Assembly (NCBI GenBank): GCA_029260265.1
Contig: JAJDDO010000024.1
Location: 931,458 to 995,457, forward strand
From: Phycisphaerales bacterium
GTDB taxonomy: Bacteria > Planctomycetota > Phycisphaerae > Phycisphaerales > UBA1924
Reading direction: 5' to 3'
DNA: 64,000 bases
Under the pieces are notes generated by a model. It was not told the DNA's origin and did not search any database. It saw nothing but the letters and a program-made list of their open reading frames with translations. This document shows positions 1 through 64,000 of this stretch, in pieces (within the stretch, counting starts at the first letter, position 1; each line of letters begins with the position of its first letter). The position numbers were made by a program, and so were the translations under genes.

Positions 1-2
1 TG

Positions 3-629
3 TATGTTGACACCTCGGTGCCAAGCCCGAAGGGCAAGCCGAATGCGGATGGCGAGTCGTTTGAGGACGCGGTTGTTTCGCGTATACATGATCATGTGAT
101 CGCGACCGATGGCGGGGCGTTTGTGCTGTTCACAAGTTTTCAGTTGCTTTATGAAACTGCGGATCGGCTGACACGCCAGTTCGAGGCGCTCGGGATGCGG
201 GTGTGGGTGCAGGGCAAGAGCGGTTCACGGTCGCAGATTCTTGAAGAGTTCCGCGCGTGCGATCGCGGGGTGCTGTTCGGGGCGGCAAGCTTCTGGCAGG
301 GTGTTGATGTACGCGGCGATCGGTTGCGTAATGTGATCATCACGCGTTTGCCGTTTGAGCCGCCGACACGACCGCTGGTCGAGGCAAGGTGCGAGCGGAT
401 CAAGGAAGCGGGCGGCGACCCGTTCCGCCATGATTCATTGCCGCGAGCTGTGCTGCGATTCAAGCAAGGGTTCGGTCGCTTGGTCCGAAGCAGCGAGGAC
501 CGCGGACGGGTGGTGGTGCTGGACCCCCGTATCGTTTCGACGGGGTACGGCAAGATGTTCCGCAACGCGATCCCCGAAGGCGTGGTGCTGCGCCGGCTGC
601 CAGAACTTGTTGATGAGTTCACGGGTTAA
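3..629 (+). CDS. DinG-family ATP-dependent helicase, C-terminal part (5' truncated by window)
   Basis: This is the C-terminal helicase domain of a superfamily 2, XPD/DinG-type DNA helicase, which unwinds DNA structures during repair and replication. The frame is open to the left edge of the window, so the start codon, Walker A and Fe-S region lie outside. Visible landmarks are LFGAASFWQGVDVRGD, equivalent to the W-E-G-V-D motif of DinG, and RFKQGFGRLVRSSEDRG, the Q-x-x-G-R motif VI with its arginine finger. A GTG at 18 would also be in frame but would remove most of the enzyme, so it is not the start. The gene ends in TAA, 119 bases before the phosphomannomutase start. The family is confident; DinG itself versus another DinG-like helicase cannot be settled from the tail. 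Confidence 0.85.
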   Translation, partial: YVDTSVPSPKGKPNADGESFEDAVVSRIHDHVIATDGGAFVLFTSFQLLYETADRLTRQFEALGMRVWVQGKSGSRSQILEEFRACDRGVLFGAASFWQGVDVRGDRLRNVIITRLPFEPPTRPLVEARCERIKEAGGDPFRHDSLPRAVLRFKQGFGRLVRSSEDRGRVVVLDPRIVSTGYGKMFRNAIPEGVVLRRLPELVDEFTG

Positions 630-748
630 ATTAAATCGCATAAGTCTATGTGCTGGCGCGATTTAAGTACATTTGCTCGATGTTTTTGTTTTGGTGTCCT
701 ATGATGCTCGCTCGATTGGGATTGGCCGATCGGCTGAGGGAGTGAATC

Positions 749-2158
749 ATGCTTGGACGGGTATTTAAGGCGTACGACATTCGTGGGGTGTATCCAGATT
801 TGTTGACCGATCGGATGGCGTGGCAGATCGGATGTGGATCTGCGAGGTACCTGCTTGAAGAGGCCGAGGCGGACGGTGAGACGGCGCCGATGATGCGCAA
901 TGTGATCGTCGGGCATGACATGCGGGTGTCGTCGCCGAAACTCAACGAAGAACTCATCCGCGGGCTCAACTCGCTTGGCGCGAGCGTGATCGATCTGGGA
1001 TTGATCGACACACCGATGATGTACTTTGCGATTAACTATCTTGATTGCGCGGGCGGCGTCGTAGTGACGGCGAGCCACAATCCGCCGCAGTACAACGGGT
1101 TTAAAATCTCGAAGCGCAAGGCGAAACCGGTCGGCGAAACGACCGGGTTGTCGATTGTCCGCAAGCACGCGGCGATGGTTGATAAGAACGCGGTGCCTCT
1201 GGAGGGGACGAGCATCGATCATCGTGATCTCTGGGATGCCTATCGCAAGCATGTGCTTAAGTTCCTCGATCTGAATGGCAAGAAGCTCAAGATCGTCGTG
1301 GATGCATCCAATGGGATGGCCGGGACGATGTGTCCAAAGATATTCGGGACCAATGGCGAAAATGTCGACGGGCTCGAGATCATCGAGATGAACTTCGAGA
1401 ACACCAAGAACGAGTACGCCCATGAGCCCAATCCTCTGGTCGCGTCAAATCTTGCGGATCTTCAGGCTGCGGTTGCCGAGCAGAATGCAGATCTTGGATT
1501 GTGCTTCGATGGCGATGCCGACCGGTGCGTAGCGGTCGATGAACGCGGACAGATTGTCCCTTGTGATCTGATGACGGCGCTCTTGGCGGGGTTCTTTCTT
1601 GAGAAGCATCCGGGCAGCGCGGTGATTTATGATCTCCGTTCGACCAAGGCGGTCAAAGAGGAGGTCGAAAAGCATGGCGGGACCGCGCATCGTGGGCGCG
1701 TGGGGCATGTGTTTATGAAGCACCTGCTCGCCGAGAAGCAGGCGGTCTTTGGCGGTGAGTTGTCCGGGCATTTTTACTTCCGCAAAAACTTCAACGCCGA
1801 CTCGGGCGCGATCGCGATGGCGACATTCCTCTCGGTGCTCGCATCGAGCGGCAAGCCGATGAGCGCGTTGATTAAGCCGCTGGCGAGGTACTTCCAGTCG
1901 GGCGAGATTAACTTCGAGATTGAAGAGAAGGACGAAGCACTCGAGCAGGTCATCGAAGTGTTTGCCGATCGCGGCGACATCGACGAACTCGACGGGATTA
2001 CGATCGATGGCTTTGAGGAAAACGGGTGGTGGATGAACATCCGGAAGAGCAACACCGAGCCGCTCTTGAGGTTGAACGCGGAAGCGAAGGATGCCGAGAC
2101 ACTCGAGGCGTTGATCGCGGAGGTATCGCCGATGCTCGGTACTCGGGTTGATCACTGA
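749..2158 (+). CDS. manB: Phosphomannomutase/phosphoglucomutase
   Basis: A 469-residue alpha-D-phosphohexomutase that interconverts the 1- and 6-phosphates of mannose or glucose, feeding nucleotide-sugar and cell-surface polysaccharide synthesis in the cytoplasm. The phosphoserine loop TASHNPPQYNG is at about 107-117 (Ser109), the Mg-binding loop DGDADR at 254-259, the sugar-binding GGELSGH at 335-341, and the phosphate-binding SNTEPLLRL near the C-terminus. All four domains of the family are present and the length is usual. The ATG at 749 has GAGGGAG about 6 bases upstream. A hairpin terminator follows at about 2183. It stands alone with no polysaccharide genes beside it, so mannose versus glucose preference is open; the ManB/AlgC-like assignment is by motif. 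Confidence 0.9.
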   Translation: MLGRVFKAYDIRGVYPDLLTDRMAWQIGCGSARYLLEEAEADGETAPMMRNVIVGHDMRVSSPKLNEELIRGLNSLGASVIDLGLIDTPMMYFAINYLDCAGGVVVTASHNPPQYNGFKISKRKAKPVGETTGLSIVRKHAAMVDKNAVPLEGTSIDHRDLWDAYRKHVLKFLDLNGKKLKIVVDASNGMAGTMCPKIFGTNGENVDGLEIIEMNFENTKNEYAHEPNPLVASNLADLQAAVAEQNADLGLCFDGDADRCVAVDERGQIVPCDLMTALLAGFFLEKHPGSAVIYDLRSTKAVKEEVEKHGGTAHRGRVGHVFMKHLLAEKQAVFGGELSGHFYFRKNFNADSGAIAMATFLSVLASSGKPMSALIKPLARYFQSGEINFEIEEKDEALEQVIEVFADRGDIDELDGITIDGFEENGWWMNIRKSNTEPLLRLNAEAKDAETLEALIAEVSPMLGTRVDH

Positions 2159-2182
2159 TCCGGGTTCCTTTGGGATTTCTAG

Positions 2183-2206
2183 GGCCGGCGAGAAGCCGGT
2201 CTTTTT
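2183..2206 (+). terminator. Intrinsic terminator after the phosphohexomutase gene
   Basis: CCGGC (2185-2189), loop GAGAA, GCCGG (2195-2199), with one or two more pairs on the outside, then CTTTTTC. It lies 25 bases after the stop codon of the preceding gene. Confidence 0.7.
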
Positions 2207-2269
2207 CATTGGGGAGAAGTTGCAGCGGTGTTCAGAGCAAATCTTGAGCCCGTGTGCGAGCGAAGCGTG

Positions 2270-2275
2270 TATACT
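2270..2275 (+). promoter_or_regulatory. Candidate -10 element (TATACT) for the AAA-type ATPase gene
   Basis: TATACT lies 77 bases before the ATG at 2353, after the terminator of the upstream gene. A weak TTGAGC (2244) sits 20 bases upstream, so the -35 part is unconvincing. Confidence 0.35.
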
Positions 2276-2352
2276 CTGCATATCGGATCGGCGAGGTCTT
2301 TGGCCAGCCTTCGAAATGAAGGCGACTACGGCGTTGGCGCACGGAGGCATGG

Positions 2353-3948
2353 ATGAATCTGTCGCAGTTCTTTGAGCATTGGTCGATCGTGGAGAACCCG
2401 TTCCGAGGCGAAGAGGCGCGGAACGATTCAATATTCGCCCGCATGGGCGTTCATCCGCGTGGTGTTGAGGCACACGAAGAGGAAACGGCTATTCCTGGTG
2501 AGTTGCCGTTGATGCGTCCATCGTCACCGAGTGTGCATTCTGATTTCGATAAAATAATCGGCGAGTTGGATCAGCCTTCAACTTCAATTGTGTTTGGAGA
2601 AAAGGGCTCGGGAAAGACCGCGATCAGGCTCCAGATTGCTGGGAGGATCGCCCAGCACAATCGGGATCATCCGACACGGCGTGTGTTTCTGATTCCGTAT
2701 GACGACCTCAACAAGCACCTCGATCATTTCAAAAAGCGTTCCGGGGTGAAGGGCGATAAGAATCCCTTCGAGGGAATGCGGCTGGTCGATCATATGGATG
2801 CGATGCTCTCGGTCGGTGTTGGGCGGGTGCTCAATGCGCTGCTGCCCGGGCCAACAAGCCCCGTGCCCGCGAGCCTGGGTGAGCATGCGGGCAAGCGTGC
2901 TCGACGGCTGCCGGCTACGACGCGGAGGGATCTCCTGTTGCTGCAGGCGGTGTACGATTCCAACGATCCGAGCGGGGCAAGAACAGCGCGCCTGAGACAG
3001 ATGCTCAAGATCAATGGCGGAGGGATGGGGCTGCTCGTGCTCATCGGGCTTTGGACTGGATGGGTCCCGGGCGTGGCGTTGTTCTTTTGGAGGACTCTCT
3101 TCTCCGGGCTTGCGGGTGCGATGGGAACGGCGATCGATATCGGTTCGGCGGCGTTGCTCCTGCTTTGGATGGTGTTGCTTGTCAAGGTCTTTGTGGTCGA
3201 CCGGATGATGATCGGCCGCGTCGCGGCCAAGGTTGCCAAGCAGCTTCGGATGGTTCCGCGAGCACACGGCGGGTATTTAGGGAGCCTACGCCGATTGAAT
3301 CGTGCGGTGGTGCACGCCAATGTTTTGCCTATGACAGACTCGGATGAGCAACGGTACGCGATGTTCGCAAGGTTGCAGCGTGTGATTGCTGCGTTTGGAT
3401 TTACCGGTGTGCTGGTGGTGATCGACCGGGTCGATGAGCCAACGCTCGTCAATGGCGATGCAGAACGGATGAAGCCGATCATCTGGCCCATGTTGAACAA
3501 CAAGTTTCTTCAACTCGATGGCGTAGGGATCAAGATGCTCTTGCCGATCGAACTCCGCCATGCTTTGTTCAAGGAATCGAGCTCGTTTTTTCAAGAGGCA
3601 CGGCTCGACAAGCAGAACCTGGTCGAGCGGCTGAGTTGGACGGGGGCGATGCTCTACGACCTCTGTTCAACGAGGCTCTCAGTATGCCGCCCAGCCAGCG
3701 CCGAACGCATCGGGCTGATCGATTTGTTCTCAGAAGATGTGACGCGTTCGGATGTCGTCGAGGCGCTTAACTACATGCAGCAGCCGCGCGACGCGTTCAA
3801 GTTTTTGTACCGCTGTTTCAATGAGCATTGCTCGACGGTGACCGCAGATGAGAACTCGTGGCGGATCGCCAAGCACACACTTGAGCGTGTGCGCAAGGAC
3901 GAAGCCGAGCGTGTGATGCAACTCCAACGCGGGATACGCCCCGCGTGA
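2353..3948 (+). CDS. Membrane-anchored P-loop (AAA-type) ATPase of unknown function
   Basis: A 531-residue protein. The N-terminus has W-S-I-V-E-N-P-F, a start resembling ExeA-type AAA ATPases, followed by Walker A GEKGSGKT at 82-89. Two or three hydrophobic segments follow at roughly 220-280 (LLVLIGLWTGWVPGVALFFW and ALLLLWMVLLVKVFVV), then a Walker B-like VLVVIDRVDEP at about 355. The order ATP-binding loop, membrane segments, then Walker B suggests a nucleotide-binding domain interrupted by a membrane hairpin, as in KAP-like or Sll1717-like P-loop NTPases. GGAGG at 2343 sets the ATG at 2353 with 5-base spacing. The neighbours give no functional clue. The ATPase class is supported by motifs; the cellular role is unknown. 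Confidence 0.75.
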   Translation: MNLSQFFEHWSIVENPFRGEEARNDSIFARMGVHPRGVEAHEEETAIPGELPLMRPSSPSVHSDFDKIIGELDQPSTSIVFGEKGSGKTAIRLQIAGRIAQHNRDHPTRRVFLIPYDDLNKHLDHFKKRSGVKGDKNPFEGMRLVDHMDAMLSVGVGRVLNALLPGPTSPVPASLGEHAGKRARRLPATTRRDLLLLQAVYDSNDPSGARTARLRQMLKINGGGMGLLVLIGLWTGWVPGVALFFWRTLFSGLAGAMGTAIDIGSAALLLLWMVLLVKVFVVDRMMIGRVAAKVAKQLRMVPRAHGGYLGSLRRLNRAVVHANVLPMTDSDEQRYAMFARLQRVIAAFGFTGVLVVIDRVDEPTLVNGDAERMKPIIWPMLNNKFLQLDGVGIKMLLPIELRHALFKESSSFFQEARLDKQNLVERLSWTGAMLYDLCSTRLSVCRPASAERIGLIDLFSEDVTRSDVVEALNYMQQPRDAFKFLYRCFNEHCSTVTADENSWRIAKHTLERVRKDEAERVMQLQRGIRPA

Positions 3949-4101
3949 ATGTGGGTGGTCGCCGTGCCCGGTGATTTGCAATAGTTTTGATTTGGTTGTC
4001 CAATCCGATGGAGAGCTTCGCTATCTCATTGTGAAGGTATCGTTGTCGGTGCCGATCTTTTCCCGAGAATGCTCGGTAGGTTTAAACTGGAAGGATGAGT
4101 C

Positions 4102-5373
4102 ATGAGGACAAGTGAGATGTTGTTGTGCGCGCTCCCGTTGGGGATCGTGGCATCTGCGGGCTATGCGCAGGATTGGCATTACAGCGAGCAGGTGATGTCG
4201 ACAGAGTTGATAGTCAGGACCTTCTATGATTGCGCGGTTGACCGTCCGATATCGGTCACTGCAGCTGCCACCTCGGCGAGCGCATTTGGAGAGAGTTGCA
4301 ATCCAAACTTCGGGGATAACTACGAGTTCGAGATCTCGCCCGAGCCGGGGATGGAAGATCAGTCCCCTTGGGCTTCGGCGGCCAACTCTGAAGCGGGACT
4401 GTATTCCTGCCCGGATGCCTCTGCCTGCACGATCGCCTACGCCTATGCCGATGTGCAACTCGGTCTTGGTGATGCTCCCGGGTATGCCGATCAGAGCACC
4501 ATCTCGGTGCATGCCGGGAGGATGGATTCAAGGATCACCGGGTGTCCGGGGTGCAACCCGAGCGGGAAGGGACAGATGGCCGCATCATGGGTCGCGGCCT
4601 GGCCGACGGTCTGCGCCGGAGGGATCGCGAGAATCGCGGTGGAGATGGATATTGATGTTGACCCCGACAATGACTCTGGTCCGTGCTTTGTCCGCCTCGG
4701 TGAGCCGGGCGAGTCTCCGGATCCCATCCGGACAGATACATTTACGGGGTTCACCGCGACCTTCAAGGATGTGAATGGGGATGTGATTGGATCGGATACC
4801 TACCAAGGAGTCGCGTTCAGCGGGATGGGCGAATCGAGCTTTGTGATGGGTAACATCTTTGGACTCGAGAACGGTCCCCCGAGAACCCCGGATGGGCGGA
4901 TAGAGTGGGGCGGCCCGCCTTGTCCAGTCGGCGAGGTCTGCTTTGGTGCCGAAATCGATCTGGACTACAACTTCGAGCTTGCCGTTCCCGCCGGCACCGC
5001 GTGGGTTGAGTTTGACGGTGAGTCGGTCACGATTCAGGGTGATCGATTCGATATCAACGAGGATGGTGTGGTCAACTATTGGGACCGCCCGGTGCTCGCG
5101 GCGAGCGTTGGGTACAGCGTCAATCAGCTGGGGTATGAACTGCACGCCGATGTGGATCGCAACGGGTATGTGAACGCGAACGATCTGGCGCTTCTCGACG
5201 CTCAGCCTTGCATCGCCGATACCAACGGCGATGGCTCGGTTGATTTCGTCGACCTCAGCCTGTACCTGCAGTGGTACAACGCGGTCGATCTGAGCGCTGA
5301 TCTGAATGGAGATGGTTCGTTGGACTTCATCGACATATCCGCATTCATCGGGATGTATGCGTCCGGCTGCTGA
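4102..5373 (+). CDS. Secreted protein with GC-type dockerin-like C-terminus
   Basis: A 423-residue exported protein. A signal peptide covers about 1-22 (cleavage near YAQ-D). A large Cys-containing middle domain that I do not recognise is followed by dockerin-type calcium-binding repeats: DINEDGVVNYWD, DVDRNGYVNANDL, DTNGDGSVDFVDL and DLNGDGSLDFIDI. The protein ends ASGC. This paired D-x-N-G-D-G-x-x-D-F block ending in Gly-Cys is the Phycisphaerales 'GC-type dockerin' seen at the C-terminus of many secreted proteins of that order, and probably acts as a sorting or anchoring signal. GGAAGGA with 7-base spacing supports the ATG at 4102. The function of the N-terminal region is unknown. Confidence 0.8.
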   Translation: MRTSEMLLCALPLGIVASAGYAQDWHYSEQVMSTELIVRTFYDCAVDRPISVTAAATSASAFGESCNPNFGDNYEFEISPEPGMEDQSPWASAANSEAGLYSCPDASACTIAYAYADVQLGLGDAPGYADQSTISVHAGRMDSRITGCPGCNPSGKGQMAASWVAAWPTVCAGGIARIAVEMDIDVDPDNDSGPCFVRLGEPGESPDPIRTDTFTGFTATFKDVNGDVIGSDTYQGVAFSGMGESSFVMGNIFGLENGPPRTPDGRIEWGGPPCPVGEVCFGAEIDLDYNFELAVPAGTAWVEFDGESVTIQGDRFDINEDGVVNYWDRPVLAASVGYSVNQLGYELHADVDRNGYVNANDLALLDAQPCIADTNGDGSVDFVDLSLYLQWYNAVDLSADLNGDGSLDFIDISAFIGMYASGC

Positions 5374-5399
5374 TTCGTTGGGCAAGTTGTTTCTTTTGC

Positions 5400-5424
5400 G
5401 AAGACCCCCTCGGCGGGGTCTTTT
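5400..5424. terminator. Bidirectional terminator between convergent genes
   Basis: AAGACCCC (5401-5408), loop CTCGGC, GGGGTCTT (5415-5422) followed by TT. It sits between the GC-dockerin gene (plus) and the helicase gene (minus) and could serve both. Confidence 0.75.
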
Positions 5425-5432
5425 CAATGGAC

Positions 5433-7976
5433 TCAGACTCGCTTGAGCCTTGCATACTCGAGTACGAGTGTTTTTTTACCAACGGATTCAAAGTGCACGA
5501 TGGCGCGTGCGTTGGCGCCTGCGGTTACTTTGACAATCGTGCCCTGCCCAAACTGCGGATGACGGACGGCGCACCCGGCGGGGAACTCGGCGGCGGCGTT
5601 CTGGTGGGCGGCCTGATGCGTCAGCCGTTGCTCGCGGGCGGCGTCTATTTTTTGGCGGGTCGATTCGCGCGAAGATTGGGTATCGTTGAATCGAGGGCCG
5701 CCCACAGATGTCGACTCGCGGGTTGTTCGGATATCGTCGGCATCATCGTAGTATGAATATTCGCTGGACTGGTCGCTGAAGATAACGGATTCCGAGCCGA
5801 TTTCTTCGAGGAATCGCGAAGAGATGCTGCGTTCGGTCATGCCACGGATGGTGCGGCGTTTGGCGGTGGTGATGTGCAGGTGCTTCATCGCGCGGGTGAT
5901 GCCGACGAATGCGAGCCGGCGTTCTTCTTCGAGCTCGGAGAGTGATTCGTTGGCGCGCGAGTGCGGAAGGGTGCCTTCTTCGAGCGCGATCATCGCGACC
6001 GCATGGAACTCCAGACCCTTCGATGCGTGCAGCGTCATCAGGGTGACAGCGCCCTGCGAAGGGTCTATTGCATCCGCGTCGGCGACGAGTGCGATGGACT
6101 CGAGGTATGCTCGGAGCATCGCAAGCAGCGGCGGCACATCGCCGAGGTCGCCCGCTTTGGCGGCCTCTTCATCGCTGAACGATGCCGGATCATTGGCGGG
6201 GTCGTACTCCCGCTCGAAATCGCGGGCGGATGTTATAAGCTCGCTCAGGTTGTCGAGGCGTTCTCCGTCAGAGTCGGCGCCCGATGCTTTGGCCTGTTTT
6301 TTGTAGTACGCTTCGAGCCCGGATTCGGTGATCACGCGCTCGACAAGCTCGTGCAGCGAGGTCGATACCGAGGCGCCCATGAACGATCCCTCGCCGGTCC
6401 ATGCGTTGACCATCTCGACAAACTTGCCGATCGCGGTCGTTGCGCGTGCGGTGAGCCCGAGCTCGCTGGTGCGGGTGAACCCCTCCCAGAGCGTGATGTC
6501 CGCGTGCGCCGAAGCGTTCTGGATAATGTCGAGGGATGTTTTTCCGATGCCGCGTGTGGGCGTGTTGATGATCCGCATGAGCGATACGCCGTCGGATGGG
6601 TTGGCGATGGTGCGGAGGTAGGCGATGGAGTTTTTAATCTCTTCACGATCAAAGAAGGCGGTTCCCCGCGCGATGCGGTAAGGGATGCCGCTCTGGCGCA
6701 TCGCGTCTTCCATCACACGCGAGAGCGCGTTGGTGCGGTAAAACACAGCCATTTCTTTCCATGGGACCTTGGCGGCGCCGTCGTGCAGACCCTGAAACCA
6801 GTCGGCGATCGCTTCGCCTTCGTGGCGTTCGTCGTTGACGGTGATGACCTCGATCGCGTTGCCGCCCTTGCTCGAAGTAAACAATGGCTTGTCCTTGCGC
6901 TTCGTGTTCCGCTTGATCAGCGTGTCGGCAGCGGCCAAGATCGGCGCGGTGGAACGGAAGTTCTCACCCAAGGTGATTGTTTTTGCGCCCGGATAATGCT
7001 CCTCGAAATCGAGAATGTTCGAGATGTCGGCCCCGCGCCACCCGTAGATCGCCTGATCCGGGTCGCCAACGACACAGATATTCGGCTGGGTGGGTTCATC
7101 CTCCATCCCCGGAAGCGGTTGTGGTTTCGATGCGAGCAGTGATGCGATTTTGAACTGCGCGGTGTTGGTATCCTGGTACTCGTCGATCATCATGTAGTGC
7201 CAACGACGATTGAGTTCGGCGCGGATGTCATCGTGTTTTTCAAGAATTTGCACGGTATACAAAAGCAGATCATCGAAATCGATCGCGTTGGCCTTGCGGA
7301 GCACCGCGGCGTAGGCGGTGTAGATTTTCGCAATCTGCTTCGAATAAAAATCGCCCGCCTGCATCTCGTAGCTCTTCGCATCGATCATGTCGTTCTTGGC
7401 CGTCGAGATCGCCGAAAGCACGGAGCGTGGCGGCCAGTTCGATGCCTGCAGGTTCATAGATTTGAGCACCCGCTTCATCGCGGTCATCTGGTCGGAAGAA
7501 TCGTAGATCGTGTAGTTCCCGCTCAGCCCGGGGATCTCGGCCTGCTCGGCGTACCGGCGGAGCAAGCGAGCGCACAGCGAATGGAAAGTCGTGATCGTCA
7601 GCCCACGCATCCGCGGATCACGCGGCGCATCGGCATCGAGCGCATTGGGCCCGCCAATCTGCAGCGTGACACGCTCACGCATCTCCGCTGCGGCCTTGTT
7701 CGTAAAGGTCAATGCCAAGATGGTCCAGGGCGGGACTCCTTGGTCGACAAGGTGCGCGATGCGGCGAGTGATCACGCGGGTCTTGCCCGATCCGGCGGCC
7801 GCGAGGATCAACAGCGGCCCTTCTGTGCACAGCACCGCCTCACGCTGAGGATCGGTCAGCCCATCGAGGATCGCCTCATCCGCGGGCGGCGTGTCGGATT
7901 GGAGGAAGTCTGGCAGGTCGTCGAGTGGCATGGTGGGGGCGTGTTCCGAAGCTGCAGGAGGTGTGAATCCATTCAT
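5433..7976 (-). CDS. pcrA: UvrD/PcrA-type ATP-dependent DNA helicase
   Basis: An 847-residue superfamily 1A 3'-5' DNA helicase for nucleotide-excision and mismatch repair and for removing RecA or RNA polymerase from DNA. Motifs in order: Q-motif LTDPQREAV (about 40), Walker A AAAGSGKT (59-66), Walker B MMIDEYQDTN, motif III VVGDPDQAIYGWRGAD, motif IV LGENFRST, motif V TLHASKGLEF and motif VI RRLAFVGITRA. The tail GCAVRHPQFGQGTIVKV matches the PcrA C-terminal tudor-like domain that contacts RNA polymerase, so PcrA is a better name than UvrD. The start has no Shine-Dalgarno sequence but has TACCCT 7 bases upstream, which fits a leaderless mRNA. Confidence 0.92.
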   Translation of the reverse strand: MNGFTPPAASEHAPTMPLDDLPDFLQSDTPPADEAILDGLTDPQREAVLCTEGPLLILAAAGSGKTRVITRRIAHLVDQGVPPWTILALTFTNKAAAEMRERVTLQIGGPNALDADAPRDPRMRGLTITTFHSLCARLLRRYAEQAEIPGLSGNYTIYDSSDQMTAMKRVLKSMNLQASNWPPRSVLSAISTAKNDMIDAKSYEMQAGDFYSKQIAKIYTAYAAVLRKANAIDFDDLLLYTVQILEKHDDIRAELNRRWHYMMIDEYQDTNTAQFKIASLLASKPQPLPGMEDEPTQPNICVVGDPDQAIYGWRGADISNILDFEEHYPGAKTITLGENFRSTAPILAAADTLIKRNTKRKDKPLFTSSKGGNAIEVITVNDERHEGEAIADWFQGLHDGAAKVPWKEMAVFYRTNALSRVMEDAMRQSGIPYRIARGTAFFDREEIKNSIAYLRTIANPSDGVSLMRIINTPTRGIGKTSLDIIQNASAHADITLWEGFTRTSELGLTARATTAIGKFVEMVNAWTGEGSFMGASVSTSLHELVERVITESGLEAYYKKQAKASGADSDGERLDNLSELITSARDFEREYDPANDPASFSDEEAAKAGDLGDVPPLLAMLRAYLESIALVADADAIDPSQGAVTLMTLHASKGLEFHAVAMIALEEGTLPHSRANESLSELEEERRLAFVGITRAMKHLHITTAKRRTIRGMTERSISSRFLEEIGSESVIFSDQSSEYSYYDDADDIRTTRESTSVGGPRFNDTQSSRESTRQKIDAAREQRLTHQAAHQNAAAEFPAGCAVRHPQFGQGTIVKVTAGANARAIVHFESVGKKTLVLEYARLKRV

Positions 7977-7983
7977 CGCCGGT

Positions 7984-7989
7984 AGGGTA
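7984..7989 (-). promoter_or_regulatory. Candidate leaderless -10 element (TACCCT) of the pcrA-like gene
   Basis: TACCCT ends 7 bases before the ATG at 7976 on the minus strand. No Shine-Dalgarno sequence lies between. Confidence 0.4.
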
Positions 7990-8041
7990 GGAGTTGGCGC
8001 GTAGGGTTTTGTGGTACAGTATGGGAAGATGGAGGAAAATC

Positions 8042-8677
8042 ATGAATTGTATCACAGTTTGTAGCGTGGTTTCGTGCTTGTTGGTTGGGGGGTGCTCGTC
8101 GGCAGCAAAGAACTGGGATTCTGTGCTTGAAGAACTCGTTTCAGGATATCCAGAATCAATGGACATCATGACGCCGGTGATGCGAAATGCGCCAACGGAT
8201 TGCAGGGCAATGAATTCGGGGCCGCGCATGAGTCAGTCGAAGTCGGGCTCCGCCCACGCACAAAAACGCTATCACTTGTTTGCCTCGGACGGAGAAGCGT
8301 ACACGAAGGCGTCAACGGGTGAGATTCCCAATCCCATTGGGCTGATGCTGGTGAAAGAAACGCACGCGACGGACCCTCTCGATAATGACAAGAGGTTTGT
8401 GTTGATGGATAATGAGCTAGATTGGTCTCTACCCAATCGTGTGCACGGAGAAGTTGCAGATTTGTTTCTCATGTTCAAGGTGGGCGATGAATTGATGCCG
8501 GGCACGGATCGCGGGTGGATTTATGGCGGCGCAACACCCGGCGGCGAGGTCTATGCGAGCGGGTTGATCGAATCGTGTATGAATTGTCACCAATCCGCGC
8601 CCTACGACCGGTTGTTTGGTCTTGCACCGGCGGACACGATTTACTTTCAACCCATGCCGGCTACTAGAATTAAGTGA
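8042..8677 (+). CDS. Lipoprotein with cytochrome P460-like haem c domain
   Basis: A 211-residue exported lipoprotein. The lipobox LLVGGC lies at about 12-17, so the mature protein is probably lipid-anchored. A single C-M-N-C-H haem c site sits near residue 180. The stretch before it (YHLFASDGEAYTKASTG, then P-I-G-x-M-L-V-K-E) resembles cytochrome P460-type domains, which are periplasmic haem proteins linked to oxidation of small nitrogen compounds or to detoxification. GGAGGA at 8031-8036 with 5-base spacing fixes the ATG at 8042 rather than the upstream in-frame start at 7994. No cytochrome c maturation genes are nearby. Haem attachment is well supported; the P460 relation is an inference from pattern. 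Confidence 0.65.
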   Translation: MNCITVCSVVSCLLVGGCSSAAKNWDSVLEELVSGYPESMDIMTPVMRNAPTDCRAMNSGPRMSQSKSGSAHAQKRYHLFASDGEAYTKASTGEIPNPIGLMLVKETHATDPLDNDKRFVLMDNELDWSLPNRVHGEVADLFLMFKVGDELMPGTDRGWIYGGATPGGEVYASGLIESCMNCHQSAPYDRLFGLAPADTIYFQPMPATRIK

Positions 8678-8719
8678 TCCTTGTCGTCGTCAGAGATTCA
8701 TGAGCATTTCAGCGACCAG

Positions 8720-9223
8720 TCAGATGCCTTGTTCGATCAGCTTGCGACACCGAGCGCGGACAGAGGCGGCGGGGTCGTCTTGAGCCGCTTCTCCGATCAT
8801 CTCTTTCGCTTCTTCTTTGTATGATTCGTATTGCTCGGCCAGCGCGTAGATCCCTGAATAGGTCCAGGCGCGGACGAACTTGCTGGTGTCCTGCAAGCAC
8901 ACGCGGAGGAACTCTTCGATGTTCTCGAGATGGTGCTCGGGGATCGGCATGCGGCTGATGCACTGGAGGATGTGCAGCCTAGATCCCCAGTGCGATAAGC
9001 CTGTGACCGAGGCGTAGACATCATCAATGAGCTTCTCATCAAGCCCCTCGCCCTTGTTGTCGAGGTGGTGTTTGAGCAGCCAGCTTGCGCCCACCTCGGT
9101 CTTGACGCCGCCAAGTAGATGGACGATGTCCTTCACAAATGAGGGATGTTTGGAGTAGTTGCCGTAGATTGCGCGGATCGCGGGCGTGGTCTTGTAATCC
9201 CAGGCAGCGATCTCAAACTTCAT
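8720..9223 (-). CDS. Small all-helical protein, HEAT-like, function unknown
   Basis: A 167-residue cytoplasmic protein with repeated amphipathic helices (for example HWGSRLHILQCISRM, FVRAWTYSGIYALAEQYES, AASVRARCRKLIEQG) that read like degenerate HEAT repeats. No catalytic motif is visible. The ATG at 9223 lies 2 bases after the TGA of the APC-Usp transporter (TGAGCATG), so the two are almost certainly translationally coupled; a GTG at 9229 overlapping that stop is an alternative. The coupling suggests a role with the transporter, but nothing in the sequence shows what it is. Confidence 0.65.
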   Translation of the reverse strand: MKFEIAAWDYKTTPAIRAIYGNYSKHPSFVKDIVHLLGGVKTEVGASWLLKHHLDNKGEGLDEKLIDDVYASVTGLSHWGSRLHILQCISRMPIPEHHLENIEEFLRVCLQDTSKFVRAWTYSGIYALAEQYESYKEEAKEMIGEAAQDDPAASVRARCRKLIEQGI

Positions 9224-9225
9224 GC

Positions 9226-11262
9226 TCACTTGTTGTTTCCTGTTCCCATTCCCACAGGCATAATTGTGTGCGGGGCGTCGGCGGCACGCTTGATGAGGGT
9301 GATGCCCTCGGGGAGCGACTCAGAAATCATGCTCACGACATCGCCTTCGAGCTTACGGCTGAATACGGATCGGCGGGACTTACCAACGATGAGTGTGTCG
9401 CAGCCGTAGGTGACGGTGTAGTCGAGGATCTCGTCGGCGATGGATTGGCTGGTCACATAGATCGGCACGAACGACACGCCGTGCTCTTTGGCGAGAATCG
9501 CGGTGGTTCCCAGTGCTTCCTGTGCGGCCTTGTCGGTTTCGATCCGTGGTGCCTGGCCCGGACGGAGGTCCATCACGCGGATCGGGCGGACAAAGACCGC
9601 GAAGAGGGTCGCATCTCGGCGTTTGGCGGTGTCGACCGCAAACTCAGATTGGTAACGCCCACGGGCAGCGAGCATGATCTTGGGCTTGGCAGGGTCGATC
9701 TCGATCTTCTGGTCCTTGAGGATCGCCATCCAGCCCGTAGATGGGGTGTCGAGCGTTTCGCCCGTATCCAGCGGGCCGGCGTGCGAGCGGATCGTACGAG
9801 TGCCGAGGGCGAGGGCGATCAACGCTCCGCTGAACATGGTCGAGATCGGTTGAGTAATCCCGATCGTGAGTGTGATAGAAAACAAGAACAACCCGAGTAT
9901 CCACATCCCGATGCGAACGGGCTTGCTGAGTTCGAGTTGCTTGTTGTAGGCGCTGGAGAGCACGGTGACGGTGATCGCGCCGGTAACGCCAAGTACATAG
10001 AGCGAGGCGAGCACGGTGACATCTTGCTCTACCGCGATGACAAGCATGGGGATGATGACCGAGACGATCAGCCCCACCCAGGGAACGCCCGAATAGTTGA
10101 GCTTGGTCAGCGCACGCGGGAGTTCTTTATCCTGGCCCATCGCAAAGAACACAGAGACCATCGCCATGATCGCGGTATTGGTCGCCGAGAGAAGCAAGAG
10201 CCCGAAAGTGATGCCGGCGATGTTCCCGAACACCGCGCCGAACGCGGAGCCAAACCGATCAGTCGCGGTTTCTTTGGCGATGATCCGCATCGAGGCGTTG
10301 GTGTATTTTTCGACGCTGTGGACATACTCCTCATGGTGGTGGTATGCCTGAGCTGCCTTTGCGGGGAGCGTCGTGAGCTGGTCATCGGTGAAGACCAGCG
10401 ATGCACCGCCGGCGAATTCAGATGCAATCTCCGCGGGGAGGAGCTCCATGACCACCTGACGGGATTGGGCGATTCCTTGTTCATCTGGGGTGTGCTTGTC
10501 ACGCAGGCTCGTGCCATCGGCGGCGAAACTCAGCCCGGCAAGAGCAAGCCCGAAGAGCAGGTTGAGCGCAACCACCTCAATCGAGACAGGCCAGATGGTT
10601 CGCTTGGCTTCACGCGCGACGGGCTTTTTCATCATCCCCGTCATATTGGCGACGGCTTCAACACCGGCGAGCGCGAGGCAGATTCTTGTGAAGTTGACCC
10701 AGGCGTCGCTGGGCGGGTTCTCGCGGAAGTAATCGAACGAGATCGTCTGTACACCCGCCATGAATGCGGGGATGGCGAGCAAAGCCATGACCGCCGAGAC
10801 GCCAAGAGCGACCAGCGCGATGATCAACGCAAACTTACCGGCGGACTTGGCGCCAAGCCAGTTTACCCCGCCAATCAAGACGATCGAAACAAGCGCAAGC
10901 GGGAGCACCAGCTGGTGGGGGACATGAAAATAGTGGAATGCTTCGATCGATGAAATCGCAGCAGTCATGATGTACCCACTGAGCAACAGGGTCGATCCGA
11001 TCACCGAGAGCGTGGGTGAGAGTTGGCGTGCAGCGGTGTAGACCCCGCCGCCGTCGGGGAAGCATCGACAGATATGGGTGTACGCCCAAGAAACCGCGAG
11101 CATGAGCAGCCCGATCGCCGCGAGATAAATGATCGACGCATGTGCGGTATAGAGGAATGCAAGCCCAAGGACATAGAGCCGTGAAGTCCCCCAGTCGCCA
11201 TACAGCAACGGACCGGCGTGGATCCATCTGAGATCGCGGGGGCGTGATTCGGTGACGAGCAT
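9226..11262 (-). CDS. APC-family amino acid/polyamine-type permease with C-terminal Usp domain
   Basis: A 678-residue inner-membrane transporter. About 12 hydrophobic segments fill residues 20-520, with the unwound first-helix region of the APC superfamily represented by DGGGVYTAARQL at about 68-79. The soluble C-terminal region, about 530-678, is a universal stress protein (Usp) fold: ATLFAVFVRPIRVMDL starts the first half and GCDTLIVGKSRRSVFSRKL ends it with a G-x-S/R nucleotide-binding-like loop. APC-Usp fusions are known, and the Usp part is presumed to sense ATP or stress. A TATACT -10 lies at 11297-11302, giving a leader of about 30 bases. The substrate cannot be read from sequence; amino acid or metal are both possible. 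Confidence 0.85.
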   Translation of the reverse strand: MLVTESRPRDLRWIHAGPLLYGDWGTSRLYVLGLAFLYTAHASIIYLAAIGLLMLAVSWAYTHICRCFPDGGGVYTAARQLSPTLSVIGSTLLLSGYIMTAAISSIEAFHYFHVPHQLVLPLALVSIVLIGGVNWLGAKSAGKFALIIALVALGVSAVMALLAIPAFMAGVQTISFDYFRENPPSDAWVNFTRICLALAGVEAVANMTGMMKKPVAREAKRTIWPVSIEVVALNLLFGLALAGLSFAADGTSLRDKHTPDEQGIAQSRQVVMELLPAEIASEFAGGASLVFTDDQLTTLPAKAAQAYHHHEEYVHSVEKYTNASMRIIAKETATDRFGSAFGAVFGNIAGITFGLLLLSATNTAIMAMVSVFFAMGQDKELPRALTKLNYSGVPWVGLIVSVIIPMLVIAVEQDVTVLASLYVLGVTGAITVTVLSSAYNKQLELSKPVRIGMWILGLFLFSITLTIGITQPISTMFSGALIALALGTRTIRSHAGPLDTGETLDTPSTGWMAILKDQKIEIDPAKPKIMLAARGRYQSEFAVDTAKRRDATLFAVFVRPIRVMDLRPGQAPRIETDKAAQEALGTTAILAKEHGVSFVPIYVTSQSIADEILDYTVTYGCDTLIVGKSRRSVFSRKLEGDVVSMISESLPEGITLIKRAADAPHTIMPVGMGTGNNK

Positions 11263-11296
11263 GCAAGGTTCCGTGTGCGGCGTGGATCAGATTGCG

Positions 11297-11302
11297 AGTA
11301 TA
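11297..11302 (-). promoter_or_regulatory. Candidate -10 element (TATACT) of the APC-Usp gene
   Basis: TATACT on the minus strand, 35 bases before the ATG at 11262. A clear -35 is not seen. Confidence 0.35.
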
Positions 11303-11510
11303 GAACCCCAAATCTACGAGAGGGGGTGTTGCCGAGGTTCGTTGAGGTGTGTCTGGCAGGGGCGTTGTTGGGATAATCGGACCTTGGGTCTGGTTGTAAT
11401 CGGACGATATTATTCGCGGATGTTCTTGTGGATGATCCAGATCCGTTCGCGAGCCGATGCGTATATGGGTACGGAATCTTCGCTGTTGTTCATTGTGGCA
11501 GCAATCGAGA

Positions 11511-11539
11511 TTGACAGTGGGGCAAATCTGCCCTACTTT
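11511..11539 (+). promoter_or_regulatory. Sigma-70 type promoter for the protein kinase gene
   Basis: TTGACA (11511-11516), a 17-base spacer, then TACTTT (11534-11539). The predicted transcript would start near 11546, about 50 bases before the kinase ATG. It is the best-formed -35/-10 pair I found in the window. Confidence 0.65.
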
Positions 11540-11598
11540 GCGGTTCCGGCTCGGGGGTCTCTCGAGAGCAGGGACGAGGGATATAGAATCGGAGTCTC

Positions 11599-12981
11599 AT
11601 GGGCAGCGAGCAGCATTCATCTAGTGACCAAGCGCCACGCGGTGCATCTGCGGACGATACCGCTCCGTTCGGGAATGAAACGCTCGAGTCCGAACAGATC
11701 ACTGTCGCCGATGCCGAAAAGTCGATCATGGAGGCCACCAAGGATGGCACCAATCTCGACACGCTGATCGGGCGCCTCGTGATCGACCAGGGGCTGGCGA
11801 CTCCAGAAGAAGTCAAGCACTGCCTTACGCTGACACGCAACGAGACGGAGGATGCCTCGGACAACTCGCTCGCACACATGCTCGTCAATCGGGAGTATGT
11901 CACCAAACGCCAGCTCGTGCGTCTGCGCGAAGCAATCGAGGCCGAACGCTCGGGCAACTCCATCTCGGGGTACAAGGTTCTGGGCAAGCTCGGCGCTGGA
12001 GCAATGGCGACGGTGTACAAAGCCAAGCAGGTCTCGCTCGATCGGCTTGTGGCGATCAAAAAACTCCCCGAGAAGTTCTCGCAGAATCCACAGTTCATCG
12101 AGCGATTCTTTGCTGAGGGACGGGCAGCCGCATCGCTCAATCACCCCAATATCGTCCAGGCATTCGATGTGGGCAATGAAGGGGATGTCTACTACTTCGT
12201 CATGGAGTATGTCGAGGGGCGTAGTGTTCACGAGGATATCGTCAAGCACAAGCGGTATCCGGAAACCGAAGCGATCGAGATCGCGATCCAGATCGCCGAA
12301 GCGCTCGAGCACGCCCACCACCGGGGCTTGATCCACCGGGATGTTAAGCCCAAGAACATCATGATCACCAAAGAAGGGGTCGTGAAACTCGCCGATATGG
12401 GCCTTGCGCGTGCCATAAGCGATGTCGAAGCCGCCGAGGCCGAGGCCGGCCGTGCCTTCGGCACGCCTTACTACATCTCACCCGAGCAGATCCGAGGCGA
12501 GAAAGACGTCGGCCCACCCGCTGATATCTATTCGCTCGGCGTGACCCTCTACCACATGGTGACCGGATCCGTTCCATTCGAGGGCAAGAGCCCCAGCGCG
12601 GTCATGCATAAGCACCTCAAGAGCGAGCTGATCCCCCCGGATCATGTCAACCCCAAGCTCGGTGCAGGGATTTCTGAGGTCATCGAGATGATGATGGCCA
12701 AGAAGGTGAAAAACCGGTACCAGAACTGCACAGATCTACTGGTTGACTTGCGTGCCATCAAGAACGGCGATCGCCCATTGATTGCCCACAAAGATGTTTT
12801 TCATGCGGACGATCTGGCATCACTCGCCGCTGCAGAAGCCGCGGTCGAGACCGCGATCCCCGAGGATGAGGCGGGCAGGGGCAACAAGACCCTCGCCGAT
12901 CATCTGCTCTGGCCACCATTCTTGGTGCTGGCGGGGTTGTTGTTTATCAGCCTGGTTCTTCATCTGGTCCAACTCGGGTAA
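11599..12981 (+). CDS. Ser/Thr protein kinase (Hanks type) with C-terminal membrane anchor
   Basis: A 460-residue kinase. Residues about 53-115 contain two helical repeats (LIGRLVIDQGLATPEEVKHC and LAHMLVNREYVTKRQLVRLR) resembling the N-terminal MshEN/GspE-type domain. The kinase domain follows at about 124-385: glycine loop GKLGAGAMATVY, catalytic Lys154 in VAIKK, IHRDVKPKN with Asp248, and the metal-binding motif as DMG (266-268) instead of DFG. The substrate loop contains FGTPYYISPEQ. A single hydrophobic segment near 438-458 with a short tail would tether it to the membrane. The MshEN part suggests input from cyclic-di-GMP or a partner, which is inference. GGAG lies 4 bases before the ATG at 11599. 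Confidence 0.88.
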   Translation: MGSEQHSSSDQAPRGASADDTAPFGNETLESEQITVADAEKSIMEATKDGTNLDTLIGRLVIDQGLATPEEVKHCLTLTRNETEDASDNSLAHMLVNREYVTKRQLVRLREAIEAERSGNSISGYKVLGKLGAGAMATVYKAKQVSLDRLVAIKKLPEKFSQNPQFIERFFAEGRAAASLNHPNIVQAFDVGNEGDVYYFVMEYVEGRSVHEDIVKHKRYPETEAIEIAIQIAEALEHAHHRGLIHRDVKPKNIMITKEGVVKLADMGLARAISDVEAAEAEAGRAFGTPYYISPEQIRGEKDVGPPADIYSLGVTLYHMVTGSVPFEGKSPSAVMHKHLKSELIPPDHVNPKLGAGISEVIEMMMAKKVKNRYQNCTDLLVDLRAIKNGDRPLIAHKDVFHADDLASLAAAEAAVETAIPEDEAGRGNKTLADHLLWPPFLVLAGLLFISLVLHLVQLG

Positions 12982-13128
12982 TCCCCATCACCACTTCCAC
13001 CTCTTTCACAGGTTCTGACTTGCTTTCAGCCCCTGAGGATGGTTCAATACAGCTCATCGCCCCTGGGAGTAAACTATTCTCGGCGGGACAACAGGCCGAT
13101 ATCAGGTGCAGATCGCACAGCATATCAC

Positions 13129-13134
13129 AAGGAG
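13129..13134 (+). promoter_or_regulatory. Shine-Dalgarno sequence that sets the AUC start of infC
   Basis: AAGGAG at 13129-13134 is 7 bases before an in-frame ATC at 13142-13144. The GTG at 13106 lies upstream of this site and the ATG at 13160 lacks one. Confidence 0.7.
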
Positions 13135-13141
13135 ATCGAAC

Positions 13142-13909
13142 ATCGCTCGCAGACGCTTTATGAGACCGCAGGGACCCGTCCAGCGGACAAGAATTAATCA
13201 CATGATCCGCCTCTCCCCGATCCGCCTGATCGGCGAAGACGGCGAACAGCTCGGGGTTGTTGAAACACCAGACGCCATGCGCATGGCTCAGGATGCCGGG
13301 CTCGACCTTGTCGAAGTCGTCTCCGATTCTCGCCCGCCCGTGTGCAAGATCATGGACTACGGCAAGTACAAATACGAGCTCTCCAAACGGGCCAACAACT
13401 CGAAATCGTCAAATCAAGAGCTCAAAGAAATCAGGCTCGGGCGTTCGATCAAGATCGATCCGCATGATGTTCAGATACGCGTCGAGCAGGCACGGAGATT
13501 CTTGATCGCCGGTCACAAGGTCTCGATCACCCAACGATTCCGCGGGCGTGAGATCATGCACAAGCAGCTCGGCGAAGAGCGCCTGTTCAATATCTGCACC
13601 GACCTCGCGGATGTCTCCAAGGTTGAGATGCCTCCGCGTGGGCAGGGGCGTGCGATCTCGGTGGTTCTTTCACCGGATAAGCCAAAGATCGAATCGTATG
13701 TCGCCAAGCAAGCCGCCGAAGGCAAACGGATCGAGGAAGAAGACCTCGCCAAGCTCGAAGCCGAAGTCGCAGCCCAGAACGCCAAGCTCGAAGCCCAAGA
13801 AAAGCATGAGGACGAGCAGGACGAGAAGAAAGAGAAGCAGAAGGGCCCCAAAGACGATCGCGCGAGCAATCCTGTCGATGACGAGATCGCCGACCTTCTC
13901 GGCGGGTAA
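13142..13909 (+). CDS. infC: Translation initiation factor IF-3 (probable AUC start)
   Basis: IF-3 binds the 30S subunit, keeps subunits apart and checks the start codon and initiator tRNA. The N-terminal domain includes RINHMIRLSPIRLIGEDGEQ and VVSDSRPPVCKIMDYGKYKY. The C-terminal domain includes EIRLGRSIKIDPHDVQIRV and VSITQRFRGREIMHKQLGEE. A charged Lys/Glu-rich tail of about 65 residues follows, longer than usual. I place the start at ATC 13142 (translated Met-Ala-Arg-Arg-Arg-Phe) because it follows AAGGAG at ideal spacing and gives the planctomycete-like N-terminus. Rare starts (AUU, AUC) on infC are a known device for autoregulation. rpmI and rplT, its usual partners, do not follow; a terminator does. 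Confidence 0.93.
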   Translation: MARRRFMRPQGPVQRTRINHMIRLSPIRLIGEDGEQLGVVETPDAMRMAQDAGLDLVEVVSDSRPPVCKIMDYGKYKYELSKRANNSKSSNQELKEIRLGRSIKIDPHDVQIRVEQARRFLIAGHKVSITQRFRGREIMHKQLGEERLFNICTDLADVSKVEMPPRGQGRAISVVLSPDKPKIESYVAKQAAEGKRIEEEDLAKLEAEVAAQNAKLEAQEKHEDEQDEKKEKQKGPKDDRASNPVDDEIADLLGG

Positions 13910-13938
13910 GCAGGTTACAGGACAGATCCAGCCTCACC

Positions 13939-13966
13939 AACCCGGGCAACAAGCCCGGGTTTTTCT
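13939..13966 (+). terminator. Intrinsic terminator after infC
   Basis: AACCCGGGC (13939-13947), loop AACAA, GCCCGGGTT (13953-13961), then TTTCTT: a perfect 9-base-pair stem 30 bases after the infC stop. Confidence 0.9.
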
Positions 13967-13970
13967 TGTC

Positions 13971-13976
13971 TAGACT
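13971..13976 (+). promoter_or_regulatory. Candidate leaderless -10 element (TAGACT)
   Basis: TAGACT ends 5 bases before the GTG at 13982 and starts right after the infC terminator, so the next gene needs its own promoter here and has no room for a Shine-Dalgarno sequence. Confidence 0.5.
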
Positions 13977-13981
13977 TCCCT

Positions 13982-14296
13982 GTGAAACCGACCAAACCAA
14001 CCGGCACACACGATGCGGTCGTCCAGATCGATGGCGAGCACGAAACCCAGACCGGGTGGCTCTACACATTCTCGGTTCAATGGGCGGATGGTTCGAGTTC
14101 CGACCACGAAATGACCATCTCATGGGTTGATCACGAGCACCTCGTTGGCGGCGGTGTCTCGCCAAGCGTGCTTGCACACCGAGCCGCTACCCAAGCCGCG
14201 AATCATCTCGGGAAGGGCGGTCTCCCCGCACGATGCGATGTTTCGAGCCTGAGCCGAATGATCGAGAACTTCGATGCGTTGGTCCGTGAGATGTGA
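13982..14296 (+). CDS. Small hypothetical protein, 104 residues
   Basis: A short soluble protein with an N-terminal beta-rich half (GWLYTFSVQWADGSSSDHEM) and a C-terminal helical half (SVLAHRAATQAANHL, SSLSRMIENFDALVREM). No signal peptide or catalytic motif is visible and I do not recognise the family. The GTG start at 13982 follows TAGACT by 5 bases with no Shine-Dalgarno sequence. It is isolated from infC by a terminator, so it is its own transcription unit. Codon use matches the neighbours, which supports it as a real gene. Confidence 0.65.
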   Translation: MKPTKPTGTHDAVVQIDGEHETQTGWLYTFSVQWADGSSSDHEMTISWVDHEHLVGGGVSPSVLAHRAATQAANHLGKGGLPARCDVSSLSRMIENFDALVREM

Positions 14297-14344
14297 TCGT
14301 CCACACGCACTGACGGGGCATGCAACACTTTGCGGGCTGGACGG

Positions 14345-14350
14345 TATGGT
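14345..14350 (+). promoter_or_regulatory. Candidate leaderless -10 element (TATGGT)
   Basis: TATGGT ends 6 bases before the ATG at 14357; no Shine-Dalgarno sequence is present. Confidence 0.4.
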
Positions 14351-14356
14351 TCATCT

Positions 14357-15043
14357 ATGAGACACCTATCCGCTGCAGCATTGGCCCTTTTCTCCCTCAG
14401 TCTCCTCATCGGTGGTGCGCCCAAGCCTGAGAGTCGGGTCTACGCGTTCGCGTATCTCCTGCTCGATAAGCCCGAGGCGCTCAGCGAGTCTGAGATGAAC
14501 ACCGCGATGGGTGGGCACTTCAGCAACATGGAGGTTCTTGCCGAGGAGGGCAAGCTGCTGATCGCAGGCCCGCTCGCCGAGCCGCGAATCGACGACACCT
14601 ACCGCGGGATCTATGTGTTCGATGTCACCGATGCCGAGGCCGGTATGAAACTCTTCAACACCGACCCATCGGTACAGGCCAAGGTGTTCAAGCCCGAGAT
14701 GTACCTGATCGAGTGCAGCGAGCCACTTCTCGAACTGCCAAGACTCGAGAAAGAGGACGAGGCCGCCCGGCTCGCGGATCCAGAGATTCCAGATGAATGG
14801 GCGGGGCGTTTCTATGTGCTCGCGATCGCACCGGGAGACGCCGAGTTCGAGATCACCGACAAGGTGCTCATCAACGCAACGATGACATCAACCGGCGTTG
14901 AACCGATCACGCAGCGGCTGCTCTTTCTTGATTACGAAAAGGCAGATCTTGCCAATGATGAGTTCGAGGCTGCGGACATCACCGAGTGGTCGTTCTACGG
15001 CTGGTACGGATCCAAGTGCGTTTCAAAGATGGCCACGGATTGA
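14357..15043 (+). CDS. Exported YciI-like (YCII-related) protein
   Basis: A 228-residue protein with an N-terminal signal peptide (MRHLSAAALALFSLSLLIGG) and a ferredoxin-like domain typical of the YciI family: FAYLLLDKPEALSESEMN, HFSNMEVLAEEGKLLIAGPL and GIYVFDVTDAEAGMKLFNTD, matching the 'H..nl..L.e.Gkl..aGP' pattern. The C-terminal half may be a second, degenerate copy. YciI proteins are usually small cytoplasmic enzymes or binding proteins of unclear role, so export is unusual. The start at 14357 is preferred over 14330 because it gives a clean signal peptide and a TATGGT 6 bases upstream. It runs toward uvrA, with 7 bases between the two stops. Confidence 0.7.
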   Translation: MRHLSAAALALFSLSLLIGGAPKPESRVYAFAYLLLDKPEALSESEMNTAMGGHFSNMEVLAEEGKLLIAGPLAEPRIDDTYRGIYVFDVTDAEAGMKLFNTDPSVQAKVFKPEMYLIECSEPLLELPRLEKEDEAARLADPEIPDEWAGRFYVLAIAPGDAEFEITDKVLINATMTSTGVEPITQRLLFLDYEKADLANDEFEAADITEWSFYGWYGSKCVSKMATD

Positions 15044-15050
15044 GTGAAGA

Positions 15051-18000
15051 TCACAGCATTCCCTTGAGGTACTGCCCGGTGTAGCTTCCCTTGACCTTGG
15101 CAACCTGCTCAGGCGTGCCGCTGGCGACGAGGAGTCCGCCGTTGTCACCGCCCTCGGGGCCGAGGTCGATGACCCAGTCGGCGCACTTGATGACATCGAG
15201 ATTGTGCTCGATGACGATCAGCGTGTTGTTTGCATCGGCCAATCGGTTGAGCACGCCGATGAGCTTGTTGATGTCCTCGAAGTGCAGCCCGGTGGTGGGC
15301 TCGTCGAGGATGTACAGCGTGTGCTCGGAGCTCGGCGTGCCGTCGTACTTCGTGCCCTTGCCGAGCTCGGTCGCCAGCTTGACGCGTTGGGCCTCTCCGC
15401 CGCTCAGGGTGGTCGAGGGCTGCCCGAGCGTGATGTATCCGAGCCCGACATCGCGGAGGCATTTTGTGAAGCGGAGGATCTTTGGATGATTCTCGAAGAA
15501 CTCGCACGCATCCTCGACCGTCATCGCGAGGACATCGGCGATATTCTTGGATCGGTACATCACCTGCAGCGTTTCACGGTTGTAGCGTTTGGCGTGGCAC
15601 ACTTCGCACTCGACGAACACATCGGGCAGGAAATGCATCTCGATCTTCTTCATGCCTTGTCCTGAGCAGGCTTCGCAGCGCCCGCCGCCCTTGTTAGAGG
15701 CAACATTAAAGGAGAACCGCCCTGGCTTGTAGCCACGGATTTTCGATTCCTTTGTCGCGGTAAAGACCTTGCGGATCTCATCGAAGATCCCGGTGTAAGT
15801 CGCGGGATTCGATCGAGGCGTGCGCCCGATGGGGGACTGATCGACCTCGATGATGCGATCAATGTGCTGCAACCCCGTTATGCGTGAGTGCTTGCCGGGC
15901 TTGGGCTTGGAACCCATGACATGCTGCTTGGCAGCACGAAGCAGAATCTGGTTGACCAGCGTAGATTTTCCCGAGCCCGAGACCCCGGTGACGCAAAGCA
16001 TCCCGCCGATGGGGAACGGGACATCGATATTCTGCAGGTTGTTGTGCTTGGCACCCTTGACGGCCAGTGCCTTCTTGGCGTTGAGCTTGCGCCGTTTGCT
16101 TGGCACCTCGATCCTTCGACGCCCGGCGAGATAGTCTCCGGTGAGCGAAGCCTTGGCCCTGGTGATATCGGTGATCGAACCCTGGGCGACGACCTCGCCG
16201 CCGTGAACACCGGGGCCGGGGCCGATGTCGATGATGTGATCCGCAGCACGGATGGTGTCCTCGTCGTGTTCGACAACGAGCACCGTGTTCCCAATATCGG
16301 TGAGGTGGCGCAGTGTTTTGATAAGCCGCGCGTTATCGCGTTGGTGCAGCCCGATGGTGGGCTCGTCGAGGACATAGCACGCGCCGACCAAGCCTGATCC
16401 AACCTGCGTGGCAAGGCGAATGCGTTGGGCCTCGCCGCCGCTCAGCGAGGCGGTGCGTCGATCGAGCGAGAGGTAATCCAGCCCGACGGATTCGAGAAAT
16501 CGCAGGCGGTTAATGATCTCACGCAGGATCGCCTCGGCGATGTGGGCGTGTTCCTTGGAGAGTGATAACCCTTCAATATAGGCAATCGCGTCAGTGATAT
16601 TGAGCCGGGCGAGCTCGGAGATGTTGAGGCATGTGCCCTGGTCGCTCGGGCGTCCGATGACGGTCTTTGATCCCGCCTTGCCCATGTCGGCGCGATGTTT
16701 CGAGTCGATGGTCACATGCAAAGCGGAAACCTTGAGCCGATCGCCGTTGCAGGTCGGGCAGGTGATCTCCTGCTGGAACTGGTGGAGGTGGTCCTTGACC
16801 CATGCGGATTCGGTTTTGTGGAACCACGCGTGCAGCATCGGGTACACGCCGTCCCATTGCTTGCGGGATTTGAGTGCGCCCGGAGCGTCGTTGCCGTGCA
16901 TGAGCAGGGTGAAGAGTTCATCGGACATCGCCGAGAGGTGCGTGGACTGCGGGATGTCGAACGCTCTGCAGAACTTGCGGAGGATGCGTGGATAGACCAT
17001 CGCGCCGGGTCCGTTTTTCTTCCAAGGCTGGATGGCGTTGTTGAGGATCGCGACATCCATACGGGGGACGACGAGCTCGGGAGCAAACTCCAGAATCACG
17101 CCGAGCCCGTGGCACTCGTCACAGGCACCAAAGGGTGAGTTGAATGAGAACACACGGGGGGAGAGCTCGGGCAGGGAGATCTCGGGATGATCAGGGTCGG
17201 CGAAGTGTTCGCTGAACGCATGGTCGGTCCACAGATTACGGTCCTCGGCGTCATTGACCGCGATGATTACCGAGCCCTCGGCGATCCGCAACGCGGCTTC
17301 GATGGACTCGACCAAACGCTGACGCGCATCATCTTTCAGCACCACGCGATCAACGACGGCATCAATCGAGTGCTTCTTATACCGGTGCAGCTTGAGCGGG
17401 TTCTCGTTGTCTTCCTTCAGCACCTCGCGGAGATCAACGATCTCGCTATTGACACGAGCTCGCCCCCAACCCTGCTTGAAGAGTTCTTCGAGCGTGTCCT
17501 TGTGGAATCCTTTTTTCGCGCGGATGACTGGGGCGAGCACCATCATCCTCGATCCGGATTCCATGCCCATGACATGTTCGACGATCTGGGTCGCGCTCGA
17601 AGACTCGATGGGGCGTCCAGAGCGTGCGGTGACGGTGCCATCCTTCTTTGTCTTTGTCGGCGCCCATGAGCGGGGGGTACCGCAGCGGGCGAAGAGCAGC
17701 CTGAGATAATCATAAATCTCGGTGGTGGTGGCGACGGTCGAGCGTGGGTTGTGCGACGCCGATCGTTGCTCGATGGCGATGGTCGGGGGGATGCCCTCGA
17801 TCTCTTCGATGTCAGGTTTCTTAAGCTGATCAAGGAACTGACGGGCATACGCAGAAAGCGATTCCATGTACTTGCGTTGCCCCTCGGCGAAGATCGTGTC
17901 GAATGCCAGCGATGATTTTCCCGAGCCGCTCAAGCCCGTGATAATGACTAGCTGATCGCGGGGGATATCGATATCGATTGATTTGAGGTTGTGCTCTTTG

Positions 18001-18107
18001 GCGCCACGGATACGGATCGCGCGTGCATCGGTCGGCGTGGATTGGCGAACGCCCCTCTTCTTGGTCGCCTTGGGCTTCTTCGTTGTCTTTTTCTTGATCG
18101 TGCTCAA
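15051..18107 (-). CDS. uvrA: Excinuclease ABC subunit A
   Basis: The 1018-residue damage-recognition ATPase of nucleotide excision repair, acting as a dimer with UvrB. It holds two ABC modules: Walker A TGLSGSGKSS (58-67) and TGVSGSGKST in the second half, with signature motifs SLSGGEAQRIRLA and TLSGGEAQRVKLA. Zinc modules are visible as CDECHGLG with CPTCNGD, and CEACSGQGM with CEVCHAKRYN; the latter is the DNA-binding zinc finger. The start is TTG at 18107, overlapping the TGA of the preceding small gene (TTGA), so it is translationally coupled. An N-terminal Lys/Thr-rich extension precedes the fold. It forms an operon with uvrB and the small membrane protein. Confidence 0.96.
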   Translation of the reverse strand: MSTIKKKTTKKPKATKKRGVRQSTPTDARAIRIRGAKEHNLKSIDIDIPRDQLVIITGLSGSGKSSLAFDTIFAEGQRKYMESLSAYARQFLDQLKKPDIEEIEGIPPTIAIEQRSASHNPRSTVATTTEIYDYLRLLFARCGTPRSWAPTKTKKDGTVTARSGRPIESSSATQIVEHVMGMESGSRMMVLAPVIRAKKGFHKDTLEELFKQGWGRARVNSEIVDLREVLKEDNENPLKLHRYKKHSIDAVVDRVVLKDDARQRLVESIEAALRIAEGSVIIAVNDAEDRNLWTDHAFSEHFADPDHPEISLPELSPRVFSFNSPFGACDECHGLGVILEFAPELVVPRMDVAILNNAIQPWKKNGPGAMVYPRILRKFCRAFDIPQSTHLSAMSDELFTLLMHGNDAPGALKSRKQWDGVYPMLHAWFHKTESAWVKDHLHQFQQEITCPTCNGDRLKVSALHVTIDSKHRADMGKAGSKTVIGRPSDQGTCLNISELARLNITDAIAYIEGLSLSKEHAHIAEAILREIINRLRFLESVGLDYLSLDRRTASLSGGEAQRIRLATQVGSGLVGACYVLDEPTIGLHQRDNARLIKTLRHLTDIGNTVLVVEHDEDTIRAADHIIDIGPGPGVHGGEVVAQGSITDITRAKASLTGDYLAGRRRIEVPSKRRKLNAKKALAVKGAKHNNLQNIDVPFPIGGMLCVTGVSGSGKSTLVNQILLRAAKQHVMGSKPKPGKHSRITGLQHIDRIIEVDQSPIGRTPRSNPATYTGIFDEIRKVFTATKESKIRGYKPGRFSFNVASNKGGGRCEACSGQGMKKIEMHFLPDVFVECEVCHAKRYNRETLQVMYRSKNIADVLAMTVEDACEFFENHPKILRFTKCLRDVGLGYITLGQPSTTLSGGEAQRVKLATELGKGTKYDGTPSSEHTLYILDEPTTGLHFEDINKLIGVLNRLADANNTLIVIEHNLDVIKCADWVIDLGPEGGDNGGLLVASGTPEQVAKVKGSYTGQYLKGML

Positions 18108-18313
18108 GGGGTCGTTTCCGGGCGCGGGGTGGTTTCAGTGGTGGAGTCTGATGCAGATTGGGCCGCGGCTTGTTGGCGTTGGACGGCCTTGTGCTTCTGA
18201 TAAAAAAGAGTCCCGAGCAGCAGGCATCCGATGGCGACGCCCGTCATGTAGGTGCCGAGCTTCGAGCGGAACTGCTCTGGAGTGGATCGGTTTGAATCTG
18301 GGGTTTGCTGCAT
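18104..18313 (-). CDS. Small single-pass membrane protein between uvrB and uvrA
   Basis: A 69-residue protein with one hydrophobic segment (TYMTGVAIGCLLLGTLFY, about 21-38), a basic stretch after it (QKHKAVQRQQ) and a Thr/Pro-rich tail. No family is recognised. It starts 25 bases after the uvrB stop and its TGA overlaps the uvrA start by 3 bases, so its translation is tied to UvrA. A TACCAT hexamer 5 bases before the ATG at 18313 could give a leaderless internal transcript. A link to DNA repair is suggested only by position. Confidence 0.7.
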   Translation of the reverse strand: MQQTPDSNRSTPEQFRSKLGTYMTGVAIGCLLLGTLFYQKHKAVQRQQAAAQSASDSTTETTPRPETTP

Positions 18314-18318
18314 GGGCG

Positions 18319-18324
18319 ATGGTA
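18319..18324 (-). promoter_or_regulatory. Candidate leaderless -10 element (TACCAT) inside the uvr operon
   Basis: TACCAT on the minus strand ends 5 bases before the ATG at 18313, in the 24-base gap after uvrB. Confidence 0.3.
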
Positions 18325-18337
18325 GGGCGGCGAGGAC

Positions 18338-20536
18338 TTATTGCCTCTTTTTCTTTCGTCCGCGTTTGGGCGCGAGGGCTTTTTTAAGGGCAGAACGCTG
18401 AATCATGATCGGAGCGTCGTCGACCGCTTCTTCATCGTCGCGATGCTGGGCGATCAACTCGCGGACATGCATCATCTGGTCACGCATGGTGGCTGCCAAC
18501 TCAAACTTCATATTCTGGGCCGCGTTGAGCATCTCGTCCTCAAGGATCTTGACAAGCTCGTGGGCGTCCAGAGCGGGATCGTTATTGTCCGAGGCGTGCT
18601 TGGCGCCTCTGCGGGCTTTGAGCTCGTCGTCAATGCCGGTGCGCAGCGGCTTGATAATGGTGGTGGGGGTGATGTTGTTGGCTTCATTGAACGCGATTTG
18701 CTTGGCGCGTCGGCGTTCGGTTTCGCCCATCGCTTGTTCCATCGCGGGCGTGATGCGATCTGCGTAGAGCACCACTTCCGCGTTCACATTCCTCGCCGCT
18801 CGCCCCATCTGCTGGATCAGGCTTGTCGCGCTTCTCAAGAAGCCTTCCTTATCCGCATCGAGGATGCACACCAGCGAAACCTCAGGCAGGTCCAATCCTT
18901 CGCGGAGCAGGTTGACGCCTACCAAGATATCAAACTCCCCCGCGCGCAGATCGGTCAGGATCTCGAGCCGCTCAAGTGTTTGAATATCCGAATGCAGGTA
19001 CCGGACCTTGAGCCCCTGCTCGTTGAGGTAAGAGGTCAGATCTTCGCACAGCCGTTTGGTCAACGCGGTAACAAGCACGCGTTCGCCCTTGGCAACACGC
19101 TGCTGGCACTGTGCGAGAAGATCGGGCACCTGCCCACTCGCCGGCCGCACCTCTACCTTGGGGTCCACCAAGCCGGTGGGGCGGATGACCTGCTCGACGA
19201 CCTCGCCGTTGGTTTTTTCAAGCTCATATGCTGCTGGCGTTGCGCTGACATACAACACGCGGGGGATCATCTGCTCAAACTCCTCGAATCGCAGCGGGCG
19301 GTTGTCGAGGCAGCTCGGCAAGCGGAACCCGTGCTCGACGAGCACATCCTTGCGTGCCTTGTCGCCATTGAACATAGCGCGAACCTGCGGCAGCGTAACA
19401 TGCGATTCGTCAATAATCAGCAGCCAGTCATTGAGGTTGGTACGTGAGACGCCAAAGCGACGGGCGTCTTCATCATGGTCCCGCCCATTGCTCTGTGTGC
19501 CCACCGAAGCGCTTTGGTGCGCGGGATCGCCCGGTGCATAATCAAAGTAGTCCAGCAGGGTAAATGGCCTCTCGCCGGGTTTGCGCCCATCCATGTACCG
19601 CGAATAGTTCTCGATGCCTGAGCAGTAGCCAACCTCCTCGATCATCTCCAGATCGTACTTGGTGCGGGCGATGAGTCTCTGGGCTTCGAGCAGCTTGCCC
19701 TCGTGTCGGAGCTCGGTGACGCGTGCATCAAGCTCTTCACGGATCATCTTGAGCTTGTTTTCAAGCTCGTCCTCTGGCATGACATAGTGCACCGCGGGGA
19801 ACAGAAAATACTGCTTTTCGCTTGCGAGCAGCTCGCCGTTGGTTGGGTTGATCAGTTCGATGCGTTCGATCTCATCGCCGAAGAGCTCGATGCGGACCGC
19901 GAACTTTTCGTACGCGGGCCAGATCTCGATCGCGTCTCCTCGCGCGCGGTAAGTGCCGCGTTGGAAGTCGATCTCCGCACGCTTGTACTGCATTGCGTTG
20001 AGCGCAAGAAACAGCTCGCGGCGTGGGAGCTGGGCGCCCATAGAGAGCGTATACACCCGCTCAGAATAAGCGCTCGGAGAACCAAGCCCAAAGATGCACG
20101 AGACGGAAGCGACAACGACGCAATCGCGGCGTTTGAGCAGGTTGCTGGTGGCAGCAAGCCGGAGTTGGTCGAGCTCATCGTTGCGTGATGCATCCTTCTC
20201 GATAAAAATGTCGCGACCTGGGATGTACGCCTCGGGCTGGTAATGGTCGTAGTACGAAACAAAGTAGTTGGCCGAGTTGTCCGGGAAGAACGAGCGGACC
20301 TCCTCGAACAGTTGGGCCGCGAGTGTTTTGTTGTGCGATAAGATCAGCGTGGGCTTGTTGAGCCTGGCGATGACCTGGGCCATGGTGAAGGTTTTTCCTG
20401 TGCCCGTGGCCCCGAGCAGCACCTGTGCCCGCTGCCCAGATTCAAACCCATGCACAATTGCATCGATCGCCTCGGGCTGATCGCCCGCAGGGTTGAACTC
20501 AGAAACGACTCGAAGTTGTGGCGAATCAGTGGACAT
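18338..20536 (-). CDS. uvrB: Excinuclease ABC subunit B
   Basis: The 732-residue helicase-like core of nucleotide excision repair; it is loaded by UvrA, verifies damage and recruits UvrC. Walker A GATGTGKT lies at 42-49, the DNA-gripping beta-hairpin region at YYDHYQPEAYIPGRD (about 94-108), and helicase motifs include VLYVSATPAAYE, VGVNLLREGLDLPEVSLV and QQMGRAARN. The C-terminal UVR domain for UvrC binding is MKFELAATMRDQMMHVREL, followed by a basic tail (KRGRKKKRQ). The start has TAAACT 6 bases upstream and no Shine-Dalgarno sequence. It heads the uvrB-orf-uvrA operon; uvrC is not in the window. Confidence 0.96.
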   Translation of the reverse strand: MSTDSPQLRVVSEFNPAGDQPEAIDAIVHGFESGQRAQVLLGATGTGKTFTMAQVIARLNKPTLILSHNKTLAAQLFEEVRSFFPDNSANYFVSYYDHYQPEAYIPGRDIFIEKDASRNDELDQLRLAATSNLLKRRDCVVVASVSCIFGLGSPSAYSERVYTLSMGAQLPRRELFLALNAMQYKRAEIDFQRGTYRARGDAIEIWPAYEKFAVRIELFGDEIERIELINPTNGELLASEKQYFLFPAVHYVMPEDELENKLKMIREELDARVTELRHEGKLLEAQRLIARTKYDLEMIEEVGYCSGIENYSRYMDGRKPGERPFTLLDYFDYAPGDPAHQSASVGTQSNGRDHDEDARRFGVSRTNLNDWLLIIDESHVTLPQVRAMFNGDKARKDVLVEHGFRLPSCLDNRPLRFEEFEQMIPRVLYVSATPAAYELEKTNGEVVEQVIRPTGLVDPKVEVRPASGQVPDLLAQCQQRVAKGERVLVTALTKRLCEDLTSYLNEQGLKVRYLHSDIQTLERLEILTDLRAGEFDILVGVNLLREGLDLPEVSLVCILDADKEGFLRSATSLIQQMGRAARNVNAEVVLYADRITPAMEQAMGETERRRAKQIAFNEANNITPTTIIKPLRTGIDDELKARRGAKHASDNNDPALDAHELVKILEDEMLNAAQNMKFELAATMRDQMMHVRELIAQHRDDEEAVDDAPIMIQRSALKKALAPKRGRKKKRQ

Positions 20537-20542
20537 CGGCGG

Positions 20543-20548
20543 AGTTTA
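20543..20548 (-). promoter_or_regulatory. Candidate leaderless -10 element (TAAACT) of uvrB
   Basis: TAAACT on the minus strand ends 6 bases before the uvrB ATG. TTGTTC lies 16 bases further upstream as a weak -35. No LexA-type box is apparent. Confidence 0.45.
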
Positions 20549-20605
20549 GGCCCGACTATGAGCCGAACAAAAGAAAATCGAGCCAACGCTTGCAATCTTA
20601 GATAA

Positions 20606-20621
20606 GTGACCGTATAGTCAC
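20606..20621. promoter_or_regulatory. Inverted repeat GTGAC-N6-GTCAC overlapping the arsR-like promoter
   Basis: GTGAC (20606-20610) and GTCAC (20617-20621) flank and overlap the -10 hexamer TATAGT at 20613-20618, 7 bases before the ATG at 20626. A dimeric ArsR-type repressor bound here would block its own promoter. Confidence 0.5.
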
Positions 20622-20625
20622 ATAT

Positions 20626-21594
20626 ATGGCCGGCGGATCTCCTTTGGAGGATCTGGTGAATCCAGAGCTCGACTTTGCACTCAAAGTCACGATCAAGTGT
20701 CCTCCTGAACGCGATTGGAAAGCGCTGAACGAAGGGCTCCCTCCGGGGCAGGTCTCCGCGTCACGCTGCGAGTGCGGGCTTGGGTCGATGTTTTCAGGAG
20801 AGTCGCCTATCCAATCCGGGTATGAACAGCACGATTTAGTCTGGAAAGCGCTCGGCGATCCGACGCGCCGGGCCTTACTCGACGAGCTCCGTAACGGGCG
20901 AAAAACCACAAGCGAGCTCGTCGCTTCGGTGCCGGGCATGACCCGGTTCGGCGTGATGAAGCACCTTGGGGTGCTGGAGGATGCAGGGCTGGTGATCAGC
21001 CGCAAGGAAGGGAGGCAGCGTTGGAACCACCTCAACGCGGTGCCTCTGCGTGGGATATACGAACGGTGGGTAAGCAAGTACGAAGACCAATGGGCCGGAT
21101 CACTGGCCAATCTCAAACGAGACCTTGAAAGGAAACAACAGATGAGCACCAAGATGAGCGACCAGCCGGCACGAGTTGCCGTAGCGCAGAGCGAGATTCT
21201 GATCGATGCACCCAAAGAAATCGTCTACCGGGCATGGTTCGATGACACCAGCAACTGGTTCTATGAATCGGAGGCAACCAAGGATTCCACGCCAACCGTG
21301 TGCGAAGAGAAAATGGGCGGCAAGATGTACACCAAACTCCCCGACGGAGGGTTCAATGTGCTTGGTGAAATCACCATGCTCAAACCAAACCACAAGATCC
21401 GCATGTGCGGCGACTGCACGATGCCGATGGCGATTCTGATGAACATGACCATCTCGTTCACAGAAATAGACGGCAAAACAATGGTCAGTATCGACCACCG
21501 GATGAGCGGCGAGGTTAGCGAGGGAATGGCCGAAGAGTTCGAAGAGGGATGGGCCGATGGGCTGAGAAAACTAAAGGAGTTGATCGAAGCGTGA
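20626..21594 (+). CDS. ArsR-type HTH regulator fused to an SRPBCC (AHSA1-like) domain
   Basis: A 322-residue protein. After an N-terminal stretch of about 65 residues of unknown fold comes a winged-helix ArsR domain: VWKALGDPTRRALLDELRNG, MTRFGVMKHLGVLEDAGLV and RKEGRQRWNHLNAVPLRGIY. From about 185 onward lies an SRPBCC/AHSA1-like ligand-binding fold (ILIDAPKEIVYRAWFDDTSN ... EFEEGWADGLRKLKELI). The two halves are often adjacent separate genes; here they are one frame. The ATG at 20626 follows TATAGT by 7 bases without a Shine-Dalgarno sequence; an internal ATG at 20789 would give the domains without the extension. An inverted repeat over the promoter suggests autorepression. The ligand is unknown. 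Confidence 0.78.
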   Translation: MAGGSPLEDLVNPELDFALKVTIKCPPERDWKALNEGLPPGQVSASRCECGLGSMFSGESPIQSGYEQHDLVWKALGDPTRRALLDELRNGRKTTSELVASVPGMTRFGVMKHLGVLEDAGLVISRKEGRQRWNHLNAVPLRGIYERWVSKYEDQWAGSLANLKRDLERKQQMSTKMSDQPARVAVAQSEILIDAPKEIVYRAWFDDTSNWFYESEATKDSTPTVCEEKMGGKMYTKLPDGGFNVLGEITMLKPNHKIRMCGDCTMPMAILMNMTISFTEIDGKTMVSIDHRMSGEVSEGMAEEFEEGWADGLRKLKELIEA

Positions 21595-21603
21595 GCCGTT
21601 CGG

Positions 21604-23034
21604 CTAGCCAATCAATCTTGACCAGGGCGGAGACCCGTACTGGTCCCTCAGCCGTTGGATTGTGCGGATGACATTGGTGTAGGTATCGTCACCCTCGTTC
21701 TCATCAATGATCATGTGGGTTGCTTCGTATTTCTTAGCGGCTTTACTCACGGCGGCAAGCTCCTTTAACGCAGAACGCATCGTCTCACAATCCTTGATCG
21801 CGTCTTGTGTTCGACGATTCCATTTTTGCGATGAGTCGCCATCAAAGGAATAGACGAGTGAGTTGTTGCGATTTCGCCTCCGGACAATCGTGTAGTCATC
21901 CTGCTGCAGCGGATCGTTGTTCTCAAAGCTCTCGCCGGCATCGTTGAGCACATCAATCGCTTTCTCTCGGCGTGCCTCTAGTTTGGTGTACACATCCGCG
22001 TTCTGTTTCATGATCTTCGACGCGACATTTTTGTGCTCTGCAAAGTTCTTGATCCCGAAAATCTCACCGAGGTCATCGAGCTCACCCGTGAGTTCTGTTG
22101 CTATTCCTGCCTTGACCATCTGGGCAGCGCGGATGGTGAGGATCGTGCTCGCCGTGTCGATCTGTTCGGCGCCGGCAGAACTGGTCGTGCTGATCGAGCC
22201 GTCGGGTGCCTGGAAGAGCTGCACATCGAGCACCGCCATGGCGCGGAAGACCTCGCCGTGGTGCCCCTTGGCTTCCGCACGCGATGCGATCTCGGAGGCC
22301 CAGATAGAGTTCATTTTGGCATCCACCGTCGCATTACCGGTCGAGCTGTCTTCAGAGAACGCGACCGCACCGCCGAGCCGTGATCCCGGGCGGACAAAGA
22401 TGTCATCAGAGCAGGCCGCGAAGATGCTGGCTGCGGAGATCGCACCCTCCTCGATGACCGCGTGGTAGATCAACGCGTCATCGAACTCTTTGAGGATCTC
22501 CATCATCTCCAACGCTTGGTAGACATACCCGCCGGGAGAATCGATCGTGAACACGACATGCTCGATGCGCCTCTTCTTCACCGCGGTCAGGGCCTTGCGG
22601 AGCCCGTAGGCGTTCACCTCCACGCCGATGGTTCCGTGAATAGGAACAACCGCAAAGTGGGTGCGTTCAACATTATCCTGGATATGAGTTCTCTGAGGCG
22701 GCCTGGTCTCGGGTTCGTCGGTATCCAACGCCTCGCCCTCTGAGTTGTCTGGAGCGGTGGTGGCGGGATCGGGAGTCGGTTTCTTTGGGATTCCCCAGAA
22801 GTCATCGGCGAGCGACTGATAGCTGACTTCCTTGATCTGACGCCGAGCGATCGTCTTGGTGGTCTTGATGTTGGCGATCTTGGTCTTGATGACCACCTTG
22901 GTGCGCGTCTCGGAGAGGATCTCGCCCTCGATGGTCGAGCCATCCCGCAGGGTCAGGATGTCCGCTTTGGCAAGTGGCGTGAAGCCGCAGATGAGCAAGA
23001 AAAGAGCGGTGACTACGATCGGGCGGTATCTCAT
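21604..23034 (-). CDS. Exported ClpP-class (NfeD/SppA-like) serine protease, copy 1
   Basis: A 476-residue envelope protein with a signal peptide (about 1-24, ending near AKA-D). Residues 25-75 form a small beta-rich module (ILTLRDGSTIEGEILSETRT). A crotonase-fold protease domain follows: VVPIHGTIGVEVNAYGL, the oxyanion turn TIDSPGGYVYQAL, and the nucleophile region EGAISAASIFAACSDD. A Lys in VDAKM lies about 40 residues after that Ser, as in the Ser-Lys dyad of PH1510-type proteases. No NfeD partner gene or domain is seen, so it differs from the usual two-part system. The start has TATACT 6 bases upstream. A paralogue of the same layout is at 55221-56519. Confidence 0.78.
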   Translation of the reverse strand: MRYRPIVVTALFLLICGFTPLAKADILTLRDGSTIEGEILSETRTKVVIKTKIANIKTTKTIARRQIKEVSYQSLADDFWGIPKKPTPDPATTAPDNSEGEALDTDEPETRPPQRTHIQDNVERTHFAVVPIHGTIGVEVNAYGLRKALTAVKKRRIEHVVFTIDSPGGYVYQALEMMEILKEFDDALIYHAVIEEGAISAASIFAACSDDIFVRPGSRLGGAVAFSEDSSTGNATVDAKMNSIWASEIASRAEAKGHHGEVFRAMAVLDVQLFQAPDGSISTTSSAGAEQIDTASTILTIRAAQMVKAGIATELTGELDDLGEIFGIKNFAEHKNVASKIMKQNADVYTKLEARREKAIDVLNDAGESFENNDPLQQDDYTIVRRRNRNNSLVYSFDGDSSQKWNRRTQDAIKDCETMRSALKELAAVSKAAKKYEATHMIIDENEGDDTYTNVIRTIQRLRDQYGSPPWSRLIG

Positions 23035-23040
23035 AGCGTG

Positions 23041-23046
23041 AGTATA
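23041..23046 (-). promoter_or_regulatory. Candidate leaderless -10 element (TATACT) of ClpP-class protease copy 1
   Basis: TATACT on the minus strand ends 6 bases before the ATG at 23034; no Shine-Dalgarno sequence is present. Confidence 0.45.
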
Positions 23047-23213
23047 CAGCGGTGTTTGGCGGCTGTTGCTTCAAAATTGCTCATTGAAGAGCAAGAATTG
23101 CACGCAAGCGGGATCCAAACTCGATATAATCACCATGCCCATATGGTCGGAGACCATCGGGTGAGTTTGTGTTTCCATCCATGATCGACAGCCGACACGG
23201 AGGTTGAGCTGCC

Positions 23214-26200
23214 ATGAGTACCATGCAAAGCATGACCAACGCCCCGAAGACCGAGCCCAAAGCCCCCCAGACACGCGCCGAGGGGTTGCAACTCACCAAG
23301 CTCACCGTCAATGGGTTCAAGAGTTTCGCAGATAAAACCACCTTCGATTTCACCGATCCGATCACCGGTATCGTCGGGCCCAACGGGTGCGGCAAGTCCA
23401 ATGTGGTTGACGCCATCAAATGGGTGCTCGGCGAAAGGTCGTCCAAGTCCTTGCGAGGCAAGGAGATGCTCGATGTTATCTTCGCCGGCTCTGTCGGGCG
23501 CAAGCCCTCAGGGATGGCGGCCGTTTCATTGAGCTTCAACAACCCCGCCGGTGCGTTGGCGGAGTTTGCTCCCAACCCGATTCTTGAAGAGCCTGTTGAG
23601 CCTGAAGGCGAGGGTTTGCAAGACCGTCCTAACGATGAGCATGATGTCGAGCATGTCGAGCATGACGCTCACCTTTCGGATGACGACGCCGACCGCGCCG
23701 CTGATGAGGGCGAGTCCGAAGCCTCAGCGATCATCACCGAGCGTGCCCGCATCAACCGCCCGCTGCCAATCGACTCCGATGTCGTGGAAGTCGAACGCCG
23801 TCTTTACCGCGATGGTAAAAGCCAATACCTGATCAACTCCAAGATTGCCCGGATGAAGGACATCCGCGATCTGTTCCTTGATACCGGCATCGGCGCCGAT
23901 GCCTACTCGATCATCGAGCAGGGCAAGGTCGACCGGATGCTGCTAGCCTCGCCAATGGAACGCCGGGTGATCTTTGAGGAAGCCGCCGGGATCGCCAAGT
24001 ACCGTCAGCGCCGGGTCGAATCCGAGCGCAAACTCGAAAAAACCGAGACCAACCTCATCCGCACCCGCGAGCAGCTCGATTCCACCGAGCGTCGTTTGCG
24101 TTTGGTCAAGGGGCAAGCGTCCAAGGCACGCCGATTCAATGAGCTTGATGGAGAGTTCGGCGCCCTGCGCTTGGCCCTCGCCTTTGAACAATACGATGAC
24201 ATCCGCAAGCGCCTCGAAGGGCTGACCTCTCAGATTGCTTCGCTCGAAGACGAGAAGCAAACGACCGAAGAACTGCTCCGGGTCGCAGAAGACGCACAAC
24301 TCGAAGCCCAAAGCGTTCGCGCACAGCGTGTACGGGCTTTGCGAGAAGTTGAAGAGCAGCTCTCGCAAGCCAAGCACGCCGCCGACAGCGCAACGCAGCG
24401 TTCGACCATGACCGCCAAAGCCATCGAAGAAGCCGCCCATACAGTTGAGACGGAGACCGTCAGGCTTGTTGAATCAACCGGCAGGCTCCGCGAACTCGAT
24501 GAACTGATCGAAGTCACTTCGGCGAAGACGGACTCGCTCGAAGAGCAACTCCGAGGCGTCGAAGAGGGGCTCAAAAACGCAAACGAGTCCAAGGAAGAAG
24601 CGTCCCGTCAAGCATTGGGTTGCCGCCAGTCGCTTGATGAAGCCCGAGCAGCGTGCGCATCGATCGAACGCGAGCATGCGACGCTGGTCACCCGCGTCGC
24701 CGCTGATGAGAGCCGCCTCGAAACCGCCGATGAGCAGTCGCTCGAACTCACCTCCGGGATCGAGCGGATTGAATCAGATCTGGGGATTTCATCGGATCAG
24801 ATCAAGGTCTTTCAGAGGAGTGCTGAGGCACTCGACACAAAGCTCAACAGGCTGCGGGCTCAGATGAAGAGCATCACCGATCGCGCCGAGCAGGTCGGGG
24901 CGTCTCGATCCGAGCTTGCTGATTCGGTTGATTCGCTTGATGAAGACCGCGTAAGACTTGAAACCCGCCACGCGACACTCGACGAGATGGTCCGCTCGCG
25001 TGAGGGGCTTGACGATGCTGTCCGCACGGTGCTTGAAAAGAAGGAGTCCGGAGAAGGATTCCAGACCGTGCTCGGCTCGCTCGCCGAGTTGATCGAAGTG
25101 CCAGCGTCCCACGCCTCCGAAATCGAAGCCGCGCTCGAGAACGCTTTGCAATCAGTCGTGGTCGAATCCATGGCGACCATGCCCAGTGTCGAACAGCTCC
25201 GCGCTCTGCCAGGGCGGGTGAGTTTTCTTCCCGCGATGACTACGCACCTGATAGCGCCCAGCGAGTTGAACCCGCTGCTGGGGATCGCCAGTTCCCGCGT
25301 GCAGCCGCTCCGCGGATTTGTGCGTGCCAAGGGCGATGATCCACGGATCGAGGCACTGCTTGACCGGTTGTTGACCAACACGCTTTTGGTGACGGATCTC
25401 GACGCCGCGATGCTGCTCGATGCCGGCCCACTCCGCTCATTCCCGATGCGTTATGTCACGCGAGCCGGGATCGTGATCGAGCCCGATGGGCAGGTCGTCG
25501 CCGGCCCCGCAGGAGCATCGCATTCCGCGGGTCTGATCGCACGCCAGAGCGAGTTGAGCGAGCTTGATCAACAGCTTGTTACGCTCCACACGACTCTCGA
25601 TCAACAGAGAAGTGCCCTCGCCGAAGTCGATGCCGATGCCGCCGCACTCGGCGAGCAGCGTTCGGTGCTCAACACCTCGATTTCCGAAGCCGGACAGGAA
25701 CTGATCAAAGCCTCGCACGCGATCGACCGCCACCAGGCCGACGAGGATCGTTTGACCCGCGAACTCGACCGTGCACGCGACGAGCACCTACGCCTTGTCG
25801 AACGCAGAACACAGATCCGCTCCGAGCGTGACGAGCTTCACGAGCGATCTCAGAAAATCGAACGATTGTCCATCGACGAGCAAAGCCGCGTCGAGCGTTT
25901 GGCCGCCGAAATGGTCAACGCCGAGCGTGGGCTCTCTGAAGCGTCCGATGCGGTTTCTGCGATCCGTATTGCTGCCTCGACAGCCAACGAGCAGCTCCGC
26001 TCAGAGCAACGCCAGCTCGCACAGACCACCAGTTCCCGCGATGATGCCGAACGCCAAACTTCGCAAGCCCAGCGGCAGATCGAACGGGCGCAGGCCAATC
26101 TGAAAGAGCACCAGAGCGTCGCCGAAGAGGCCGTGGCGCAGCTCGACCAAGCCCACCGCGAGATCAGCACACTCGAAGAGCACGCATCCGTGAGGCTCAA

Positions 26201-27278
26201 AGAACTCCGCGAGACCGATGAAGCAACACACGCCGCGGGCGAATGCGTCGCGGCGGCACGCGATCGCGCCGATGCATTCCAGCGTGACTGGCACGCGATC
26301 GAGACCTCACGCCGAGAGATGGAAGTCCGCCGAGAGAATATCGAAGAACGAACCGCAGACGATCTCGCCCTGGATCTCGCAATCGAATACCCCGAGTATC
26401 GAGTGATGATGAACGATGGAGATGTCGAACGCATCGAAGTCCACGACACCACCGCGCGCGTCAATGTGCTCCGAGGCGAGATTAAAAAACTCGGGCATGT
26501 CAATGTCAACGCGATCGAAGAGGAATCAAACCTCACCGAGCGCAACGAAGACCTCATCACCCAGGTCCGCGACATCGACGAGGCCCGCATCAAACTCGCC
26601 ACGCTCATCGAAAAGCTCAATGTTGCCTCGCGCTCACGCTTCGGCGAGGTCTTCGAGAGCATCCAGAAAGAGTTTGGTGCCCGCGACGGGATGTTCCGTC
26701 GACTCTTCGGTGGCGGACGCGCCGAGGTCCGGCTGATGCCGCTCGTCAAAGTCGTCGACGGCGAAAAAATCATCACCGACGAAGTCGATCTGCTCGAATC
26801 GGGCATCGAAGTCATCGCCAAACCGCCAGGAAAGGAACCACGCTCGATCAACCAGCTCTCGGGCGGCGAGAAAACCATGACCGCGGTGGCGATGCTGCTG
26901 GCAATCTTCCGGTCCAAGCCCAGCTGTTTCTGCGTGCTCGACGAAGTCGACGCGGCGCTCGACGAGGCGAATGTCGCCCGGTTCTGTGGCACGCTCGACC
27001 TCTTCACCGACCAATCCCGCTTTGTCGTCATCACCCACAACAAACGCACCATGCAAGCAACCAACCGCATGTTCGGCGTCACCATGCAAGAACGAGGCGT
27101 CTCCAAACGCGTCGAGGTCCGCTTCGATCAGGTCGGCGACGACGGCGCCATCGACAAAAGCGCACACACGCAAATCGAAGACGAACCCGAACAAGATTCC
27201 AAACCCGGAGCCTCCGGCGGACTCCGCAAAGCCCTCGCAGGAATGCGCGAGGAACAAGGCGTTGAGCAGCAGGCATGA
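23214..27278 (+). CDS. smc: Chromosome segregation protein SMC
   Basis: A 1354-residue structural-maintenance-of-chromosomes ATPase that compacts and segregates the nucleoid, normally with ScpA and ScpB (not seen here). Walker [10 protein letters not shown] is at 55-63, the R-loop region [20 protein letters not shown] follows, two long coiled coils flank a hinge at about 600-740, and the C-terminal head has the signature [16 protein letters not shown] and Walker [14 protein letters not shown]. It is about 150 residues longer than typical. Part of that is an acidic insert at about 112-186, rich in Asp/Glu/His, between the first head strands and [24 protein letters not shown] lies about 11 bases before the ATG at 23214. 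Confidence 0.95.
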
Positions 27279-27290
27279 TAAAGGGGAGAC

Positions 27291-27815
27291 ATGTTGTCAA
27301 GGGTGTACGGATTCATTGGGCTGAAGATTACGAAGCTAGATCGGGTGTGCATCAAGCTGGGAGCAATCTTTGTTGTGCTCTTGATCGCAGTCTTTGGCAT
27401 AGCGTCGTATTTGCAATGGTCCGATCCATGTAAAGATAGGGACTACCTGTTTGACTTTGCTTATGACGATGAGTTCCATACTCAAATTGAGGCGATCACT
27501 GTATGTCAGTATTTCGATTCTGATTCCAGCAAGGATCCGCCGCCTCTCGTGATGAGTAATCCAGGCGATATCGAGGGCTTGATCAGTCGATTGGATGCGC
27601 GTAATGGTGATTACGGAAAGCCCAAAGCCCAGTATAGATTGAATATTAAACTGTACTCAGGTGAGTGTGGAGGGGTCTTGCTTCTTTGGCATTCTGATCT
27701 GCGGAAGCTCGTAATAGTTGATGCGTAGGGCTACGACAAAGAGTTCACTGGTCTGGCTCGCGAAGCGATGGTGTATCTTGATGAATGGGTTGAGGCCAAC
27801 ACGCCGGATGATTGA
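27291..27815 (+). pseudogene. Small membrane-anchored protein gene interrupted by an in-frame TAG at 27726
   Basis: The first part (27291-27728, 145 residues) has one N-terminal transmembrane segment (CIKLGAIFVVLLIAVFGIAS) and a small extracytoplasmic domain (YLQWSDPCKDRDYLFDFAYD and onward) of unknown family. After TAG 27726-27728 the same frame continues for 28 codons (GYDKEFTGLAREAMVYLDEW then VEANTPDD) to a TGA at 27813-27815, and this stretch still reads like protein. The gene may carry a nonsense mutation, tolerate a shortened product, or contain a base error. GGGGAG precedes the ATG at 27291. Base composition is more AT-rich than smc and codon use differs, as in fast-evolving or recently acquired genes. 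Confidence 0.55.
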
Positions 27816-27826
27816 TTTTGAAGTCG

Positions 27827-28555
27827 CTATTCCACCCGCTCGTGCATCTTGCCTTGGAAGCTCTCAAGGTGACCGCTGTGGCTCATCATCTCGTCGACCA
27901 CACCCTTGAACTGTCCATCGGGCATCGGCGGGCTCTGCCCGTCCATCACCGATGAATAAGTCGCGTCATCGAGCCCGAGGAACACACGCATCGCGTAGTC
28001 GTACACCGCGTCGTGCTGATCGTTGGACAGATCAAGCCGAAGCTCGTTGATCACCTTGGTGCCCAGGCTGATCCATTCGTCAAAGGTCTCCTTGGAGATC
28101 GAATCCTGGATCCACTGCCCCATCCCGTTACGGAACGGCGGCCGGGCGAGCTTGGTGCCCATATTGCCGGATTTGGAACACTTGAAGTCTCCAGCAGGCG
28201 CCGCGATCGGTGCCTTGTCTGCAACCTCGGGCACCTCGATGTCGATCTCTTTGAGCATATCAGCGATCGCGTTCTTGGGCATCAGATCGCCCCGGGTCGT
28301 TGCTTCGGTGTACCCCTTGAGCAGCACGCCCATCGCCTCGCCCTTCTTGCCCGCGTCGATGTACGCCCGCCCGGCGAGTTGGTAGGCCTTGGTCATCGCG
28401 TTGTTGATCTCGGCGCACTTGGCAAAGGTCTGGGCGGCTTCAAGATGCCGATCGCCCTGGAGGTACGCGTTGGCGAGCGAAAAGAACGCCATATCGTTGG
28501 TCGGGTCTTCTTCGGTGAGTTTGGTGAACTGGGCGATTCGGGTTTCAAGATCCAC
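27827..28555 (-). CDS. TPR protein fused to a YggX-type Fe(II)-trafficking domain
   Basis: A 242-residue protein. The N-terminal 110 residues contain tetratricopeptide helices (DPTNDMAFFSLANAYLQGDR, AQTFAKCAEINNAMTKAYQL, AGRAYIDAGKKGEAMGVLLK). From about 140 the sequence matches YggX: FKCSKSGNMGTKLARPPFR, then GQWIQDSISKETFDEWISLG and TKVINELRLDLS, equivalent to the E. coli 'LGKRIYNEISKEAW..W...QTMLINEKKLN'. YggX protects Fe-S proteins and has a conserved Cys near its start, seen here in FKC. The start is GTG 28555, set by AAAGGAG with 7-base spacing; the longer frame from a TTG at 28585 is less likely. A TPR-YggX fusion points to a protein-protein role. Confidence 0.8.
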   Translation of the reverse strand: MDLETRIAQFTKLTEEDPTNDMAFFSLANAYLQGDRHLEAAQTFAKCAEINNAMTKAYQLAGRAYIDAGKKGEAMGVLLKGYTEATTRGDLMPKNAIADMLKEIDIEVPEVADKAPIAAPAGDFKCSKSGNMGTKLARPPFRNGMGQWIQDSISKETFDEWISLGTKVINELRLDLSNDQHDAVYDYAMRVFLGLDDATYSSVMDGQSPPMPDGQFKGVVDEMMSHSGHLESFQGKMHERVE

Positions 28556-28617
28556 AGCGAGGCTCCTTTGGTAGTCTGCTGTCAACGATAGGACCGCTTG
28601 CGTATCGTGTACTGATT

Positions 28618-29574
28618 ATGAGCACAACTGATTCATCCATCGCGACCAATCTGGCTGGGATTCAGCTCTCATCCCCGGTGATTGCCGCTGCGGGGACCGC
28701 GGGCACGCTCGATGAGCTCGCCGATGTGCTCGATGTCACCAAGCTCGGGGCGATCGTGACCAAATCGATCACCCGCGACCCGCGTGCCGGCAACCCGTTC
28801 CCGCGGATCACCTGGACCCGCGCCGGGATGCTCAATGCGATCGGGCTCGCCAACCCGGGGCTAGATGCGTGGCTCAGTGATATCGCACCAAAGATCGTGC
28901 AGGTGCCCACGCCGGTGTTCTGTTCGATTGCGGGTGACTCGATCGAGGACTACACGCAAATCGCCCGAGCGATGGATTCAACGGCGAGCGTCGCCGCGAT
29001 CGAGGTGAATGTCTCATGCCCGAATGTGCACTCCGGGCTCGAGTTCGGTTCGGACAAGGGGGCACTGGGCGAGCTGGTCGCCTCGGTGCGTGCAGCGGTG
29101 TCCAATGCCAAACTCTTCGTGAAGCTGTCGCCGATCACCATCGGCACGCCGAGTTCACTGGTCGACATCGCCCGTGTTGCGGTCGACTCTGGAGCGGACG
29201 GGCTGACGCTCTGCAATACCGTTCCCGCGATGGGCATCAATGTGCACACCCGCGAGCCGGTGTTATCGAACATCACCGGCGGGCTGTCAGGCCCAGCGAT
29301 TCATCCGGTGATCGTCCGCCTCGTTCATCTGATGCACACGCAGCTCACCAGAGAGACCGGCACCGCGATCATCGCCGCCGGTGGCGTGACCCGCTGGCAA
29401 GACGCCGCCGAGTTTATCCTCGCCGGGGCGACCGCCGTCCAGATCGGTGCGGGCTTGTTCGCAGACCCCAGACTCCCGATCAAAATCAACAAGGGGCTCA
29501 CCAAATGGGTTGCTCGGCAGGGGCAAGCACAGATCGGAGATCTGGTCGGGCAGGTCGCTAAGAGATCATCTTGA
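28618..29574 (+). CDS. pyrD: Dihydroorotate dehydrogenase (class 1)
   Basis: A 318-residue FMN enzyme that oxidises dihydroorotate to orotate in pyrimidine synthesis. The TIM barrel carries the substrate loop TKSITRDPRAGNPFPRI, the catalytic-loop motif NVSCPNVHSG with a Cys as base (class 1), LFVKLSPITIGTPS, LCNTVPAMGIN with NITGGLSGPAI, and the FMN phosphate loop IIAAGGVTRWQDAAEFILAG. Class 1B enzymes normally partner with PyrK; no pyrK is next to it. TATCGT 9 bases before the ATG and no Shine-Dalgarno sequence suggest a very short or absent leader. Its 3' end overlaps the convergent permease gene by 17 bases. Confidence 0.93.
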   Translation: MSTTDSSIATNLAGIQLSSPVIAAAGTAGTLDELADVLDVTKLGAIVTKSITRDPRAGNPFPRITWTRAGMLNAIGLANPGLDAWLSDIAPKIVQVPTPVFCSIAGDSIEDYTQIARAMDSTASVAAIEVNVSCPNVHSGLEFGSDKGALGELVASVRAAVSNAKLFVKLSPITIGTPSSLVDIARVAVDSGADGLTLCNTVPAMGINVHTREPVLSNITGGLSGPAIHPVIVRLVHLMHTQLTRETGTAIIAAGGVTRWQDAAEFILAGATAVQIGAGLFADPRLPIKINKGLTKWVARQGQAQIGDLVGQVAKRSS

Positions 29575-30370
29575 TCGACGCGACCGCGAGGATGGTCGCG
29601 ATGGCGAGCTTGAGATGTGGCAGCTTGAGCTTGTGCGCGAGCATCGCCCCGAGATATGCCCCAACAATCGCACCCACACCCATCGGCACTGCAAAGCCCA
29701 TCGCATCGGCGAGGGTCAACGCCACCCCGTCTTCGTACTCAATCGTGTGCAGGGTCGAGAGCTTGATTGATGCGCCGATGATCGAACTGATCCACATCGC
29801 CCCCGCGCTGCCCGCGATCGCGTGACGAAGCGGGAGCTTGGCCATCTGGAGCAGAGGCACAAGCAGGATCCCGCCTCCGATACCCAGGTACCCAGAGATC
29901 ATCCCCACACCAAACCCGATTAGCAATATCTTCCAGATCGCAGGCGTGGGCGAATCGTCCGGATGGTCAGGCAGCTTGCGGATCGTCGTCACAATGTTGT
30001 AAAGGCAGTACAACCAGATAAACCCCGCGAACGCATACAGCGACCATTCACCCTTGGATTCTCCACTGAGAAGCACGCCGCCGACCATCCCGAGCGCCAT
30101 CGTCGGGATGAGGATAATGAGTAAGTCCTTGCGTGCTGCGCCCTTCTTCTTATGGAGGACTGACGAGGAGAGCGCGACAAGCACATTGACACACATGGCC
30201 GCGGCCATATAGACATGGTGCCGGGTTTTGTTCGCGTCTGAATACCCATAGATCATCGCCAATGCGGGCAGCATGATGATTGATCCACCGAGCCCGGCAA
30301 GCCCGCCGACACACCCGGCCAAGACGCCAAGTGCAGTACGGATAAGAATTTCGGTGAGTGTCAGGTCCAT
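29558..30370 (-). CDS. TauE/SafE-family (sulfite exporter-like) permease
   Basis: A 270-residue inner-membrane protein with about eight hydrophobic segments and the family's two half-repeats: GVLAGCVGGLAGLGGSIIML near the start and GVGMISGYLGIGGGILLVPL in the second half. The G-x-G-G-G loops are the TauE/SafE (DUF81) signature. Members export or import small sulfur- or carboxylate-containing anions; the substrate here cannot be inferred. I start at ATG 30370 (MDLTLTEILIRTALG), which fits the first membrane helix, and not the longer frame from 30505. No sulfur-metabolism genes are nearby. Confidence 0.83.
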   Translation of the reverse strand: MDLTLTEILIRTALGVLAGCVGGLAGLGGSIIMLPALAMIYGYSDANKTRHHVYMAAAMCVNVLVALSSSVLHKKKGAARKDLLIILIPTMALGMVGGVLLSGESKGEWSLYAFAGFIWLYCLYNIVTTIRKLPDHPDDSPTPAIWKILLIGFGVGMISGYLGIGGGILLVPLLQMAKLPLRHAIAGSAGAMWISSIIGASIKLSTLHTIEYEDGVALTLADAMGFAVPMGVGAIVGAYLGAMLAHKLKLPHLKLAIATILAVASIKMIS

Positions 30371-30595
30371 TGGGCTCTCTGTGGATTTGTACCGGTTATC
30401 CGTTCTCGGGCCAAACTCGTGTGGGATCTGCGAGCGATGCCAGTTATGCCGGGTTGATCCCTGCCCGATATCCATTCCTGTCCGCACTTGGCGGGCACCG
30501 ATCACGAACCCGGGCTACCATAGACCACTAGAGGCAAGGACTGCCTGCGAGAGCCCAGACAATATCGGCTCGATTCGGGACGGAACCGGAACACG

Positions 30596-31297
30596 GTGAA
30601 TCCAAACGAAGATGCAGATCAGAGGCCAATAGTGAACACGACACAACCCCAGATGATGACCACGAATACAAACCGAGCGGTTTCGATGCGGATCGATCCC
30701 ATGCGTGCTGTGCATGTCGGGGCGTGGCTCAGCCTGCTCGTGCTCGTGGTGGTCAGCGCGATCTGGACCAAAGAGAACGCGACCCTCCCCGCGCTGGCCG
30801 TGATCGATCAGTCAACGCTGCCCGTCGCCGAGATCAGCACCCCCGCGTTTGTGCCCGTCTCAGCCGATGTTCCACCCGCCATCGAATCGGACCCCCAGCC
30901 CATCATTGAAGACACAGCCGAGAACGACACCTCGATCCGCTGGTTCGATGGACGCGCAGCAAAGCCCGCTCGTGTGATCTACATGACCGTCACCGGGTAC
31001 TCGCCCGACGCGCGTTCTTGCGGACAGTTCGCCGACGGCAAAACCGCGACGATGTACTCTGTCTGGACCAACGGCATGAATCTTGTCGCCGCCGACCCGA
31101 AGCTTCTCCCGTACTGGTCACTGGTTTCTATCCCAGGATACGCCGACGGCGAGATCGTCCCGGTTCTTGATTGCGGCGGCGCCATCAAAGGCAACCGCAT
31201 CGATCTGCTCTATCCAACCCACCGCCTCGCCCGCAAGTGGGGCGTGCGTCAGGTGCCCGTCACGGTCTGGGAATACATCGACGACGCCGAAGGCTGA
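30596..31297 (+). CDS. Membrane-anchored 3D-domain protein (putative lytic transglycosylase-like)
   Basis: A 233-residue protein with one transmembrane segment (VGAWLSLLVLVVVSAIW, about 41-57), a Pro/Ser/Thr-rich linker, and a C-terminal 3D domain: RVIYMTVTGYSPDARSCGQF, LVSIPGY and VPVLDCGGAIKGNRIDLL. The three Asp residues that name the domain fall in the last two motifs. The 3D domain forms the catalytic double-psi barrel of MltA and of Gram-positive resuscitation-type proteins, so a peptidoglycan role outside the membrane is likely. The GTG at 30596 lacks a strong Shine-Dalgarno sequence; later in-frame ATGs near 30686 would keep the anchor. It is divergent from the TauE-type gene. Confidence 0.75.
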   Translation: MNPNEDADQRPIVNTTQPQMMTTNTNRAVSMRIDPMRAVHVGAWLSLLVLVVVSAIWTKENATLPALAVIDQSTLPVAEISTPAFVPVSADVPPAIESDPQPIIEDTAENDTSIRWFDGRAAKPARVIYMTVTGYSPDARSCGQFADGKTATMYSVWTNGMNLVAADPKLLPYWSLVSIPGYADGEIVPVLDCGGAIKGNRIDLLYPTHRLARKWGVRQVPVTVWEYIDDAEG

Positions 31298-31372
31298 GCA
31301 GCCCAGTTTTGTTTCAAGCTTTTCACGCGAGGTATCATCTGATGCCTCTGTTTTTGTTGAGCGAAACACGGT

Positions 31373-34135
31373 TTATCCCCCTCCGCGTGCCATCAACCAT
31401 CGGATGCTCGCCCTGTTGAGCCGCAACGCACTAGGTCCTGAAGCGATAAGCGAGAGCACGATCGCCACCGCCCATGACAGCCCTATCGCTCCGATCGGCA
31501 AAGCCGACGAGAGATCAATCCCGACCACCTGACGATTCATCTCCCGCCCGCCCCATGCAGCCTGCAGCCCGAGCAGCGTCCCGAGCACACACGCCCCGAT
31601 CGCGATGATCAATGCCTGCCCGCAAACCAGCCGGACGAGCTGCCCGCGGGTCGCCCCGATCGCCCGCAGCACGCCCAGTTCATACTTTCGTGCGCTCACC
31701 TCAGCGACAATCAGATTCGCCACCCCAAAGCATGCCACAAGCATCGCACCGATGGCGACGGTGGAGAGCACCGCCATCGTGCTCGAAAAAACAGTCTCGA
31801 TCTGCCGGCGGATCTGCTTGCCGCTGCCCACATTGAGGACTCCTGCGCCCAGCAACGCCCGGCGCATCTCTTCGACCGATTCAAGATCATCATACGAATC
31901 ATCAAGATCGACCTGAATGAGTTGGGCGGTGCGTACGCCGAAGTGCTCGATCAGATCTTCCTGCGAGCCGAACACCGAGTGAATTGCCTGATGAACAAGA
32001 TTGTTGCTGAGATCAAAGTAGTTGTTCACCAGCTCGAGCCCCGGCGAGGTTACCACCCCGACGATCTCAAAGGAGTGATCATCGCCCAGCTCATCTTGGC
32101 AAACAAATGTGTCTCCTATGCCGAGCCCACGCGCAACGAGGAACTCGCGCGCAACGAGCACCGCGCCGCCTTGCGTAAGTCTCTCTCTGGCGGATTGTTC
32201 ATCGCCCTGCACAAACTCAAGCTTGACCATGTCAAAGAACGAGTCAGGCTCGAACGCAATAAAGTTTGTCTTATATTCGCTCAGCCCATCAACACCGAAC
32301 GCATCCGTGCCCACGGGGTGCATCGTCACCATGCTGGTCGCATCAACGAAATCCAGATCGTTCAGGATTCGAGCGGCCTCCTCGTCAAGCGGCAGCCCAT
32401 ACGCAAAGGCGTCTGGAAACCTGATTTTCCCGAGCCAGTCGTTCATCGCCGCAGACCCGTTCGTCCAGATCCCGATCATGAGCGCGAGCCCCGTCATCAA
32501 CGCCCCGCTGGTAAACCCATGCCGGTACGGCGTCGCTCGCACAGTCCGTGTGAGCAGCGATCCGGGCAAGATAAATGCACGCGATACAATCGGGCCCACC
32601 ACGACAGAAATCACGATCACCACAGGCACCGAAATCAGGAAATACCCAACAAACATCAACGGAAGTCCAACGCCCGCATACGCCCAGAAAAAGAACGAAC
32701 GATCACTGAACCAGATCACCAGCACACCCATCACCGCGATGCCCACCAAACCACATAGCCCGACCTTCGCGATCGAGACCGCCCTGTATGGCTTGGCTCG
32801 CACAGCCAAGGCCTCGAGCGGCGACAACGACGCCGCCCGCCAGGCAGGCCACATCGCGCCCACCAACCCCGCGAGCACCGATCCAAGCACGGTGACAACA
32901 ACATTCATACCCGGAATCACCAGCCCGCTGGGCATCTGCTGCTCAAAGACCAACGCCAATATCCACGCAAGCCCTATACCCACCGGCACACCAATCGCGG
33001 ATCCAAGCACCGCCACGATAAGCCCCACAAGCAACTGTGCCCCCGCGAGCTGATGCCGAGCTGCGCCGATACACCGCAGCACCGCGAGCATCCGCTGCTG
33101 CTCGGCGACCCCGGTGGTCAGCCCCGTGGTGATGATGAACGCCGCACTAATCAACGAGATCACGGAGATCAACACAAACCCAAGCTGCGTAGCAGCCAGA
33201 TTTTTCTGAACACCGCTGGTGATCCGTTCGGTTGTTTGGACAAGGTATTTCTCGCCGAGCGCAGATGCATGAAGCTGTACGAACTCCGTCGGATCAACCC
33301 CCTCTTTCAGATGGATCTCGATGTCACTGATCCGCCCTTGCTTGCGCCCCATCGCATCGAGCGTCTCGAGCGTGGTGTACCCGATCGGCTTCCCGCCCAG
33401 CGGTGGGGGCTCGGCGATCCCGACAACTTCCAGAGTCTGCATCCGCCCAAACAACCGAGGCACCAAAAGCGTATCACCCACCCTCACACCGATACCCGCA
33501 TTCAGCCGATCCGCGTGCTCTGCGGTGTCCGCAACGCTGCTGGCATCCGGCGCTTCGAGGCTCATGTACCCGATCGGGTCACTCATCAGCCCAACAGATC
33601 CACCCCGTGCGCCCGCATCGGTGTAGGCAAAGCTGAGCCGCTGAGCAACCCGTGCATCAATCACGATCTCGCCCGCCCCGGTCGCGTTTCTGCCGAGAAG
33701 AAGCTGAACCCGGCGTGAGCCGATCTCCAGGTCCGGATCGGTCCCGCGTACAAAGCAGTTGGTGGAGTAGGAAGTCTCGACCGCTGCGTACCGGTTCACG
33801 GACGAATCAGATTCGTTGTCGATCAATGTAGGGACCTTGGCGACCAGTGAAAGCGTCCGGTTCAGCCTTGGAAGCGCGTGCTCTACACCGTCCCATGAAC
33901 GCACCGCTTTGAGCACGCCCATCGGCATCGATTCGCCGCTCATCGGTTGGACCCGGATCTCTGCGGTCCCGACTTGTGTCTGTATCTGATCAACAAAGGC
34001 GGCATTGATCGACGCCATCGCGCACGCGATCGCCGTCACCAGCACCACCGACAGCCCGACGGCCGCGGAGAGCAGGGCCAATCTACTCGGACGCGCCGAG
34101 CAGATGCTGTGTGCGAGTCGCAACTGAGCCCGCAT
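31373..34135 (-). CDS. ABC transporter permease, FtsX-like, duplicated
   Basis: A 920-residue inner-membrane protein with an N-terminal helix, a large extracytoplasmic domain (about 45-300), a three-helix FtsX core (about 300-450), further membrane segments, a second extracytoplasmic domain and a C-terminal FtsX core (VAIGAMLVACFGVANLIVAE, GVLRAIGATRGQLVRLV). The repeated YELGVLRAIGA-like and MLAVLRCIGAARHQLAG turns are the coupling regions of MacB/LolC-type permeases. AAGGAGG with 5-base spacing fixes the ATG at 34135; it overlaps the ATPase gene by 53 bases, so both form one exporter. The substrate is unknown; lipoproteins, lipids or peptides are typical. Confidence 0.88.
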   Translation of the reverse strand: MRAQLRLAHSICSARPSRLALLSAAVGLSVVLVTAIACAMASINAAFVDQIQTQVGTAEIRVQPMSGESMPMGVLKAVRSWDGVEHALPRLNRTLSLVAKVPTLIDNESDSSVNRYAAVETSYSTNCFVRGTDPDLEIGSRRVQLLLGRNATGAGEIVIDARVAQRLSFAYTDAGARGGSVGLMSDPIGYMSLEAPDASSVADTAEHADRLNAGIGVRVGDTLLVPRLFGRMQTLEVVGIAEPPPLGGKPIGYTTLETLDAMGRKQGRISDIEIHLKEGVDPTEFVQLHASALGEKYLVQTTERITSGVQKNLAATQLGFVLISVISLISAAFIITTGLTTGVAEQQRMLAVLRCIGAARHQLAGAQLLVGLIVAVLGSAIGVPVGIGLAWILALVFEQQMPSGLVIPGMNVVVTVLGSVLAGLVGAMWPAWRAASLSPLEALAVRAKPYRAVSIAKVGLCGLVGIAVMGVLVIWFSDRSFFFWAYAGVGLPLMFVGYFLISVPVVIVISVVVGPIVSRAFILPGSLLTRTVRATPYRHGFTSGALMTGLALMIGIWTNGSAAMNDWLGKIRFPDAFAYGLPLDEEAARILNDLDFVDATSMVTMHPVGTDAFGVDGLSEYKTNFIAFEPDSFFDMVKLEFVQGDEQSARERLTQGGAVLVAREFLVARGLGIGDTFVCQDELGDDHSFEIVGVVTSPGLELVNNYFDLSNNLVHQAIHSVFGSQEDLIEHFGVRTAQLIQVDLDDSYDDLESVEEMRRALLGAGVLNVGSGKQIRRQIETVFSSTMAVLSTVAIGAMLVACFGVANLIVAEVSARKYELGVLRAIGATRGQLVRLVCGQALIIAIGACVLGTLLGLQAAWGGREMNRQVVGIDLSSALPIGAIGLSWAVAIVLSLIASGPSALRLNRASIRWLMARGGG

Positions 34136-34829
34136 CCAGCCCTCCTTCTTTCGCAGAATCAATCACACCACGAACGGTCCCATCCGCCATCACAAACACC
34201 TTCGAGCAATGCTTGGCAGCCTCGAGTTCGTGGGTCACCATCACCACCGTCATCTTCTGCTCTTCTGCGATCCGCGCAAGCATCGACCACACCTGGTCGC
34301 TCGCCTGTGAATCAAGATTGCCCGTCGGCTCATCAGCAAAGACCACCGGAGGCTCATAGAGCAACGCCCTCGCGATCGCCACCCGTTGCTGCTCTCCTCC
34401 CGACAATGCTTCGGGACGATGCGTGCACCTCTCGCCGAGCCCGAGCAGATCCAGCAACTCCATCCCCCTATTGGTCAGCCCCTTGGACTGCTCACCGCCA
34501 AGTAGCCCTGGGAGGAGTACATTCTCGATCGCGTTCATCGTTGGGATCAGGTTGAATGCCTGGAAAACGACCCCGATATCCCGCCTTCGATACATAGTCG
34601 ATTCGCGCTCGCTGAGCGAATGGATCGGCTTGCCCGCGACATAGATCTCGCCGGAGTCCGGGCGATCCATCGAGGCCATCAGGTGCAAGAGTGTCGATTT
34701 TCCGCTCCCCGATCGTCCCATGATCGCATAGAACCCCGGCTCGGTAATCTCGAGATCCAACCCCCGCAGTGCGTGGACCCGCCGATCACCGATCGCGAAC
34801 GATTTTTGGACATCCACGCATCGAATCAT
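34083..34829 (-). CDS. ABC transporter ATP-binding protein (MacB/LolD type)
   Basis: A 248-residue ATPase paired with the overlapping FtsX-like permease. Walker A is GRSGSGKST (about 38-46), the Q-loop is in GVVFQAFNLIPTMNAIENVL, the signature is ALSGGEQQRVAIARAL, Walker B is PPVVFADEPTGNLDS, and the H-loop is VVMVTHELEAAKHC. The ADEPTGNLDS form and small size place it in the MacB/LolD class that drives mechanotransmission rather than classical transport. It precedes the permease and the two are surely co-translated. Confidence 0.92.
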   Translation of the reverse strand: MIRCVDVQKSFAIGDRRVHALRGLDLEITEPGFYAIMGRSGSGKSTLLHLMASMDRPDSGEIYVAGKPIHSLSERESTMYRRRDIGVVFQAFNLIPTMNAIENVLLPGLLGGEQSKGLTNRGMELLDLLGLGERCTHRPEALSGGEQQRVAIARALLYEPPVVFADEPTGNLDSQASDQVWSMLARIAEEQKMTVVMVTHELEAAKHCSKVFVMADGTVRGVIDSAKEGGLDAGSVATRTQHLLGASE

Positions 34830-34862
34830 GATCTACTCATTGGGAATTCGACGGCTGGGATC

Positions 34863-35240
34863 TCAGCTAATCGAGTTGTCGTATTCATCTGATTCCATGC
34901 AATCTTCCAGATTGCCTTTATCGATGATTTTGAGCTTGACAAGCCAACCATCGCCGTATGGATCATTGTTGACGAGCTCAGGGTTTGATCCGAGCTCTTC
35001 GTTGATGGCGATGATCTCGCCGCCCGCCTGGGAATAGATATCCGAGGTTGTTTTGACCGATTCGACCTCGCCGACGGATTCACCCGGTTCGATCTCGGTG
35101 CCAACCTCCATCATCTCGACAAAGGTCACATCGGTGAGCTGGTCAACGGCGTAGGTGGTCAACCCGATGGTGAGGATCTCGTCGTCGACCTTGTGCCATT
35201 CGTGTGATTCTGTATACAAGCGATCTGTCGGTGCGCCCAT
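34863..35240 (-). CDS. gcvH: Glycine cleavage system H protein
   Basis: A 125-residue lipoyl carrier that shuttles the aminomethyl group between the P, T and L proteins of glycine cleavage, or acts in lipoate relay. The lipoylated Lys is in VGEVESVKTTSDIYS, and the fold is complete from ESHEWHKVDDEILTIGL to NDPYGDGWLVKLKI. AAGGAG with 6-base spacing sets the ATG at 35240. gcvT, gcvP and lipoate genes are absent nearby, so the gene is orphaned here. It is divergent from the TIM-barrel gene at 35366. Confidence 0.93.
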   Translation of the reverse strand: MGAPTDRLYTESHEWHKVDDEILTIGLTTYAVDQLTDVTFVEMMEVGTEIEPGESVGEVESVKTTSDIYSQAGGEIIAINEELGSNPELVNNDPYGDGWLVKLKIIDKGNLEDCMESDEYDNSIS

Positions 35241-35352
35241 CGTTTTCTCCTTCACGGGTTTGCCCAGCATAGGCCCGGTGATTCACTCCTGTACACCTCC
35301 GGACAATGAATCATCGTGGATTTTCATCGCCCTGTCGATCCATCCGGGTGCC

Positions 35353-35358
35353 TACAGT
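35353..35358 (+). promoter_or_regulatory. Candidate leaderless -10 element (TACAGT)
   Basis: TACAGT ends 7 bases before the ATG at 35366; no Shine-Dalgarno sequence is present. Confidence 0.4.
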
Positions 35359-35365
35359 CGATCGC

Positions 35366-36265
35366 ATGCTCTATTCGTTGAATGTCAACTCAATCCGCGA
35401 TGTGCTCAAACGCCGAGGCAAGCGGGCGATCGCCCTTGTTGACCTCCCCAAATACACGATTGAACACCTCGGGCTCAACGCGATGAATCTCTCGACAGAC
35501 CTCCTCGCCGGCATCGGGCGATCAGAGATCGAGAAAATCCGCGATACGGGCGACCGCGTAGGATGCACCTGCTTGCTCCTCTCGCAAAACGAACCGCTCC
35601 CGCTCGGCGATCTCCGCGGGAACAAGGGCGATGCCGGGGTTGATCGAGCAAAGCGAGTGATTACCGCCGCGACCCTGCTCGGGTGCAACTCGGCCTCGAT
35701 TTCCATCAAAAGCAAAGACAGCGACGAAAACTTCGAGCAATGCGTCGAACGAATGAAAGCGGTTCTTGCCCATGCAGACGCCGTGGATATCAATATCCTC
35801 ATCGCCCCCAATGATGGGCTGACAGAGGATCCCGAGCGTCTGACCCAACTCGTCAAGGCCATCGGTGGATTCCGCATCGGAACACTCCCAGATTTTCAGG
35901 CAGCCCACAAATCGGGTGATCCCGGCGGGTACCTCCGTCGATTAACGCCCTACGCGTCGGTCGTCAACGCGACAACCCTCGGCTTCACCGACCCCTCAAT
36001 CGACGAAAACGACCAGAAAAAGCCCGATCCGCTCGAAGAGGGGCTGACAGGTCTTGATGCCCTGGCAGCAGAACTCGAGGGCATGATGGATGTCCCCGCC
36101 CCGGTCCATGATGGGTTTGATTTGGTGCCGATGGTGCAGGCTTTGGCCGCTGTTGGATTTGATGGCAACATTGCTATTGACTACCAGGGGGGGGGAGATG
36201 GTACACTTGGTGCAATGCAGAGCCGTGACGCATTGGAGTCGGCCTTCGAGTCGATCGCAGGGTAA
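35366..36265 (+). CDS. TIM-barrel protein of the sugar phosphate isomerase/epimerase (AP endonuclease 2) family
   Basis: A 299-residue cytoplasmic protein. Segments such as AIALVDLPKYTIEHLGLNAM, TLLGCNSASISIKS, AVDINILIAPNDGLTEDPER, IGGFRIGTLPDFQAA and GFDGNIAIDYQGGGDG follow the strand order and acidic positions of xylose-isomerase-like TIM barrels. The family includes sugar epimerases, isomerases and dehydratases that use a divalent metal. Glu/Asp/His ligands are not complete enough to name an activity. I place the start at ATG 35366 after TACAGT. cmk begins 20 bases downstream with its own Shine-Dalgarno sequence, so the two probably share an mRNA. Confidence 0.7.
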   Translation: MLYSLNVNSIRDVLKRRGKRAIALVDLPKYTIEHLGLNAMNLSTDLLAGIGRSEIEKIRDTGDRVGCTCLLLSQNEPLPLGDLRGNKGDAGVDRAKRVITAATLLGCNSASISIKSKDSDENFEQCVERMKAVLAHADAVDINILIAPNDGLTEDPERLTQLVKAIGGFRIGTLPDFQAAHKSGDPGGYLRRLTPYASVVNATTLGFTDPSIDENDQKKPDPLEEGLTGLDALAAELEGMMDVPAPVHDGFDLVPMVQALAAVGFDGNIAIDYQGGGDGTLGAMQSRDALESAFESIAG

Positions 36266-36285
36266 CAGATCCATAGGGGGATCCG

Positions 36286-37041
36286 ATGACCAGCGTACAA
36301 ACGCAGACCGTTGCGAGGCCGCCCAAGATCGGGGGAGCAATGCCTGTTGATAGCCCCGTCATCATCACCATCGATGGACCCGCCGGGACGGGAAAATCCA
36401 CCGTTGCCCAACTGCTCGCCGCTCGGCTCGGGCTTGATTTCCTCGATACCGGCGCGATGTACCGTGCCGCCGCTGCCATACTAATTGACCGAGAAATCGA
36501 CCGCGAAGAAATCGGCGAGCTCGTCTCCGCAGTTCTCGGCGCGGATCTGCACTTTGATTGGTCCCAAGACCCTCCGACCATACTGGCTTGGGACAACCCG
36601 ATTGATCACCGCATCCGCCAGGCAGATGTCACGGCGGTCGTTTCATTCGTCGCCTCGATCGCCGATCTCCGCCACCACATGGTCCGCAAGCAGCGGGTGA
36701 TCGGGTCCCAGCATCCAAGGCTCGTCACCGAAGGCAGGGACCAGGGCTCGGTCGTCTTCCCAGATGCCGCGGTCAAGTTCTATCTCGATGCCAACCCCGA
36801 GGTCCGCGCCCAACGGCGCGTCGAGCAACTCGCCAAGAAGGGCGATGTGGTTGATATCCAAGAAATGTGTGAGCGCATCGTTGAACGAGACCGGATGGAT
36901 TCCACCCGCTCCGATGGCCCGTTGATGTGCCCCGATGATGCCATCCGCATCGATACCTCGGTCCTTTCGCTCGATCAGGTCGTCGACACCCTCGAGCAGC
37001 ATGCGCGTGATCGCATCGCCATGATGCTCGACGGGAGCTAA
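36286..37041 (+). CDS. cmk: Cytidylate kinase
   Basis: A 251-residue (d)CMP kinase making CDP and dCDP. Walker A is DGPAGTGKST (about 30-39), then LGLDFLDTGAMYRAAA at the CMP site, TEGRDQGSVVFPDAAVKFYL (variant of the usual GRDIGT..P.A) and the lid region ANPEVRAQRR. An N-terminal extension of about 20 residues precedes the fold, so an internal ATG near 36340 (MPVDSPV) is an alternative start. A G-rich AGGGGG Shine-Dalgarno sequence precedes 36286. It is followed after 20 bases by plsC, a common cmk-plsC pairing. Confidence 0.92.
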   Translation: MTSVQTQTVARPPKIGGAMPVDSPVIITIDGPAGTGKSTVAQLLAARLGLDFLDTGAMYRAAAAILIDREIDREEIGELVSAVLGADLHFDWSQDPPTILAWDNPIDHRIRQADVTAVVSFVASIADLRHHMVRKQRVIGSQHPRLVTEGRDQGSVVFPDAAVKFYLDANPEVRAQRRVEQLAKKGDVVDIQEMCERIVERDRMDSTRSDGPLMCPDDAIRIDTSVLSLDQVVDTLEQHARDRIAMMLDGS

Positions 37042-37061
37042 GCCGCCCCCAATACTTGTCA

Positions 37062-37742
37062 ATGCTCTCTCGGTATCGCGCGCACCATCCCGGCTCTTCT
37101 CTGCTCCAGATGCTGTTTTATGATCTCGTCCGTGAATCTGCTCGCATTCTCCTGCGGGTTGTGTTCCGTGTCCGCAGCCGAGGATCGAAGAACATCCCAC
37201 GCACCGGCCCGGTGCTGTTGATCGCGAATCATCAGTCCTTCCTTGATCCACCGATCGTGTCCGCGTTTATCCGCCATCGCCACACCGATTTTCTTGCTCG
37301 TGCCGGGCTCTTTAAGTTCCGCCCATTCGGATGGCTGATCCGGAGTTTGAACTCAACGCCAATCAAGCAAGGTGCGGGCGACACCGCCGCGATGAAGGCG
37401 ACCATCGCCAAGCTCAAAGAAGGAAAGATGCTGATCGTTTTCCCAGAAGGGTCTCGATCACCCGACGGCAAAATGCACGAGTTCAAGCGAGGCATCGGGA
37501 TATTGCTCAAACGAGCAGATTGTACGATTATCCCTGTCGGGATCGCGGGCGCGTTCCAAGCCTGGCCCAGATCAAGGAAACTGCCCAAGCTTTTCAACAA
37601 GCCGAGCGCGATTATCTACGGGCAGCCGATCGATTCCGATCAACTCATGGAAGAAGGCGTGGATAACGCCATCTCCCAAGTCTCCCATGAGGTCGGGATG
37701 CTGGTCCGACGCGCCGAGGCACTGCGGAACGGCATCCGCTAA
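37062..37742 (+). CDS. plsC: 1-acyl-sn-glycerol-3-phosphate acyltransferase
   Basis: A 226-residue membrane-associated acyltransferase making phosphatidic acid from lysophosphatidic acid. Motif I is NHQSFLDPP (the H-x4-D box), motif II GWLIRSLNSTPIKQG, motif III VFPEGSRSPDGKMHEFKRG and motif IV TIIPVGIAGAF; order and spacing match PlsC. The ATG at 37062 or the TTG 6 bases earlier is the start. It sits 20 bases after cmk and probably shares its transcript. Confidence 0.9.
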   Translation: MLSRYRAHHPGSSLLQMLFYDLVRESARILLRVVFRVRSRGSKNIPRTGPVLLIANHQSFLDPPIVSAFIRHRHTDFLARAGLFKFRPFGWLIRSLNSTPIKQGAGDTAAMKATIAKLKEGKMLIVFPEGSRSPDGKMHEFKRGIGILLKRADCTIIPVGIAGAFQAWPRSRKLPKLFNKPSAIIYGQPIDSDQLMEEGVDNAISQVSHEVGMLVRRAEALRNGIR

Positions 37743-37745
37743 AAC

Positions 37746-39830
37746 TCAATCTGCTCGCGAAACCGGAGGCTCTTCAACCTTTTTTCCCTCGGTGTCCTCG
37801 TCCTCCTCAGCATCTGGTGGATTCACCGGAACAAGCAGCGTTCGGCGTGTGCTTCTGAGGTCATCCTTGCGGTCAATCACGGGTGATTGTGGATCGTTTA
37901 CCGGGATCAATGTCGTGGTCCCTTCAGATGTTTCTGGGCGAATCTCGATCTCTTCACCCCGCGCGGAGTTCATCAGATTCGCAAGCAACCGGTCTTGTTC
38001 GGTGGTGAAGCCCGCCGCGATGCCCTCGTCGTGGTACAACTCATACAGAGCACCGACAACCTGAGAATACGACATCCCGAGCCCGGACTTGAAATCATTG
38101 CTCGAAGGCTCATTGGCGAAGTAGTCCACCAACTCAGGCAGCGAGGCGGGGGTGTTCTCGTTGATGATCGTTCGCCGGGTCTTGGTGTTGCGGTAGAGCA
38201 ACCGGATATTGTCTGTTGCGGTGTCGGCCGTGATCAGGAGTCGATCCGACCATGCCGAGGCGAGTAGCGGTCGCTGAATCTGCAAATCTCGCCCAAAGAG
38301 CACAATACGCGGGATGTCCTGCTGGGTCACATAGATCAACGGCTCGCCGTAGGGCACGATGTCGAGGAAGAACTTCTCCGCAACCATCCGCCTGCTCACC
38401 CCACGGATGGGATCAGATGGCAACCAACTCTCTGCCAGCACCTCGATCTGTGACAAGCTCAGCTTCGGGGAGTTGTAGTCATCCGAACCGGCCAGCTGGT
38501 TGATGATCTGATGCTTCCGGTTATTGATTGCCCGCTTGACAAGCCCCTCGTACGCCTCGACGCGGATCGAGAGCATGTCAGATTCAAGCAGTGAGCGAAG
38601 TGTGCGATCAATCGTGGGCCGCCCGTTGATCCGGCTCAACAGCTCGATCGCATCGGTGCGGAGGTTGTCCGGGCCGTTGAGGGCAATGTCCTCGAGCGCC
38701 TTGGCTGCCCGCGGATCATTCAGCCCCGCGCCCGCGCGTAATCCTGCAAGGCGAGGGATCGCGTCGGGATGGTCGTAGGTATCAAGAAGAAACGGGAGTG
38801 CTCGTTCACCCATCGCCTGCAGACACCACGACATGTCGCTGGAGAGGTCCGCGTTGTTGACGAGTGTGATCGCGTAGCGCCGGGCGTGCAGCTCTGGGTA
38901 CGACTGGTCAATCGTCACATGCGAGAGCAGGTTGATGAACTCGCTGTGCTTGTTGCTGAAACGCTTTGGAACCTGCACGAGGATCAGCGATTCACTCTTC
39001 CCGCGTGCGGTTGGCTCGCGGTCTCCGGGTTGCATCGGGAAGTTGGCGTTGATCGCAGAGGTAATCTGGCGTGCCCGCTGATGCGAGGCGTTGTCCAAAA
39101 TCACCTGGATCTCGGTCGGGAAGGTGACCACGCCGCCATTGAGGATCCGCCCGACATTCCGGGTGATGCCATCAAATGACTGCCCGGGCTCTGCGAACGG
39201 GTTAAGAAAGATCGGACCCCGTGCGGTTGCGATCTTTCGGGCTTGGGGGTTGCCGAATGACGAAGGCGGACCGATTCGCATCTCGGTTGTCCACAGCTTG
39301 CCGCCCTCCAGGCTCGTCGCGTTGATCGCTCGGACATACAGATCAAAGGTCTCACCCTCACGGGCTCCAGGGGGGATCGCCGCCTGGACGATCACCGCAG
39401 CGGTATTCGGGTCTTTGAGCAGCGCCCGCGGGCTTGTGCGGTTTAATGGTGAATCAGATTCGCCGTCATTGGCGATTGATACGCCGTTGATCGCCATCAT
39501 GCGCTCAAGATGGGCAGCGTATTGCTCTGGGATGGTCATCCCGCCGGTGCCGTCGAGCCCAACCACAAATCCGATGCCCGAGACGAGCGTAGATTCGTTC
39601 CCGATGATGCTCGCTTCACCACCAATTGTTCCACGCAGCGGCGCAGGGATATCGCGGATGGTCAGCGGCGCGCTCGTCCTTGCCTTGGGGACGGGCGTGT
39701 TGCGATTCTCTCGCCATTTCTGGATCCGTTTGCATCCGCCCATCATCCCGAGGGTGATGGCGCCGGTTGCCAAGAGGACACCGAGCAGGTGGAGCCGGTG
39801 AGATCGTCTATCTGCGTGAGAAGCGGACAT
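37746..39830 (-). CDS. FlgI-like lipoprotein with HEAT-like repeats
   Basis: A 694-residue protein with a lipoprotein signal (GAITLGMMGGC, lipobox Cys at about 28). Residues about 55-310 resemble FlgI, the flagellar P-ring protein: STLVSGIGFVVGLDGTGG, AAVIVQAAIPPGAREGETFD, INATSLEGGKLWTTEM and VGRILNGGVV. From about 340 come HEAT-like helices (DPRAAKALEDIALNGPDNLR, RSLLESDMLSIRVEAYEGLV) and a further beta-rich C-terminal region. No flagellar gene is in the window, and P-ring FlgI is normally about 350 residues and not a lipoprotein, so this is a repurposed relative. The ATG at 39830 gives the cleanest signal; 39863 is possible. Confidence 0.7.
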   Translation of the reverse strand: MSASHADRRSHRLHLLGVLLATGAITLGMMGGCKRIQKWRENRNTPVPKARTSAPLTIRDIPAPLRGTIGGEASIIGNESTLVSGIGFVVGLDGTGGMTIPEQYAAHLERMMAINGVSIANDGESDSPLNRTSPRALLKDPNTAAVIVQAAIPPGAREGETFDLYVRAINATSLEGGKLWTTEMRIGPPSSFGNPQARKIATARGPIFLNPFAEPGQSFDGITRNVGRILNGGVVTFPTEIQVILDNASHQRARQITSAINANFPMQPGDREPTARGKSESLILVQVPKRFSNKHSEFINLLSHVTIDQSYPELHARRYAITLVNNADLSSDMSWCLQAMGERALPFLLDTYDHPDAIPRLAGLRAGAGLNDPRAAKALEDIALNGPDNLRTDAIELLSRINGRPTIDRTLRSLLESDMLSIRVEAYEGLVKRAINNRKHQIINQLAGSDDYNSPKLSLSQIEVLAESWLPSDPIRGVSRRMVAEKFFLDIVPYGEPLIYVTQQDIPRIVLFGRDLQIQRPLLASAWSDRLLITADTATDNIRLLYRNTKTRRTIINENTPASLPELVDYFANEPSSNDFKSGLGMSYSQVVGALYELYHDEGIAAGFTTEQDRLLANLMNSARGEEIEIRPETSEGTTTLIPVNDPQSPVIDRKDDLRSTRRTLLVPVNPPDAEEDEDTEGKKVEEPPVSRAD

Positions 39831-40791
39831 AGTCAAGGAAAACCTCGGGTGTTTGATGTGCATGAAGCCGAGCCTGTGGGTATTGGGGTGGTGATACCCG
39901 CGCTCGTTTGTTCGAGCGGACTCATCCTAGTGCTTTACGCATCAAATTGCCCGGTGTATGCACTCACTTGCAGAGCAAGTTTCAACTTCTGCGTCGAGTT
40001 TGGTGGATGAACGGCGCGCACGCGTGTGCTTCGGGCGGCAATTGGTGGAAAAGTGCACACAGCCTTAGGAAAAAAAGTTTGGCAGTTATACAGGTTCTGT
40101 TTTTCATACACTCTCTGCTCTTGGCTATTCGCAGGCTGCAAAGCCTTTGCCCCGCACGGGGTTGCCCACCTGAGGGCCAGATGGTTGCCGGGTTTCTTGG
40201 TTGGTTGGGAAAAATACATCACGAAGAATCGAATGAAAAAACTCCAAAATTGCTTCATCGTCGCTACGCAACAGGTGGTAGAGTGGTATGCTTACTGCCC
40301 GATAGATTCCGGTATCTTGTGTGTCGGAATATATTGAGAAGAGACAGAGACTTGCGAAGCCCTTGTGCTTGAAGGACTTGGGATCAACCGACAGGTTGTC
40401 CACAACGCTTGGCTTTGAAACACTGGTTCGGTTGGTGCCAGCACCGCCAAGCCGACAGCTGGATGTCGAAAGATGTTCGGGATGTATTCGACTTTGGTTC
40501 AAACAACTGCTTGGCAGGAATCATCGCCGTGCTAAATAGAATCGGCCCGCAGTTGCGGCGTCGATCCGGTCTCCGGGCTGTTTCGCCGGGCACCAAAAAC
40601 AAGGCATGCTCGCCTGAAGGCTGTGGTTCATCCACCCCCAGACGGTCATCGGTATGCCGACTCAGGGCTGGTCATCGTCGTGTGGGCACGACGGAGATTC
40701 GGCGGGATGGATTCACCGGGGCATCGGACGCCCCAACCGCATCAGCGGGCACCACATGGCGCCCAACAACGCGGCCAACGGAGTTTGTGTC
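39831..40791. other. Longest non-coding gap, hairpin-rich, upstream of dcd
   Basis: 961 bases without a convincing gene. Near the minus-strand lipoprotein start are two back-to-back hairpins: GGGTAT-N10-ATACCC (39878-39899) and CGCTCG-tttgtt-CGAGCG (39901-39918). The middle (about 39930-40400) is AT-richer with several short frames of unnatural composition. The 200 bases before dcd carry a cluster of hairpins listed separately. No tRNA, RNase P, tmRNA or riboswitch consensus was recognised. Confidence 0.6.
40547..40734 (+). ncRNA. Candidate structured RNA or long leader upstream of dcd
   Basis: Five hairpins lie in under 190 bases. They are CCGCA-GT-TGCGG (40547-40558), GGCAT...ATGCC (40603-40607/40654-40658) enclosing GTGG-ttcat-CCAC (40623-40635), GTCGTG-tggg-CACGAC (40677-40692) and GGGGC-atcggac-GCCCC (40718-40734). 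The cluster ends about 60 bases before the dcd start. I recognise no Rfam-type consensus. It could be a structured 5' leader or the tail of a separate RNA. Confidence 0.25.
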
Positions 40792-41364
40792 ATGTCAGTT
40801 TTATGCGACACACAGATCGAACAACTCGTCGATATTCAACCCTTCGAGCAAGCAACCAAACGCGACGGCACCATCTCCTATGGCGTCTCGTCCTACGGGT
40901 ACGATGTCCGCGTAGGCACCATCTTCAAAATCTTCACACCAACACCGCCGACCGGCGGCGTCGCGGTTGTCGATCCAAAAAACTTCACCGATGACTTCAT
41001 GGTCACCGTCGACACCGCGGTGCAGGGCACCGATCATGTCATCATCCCACCAAACTCATTCGCGCTCTGCGAGACCGTCGAATGGTTCGATATCCCACGC
41101 GATATCCTCGTGCTGTGCGTCGGCAAATCGACCTACGCCCGGTGCGGGCTGATCGTGAATGTCACGCCGCTCGAGCCAGAATGGCGGGGCAAGGTGACGC
41201 TGGAAATCTCCAACACCACACCCCTGCCCGCCAAGATCTACGCCAACGAAGGCGTCGCCCAGTTCGTATTCCTCAAGGGCGACCAGGTCTGCAAGAAAAG
41301 CTACGCCGACAAAGCCGGCAAGTACCAAGACCAGGGCGGCTTGACGCTGCCCAAGGTCGACTAA
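40792..41364 (+). CDS. dcd: dCTP deaminase
   Basis: A 190-residue homotrimeric enzyme of the dUTPase-like fold that deaminates dCTP to dUTP for dTTP synthesis. Signature segments are [59 protein letters not shown] with the catalytic Arg region, and the catalytic Glu in [17 protein letters not shown]. Whether it is mono- or bifunctional (dCTP deaminase plus dUTPase) is not decided here. GGAG 8 bases upstream supports the ATG at 40792; longer in-frame extensions lack family similarity. The nearby nrdJ gives a deoxynucleotide-supply context. Confidence 0.93.
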
Positions 41365-41401
41365 CCAGGTTCATTCACACCACACCGAAAGGAGCCAACA
41401 C

Positions 41402-41734
41402 ATGGCAGGCGAAAACGATAAATGGGAAATCTACGAAGACAAGGGCGGAAAATGGCGCTGGCGCAGAACCGCGACCAACGGCAACATCGTCGGCGCCGCC
41501 ACCGAAGGCTACAACGCCAAGGGTGACTGCGAAGACAACGCCAAACGCAACGGCTGGGGCGGTTGCGGGCAGGGCGGCGAGAACGACAAATGGGAAATCT
41601 ACGAAGATAAAAAAGGCGAATGGCGCTGGCGCCGCACCGCGACCAACGGCAACATCGTCGGCGCAAGCTGCGAAGGCTACACCAACAAGTCCAACTGCGA
41701 AGAAAACGCCAAGAGGCATTGTTGGGCTGGATAA
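41402..41734 (+). CDS. YegP-like protein with two DUF1508 repeats
   Basis: A 110-residue protein made of two near-identical copies of about 50 residues, each beginning NDKWEIYEDK and continuing W-R-W-R-R-T-A-T-N-G-N-I-V-G-A with an E-G-Y turn and a Cys-x-x-N-A helix. This is the YegP/DUF1508 tandem repeat, a small beta-rich domain of unknown role, often stress-associated. AAGGAG with 7-base spacing sets the ATG at 41402. It lies between dcd and nrdJ on the same strand with gaps of 37 and 109 bases, so it may be co-transcribed with them. Confidence 0.85.
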   Translation: MAGENDKWEIYEDKGGKWRWRRTATNGNIVGAATEGYNAKGDCEDNAKRNGWGGCGQGGENDKWEIYEDKKGEWRWRRTATNGNIVGASCEGYTNKSNCEENAKRHCWAG

Positions 41735-41843
41735 CAGCGAAGGTTCTTTAACTGATTGATTCCATTTGTATTGATTGATGTTCTGCATTGCGTTCCGTGC
41801 ATAGCTGTCTTATTGAATCCGTTTGTAGGAAGGCACACGCCAG

Positions 41844-45368
<3,525 letters not shown>

Positions 45369-45379
45369 GGAAGAGTACG

Positions 45380-45762
45380 AGGAAAACAGTTCACGGAGTA
45401 AATGGCGGCGGCTTGGAACAGAGAAGGTTGATCACAAGCTGCTCATGAAGGCGAAAGGTCAGCGAACGGACGGATATGTACGCTGCGGGATTTGGGGTCA
45501 CGGAATGATCCCGCCCGTTCACCAAGCCGGGAAATGCGTGAAGGGCCGATAGGCCAAGGACCCACGCAATCTCGGCACCGACAAGACGATGACGGTTGCC
45601 CATCCACCAAGTCGCCGCCAAACCGTGAACACAAGGGTTCGCAACAGCCCGGACGACATCCCACCCAGCTTGAGATCAAGCGGCCCGTCCTCACAGACGA
45701 GAGCACCTGGTCTCGAGCCTCCCGCCCCCAGGCATGCCCACCACGGCCTGGGGGTTTTTTTT
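45380..45762 (+). ncRNA. Candidate structured non-coding RNA downstream of nrdJ
   Basis: About 380 bases between nrdJ and a perfect terminator hold no plausible protein but a run of hairpins: GAACGG/CCGTTC (45464-45469/45515-45520) stacked directly on GCGGGAT/ATCCCGC (45485-45491/45508-45514); GCGTG/CACGC (45536-45540/45563-45567) enclosing GGCC-gata-GGCC; ACGGTT/AACCGT (45592-45597/45621-45626); GCTTGA-ga-TCAAGC (45668-45681); CGAGA/TCTCG (45698-45702/45711-45715). The 5' end and promoter are not identified, and it could be the 3' untranslated region of nrdJ. RNase P, tmRNA and SRP consensus motifs were looked for and not found. Confidence 0.35.
45725..45762 (+). terminator. Strong intrinsic terminator
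   Basis: CCCCCAGGC (45725-45733), 12-base loop, GCCTGGGGG (45746-45754), then eight T. It faces plus-strand transcription only and lies 357 bases after the nrdJ stop. Confidence 0.92.
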
Positions 45763-45806
45763 GCCGTTGTGTTGGAAGTTGATTGTATGGATTGAAAAGC
45801 GGTGGT

Positions 45807-46226
45807 TTAGGCAGCGTCCCGCTCGGCTGCATTGCTCGCCGCCCATTGAGCACAGGTTCCAACGAGCATCGATGGGACAACGAGCTTGCTGAGGTAATCA
45901 TCGCATCCCGCGCTGATGCACAGCCTGCGGTCATAGATCTGCTCATGCGCTGTAATCGCAATGATGGGTGTGGTCACACCTTGTAAACGCAAGAGCTTGG
46001 TTGTGTCATATCCATCCAGCACCGGCATCTCGATATCCATGAGGATGATATCAATCGGCTTTCCGTTTTCAGTTGAATCATGCTGGAGTTCGCATCCGAC
46101 CTGGCCATTCTCCGCAATCAACACTTCCGCACCCTCTTTGGTGAGGTGATGAGCGATCAGCCGTTGGTTGTCAACGCTGTCTTCAATCAGGAGTATGCGA
46201 ATATTCTGCAATGCTTTGTGTGTCAT
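45807..46226 (-). CDS. Single-domain response regulator (receiver, CheY-like)
   Basis: A 139-residue receiver domain with no output domain. ILLIEDSVDNQRLIAHHL carries the acidic pair, IILMDIEMPVLDGYDT the phospho-acceptor Asp, TPIIAITAH the conserved Thr/Ala region and AGCDDYLSK the catalytic Lys. This form resembles receivers found in hybrid kinases and multistep phosphorelays. The ATG at 46226 is preferred (AAGGG 6 bases upstream) over a longer frame from 46262. No histidine kinase is nearby, so its partner is elsewhere. Confidence 0.85.
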   Translation of the reverse strand: MTHKALQNIRILLIEDSVDNQRLIAHHLTKEGAEVLIAENGQVGCELQHDSTENGKPIDIILMDIEMPVLDGYDTTKLLRLQGVTTPIIAITAHEQIYDRRLCISAGCDDYLSKLVVPSMLVGTCAQWAASNAAERDAA

Positions 46227-46420
46227 CTTGTACCCTTTTCCACAAATGTAATATGTTGCCAAGTAGCGGATCGGTGTTCTGGGATTGCATGTTCAGAGGA
46301 ACACGAGGAAATATTCGCATACCCCCCCGTTCATGGGAGAGATATGGGCGGGTCTTGAACCGGTGAACATCGCGCCGTGCTGGGTTATATTCTGTAATTT
46401 ATACGAAACGAGATGAGCGA

Positions 46421-46434
46421 GTTGTGTACACAAC
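46421..46434. promoter_or_regulatory. 14-base perfect palindrome, possible operator
   Basis: GTTGTGTACACAAC reads the same on both strands and sits about 100 bases before the CPBP gene. No regulator can be assigned. Confidence 0.35.
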
Positions 46435-46519
46435 AGCGATAGTTTTCATCCATTTGTTGAATGGGCTATCAGCAGCTTCGGGCTGAAGCGGCGCTGTTTC
46501 TCTGCATCTGATTCTGCGA

Positions 46520-46525
46520 TACAAT
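46520..46525 (+). promoter_or_regulatory. Candidate leaderless -10 element (TACAAT)
   Basis: TACAAT ends 6 bases before the ATG at 46532; no Shine-Dalgarno sequence is present. Confidence 0.5.
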
Positions 46526-46531
46526 GCGTCA

Positions 46532-46801
46532 ATGAACGAACGAGCAGACTCAGATTTGAGCGGGATCGATCATGCAGCATGGGTGCGCATCATGCTGATC
46601 TTTGGGATCGGGATCGTTGTTCCGATAGGTCTGATGGCCATCCCGAGCTACGCCTCGGCCCGTCGATCATGGTCGTACGATATTCAATACCTCGTTCATC
46701 CGTTGTTTAGGATGTCCCTGGTGCTTCTTGGCGTCTGGTGGTTGGGGCGATCTCGGCGCCCGGATGATGGGATGCCCATACTCGGGTTGTGCGTTGGCTG
46801 A
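46532..46801 (+). pseudogene. 5' part of a CPBP-family membrane protease gene, ended by in-frame TGA
   Basis: The first 89 codons encode two membrane segments (WVRIMLIFGIGIVVPIGLMA and FRMSLVLLGVWWLG) and stop at TGA 46799-46801. The same frame continues without another stop to 47380 with the complete CPBP protease core, so this is the N-terminal third of a single 282-codon gene. The interrupted codon sits in a loop (LGLCVG-stop-GQFAKG) where Trp (TGG) would fit. Translation of this part alone would give two helices with no active site. TACAAT lies 6 bases before the ATG. Confidence 0.6.
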
Positions 46802-46819
46802 GGTCAGTTTGCCAAGGGA

Positions 46820-47380
46820 TTGCTCATCGGTGCGTCCTGCACATTTCCGATGTTGGTCGTCGGGGCGCTGGGCGGCGAGCAAGATGATCTGAAGATCCGA
46901 TACCTCGCCTACACCACCGTGATGCCCGGATTGACCGAGGAGATCTTTTACCGTGCGTTCGCCTTCGGGCTGCTGGTTCGTGTTGCCGGCTGGAAGCTCT
47001 GGCCCGCAGCGATTTTTACAGGCGTGGTGTTCGGGCTGGCACATGTTGATTTCACACCCGATGAGGGAGAAACCATCCTCGGGCAGCTCGGGTGGTGGAT
47101 CGCGATGATCGCGCTGGGCGGGGTGCTCTACGCATGGTTGTATGAACGCGCAAGCTGGAACATCTGGGTTGTTGTCGCACTGCATACTGGCATGAACCTC
47201 TGGTGGGATGTGTTCGAGATGGGCGGCTCGGTGCTCGGCCCGATCGGCGCGACCGTGGCGCGGATCGCGGCTGTCGGGCTTGCCCTGCTTCTGGTGGTGC
47301 ATTACAGATTGCTCAACCAAGAGCCCAGAGCCCAGAAACCGGGGCGTCGAGTGATACGATCAACGCATGACCAATGCTGA
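46820..47380 (+). CDS. CPBP-family intramembrane metalloprotease, 3' part of interrupted gene
   Basis: In frame with the upstream 89-codon piece. It holds the CPBP (CAAX protease and bacteriocin-processing, Abi) core: the glutamate pair and Arg in LTEEIFYRAFAFGLL, the first His in FGLAHVDFTPDE, and the second His/Asn motif in VALHTGMNLWWD, within about five membrane segments. These glutamate and histidine residues form the active site of Rce1-like proteases. A TTG at 46820 could in principle restart translation, but it lacks a Shine-Dalgarno sequence. The stop overlaps the next gene by 14 bases. Whether a full-length product is made depends on the TGA at 46799. Confidence 0.7.
   Translation: MLIGASCTFPMLVVGALGGEQDDLKIRYLAYTTVMPGLTEEIFYRAFAFGLLVRVAGWKLWPAAIFTGVVFGLAHVDFTPDEGETILGQLGWWIAMIALGGVLYAWLYERASWNIWVVVALHTGMNLWWDVFEMGGSVLGPIGATVARIAAVGLALLLVVHYRLLNQEPRAQKPGRRVIRSTHDQC
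47355..47360 (+). promoter_or_regulatory. Candidate leaderless -10 element (TACGAT)
   Basis: TACGAT ends 6 bases before the ATG at 47367, inside the end of the CPBP gene. Confidence 0.4.
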
Positions 47381-48197
47381 TGCCAGTACCAATGAATCAA
47401 CCACTTGGGCGACACTCCTTGCCGGATGGGTCAACTTTGCCCAGTCGGCGGTTGCTTTACCCAAAGACCAGACCGGCGACCGATGGCGTGCCTCCATCGC
47501 CCCATCCATCGGGCTCCACGCCATCGCCATGGCGCTCGCAGAGCTGCACAAAATCGATCCCGACGACCGCCCGCTCGCGATGGACAAGGCCGAGCTCGGG
47601 ATTAAGGAATATGCGTCCACACTCAACGAGGCATGGCGATCAGAGCCCATGCCTGAACCAATCACCCAACTGCTCGATGACGCCAAGGAAGCCTGGGAAG
47701 ATTCGCTGCACGAAGGCGTGATGTGGATTGTCAGCTCTTCGCGGTTCGTCACGCGTCATCCCGCTGACATCCTTGATGGGCTGATCGCGACTGGGTTTCT
47801 TGGCGAGGTTTTCTACGCCACGCCAGGCACCGAACTCTTTGAAGGGGCACCGGTTGCGTGGACCCGGGCCAACGCGGGCGGGCAGCCCGAAGACGACATC
47901 ATCGAGATGCTCACCGCCCTGCTCAACTCGTGCGACGGAGAGGTGTTCGATCCCCAGGTCGTCCGTCCGGTTCATCAAGTTTACCGCCAGTTTGATTTTC
48001 TCAAGGGCGGTGCGGTCCGCGATCTGGTTGCCCCCGTGACGGGGGAGCTGCCCCCTGGGCAGCCGCTGTTGATCCCGCTGCTCAGCGGCGGTGAAATCTC
48101 TCCGGTTCCCTTGCCGCCCAGATCATCCAAACCGTTGGAGCCGGTCCCGGTGCAATGGGCGGAATCTGCCGAGGAAGACGGCACGATCGACTCGTGA
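47367..48197 (+). CDS. Hypothetical protein, 276 residues
   Basis: A soluble protein with no signal peptide or membrane segment. The N-terminal half is helical (TWATLLAGWVNFAQSAVALP, IGLHAIAMALAELHKI, PITQLLDDAKEAWEDSLHEG). The C-terminal part is Pro-rich (PVPLPPRSSKPLEPVPVQW). I do not recognise the family. The ATG overlaps the CPBP stop by 14 bases and TACGAT lies 6 bases before it, so it may be transcribed on its own as a leaderless mRNA. mdh follows after 116 bases. Confidence 0.7.
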   Translation: MTNADASTNESTTWATLLAGWVNFAQSAVALPKDQTGDRWRASIAPSIGLHAIAMALAELHKIDPDDRPLAMDKAELGIKEYASTLNEAWRSEPMPEPITQLLDDAKEAWEDSLHEGVMWIVSSSRFVTRHPADILDGLIATGFLGEVFYATPGTELFEGAPVAWTRANAGGQPEDDIIEMLTALLNSCDGEVFDPQVVRPVHQVYRQFDFLKGGAVRDLVAPVTGELPPGQPLLIPLLSGGEISPVPLPPRSSKPLEPVPVQWAESAEEDGTIDS

Positions 48198-48313
48198 TTG
48201 TCCACAAGGGTGGCTAGGATGCAAACCCGAGCGCGGCGCGAGTTCGCGCGGGAGAAACACTTCCATCCACCACACCGATTCTTTCCGGAATCGACACGGA
48301 AAGGACCAGAACT

Positions 48314-49282
48314 ATGGCCACCAGAAGAGCAAAGATTTCAATCATCGGCGCCGGTAATGTCGGCGCAACCTGCGCCCATTGGGCCGCAGCCAAGGAACTC
48401 GGCGACATCGTCCTGCTCGATATCCCACGCGCCGATGCCCCGGATCAGCATATGCCCAAGGGCAAGATGATCGACCTGGGCTGCTGTGCACCGATCGACA
48501 ACTTTGATGCCACCCTCACGGGCACCTTTGATTACGAAGACATCGCGGGTTCGGATGTCGTCATCGTCACCGCCGGCATCCCGCGTAAGCCGGGCATGTC
48601 CCGCGATGACCTGATCGAAACCAATGTGCGAATCGTCAAGTCCGTCTCCGAGAACATCAAGGTGCACGCCCCGGACTCGATCGTTATTCTTGTCTCCAAC
48701 CCACTTGACGCGATGGTCTACACCGCATGGAAGGCTACCGGGTTCCCGTCAAACCGCATTGTTGGGCAGGCGGGCGCACTCGACTGCGCACGGTTCCGTG
48801 CATTCATCGCTTGGGAGCTTGGTGTAAGTGTTGAGGATGTCTCGGCGATGCTCCTCGGCGGGCATGGCGACGACATGGTCCCGTTCCCAAGGCTGACCAG
48901 TGTTCACGGAATCCCGGTGACCGACATGCTGTCCGCAGAGAAGATCGAGGAATGCGTCCAGCGTGCAAAGGTCGGTGGCGGCGAGATCGTCAAGCTCATG
49001 GGCACCAGCGCGTTCTATGCACCAGCGCTCGGCACCGTCATGATGGCCGAAGCAATCATCAAAGATAAAAAACGCATCATCCCTTCGGCCGCTTATCTCG
49101 ATGGACAGTTCGGGCACAAGGGCTTGTTCGTCGGGGTGCCGGCGCTGCTCGGCAAAGACGGCGTAGAGAAAATCGTCGAGTTCAAACTCACCGATGACGA
49201 ACAAAGACTCTTCGATGAATCCGCATCGCATGTTGAAGATCTGGTCAAGATCGTCACCGAGCGATTCCCAGAACTCGCCTAA
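48314..49282 (+). CDS. mdh: Malate dehydrogenase (LDH-like type)
   Basis: A 322-residue NAD-dependent enzyme of the citric acid cycle. The Rossmann loop is ISIIGAGNVGATCAHW, the adenine-binding Asp is in DIVLLDIPRA, the mobile loop is GIPRKPGMSRDDLIETN with Arg residues for malate, and the catalytic Asp/His regions are GALDCARFRAFI and LLGGHGDDMVPFPR. The R-K-P-G-M-S-R form marks malate rather than lactate specificity. AAGGA 8 bases upstream supports the ATG at 48314. It is followed by a terminator and is a single-gene unit. Confidence 0.95.
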   Translation: MATRRAKISIIGAGNVGATCAHWAAAKELGDIVLLDIPRADAPDQHMPKGKMIDLGCCAPIDNFDATLTGTFDYEDIAGSDVVIVTAGIPRKPGMSRDDLIETNVRIVKSVSENIKVHAPDSIVILVSNPLDAMVYTAWKATGFPSNRIVGQAGALDCARFRAFIAWELGVSVEDVSAMLLGGHGDDMVPFPRLTSVHGIPVTDMLSAEKIEECVQRAKVGGGEIVKLMGTSAFYAPALGTVMMAEAIIKDKKRIIPSAAYLDGQFGHKGLFVGVPALLGKDGVEKIVEFKLTDDEQRLFDESASHVEDLVKIVTERFPELA

Positions 49283-49307
49283 TAAGAATGCTCACCTATA
49301 AACCGAT

Positions 49308-49349
49308 AAAGCACCCCGAAGAGGTTCAGCCCGCTGCGGGGTGCTTTTC
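49308..49349 (+). terminator. Intrinsic terminator after mdh
   Basis: AAAGCACCCCG (49308-49318) pairs with CGGGGTGCTTTT (49337-49348) around an 18-base loop, followed by a T-rich tail. Confidence 0.85.
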
Positions 49350-49381
49350 TTTGCAACTCCGCGAGCGATTGATCGGATGAG

Positions 49382-49552
49382 CTACTTGTCTTTATTGTGC
49401 CGGTAAAGATCGCCGATCTTATCGACATATTTGTCGTGCTGCTTGCGTTGATGATCCTCGAGAACATTCTCGGCGTCCTCGCCCAATGAGGTCAGCAGTT
49501 TGTAAAAATATGGGAAATGCCCAAGCCAACGATTCCATCTTGTATACACCAC
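49382..49552 (-). CDS. Small hypothetical ORF, about 56 codons
   Basis: On the minus strand a short frame ends at TAG 49382 and reads as plausible protein: RWNRWLGHFPYFYKLLTSLG, EDAENVLEDHQRKQHDKYVD and KIGDLYRHNKDK, aromatic at the start and a charged helix at the end. GTG codons at 49552 and 49549 are the nearest usable starts; the frame stays open further upstream without an ATG, so the 5' end is uncertain. No Shine-Dalgarno sequence is seen. It lies in the 416-base gap between the mdh terminator and the CpeT-FKBP gene. It could be a small gene or the remnant of a longer one. Confidence 0.4.
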   Translation of the reverse strand: MVYTRWNRWLGHFPYFYKLLTSLGEDAENVLEDHQRKQHDKYVDKIGDLYRHNKDK

Positions 49553-49698
49553 CCAGGCGCTGATGGGGCTACAACGCCTGCGGGTATCATGTATCCAGAA
49601 CCCATGCTTTGCATTAGGGATCAGGTGCCTCAGATTCCATCCACACCGCCTATCATCGTCTTGTTGTCCGTTTGACCAAATCTGAGGAGATCACAGCA

Positions 49699-50814
49699 AT
49701 GCTGAACTACCGAATCGCGCTCACATCGATCGCAGCGACACTCTTGGTCGCTCCCGCGATCGCTCAAGATGACATGACCTTGCAGCCAGAGGTGACCGAA
49801 TCGCTCTATCCCGAGCCCTATGCCCCGAGCTGGTCGGATAACGACATCGCGTTGATCGCCAAGCAGCTCTCCGGATCCTGGAAAACGACCGATCCGATCG
49901 AGAACGGGCGGAACGACGATGGCTCCGTCGCCACAACCGACCTGCTCATCAGCATCGCGCCGGTGGATGTCGAAGGAATGAGCGATACGCTGTACATCGA
50001 GAGCGCTCTGGCCGATACTCCCTGGGCTCCCTATCGCCAAGCGATCTTCCAGCTCTACCGCTACAAGGACAAAGTTCGGCTGCGTACCTATGAGCTCACG
50101 GTTGGGCAGACCTCGATCGGGGTCTACTCCGCGATGTGGGCCGCTCCGGAATATTTCCCTGATCTCGCTGCATCACAGATGATTGCGACGCTAGATGTTG
50201 AACTCGAGCCAGCGAGCAACGGTTTCACCGGTTCGACGCCATACCCATATCCAACCGGAAGCGGGGGGGCGGTCGAGATGACAAGCTCCATCACGCTCGA
50301 TGGCGATACCCTTCGTACCGCAGACCGTGGGTATGACGCCCAAGGCAATGTGGTCTGGGGCGCCGGCGAAGAATCTGCATACACCTTTGAGCGGATTGGC
50401 TCGTATGTGTTCGTGGATAAAAGAACAAACGGCTTGGCAATCCTGACCTTCGGAGAAGCCGGCGATAAATACGCAGAGGTCGGCGATCGGATGGCTGTGG
50501 ACTATTCCGGATACCTCATGGACGGCACCATGTTCGATTCCAGCTACAGCAGAGGAAGACCCTTTGCATTCCCATACCCTCCGGGGCGTGGTGCGATCCA
50601 GGGCTTTGGCGAGGGCATGGAGGGCTTTGCGCTCAATACCCATCGCAAAATTGTGATCCCAGGCCCGATCGGGTACGGCGAGAGCGGGAATCCGCGTGCG
50701 GGGATCGCGCCCAACTCGACCCTCCTCTTCAATGTTCACCTTGCTGAGATTCAGCGAGCAGAAAAACCGACTCTGCCGCCTCCTCCGCAGGGTACCGTTG
50801 AGCCGAGCCCATGA
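49699..50814 (+). CDS. Exported CpeT/CpcT-like domain fused to FKBP-type peptidyl-prolyl isomerase
   Basis: A 371-residue protein with a signal peptide (about 1-23, ending IAQ-D). Residues about 45-235 resemble the CpeT/CpcT (DUF1001) chromophore-lyase-like fold: LIAKQLSGSWKTTD, LYIESALADTPWAPYRQAIF with the family's P-Y-R-Q, and LRTYEL. Residues about 260-350 are an FKBP domain: VGDRMAVDYSGYLMDGTMFD, GAIQGFGEGMEGFALNTHRK, VIPGPIGYGESG and PNSTLLFNVHLAEI. FKBP proteins catalyse prolyl isomerisation of exported proteins. GAGGAG 9 bases upstream supports ATG 49699. CpeT-type domains attach bilins in phototrophs, so one here in a putative non-phototroph has another role. Confidence 0.78.
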   Translation: MLNYRIALTSIAATLLVAPAIAQDDMTLQPEVTESLYPEPYAPSWSDNDIALIAKQLSGSWKTTDPIENGRNDDGSVATTDLLISIAPVDVEGMSDTLYIESALADTPWAPYRQAIFQLYRYKDKVRLRTYELTVGQTSIGVYSAMWAAPEYFPDLAASQMIATLDVELEPASNGFTGSTPYPYPTGSGGAVEMTSSITLDGDTLRTADRGYDAQGNVVWGAGEESAYTFERIGSYVFVDKRTNGLAILTFGEAGDKYAEVGDRMAVDYSGYLMDGTMFDSSYSRGRPFAFPYPPGRGAIQGFGEGMEGFALNTHRKIVIPGPIGYGESGNPRAGIAPNSTLLFNVHLAEIQRAEKPTLPPPPQGTVEPSP

Positions 50815-50821
50815 TCTTTTT

Positions 50822-50848
50822 CGCGGCGTGCTCCACGCCGCGTTTTTG
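50822..50848 (+). terminator. Intrinsic terminator after the CpeT-FKBP gene
   Basis: CGCGGCGTG (50822-50830), loop CTC, CACGCCGCG (50834-50842), then TTTTTG: a perfect 9-base-pair stem. Confidence 0.9.
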
Positions 50849-50961
50849 TCTCTGGTATCATCGTCTGTAGCCCGAATGGCTGCAACAAGGGTGGGTTGTT
50901 AAGGCCTTACGCCCACAATGGTCTCCGCTTTGAAGAGTTGCCCAGGTAGGGCGAAGGGTGC

Positions 50962-52431
50962 GTGGTGCTCAAACAGAAGAGTGATCTCTTTCTTACGCTC
51001 TTTGGGCTTGTTGATGTCCTCGCGGTCTCGGGTGCGTGCTTGTTCGCTTGGGGCGCACGGGTGCTCTTCTTTCACGAGCCCTTGCCTACACATTGGGAGT
51101 CCTACTTCAAGGATCCGCTGATCCTGTACGCGGTCCCCATCGTGATCGTCACCCTCTACCTCAGCAAGCTCTATCGACCCCGCCGTGACCGGACCATCTG
51201 GGGCGAGCTTGGGCAGGTGCTTCGTGCATCATTGATCTCGATCGCCATGATCGTGCTCGCGATATGGGCGGTGGGGGGCAGCGGCATCACCGAGGGGATC
51301 AAACCTGTCCCAGAAGTAACGTATCCGGGCTGGAGGCTCGCCCACGATCCATTCCGATTCCAACTCGCGGTTCTGCTCGGGATCCTTCCATTTGTGATCG
51401 GGATCTATCGGCTTGTGCTCCGGCTCGTACTCCGTGCTGCACGCAAGCGTGGGTGGAACGCCAGGCATGCCGTGGTCATCGGCGTGGGTCGGCTCGGACA
51501 AATCACCACCCGGACCCTCGGACGAAACTCGTGGACCGGGATCAGCGTTCAATATTTCATCAGCCACCACGAACAAACCAATCGCGTTTCGTGCATGGGT
51601 TTTCCCGTCCGCGGAGGGATCCGCGAGATGGAAGCTATCCTCGAACAACGCCCCGTCGATGCGATCTACATCGCCTTGCCCAGCGCGATGTCGGCGCGGT
51701 TGCCCGAAATCCTGCGCAGGCTCGAGCGGTTCGCGGTCGATGTGCGAATAATCCCGGATGTCCATCCACGGTATCTGCCTCAGAATATGGCGGTCTCCGA
51801 GCTCGAAGGGATGCCCGTGCTCAGCTACCGCGAGAGCCCCATGGCCGGTCTCGGCGGCTTGCTCAAGCGAAGCTTTGATGTGCTCGGCGCACTCGCCGCG
51901 ATGGTGCTCTTTGCCCCGATCATGATCTTTGTTGCGGTTTCGATCCGCCTGACCACGCACGGCCCGGTTCTGTTCAAGCAACGCCGGGTGAGCTTGGGCG
52001 GCGATGTGTTCTGGATCTACAAGTTCCGCACCATGACTGATTCCGATTCGCCACAAGACGATCAGCAGTGGACTGCCCGCGATGATCAACGGATTCACCG
52101 ATTGGGCAAATGGCTCCGCAGAACAAGCCTCGACGAGCTGCCGCAGCTTCTCAATGTGCTCAAAGGGGATATGGCGTTGGTCGGTCCACGCCCTGAACGC
52201 CCAGAACTCATCGACCGATTCAGGGAAGACTGGCGAGGGTACATGATCCGTCAACAAGTCAAAGCCGGCATGACCGGATGGGCCCAGGTCAACGGGTTAC
52301 GCGGAGATACCAGCCTAAAGAAGCGGCTTCAGTATGACCTCTTTTACATCCGCAACTGGTCTATCTGGTTTGATATTCGCATTATGTTCGTGACGGTCTT
52401 CCGTGGATTCATCCATCGAAACGCGATTTGA
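50962..52431 (+). CDS. Polyprenyl glycosylphosphotransferase (WcaJ/WbaP-like)
   Basis: A 489-residue inner-membrane enzyme that transfers a sugar-1-phosphate to undecaprenyl phosphate, starting exopolysaccharide or O-antigen units. N-terminal membrane helices (about 10-150) are followed by a nucleotide-binding-like domain (HAVVIGVGRLGQITTRTLG), another membrane segment (VLGALAAMVLFAPIMIFVAV) and the catalytic bacterial-sugar-transferase domain: FKQRRVSLGGDVFWIYKFRT, RTSLDELPQLLNVLKGDMAL, VGPRPERPEL and MTGWAQVNGLRG. The start is GTG 50962, without a strong Shine-Dalgarno sequence. No other polysaccharide genes adjoin it, so the sugar is unknown. Confidence 0.9.
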   Translation: MVLKQKSDLFLTLFGLVDVLAVSGACLFAWGARVLFFHEPLPTHWESYFKDPLILYAVPIVIVTLYLSKLYRPRRDRTIWGELGQVLRASLISIAMIVLAIWAVGGSGITEGIKPVPEVTYPGWRLAHDPFRFQLAVLLGILPFVIGIYRLVLRLVLRAARKRGWNARHAVVIGVGRLGQITTRTLGRNSWTGISVQYFISHHEQTNRVSCMGFPVRGGIREMEAILEQRPVDAIYIALPSAMSARLPEILRRLERFAVDVRIIPDVHPRYLPQNMAVSELEGMPVLSYRESPMAGLGGLLKRSFDVLGALAAMVLFAPIMIFVAVSIRLTTHGPVLFKQRRVSLGGDVFWIYKFRTMTDSDSPQDDQQWTARDDQRIHRLGKWLRRTSLDELPQLLNVLKGDMALVGPRPERPELIDRFREDWRGYMIRQQVKAGMTGWAQVNGLRGDTSLKKRLQYDLFYIRNWSIWFDIRIMFVTVFRGFIHRNAI

Positions 52432-52771
52432 ATCGGTCCCGAAGCCGCTTTATTCTCAAGAAAATTGCAGTTGCACGGTCTTCGCAGTTGCGAGAAGGGT
52501 GCAGAACTCATACAATCGGACTGCTCTCGAAGTGCAGGGTCCAGCGTTTGGATTCTCTCGCATGCACTCGTGTTCGTGATGTGTTTGTACAGAGAAATAC
52601 AAGCTTGTTCAGGGCCTCAACAGGAACCGAGACCCACAGAACCGCGAATAGTCCGCCGTAGACAACAAAGCCGCTCCACATGGCTGTGTTGACGGATGAA
52701 ACTGAATCAAAGATTGCCCATCGTTGCACCCGCGTCGGTGCCCACGAGAACGGGCGTTCATGGAGGTCGTC
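52432..52771. other. Intergenic region before the first pseudopilin gene
   Basis: 340 bases with no supported gene. TACAAT occurs near 52512 as a possible -10, far from the start at 52772, which has a Shine-Dalgarno sequence. No clear terminator for the preceding gene was found. Confidence 0.5.
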
Positions 52772-53896
52772 ATGACAAATAAGAAGGCATTTACACTGAT
52801 CGAGCTGCTGGTGGTCATCGCGATCATCGCATTGCTCATCGGTATCCTCTTGCCAGCATTGGCAAAGGCAAAGAGAACTGCGAAGAATGTTACCTCGCAG
52901 ACCAACATGTCCCAGCTCAACACCGGCAGCGCCAACTACGCCGCCGACAACAAGGACCTCATCCCCGCCTACTCGTGGCGCGGACCTCGTCCAGGACAAC
53001 CACCGGTCAAGTTCACGCTGCCAAACGGGCAAGTAAAAACGATCAGTCAAACGGGTGATGATCAGCGAGCCGCTGCTTTCCAAAACCAGTCAATCATTAT
53101 GGCTGCGACCGGGCGCTTTGATGGCGAGTTCAAGATCGTCAACTTCTCGGCCAGACTCCCACACCGCCGGTACACCCATCTGGTGCTGCTCGATTACCTC
53201 TCAGACAAACAGCCTGAAGAGATCGCGGCAAGCCCGTTTGATGCCAATCAGCTTCAGTGGCAGGAAGATCCACTCGACTACGGCACCGGCTCGACGGTCC
53301 CATACGCAAATGGTCAGCCAGAAGCTGGGTACGAGGCAGACAACTCTTGGGCATCCGTGAACATCCGTCAGCGCTGGGCGTTCGCGTCAAGCTACCAGAC
53401 CGTTCCCGCTGCATGGAACAGTGATGGGATCGGCGGACAGAACACCTACCTGCCCGTCTCCAATACCCCTCACCTTTTCCAGGGGCGTGATGGAAATCCG
53501 CCGCTCGGGCGTCGTAAGTACCTCCAGGTTGCTCACCCATCCATGAAGGTGTACATGTTCGAAGAGTTTGACCGGTTCAGCGTGCCCGAAGGGCGATACT
53601 TTGCATACCCAGACGCGAAGAGCAACCTGATGTTCTTTGACGGCTCGGTTCGTGCAGAACTCACCGGCGATGCCAATGCCGGGTGGAATCCGGATGATCC
53701 AACAGTCTCATGGAAACAGAAGTATGTCCCGCTCGACACCTTCCCATTGCCACGCACCGGGCTTGGCGAGAGCGAAGAGTACTGCCAGCGGTACCGTTGG
53801 ACCCGCAACGGGCTCCAGGGCATCGACTACGGCGGCAAGGAGATCGGGCTGCTCGGCACCTCCGTGGATCCTGACGATCCGGACTGTGGACCGTAA
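52772..53896 (+). CDS. Pseudopilin-like protein with prepilin N-terminus, copy 1
   Basis: A 374-residue exported protein. MTNKKA precedes [18 protein letters not shown], the prepilin-peptidase site and hydrophobic helix with Glu5 present; the residue before the cut is Ala instead of the usual Gly. A coiled-coil-like helix follows (AKAKRTAKNVTSQTNMSQLN). The globular part has YSWRG, PHRRYTHLVLLDYLS, HPSMKVYMFEEFDRF and SNLMFFDGSVRAELTGD, similar in plan to the planctomycete H-x9-D-G pseudopilins. GGAGG with 5-base spacing sets ATG 52772. It pairs with the next gene, its tandem paralogue, and is separated from it by a terminator. Confidence 0.82.
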   Translation: MTNKKAFTLIELLVVIAIIALLIGILLPALAKAKRTAKNVTSQTNMSQLNTGSANYAADNKDLIPAYSWRGPRPGQPPVKFTLPNGQVKTISQTGDDQRAAAFQNQSIIMAATGRFDGEFKIVNFSARLPHRRYTHLVLLDYLSDKQPEEIAASPFDANQLQWQEDPLDYGTGSTVPYANGQPEAGYEADNSWASVNIRQRWAFASSYQTVPAAWNSDGIGGQNTYLPVSNTPHLFQGRDGNPPLGRRKYLQVAHPSMKVYMFEEFDRFSVPEGRYFAYPDAKSNLMFFDGSVRAELTGDANAGWNPDDPTVSWKQKYVPLDTFPLPRTGLGESEEYCQRYRWTRNGLQGIDYGGKEIGLLGTSVDPDDPDCGP

Positions 53897-53925
53897 TCGA
53901 TTCTCCTCCATTCTTTGATTCACCG

Positions 53926-53957
53926 AACCGGGAACGACGCGTCGTTCCCGGTTTTTT
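53926..53957 (+). terminator. Intrinsic terminator between the two pseudopilin genes
   Basis: AACCGGGAACGACG and its exact reverse complement abut at 53926-53953, forming a 14-base-pair palindrome followed by T-rich sequence. Confidence 0.9.
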
Positions 53958-53986
53958 ATTGCTGGAGTTCGTGTTTCGCTTTCGGC

Positions 53987-54015
53987 TTGTGAACTGGTGG
54001 GTGATGTGGTAGGCT
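53987..54015 (+). promoter_or_regulatory. Candidate promoter of the second pseudopilin gene
   Basis: TTGTGA (53987-53992), 17-base spacer, TAGGCT (54010-54015), just after the terminator and about 60 bases before the ATG at 54078. Confidence 0.45.
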
Positions 54016-54077
54016 CAGCGTGTGGTATGGCATGGCACGGGCGTGAATCAGCGTCCGTTCGTGCCTTGGAGGGTCTT

Positions 54078-55115
54078 ATGCACGCAAAGCAATCTGGTTA
54101 TCGCGCGTTTACGCTGATTGAGCTCTTGGTGGTCATCGCCATCATCGCGCTGCTGATCGGGATTCTGCTCCCCGCGCTGAGCAGCGCCCGCAGGAGCGCC
54201 CAACGGGTTGGCTGTCTGGCGAACCTCCAGCAGTTCGGGGCCGCGTCGGCTACCTACACCGCGGACTTTGAGGACTTCATCCCCGCCTATTCCTGGCGGG
54301 GCGGTGACAACCCGAGCAAGTTCAATGATCTCCGCACAGGTTCAGGCGACGATATCCAAGCATCGATGGACCAGGCGACGGATATCGTCCGCCGCCGGAC
54401 TTACCTCTTTGATGTCGATCGGTTGACGGAACGGTACCCGCACCGACGATTTACGCATCTTGTGCTGATCGATTACATGTCCATCAACCTGCCCGAGCCG
54501 GTGACCGCTTGCCCCGCCGATCGTCAGCGCATCATCTGGCAGCGTGATGTCGAGGACCGCTCAAACATTCCAACCGGTCGCGGTTGGGACAACATCGCCG
54601 ACTGGTGGTGGTTCAGCTCAACCTACCAAGCACCGCCAGCGACCTGGTCGAAGGACATCGGGCGGGCCGGGCGTGGGACGATGACGGTCGAGCAGTACCG
54701 CGCTGACCACAACCTGTTCAATGGATTGCCCGCCGACGGGCTCGGACGCCGAAAAGTAAATCAGGTCTCGTACCCGTCCATGAAGGTGCAGATGTTCGAG
54801 TTTCACGATCGCCACTCGACCCAGCTTGGGCAGTTTTACGCGTATGAAGATTCAAAGAGTTCGCTGCTGTTCTTTGATAGCTCGGTGCGAGCAATCCAGA
54901 CGGATGAGACCAACCCCGGATTCCGTCCGAATCGTGCATTCCAGGACAAGCCGACCACGATGAGGTACCGCCCGTTCGACTTTGAGACGCCGGTGGTCGG
55001 CGATTCGGAACGGTTGCTCAACGGCTGGTTCCGGTGGACGCGTGGCGGGCTGCGCGGGCTCGATGTCGGGGGCAAAGAGATCAACACCGGGCAGTACGGT
55101 TCATCGGCGCCATAA
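54078..55115 (+). CDS. Pseudopilin-like protein with prepilin N-terminus, copy 2
   Basis: A 345-residue paralogue of the preceding gene. The leader HAKQSGYRA is followed by [18 protein letters not shown], again with Ala at the cleavage position. Shared segments include [55 protein letters not shown] and the ending [16 protein letters not shown]. The conserved tail in both copies suggests a common structural role, perhaps in a type II secretion-like or surface filament. GGAGGG with 4-base spacing sets the ATG at 54078 rather than the in-frame 53997. Between copies a terminator and promoter separate transcription. Confidence 0.82.
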
Positions 55116-55166
55116 TGCTTTGTTGATACCCAGCTTCTGCACAAGTCTTCAATGCGAGTCCGCATG

Positions 55167-55200
55167 AAAAAAGCTCCATCGTTCGATGGAGCCTTTGTTT
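55167..55200. terminator. Bidirectional terminator between convergent genes
   Basis: AAAAAA, GCTCCATC (55173-55180), loop GTTC, GATGGAGC (55185-55192), then CTTTGTTT. A and T tracts on both sides allow use in both directions. Confidence 0.85.
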
Positions 55201-55220
55201 ACAGAAGATGAGCGTGGTGT

Positions 55221-56519
55221 TTATGGTCCGCGTTTGCGGGTCCTGCGGAGATCGGCCAAGCGTTCTTCGATCTCGGTCTCCCAGTAGGGGACATCGATGA
55301 CATCATCAAAGCCATCGACGATCGAGGGCATCTCGTAGCTCTCGGCCTTCTTCATGAGCCTTTTGTATTTGCCGAGGTTCTTCCGCATTCCTTGCAATGC
55401 TGAGCCCGCTGAGGAAACATAGTTGGCGTTCCCGAGGTAGGCCACATTGGCGTTGAATGACTTGACTGATGCGACCAAATCCTCGCGGAGGCGCTTGCAT
55501 TTTTCGTAGTCACCTTTGACAATGGTGTGCCCTATATCACCAGCACTGTCCCACTTGTCGATGTTGTTTGCAAGTGCAAATGCCTCGAGTGATTTCTCGT
55601 CGATCGAGGTGACAATGCCGTACTTGGATGCCTGCTTGGCGGTCAGGGTAAGCACCGAGTCTGGGCCATCGATGGTTTCGTAGGCACGATTGCCAGGGAT
55701 GGCTTCGATCGAGTTGGTCAGGACCCACTCGCCATCCTTCTGGTAGGCGTAGACCGCTTCTGCCGAGAGCATCATGGCCTTGACCAGATACTCTGAATGC
55801 CCGTTGGCCTCCGCCTGAGATCCGAGTTTGGCGGACATGATCGAGGTCATCTTGAGATCCACCTCCGCGGATCCGGTCGCGTTCCTGGAGTACACCACCG
55901 CACCGCCAAAGGTCGCCCCGGGAGCCATCGTAATCGTGTCACAACTAAATGAGGGCCAGATGGAGGCACTAATCGCGTGCTCGATCAGCATGTGGTAGTC
56001 GAGCTGATCTGCGAATCGATCCATCACCGCGACCATATCCTGAGCCGCCCAGACCTCGCCGCCGGGCGAGTTGATCCTGAACACGACATCGGTCACCCCG
56101 TTCTCGACCGCCCATTCAAGTGAGTGGGCGATGCCCAGCGGGTAGACATGTTCGCCGAAGGTTCCCTCGATGGGAACCTCGAGCAGGAGCTTATATCCAT
56201 CGCGTTTGAGTGTTGGCTTGGGTGCCTCTTCTTCGTTGGTGCCGAGGGTGGGTATGGATCCGGTCTCGGTTTCGACTGCAGGCGGAGCGATGACCTCGCC
56301 ATCGATGATGGATTTGATCTTCCGCCGATCGAGGGTGAGACGGGCTTTGATCCCGTTGATATCGGTGTCGATAATCACATTGCGTCGGGTTTTAGAAACC
56401 ACATTGCCGTCGTAGACCTTGCCGTCGCGCATAATGACCTGGTCGCCGAGGGCGATCGATCCAGCCGCTCCGAGCACGGCGCAGAGCATCGCGGCATGGA
56501 GTGTTTTCAGTGCTTTCAT
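55221..56519 (-). CDS. Exported ClpP-class (NfeD/SppA-like) serine protease, copy 2
   Basis: A 432-residue paralogue of the protein at 21604-23034. It has a signal peptide (about 1-25), the same beta-rich module (QVIMRDGKVYDGNVVSKTRR), then the protease core: EVPIEGTFGEHVYPLGIAHS, RINSPGGEVWAAQDMVAVM, the nucleophile region EHAISASIWPSFSCDTITM, and VDLKM with a Lys about 40 residues later. AAAGGAA with 5-base spacing sets ATG 56519. The C-terminal region after about 300 is helical and differs from copy 1. It is alone, flanked by a convergent pseudopilin gene and divergent mnmG. Confidence 0.77.
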   Translation of the reverse strand: MKALKTLHAAMLCAVLGAAGSIALGDQVIMRDGKVYDGNVVSKTRRNVIIDTDINGIKARLTLDRRKIKSIIDGEVIAPPAVETETGSIPTLGTNEEEAPKPTLKRDGYKLLLEVPIEGTFGEHVYPLGIAHSLEWAVENGVTDVVFRINSPGGEVWAAQDMVAVMDRFADQLDYHMLIEHAISASIWPSFSCDTITMAPGATFGGAVVYSRNATGSAEVDLKMTSIMSAKLGSQAEANGHSEYLVKAMMLSAEAVYAYQKDGEWVLTNSIEAIPGNRAYETIDGPDSVLTLTAKQASKYGIVTSIDEKSLEAFALANNIDKWDSAGDIGHTIVKGDYEKCKRLREDLVASVKSFNANVAYLGNANYVSSAGSALQGMRKNLGKYKRLMKKAESYEMPSIVDGFDDVIDVPYWETEIEERLADLRRTRKRGP

Positions 56520-56684
56520 CCGGGTTCCTTTCCCAACAAACAAGAATCAAACTGGTCCGCTCCAGCTTCCAGAACAACACAGCGCCGTGATATAGGCAAG
56601 CTGTCCCCTGTTGCATTCTATCAAAAAACGGGGATCCTGCCAAGCATCTCTCGGGTCTTTTCCATGCCTGAACAACTATTTTGC

Positions 56685-56690
56685 TACGAT
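56685..56690 (+). promoter_or_regulatory. Candidate leaderless -10 element (TACGAT) of mnmG
   Basis: TACGAT ends 5 bases before the GTG at 56696; no Shine-Dalgarno sequence is present. Confidence 0.45.
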
Positions 56691-56695
56691 CACGG

Positions 56696-58630
56696 GTGAG
56701 AAACGGGTATGAAGTCATTGTGGTCGGCGGGGGGCACGCCGGTGTGGAAGCGGCTTGGGCTGCTGCCAATGCGATCGCACGCCCATGTTCGGTGGCATTG
56801 GTCACTGCGGATGCCTCAAAGATCGGTGCCATGAGCTGTAATCCAGCCATCGGGGGGCTCGCAAAGGGGCAACTCGTCCGCGAGATCGACGCCCTCGGCG
56901 GGTTGATGGGGCTGGCCGCAGATGCGACGGGGATCCTCTTCAAGGTTCTCAACACTTCAAAGGGAGCCGCAGTTCATGGGCCGCGTTGTCAATCAGACAA
57001 CCAGGCCTATGCCCAAACGGTCCAGAAACTCTTGGCCGCACGACCCGAGATTGAACTGATCGAGGGCATGGTCGGCGAGATCATCACCGAAGCATCAGAT
57101 GCTCAGACTCCGCCTCAGATACGCGGCGTGGTGGTTGAATCTGGTGGACACCGCAGAACGCTGGAAACCGAGAATCTGGTGCTCACCACCGGGACCTTCA
57201 TGCGCGCGATGATGCACACGGGGGACCAGCAGACCGAGGGCGGGCGGATCGGTGAGTCCTCCGCGGTCGGTATCTCGGCGACACTCAAGGAGATGGGTTT
57301 CGAGCTCGGGCGACTGAAAACAGGTACGCCTCCAAGGCTCGATCGCACGACCATCGACTGGGAATCGCTCCCCGTGCAGTTGGGCGACGCGGATCCGGTG
57401 CCATTCAGTGAACTCTCACCCGGAGGATGGCGTGTTGGGCAGGTGGTCTGTGACCGGTTTCCTTTGCTCGAGCAGATCGAATGCAGGCAGACCACCACCT
57501 GCGAGGATTCGCACGAGATTATCCGATCGAACCTTGATCGTGCTCCAATGTTTTCTGGTCAGATCAACTCTTCCGGGCCACGATACTGCCCGAGCATCGA
57601 GGACAAGGTTGTTCGCTTTGCCGAACGCACCGAGCACGGCGTATTCCTTGAGCCCGAGAGCTTGGGTACCGACTGGGTCTACTGCAACGGCATCGCGACG
57701 AGCCTGCCCGCGGATATTCAGGACGAGCTCATCCGGGCGATGCCGGGGTGTGCGCACGCGAAGATTTTGCAGTACGGGTATGCTGTCGAGTACGACATGG
57801 TCTCGCCGCACCAGATTCACGCGAGCGGTCAAACCCGGCTTGTCGAGGGGTTGTTCTTTGCCGGTCAGATCAACGGCACGAGCGGGTACGAAGAGGCCGC
57901 AGCCCAGGGGTTGCTCTGCGGGCTCAATGCCTCTCTAAAAGCGCAGGGCAAGGCTCTGGTGACGCTTGCTCGCGATCAGGCGTACATCGGTGTGCTGATG
58001 GATGATCTGGTGACCAAGGTGCCCAAAGAGCCGTACCGGATGTTTACAAGCCGGGCGGAATACCGGCTAATTTTACGATCAGACAACGCCCCTGATCGGT
58101 TGACGCCGATGGCGATCGAGTTGGGGTTGCTCGATGATCATGATCTCGGGCGCCAGCGCAAGGCTCACTTTGAGAGGCGTTCGGAGTTCCTCCAACGCGG
58201 ACGCGGATTGATGAAGTCCACCATGATCGGCGAGAAGAGTATCTGGGATCGCGTGCTCAACGCGGATTACTCGGTGTCCGATCTCCGCGAGAGTTTGCAG
58301 ATGCAACTCGTCGGCGCTGACGACGGGATCTGGCGGACCCTGCACGCGGATCGGCGGTACGAGCCTTATATTGTTCGTCAGCACGCCGAGATCCGTCGCC
58401 ACGCCGATCTTGAACGCAAGCCCCTTCCCGAGTGGATCGATTACAACGAGTTCGAAGCCCTCCGTACGGAAACTCGCCAAGCACTCACCAAGTTCCGCCC
58501 ATCAACATTCGGGCAGGCATCACGCCTTGAGGGCCTGACCCCGGCGGATCTGACGCTACTCAGTGTGCTTGTCAAGCGGGCGAGGCAGCAACGCAAAGCA
58601 CAGAATGAACAAGACGAGGCAGCGAAGTGA
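56696..58630 (+). CDS. mnmG: tRNA uridine 5-carboxymethylaminomethyl modification enzyme MnmG (GidA)
   Basis: A 644-residue FAD enzyme which, with MnmE, modifies U34 of tRNAs reading split codon boxes. The FAD loop VIVVGGGHAGVEAAWAA is at the N-terminus. Further landmarks are GAMSCNPAIGGLAKGQLVRE with a conserved Cys, GRCQSDN-like GPRCQSDNQAYAQ, TGTFMRAMMHTG, RLKTGTPPRLD, FFAGQINGTSGYEEAAAQGL and TSRAEYRLILRSDNAPDRL. The length is normal. The GTG at 56696 is chosen because it begins the Rossmann fold directly. mnmE and rsmG, frequent partners, are absent; the stop overlaps the antiporter start by 3 bases. Confidence 0.95.
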   Translation: MRNGYEVIVVGGGHAGVEAAWAAANAIARPCSVALVTADASKIGAMSCNPAIGGLAKGQLVREIDALGGLMGLAADATGILFKVLNTSKGAAVHGPRCQSDNQAYAQTVQKLLAARPEIELIEGMVGEIITEASDAQTPPQIRGVVVESGGHRRTLETENLVLTTGTFMRAMMHTGDQQTEGGRIGESSAVGISATLKEMGFELGRLKTGTPPRLDRTTIDWESLPVQLGDADPVPFSELSPGGWRVGQVVCDRFPLLEQIECRQTTTCEDSHEIIRSNLDRAPMFSGQINSSGPRYCPSIEDKVVRFAERTEHGVFLEPESLGTDWVYCNGIATSLPADIQDELIRAMPGCAHAKILQYGYAVEYDMVSPHQIHASGQTRLVEGLFFAGQINGTSGYEEAAAQGLLCGLNASLKAQGKALVTLARDQAYIGVLMDDLVTKVPKEPYRMFTSRAEYRLILRSDNAPDRLTPMAIELGLLDDHDLGRQRKAHFERRSEFLQRGRGLMKSTMIGEKSIWDRVLNADYSVSDLRESLQMQLVGADDGIWRTLHADRRYEPYIVRQHAEIRRHADLERKPLPEWIDYNEFEALRTETRQALTKFRPSTFGQASRLEGLTPADLTLLSVLVKRARQQRKAQNEQDEAAK

Positions 58631-60330
58631 TTCCTACATTCGCAGCGAGCAGCGGCGTGCTTGTGCAGCTTGATCTGCTGATTGTCCTTGCGTGCGCAGG
58701 CGCGGTGACCCTTATGCTCTCGCGGTTGCGTGTCCCCGTGATCCCCGCGTACCTGCTCGCGGGGATCGTGATCGGGCCAAGCGGTTTCGGGCTTGTTTCC
58801 TCGCACGAACGGATCGAGCAGGTCGGGTATATGGCGCTGATTGTGCTGATGTTCTCCATCGGGATGCACCTGGATACCAACACGCTCCGCAAGGGTGCTG
58901 CCTCGATCATCACCGTCGGCGTGCTGAGCACGCTCGCGACGACCGCGGGGTTCTGGGGCATCCTTTCGTTGACTCCCATGGCGGGGAGTTCTGCGTTGGC
59001 CGTCGCGATGGCGCTGGCGATGTCATCGACCGCCGTGGTGCTCAAACTGCTCAGTGAACGCAGAGAGCTGCAATCAACCGGTGGACGCATCGCTCTTGGG
59101 ATTTTGCTTGTCCAAGACCTGATTCTGATTGTCTATCTGGCATTACTCCCGTTGATCGCTGAGCTGAAGCAGCAAGAGACCACCGACGAGATCGTGTCCT
59201 ACACCGAGCGAGTTGGCTCGATGATCATTGCACTCGGGGCGATCGCCGCGATGATCGTGATCGGCAGGCTCCTGCTCCCTCGGATACTCCGCGAGGCTTC
59301 GAGGCTTGCCGGCGGAGAGGTGATGCTCGTCCTCACCGCAGCCGTCGGGCTTGGTGCGGCAACCCTGACGGCTTGGGTCGGGCTGAGCCCCGAACTCGGT
59401 GCATTTATCGCCGGATTCTTGCTCGCGTCAACTCCGTTCAAATACCAGCTCTCCGGACAGCTGGCGCCGGTGCGAGATTTGTTTATGGCGGTTTTCTTCA
59501 CGGCTGTGGGCTTGCAGGTCGATCTTGATTCGATCATCCCGCTCTGGTGGGTGGTGCCCGTTGGTGTTGTTGGCATGATGATGCTTAAAGCGTTGGTCAT
59601 CAGTGTCACCGCGTGGGGCGTCGGGGTCCAGAGCGGGCTCGCGGGGCGGAGCGGGATCTTGCTCGCCCAGGGCGGAGAGTTCTCGCTGATCGTTGTAGGG
59701 GTGTCGGCAGCGCTCGGGCTGGTGAGTTCCCAAGAGAGCTCCATGGTCGTTGCGGTGGTTATCGCTTCGCTTGTCTTTACCAGTTCTCTCGTTTGGATCG
59801 CCCAACGGGCCGAGCCCTTGATGGGCAGGATCGGGCGTCCGCCTTGGCGGCAGAAAGATGCAATCCGCGAGGAGCCCGATGCCAAAGGGCTCAGCGGGCA
59901 CGCCATCATTGCCGGATACGGGCTTGTGGGGCAGGCATGCGCGGCGCGCCTCGAAGAGGGCGGCGTCGAATGCGTGATCGTCGATCTCAACCACAAAACT
60001 ATTCACGAACAATCGGCCAAGGGCAAGCGAATGGTCTTCGGTGACATCGCCAACCCGGAGGTGCTCGAATCCGCGGGCGTTCGATCGGCGATGACCGTAG
60101 TGCTCTCGCTCCCGGATTCCGATGCAACCATGCGTGCGATCCGTACACTCAAAAACATGTGCCCCCAGCTGCATATCGCGGTGCGCGTCGCGGTTGAGCG
60201 AAGGGCGCAGACCGCCCGCGAGATCGGCGCGGACCTCGTCGTGACCGAAGAGTCGATCATGGCAACCACCCTCGCCGATCTGGTACTCGAACAATGCCAG
60301 GTCAAAGAGGATGAACCCCAAAGCGGGTGA
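58627..60330 (+). CDS. CPA2-family monovalent cation/proton antiporter with TrkA-N (RCK) domain
   Basis: A 567-residue inner-membrane transporter of the KefB/KefC type. About 12 membrane segments fill residues 10-400, with PVIPAYLLAGIVIGPSGFGL near the start and SPELGAFIAGFLLASTPF holding the Asp/Glu region of CPA2 exchangers. A soluble TrkA-N domain follows (HAIIAGYGLVGQACAARLEE, IVDLNHKTIHEQSAKGKRMV, FGDIANPEVLESAGVRSA), the NAD(H)-binding gate found in KefB/KefC. The TrkA-C domain is absent or very short. The GTG start overlaps the mnmG TGA (GTGA), so translation is coupled. K+ or Na+ efflux against H+ is likely; the ion is not determined. Confidence 0.88.
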   Translation: MIPTFAASSGVLVQLDLLIVLACAGAVTLMLSRLRVPVIPAYLLAGIVIGPSGFGLVSSHERIEQVGYMALIVLMFSIGMHLDTNTLRKGAASIITVGVLSTLATTAGFWGILSLTPMAGSSALAVAMALAMSSTAVVLKLLSERRELQSTGGRIALGILLVQDLILIVYLALLPLIAELKQQETTDEIVSYTERVGSMIIALGAIAAMIVIGRLLLPRILREASRLAGGEVMLVLTAAVGLGAATLTAWVGLSPELGAFIAGFLLASTPFKYQLSGQLAPVRDLFMAVFFTAVGLQVDLDSIIPLWWVVPVGVVGMMMLKALVISVTAWGVGVQSGLAGRSGILLAQGGEFSLIVVGVSAALGLVSSQESSMVVAVVIASLVFTSSLVWIAQRAEPLMGRIGRPPWRQKDAIREEPDAKGLSGHAIIAGYGLVGQACAARLEEGGVECVIVDLNHKTIHEQSAKGKRMVFGDIANPEVLESAGVRSAMTVVLSLPDSDATMRAIRTLKNMCPQLHIAVRVAVERRAQTAREIGADLVVTEESIMATTLADLVLEQCQVKEDEPQSG

Positions 60331-60334
60331 GAGT

Positions 60335-61120
60335 TTATCCGCCGAGCATTTTCAGCTCATCGCGAAGAATCGCAGCAAGCTCAAAGTTTTCTGACGCGAT
60401 GGCTGCTTCGAGTCGTTGACGCAACTCGGCGCGCTGGCTTACCGGGAGCTTTGGGATCAACGAGTCACGCATATCTCGGAGCATCTGGACCTCGCCGGAT
60501 TGCTCGAACGCTTCGGGCTGTTCTGCTGATTCGAAATACAGCCTCAGCGCTTCGATCCCCTCGTCGATCGCGTTGAGCGCGACCTTATTCTCTTCGTGCT
60601 TGAGCGCGTGGCTCGCCAAGGCCCGTGCGCGCATCATCATGATGTACGGACGATGGGATTCGAGCGATGCCTGGTCATCTTCTTCGATCGCGTGATCACG
60701 GAGCAGATCGACCAGCCTGAGGTTCCGCGAGGTGTCGCGGACCACGGCCTCGAAATCCTCGAGCACCAACAACGCGATGTACCGGTGATAGTACTGCTGG
60801 GACTCTTCTCGCAAGAGCCGGCAGTCCTCCGCGGTCAATGAGCGGGCACGCGGGGGGGCATCATCGTCCTCATCAACTTGGTATTCGTCGGCGTCCATCG
60901 GCTCGGCCTGATCGATCCGGGCTTCGCATGAATCGAGCAGGCTGCCGTATCCGTTCGGGCGTTGTCCGTCTGGGCGTCCATCGACATACATCTGGAGCAT
61001 TCCGAGGTCGAGCCGGACCTGTATCCGGGGGGTTCCGTCGTCCGCTTCGATCAGCCGAACGGAGATTTGTCCCGGTTCAAAGGGCCATTCGGCGAGCATT
61101 TCGGTGAGGTCTTTGTGCAT
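60335..61120 (-). CDS. UVR-motif (UvrB/UvrC interaction motif) protein
   Basis: A 261-residue cytoplasmic protein. The N-terminal region (about 1-75) includes AEWPFEPGQISVRLIEADDG and a beta-rich stretch, the middle is helical and acidic (AMDADEYQVDEDDDAPPRAR, then LRLVDLLRDHAIEEDDQASL), and the C-terminus ends with a UVR motif: LRQRLEAAIASENFELAAIL then RDELKML. UVR motifs mediate contacts in UvrB, UvrC and McsA-type proteins. AGGAA 5 bases upstream supports ATG 61120; 61162 is possible. The presence of uvrA and uvrB in the window makes a repair link conceivable but unproven. Confidence 0.72.
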   Translation of the reverse strand: MHKDLTEMLAEWPFEPGQISVRLIEADDGTPRIQVRLDLGMLQMYVDGRPDGQRPNGYGSLLDSCEARIDQAEPMDADEYQVDEDDDAPPRARSLTAEDCRLLREESQQYYHRYIALLVLEDFEAVVRDTSRNLRLVDLLRDHAIEEDDQASLESHRPYIMMMRARALASHALKHEENKVALNAIDEGIEALRLYFESAEQPEAFEQSGEVQMLRDMRDSLIPKLPVSQRAELRQRLEAAIASENFELAAILRDELKMLGG

Positions 61121-61416
61121 AAAATTCCTGCTGAAAATGGAATCGAATTGAGTAGTATGCATCGGGTTTTGAGCGGTGCCAATAAAATTTTGAATAGACC
61201 GATCATATTGTCAAAAAGGTCCGTTTGGCCACCTAATCCGCACAATCCGGTGGAATTCGAGGGAGAAGAAACAACAGAAATCACAGGAGTTCAGGTGGTT
61301 TTCTCTATGCCCGATGGAACTCATCGGATAAACTGACGAACCGATGAGAGAGGTTATTGTTCAGGCCTCATATCAGTTTTCCAACGGCGCTCGCCGTGGA
61401 AAGGGTGGGTAGGAAA
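61121..61416. other. AT-rich divergent region before the sigma factor gene
   Basis: About 296 bases between the UVR-motif gene (minus) and the sigma factor. TTGAGT and TTGAGC boxes occur near 61148 and 61169 on the plus strand, but no convincing -35/-10 pair stands out. A leader of more than 200 bases for the sigma factor is possible. Confidence 0.4.
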
Positions 61417-62394
61417 GTGAGAAAGAGTACAAGCAATCGGTCCGTCTCGACTTCTTCGAGGGGCGTAAAGTCCGCGATCCAGATGTATCTTCAAGAGATC
61501 AACCGCCACAAGCTGTTGACCGCTGAAGAGGAACGCGAACTTGGGTGGAAGATCATCAATGATCAATGCCACGCATCTCGCCAGCGGATGATCCAATCCA
61601 ATCTGCGGCTCGTCGTTTCGATCGCCAAAAACTACAACAACCGTGGTCTCCCTCTGACCGATCTGATCGAAGAGGGAAATATTGGGCTTCTCCGCGCCGT
61701 CGAAGGCTTTGATCCGGCACAGGGCGCACGGTTCAGCACCTACGGCTCATGGTGGATCAAGCAATCCATCAAGCGGGCGTTGATCAATGCGAATCAGCCG
61801 ATCCACATCCCGGCGTACATGGTCGAGCTGATCTCCAAATGGCGGCTCCACTCGCGATTACTCGAATCAGACCTCGGCCACCCGCCGTCCATCGAGCAAC
61901 TCGCTGAAGCGATGGATCTGCCCGTCAAGAAGGTTCAGATCATCAAGCGTGCCGTCAAGGCATTCAACGCTCCAAACCAGGCACCTCGGGATTCCGATGG
62001 CGATCTGATGGGGCTCGGCGAACTGATCGCGGACACCAATGTCACCACACCAGAGAACCAAACACTTCAGGCCGAGGAACTCAATATCCTCCGCAAGCTG
62101 ATGGAAACCATCGACGAGCGTGAAGCGGAGATCCTCCGGTACCGGTTTGGTCTTGATGGTGCCGAGCCATTGACGCTCAAAGAGATCGCCGCCCAGATCG
62201 GGATCTCCCGCGAGCGTGTGCGTCAGATTATCGAGGAATCCCTCGCCCGCTTGAACGAGCGTCTGAACGATTCCAAGCCAAGCCAATACTTCCGCCGCAC
62301 CGGTGAGGAGGTGTTCGAGGATCTTGATGCTGCGGACGATTCACGCCGTGTCCCATCCTACCAGCAGGACATTTCGCGGCAGAATGCTGGGTGA
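61417..62394 (+). CDS. RNA polymerase sigma factor, SigA/RpoD type (short form)
   Basis: A 325-residue sigma-70 factor lacking region 1.1. Region 1.2 is [20 protein letters not shown], region 2 includes [40 protein letters not shown] and [17 protein letters not shown], region 3 lies around [20 protein letters not shown], and region 4 is [20 protein letters not shown]. The region 2.4 residues for -10 recognition are present, fitting the TANNNT hexamers seen before many genes. The start is unresolved: GTG at 61405 or 61417 are most likely, with GGAAAGG just upstream. A 15-residue Ser/Arg-rich start follows. A terminator follows. Primary versus alternative housekeeping sigma factor cannot be decided from this window. 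Confidence 0.88.
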
Positions 62395-62415
62395 TTTCCA
62401 ACGATCAACTTCCCC

Positions 62416-62446
62416 AACCGCCTCATGATTCGAGGCGGTTTTTTTA
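62416..62446 (+). terminator. Intrinsic terminator after the sigma factor gene
   Basis: AACCGCCTC (62416-62424), 7-base loop, GAGGCGGTT (62432-62440) and a run of T. Confidence 0.9.
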
Positions 62447-62544
62447 TGTCTCCGCCGGGGAGCGATCACGGGGCTACCATCGACGAGAACGATGGAATAT
62501 TCACGCCCAGAGCCGTGTTGATTCCGTTTTCAACGAATGGAGAC

Positions 62545-63561
62545 ATGAGCAGAATGAGCACCGAGCCCACCATCGAGAAAGTCGTCATCATCGGATCAGG
62601 CCCCGCAGGCTGGACCGCCGCCATCTACGCCTCACGGGCCAATCTTGACCCGATTGTCTATGTAGGCGTCGCCAAGCAGGACCCTGGTCCGATCCTCCCC
62701 GGTGGGCAGCTCATGCTGACCACGGATGTAGAGAACTACCCCGGATTCCCTGAGGGGATCGCGGGCCCAGAGATGATGATGAAGTTTGAAGAACAAGCAC
62801 GCAGATTCGGGTCCCGCGTTGTGGGCGAGGACATCGTGAAGTGTGAGTTCTCCTCGGATGGCTCGGCGCACACGCTGCACACATCCGGCGGCTCGGTCGT
62901 CAAGGCCCATACCGTGATCATCTCAACCGGTGCGACCGCCAACTGGCTCGGGCTTGAATCAGAAATGGACCTCGCCCGCAACGGCGGGGGGGTCAGTGCG
63001 TGCGCCGTCTGCGACGGCGCCCTGCCTATGTTCCGCGACCAACCAGTTGCCGTCATTGGCGGCGGCGATTCCGCGCTTGAAGAAGCGAACTACCTCACCA
63101 AGTTTGCCTCCAAGGTGCACATCATCCATCGTCGTGATGAGCTTCGTGGGTCAAAGGTCATGCAAGAACGGTTCATCGGGAAAGAAAACGCAACGGTTGA
63201 ATGGAACAAGACGGTGCTTGACTGCATCAGCGAACCAAACGAGCACGGGGCCAATCGACTCACTGCGATCCAGCTCAAAGACACCGTGACCGGTGAAGTC
63301 TCCGAGCTGCCGGTCAAGGGCATGTTTGTTGCCATCGGGCACACCCCGACCACGAAGTTCTTGCGTGATACGGATCTCGAGTTTGACGATGCCGGGTACA
63401 TTGATCTCAAGACCCGATCGAGCCGGACGAATATCGCGGGTGTATTCGCAGCCGGTGATGTTGCAGATGCAGAGTACCGCCAGGCGATTACCGCGTCGGG
63501 CATGGGCTGCCAGGCTGCGCTTGATGCGGAGCATTGGCTCGGCGATCAGGGTCTGAACTAG
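62545..63561 (+). CDS. trxB: Thioredoxin reductase
   Basis: A 338-residue FAD- and NADPH-dependent enzyme that keeps thioredoxin reduced, and so supports ribonucleotide reductase. FAD loop IIGSGPAGWTAAIYASRAN, GGQLMLTTDVENYPGFPEGI, the redox-active C-A-V-C in GVSACAVCDGALP, NADPH loop VIGGGDSALEEANYL, HRRDELRGSK, and the C-terminal FAD motif GVFAAGDVADAEYRQAITAS are all intact. GGAG lies close to the ATG at 62545; ATG 62554 is an alternative. It may supply electrons to the class II reductase encoded at 41844. A bidirectional terminator follows. Confidence 0.95.
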   Translation: MSRMSTEPTIEKVVIIGSGPAGWTAAIYASRANLDPIVYVGVAKQDPGPILPGGQLMLTTDVENYPGFPEGIAGPEMMMKFEEQARRFGSRVVGEDIVKCEFSSDGSAHTLHTSGGSVVKAHTVIISTGATANWLGLESEMDLARNGGGVSACAVCDGALPMFRDQPVAVIGGGDSALEEANYLTKFASKVHIIHRRDELRGSKVMQERFIGKENATVEWNKTVLDCISEPNEHGANRLTAIQLKDTVTGEVSELPVKGMFVAIGHTPTTKFLRDTDLEFDDAGYIDLKTRSSRTNIAGVFAAGDVADAEYRQAITASGMGCQAALDAEHWLGDQGLN

Positions 63562-63599
63562 GATTGCAAACCGTGGCACCGGAGAGTTTGGTGCAATTG

Positions 63600-63627
63600 A
63601 AAAACGCCTCAAACTGAGGCGTTCTTT
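63600..63627. terminator. Bidirectional terminator between trxB and the TPR gene
   Basis: AACGCCTCA (63603-63611), loop AAC, TGAGGCGTT (63615-63623), A tract before and T-rich sequence after. Confidence 0.85.
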
Positions 63628-63663
63628 GTGAAATGATGGTCGGGCGTGATGACCTTGAAAGAC

Positions 63664-64000
63664 TCAGCCTTTCACGGCCTTCTTGTAGTCGGCGAGACGC
63701 TCTTCGAGCTCTTCTATGGCTTCGGCGTTGTCCTTGGGTGCGAGTGAGATCGCTTTCTTCTGCCATTTCATGGCTTCAGCAGCGTTGCCGACCTTCATGC
63801 ATGACAGCGCGTAGGTGTCAAGGATTGACCAGTCTTTCCACTCGGTCACTTCGCAAGCCATTTTGGCTGCCTTGTGGGCGAGCTTGTACTCACTCTTGGG
63901 CATGTCTTCAGCTTCGCTTGTCAACAGCATCCAGGCGATCGCGTTGAGTCCCATGGGCTCTTCAGCGAGGTGGTATTCGATCAGGGCGTTGGCGATGTTG
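63664..64000 (-). CDS. TPR-repeat protein, C-terminal part (5' truncated by window)
   Basis: The frame is open to the right edge of the window, so the N-terminus is missing. About 112 residues are visible: NIANALIEYHLAEEPMGLNA, then AIAWMLLTSEAEDMPKSEY, LAHKAAKMACEVTEWKDWSI, LDTYALSCMKVGNAAEAMKW and AIEELEERLADYKKAVKG at the end. The helix pairs with A-x-C-M-K-x-G-N and W-Q-K-K-A-I-S-L-A-P spacing match tetratricopeptide repeats. The ATG at 63954 is internal to this pattern and is probably not the start. The function is unknown; the full protein could carry an N-terminal thioredoxin-like or signal region outside the window. Confidence 0.7.
   Translation of the reverse strand, partial: NIANALIEYHLAEEPMGLNAIAWMLLTSEAEDMPKSEYKLAHKAAKMACEVTEWKDWSILDTYALSCMKVGNAAEAMKWQKKAISLAPKDNAEAIEELEERLADYKKAVKG

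Follow-up and report, generated by a model that had tools for sequence, protein, structure and literature searches.

The stretch of DNA analysed here, which we call the window, comprises 64,000 nucleotides (positions 931458-995457 of contig C17) of a Phycisphaerales genome of 2.93 Mb that is 92.8% complete; the named loci nearest to its own come from genomes of Planctomycetota and Phycisphaerales. The window carries infC, the gene for initiation factor IF3, which gave the sole IF3_C match of the genome in a profile search. When the protein is read from position 13142, both PF05198 (IF3_N, residues 18-85) and PF00707 (IF3_C, residues 93-178) score above their cut-offs, so that the N and C domains by which an IF3 is identified are both present, and an alignment with E. 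coli IF3 spans the two. The frame runs to a stop at 13909, and its last part (13676-13909) encodes a charged, Lys/Glu-rich extension of 77 residues past the C domain; open frames of well over 230 codons are also seen in many members of the family. Upstream of infC lies a protein kinase gene (11599-12981), and downstream a terminator-like hairpin is followed by an open reading frame of 104 amino acids with no Pfam match (Table 1). Sites of this terminator type number 4 per 1.5 kb in a consensus scan, against 1.6 in shuffled sequence. Since the hairpin and this unassigned frame come directly after it, with neither rpmI nor rplT in that place, the gene is not the head of an infC-rpmI-rplT cluster of the E. 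coli type. A simple promoter scan of 12900-14400 returned no promoter.

Table 1. Features of the infC start region in the window, and infC loci of other planctomycetes with a putative ACG start
Feature	Position or loci	Strand	Basis
Shine-Dalgarno AAGGAG of infC	13129..13134	+	sequence; 16S tail with anti-Shine-Dalgarno
Predicted ATC (AUC) start codon of infC	13142..13144	+	Shine-Dalgarno placement and family conservation
Internal in-frame ATG (Met7), judged non-start	13160..13162	+	column poorly conserved as ATG
Upstream in-frame GTG, judged non-start	13106..13108	+	precedes Shine-Dalgarno; column rarely ATG/GTG/TTG
infC, IF3, 255 aa	13142..13909	+	Pfam IF3_N and IF3_C; aligned with E. coli IF3
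Intrinsic-terminator-like hairpin, directly 3' of infC	13939..13961	+	9 pairs (7 GC), then TTTCTTGTCT
Putative ACG-start infC, order of G211	L173, L179, L184, L265, L290, L291		Shine-Dalgarno and ACG
Putative ACG-start infC, order of G211, continued	L292, L294, L296, L297, L298, L299		Shine-Dalgarno and ACG
Putative ACG-start infC, family f30	L272, L276, L303		Shine-Dalgarno and ACG

Seven bases separate the Shine-Dalgarno (SD) sequence from the ATC, and the 16S-tail sequence GGATCACCTCCTTT, which carries the anti-SD, occurs once in the genome. GGGCTCATAACCC also has a single site there, within a tRNA-Met(CAU) that has a GGG/CCC anticodon stem. As a pattern, AAGGAG followed after five to nine bases by ATH (ATC, ATT or ATA) is no rarer than chance, with 2 occurrences in the window against 4.6 expected; what lends weight to the SD and ATC is their standing where the infC gene begins, together with their conservation. 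RNA folding around the start was no better than that of shuffles (z 0.37) and a search of the start region against Rfam gave two matches, both far under the gathering scores. We reject an RNA element near the start on these grounds, and it is the codon alone that hints at regulation. A preliminary description of this DNA had located the SD sequence, the gap and the three candidate codons exactly as listed in Table 1, and had taken the ATC as the start; we consider it very likely, from the sequence comparisons that follow, that infC begins with AUC at 13142, an AUH codon behind an SD being better supported here than any ATG, GTG or TTG.

Within the family, IF3_N was found in 58 of 61 genomes, that of the window included. 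The other 57 contributed 55 members to the analysis and a wider draw added three; with one duplicate dropped, 57 family members were analysed (the matches in G046 and G051 were left out of the sample). With eight start codons allowed, the start was ATH in 54 of these 57 genomes (48 ATC, 5 ATT, 1 ATA), while five decoy codon sets applied to the same genomes gave 2, 4, 3, 2 and 9. A codon-agnostic choice, which takes whatever in-frame codon has the most suitable distance from the strongest SD, fell on ATH in 53 of 57; the preceding codon was ATH in 2 of the 57 and the following codon in 1. GGAG and ATH are seven bases apart in the window; of the 54 ATH members, 21 have this same distance, 32 have 8 bases and 1 has 9. 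The comparison of infC 5' regions among relatives, which the preliminary description had proposed as a check, thus strongly favours its claim of an AUC start.

The same alignment bears on the possibility that translation begins at GTG 13106, which would give a protein 12 residues longer and make the SD and ATC fortuitous. GTG is a usual start codon and the frame is open, but the codon lies upstream of the SD, its column holds ATG, GTG or TTG in just 4 of the 54 ATH members, and in 31 of the 54 an in-frame stop falls within the 12 codons 5' of ATH. More broadly, 37 of the 55 ATH cases (the window counted) have no in-frame ATG, GTG or TTG between the last stop and ATH, and 22 of the 55 also have none between ATH and the codon just before a conserved Asn. 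In G059, a member of the same genus, an in-frame TAG lies eight codons 5' of the ATC with no ATG, GTG or TTG between them; a start at the GTG is in our judgement hardly credible. In G059 an ATT immediately follows the TAG, yet it is upstream of the SD.

The internal ATG at 13160 would give a protein six residues shorter. From the SD to the conserved domain no other ATG is in frame, that of the N-H-M motif aside. It is however without an SD at the right distance, and of the 30 family members that share the N-terminal length, 2 have ATG in its column and 21 have Tyr or Phe. Among the 12 codons preceding ATH, 11 have a residue entropy of 2.7-3.8 bits and the one lying in the SD has 1.1; the value is zero at ATH itself, as the selection dictates, and 1.6-2.4 over the next five codons. 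The residues between ATC and ATG 13160 are less variable than those at most upstream codons, which speaks against a start at the ATG. G059 again stands against it, having ATC (Ile) in the column of the ATG, and we regard initiation there as very improbable. The preliminary description had likewise dismissed both the GTG and the ATG, a judgement that this one relative bears out in either case. Immediately 5' of the conserved Asn, G059 carries GTG, and ATG, GTG or TTG stands at this place in 20 of 57 family members; initiation at this point would remove the conserved N-terminus, and is judged unlikely. Because ATH is conserved in nearly all of the family and G059 contradicts the alternatives, we conclude that an AUC, or more generally AUH, start of infC is the rule in this lineage.

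Relatives with a plain ATG at a different position, which according to the preliminary description would speak against the AUC start, do occur, but in 3 of the 57 family members (L013, L193 and L194), the other 54 keeping ATH. These three lack ATH at the site; their ATG lies some two codons 3' of it, as is also the case in the named loci L062 and L065. As all five use ATG, a poor start codon is evidently not indispensable. In every one of the five, GGAG is separated from ATG by 12-13 bases, as against 7-9 for ATH, as if the SD had been left at its old place; weak initiation may in these relatives be kept through spacing. One further locus, L023, looks intermediate, as it combines an ATC 8 bases from the SD with an ATG 14 bases from it.

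Outside the family, starts were called by a rule requiring an SD match of at least four bases at a set distance and allowing the same eight start codons. The rule is not free of errors: L163 was called ACG, is GTG by eye and was removed; in L062 a fortuitous match of four bases produced an ATC call, where inspection by eye shows ATG; and both L194, given as GTG, and L013, without a call, are ATG by eye. By eye, uncalled loci show ATG in L013, L277 and L285, and ATA in L087, L107, L109 and L129. In all, 316 loci had an IF3 N-domain, from which 2 with cut N-termini and 19 duplicates were removed (L053 is without an N-domain). Matches in G086, G098, G103, G114, G127, G133, G151, G162, G164, G168, G189, G196, G227 and G228 are outside the samples; since many of the matches left out are low scorers or fragments, the samples lean towards better-scoring IF3.

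By this rule, ATH is the start in all six loci from the rest of the order (4 ATC, 2 ATA) and in 60 of 69 from the rest of the class (30 ATT, 29 ATC, 1 ATA), the remainder of the latter being seven TTG and two without a call. The sample from the rest of the phylum gives ATH in 41 of 63 (20 ATT, 14 ATC, 7 ATA), alongside TTG (5), CTG (4), ATG (3), ACG (2, of which L163 is false), GTG (1) and seven without a call. The codon-agnostic choice is weaker at these distances: it falls on ATH in 33 of 69 loci of the class, with ATH at the next codon in 17 and at the preceding codon in 8, and on ATH in 16 of 64 in the phylum, with 17 and 4 respectively. Three groups were sampled separately. The class of G224 (10 loci in nine genomes) has three ATC, three ACG, two ATG, one ATT and one locus without a call; the order of G221 (8 loci) has five ATT and one each of ACG, GTG and TTG; and the order of G211 (13 loci) has 12 ACG and one TTG. 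Altogether, the rule assigns the 227 planctomycete loci, the window included, to ATC (99), ATT (61), ATA (11), ACG (18), TTG (14), ATG (6), CTG (4) and GTG (3), leaving 11 without a call, and among 68 named loci from planctomycetes and other phyla it finds 55 ATH (L062 wrongly) and nine without a call. Two loci, L174 and L246, show no clear ATH, NTG or ACG at the start of infC; GTC or GTT is possible there.

Base composition plays a part in the choice between ATC and ATT. From the Ile codons of the 171 planctomycete genes with an ATH start, 127.5 ATC, 34.0 ATT and 9.5 ATA would be expected, and GC3 is 0.81 in genes with an ATC start against 0.69 in those with ATT. We reject the idea that AUC is favoured relative to AUU on separate grounds, as ATT is if anything over-represented and GC3 differs.

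The start described here is of a published kind. In E. coli (NC_000913, used as a control) infC has ATT behind GGAGGA, and the likeness lies in the same gene with an SD followed by an AUH-type codon; the differences are that the codon is AUU there and AUC in the window, and that rpmI and rplT follow the E. coli gene, whereas the hairpin and the 104-residue frame follow this one. Streptomyces infC shares the ATC codon itself (PMC5472188), and ATC also stands at the head of IF3 in actinobacterial loci such as L111, L123, L124 and L131, but Streptomyces belongs to another phylum and the residues from the start onward are ISTETR, as against IARRRF. Streptomyces sigR, with a GTC start that IF3 represses, is a further case in which a non-canonical start serves control by IF3, though in a different gene, with a different codon and without autoregulation (PMC5472188). 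The preliminary description was right as to the AUC start, but its view of AUC as a rarer choice than AUU fails, AUC being the commonest infC start in the family and already published for Streptomyces (PMC5472188); an AUH start of infC is ordinary in this lineage.

What such a start might do is suggested by published work. From the ATT start of infC in E. coli and its ATC start in Streptomyces, IF3 is described as controlling its own translation (PMC5472188), AUU starts of infC are on record in both E. coli and B. subtilis (PMC1805508), and an in vitro survey is described as finding that Watson-Crick pairs are needed at codon positions 1 and 2 and that weak third-position pairs are disfavoured by IF3 (PMC10158994). 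By analogy with the E. coli and Streptomyces work, IF3 autoregulation is the likely function of the AUC start in the window. The ordinary CAU initiator tRNA, aided by a good SD, would begin translation at AUC 13142; since the third base of AUC pairs poorly, 30S complexes on the infC mRNA would be rejected at high levels of IF3 and would pass at low ones. Taken jointly, a start at AUC read by the CAU tRNA with the help of the SD, and a feedback of IF3 on its own mRNA, form a reading that we hold to be highly probable.

One may ask instead whether AUC, though the start, is kept solely for a constant low level of IF3, with no feedback. The relatives with ATG at a stretched distance from the SD look, in all five cases, as if weak initiation as such had been kept, and because the use of ATC, ATT and ATA partly tracks the GC3 of the gene, the exact AUH codon seems of little matter; both observations would suit a low constant level. 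Against this, a change of AUU to AUG reportedly abolishes autocontrol of infC in E. coli, to go by the title of work by Butler et al. from 1987, and we think a low level without feedback improbable. Feedback by IF3 through the AUC codon accordingly remains the reading that we prefer.

The survey also brought to light starts of a different sort. In the order of G211, IF3 is found in 13 of 14 genomes and an SD followed by ACG stands at the start of infC in 12 of these 13, the exception, L293, having TTG; in family f30 the same arrangement is present in three of three, two of which are near-identical members of one genus. For the order of G211 the decoys AGC, CAG, CGA, GAC and GCA give 0, 3, 0, 0 and 7 of 13 (GCA is often the second codon), and the codon-agnostic choice falls there on ACG in 7 of 13, with ACG at the next codon in 4. 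Two further ACG loci are ambiguous: in L175 (G163) an ATT immediately precedes the ACG, and in L278 (G221) the open frame is long and five of the eight loci of the order have ATT. All 17 ACG loci, the two ambiguous ones included, are devoid of ATG, GTG and TTG from the ACG to the conserved Asn, and seven of them, among which is L175 with its ATT, are so from the last in-frame stop to the ACG as well; L173 and L272 have not one NTG or ATH codon from stop to Asn. Of the 18 loci called ACG (the false L163 included), 15 have Ala, Thr or Ser as their second residue.

Among 11 ACG loci, the 10 that extend into the genes behind infC have ATG or GTG at the start of rpmI, and rplT starts with ATG in 10 of 10, by an ORF finder limited to ATG, GTG and TTG; nine such proteins searched against Pfam matched L35 (5 of 5) or L20 (4 of 4), with matches beginning at residue 2-6. 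A CAU initiator tRNA was detected through GGGCTCRTAACCC in 16 of 18 genomes, with no match in G224 and G221 (the 18 include G233, whose infC has TTG), and five of the CAU initiator loci are tRNA-Met by ARAGORN. A special initiator with a CGU anticodon can be dismissed, since the CGT form is present only in G234, where ARAGORN finds no tRNA. On a quick IF3 tree, which is weak and splits the order of G211, ACG requires six changes, at least four by starred branches, the ambiguous cases being counted.

In an E. coli reporter library, ACG is described as giving 0.1-1.5% of the expression of ATG (PMC6925171), and in vitro work with IF3 has employed ACG as a test codon (PMC8266586). From the arrangement of the loci we consider it probable that infC of some deep planctomycete lineages starts at ACG, a codon whose second base forms a mismatch with the CAU initiator. 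Such ACG starts in planctomycetes look new: we found no report of ACG infC starts in the open-licence literature, among the matches listed. A survey posted on arXiv by Gvozdjak and Samanta in 2020, said to cover bacterial genes that prefer non-AUG starts, could hold one.

For the window, the AUC start likely fixes the N-terminus of IF3. AUH is a common infC start among the sampled planctomycetes, and annotation limited to ATG, GTG and TTG will for this reason misplace infC starts in the group. The exchange of AUC, AUU and AUA, the relatives with ATG and a stretched SD gap, and the ACG lineages together amount to natural experiments on how IF3 itself is restrained. Among these results it is the ACG starts that merit pursuit: if they are true, autocontrol by IF3 would rest in those lineages on a codon that IF3, to judge from the in vitro survey (PMC10158994), should not tolerate, and they make it testable how far a natural bacterial start may depart from AUG.
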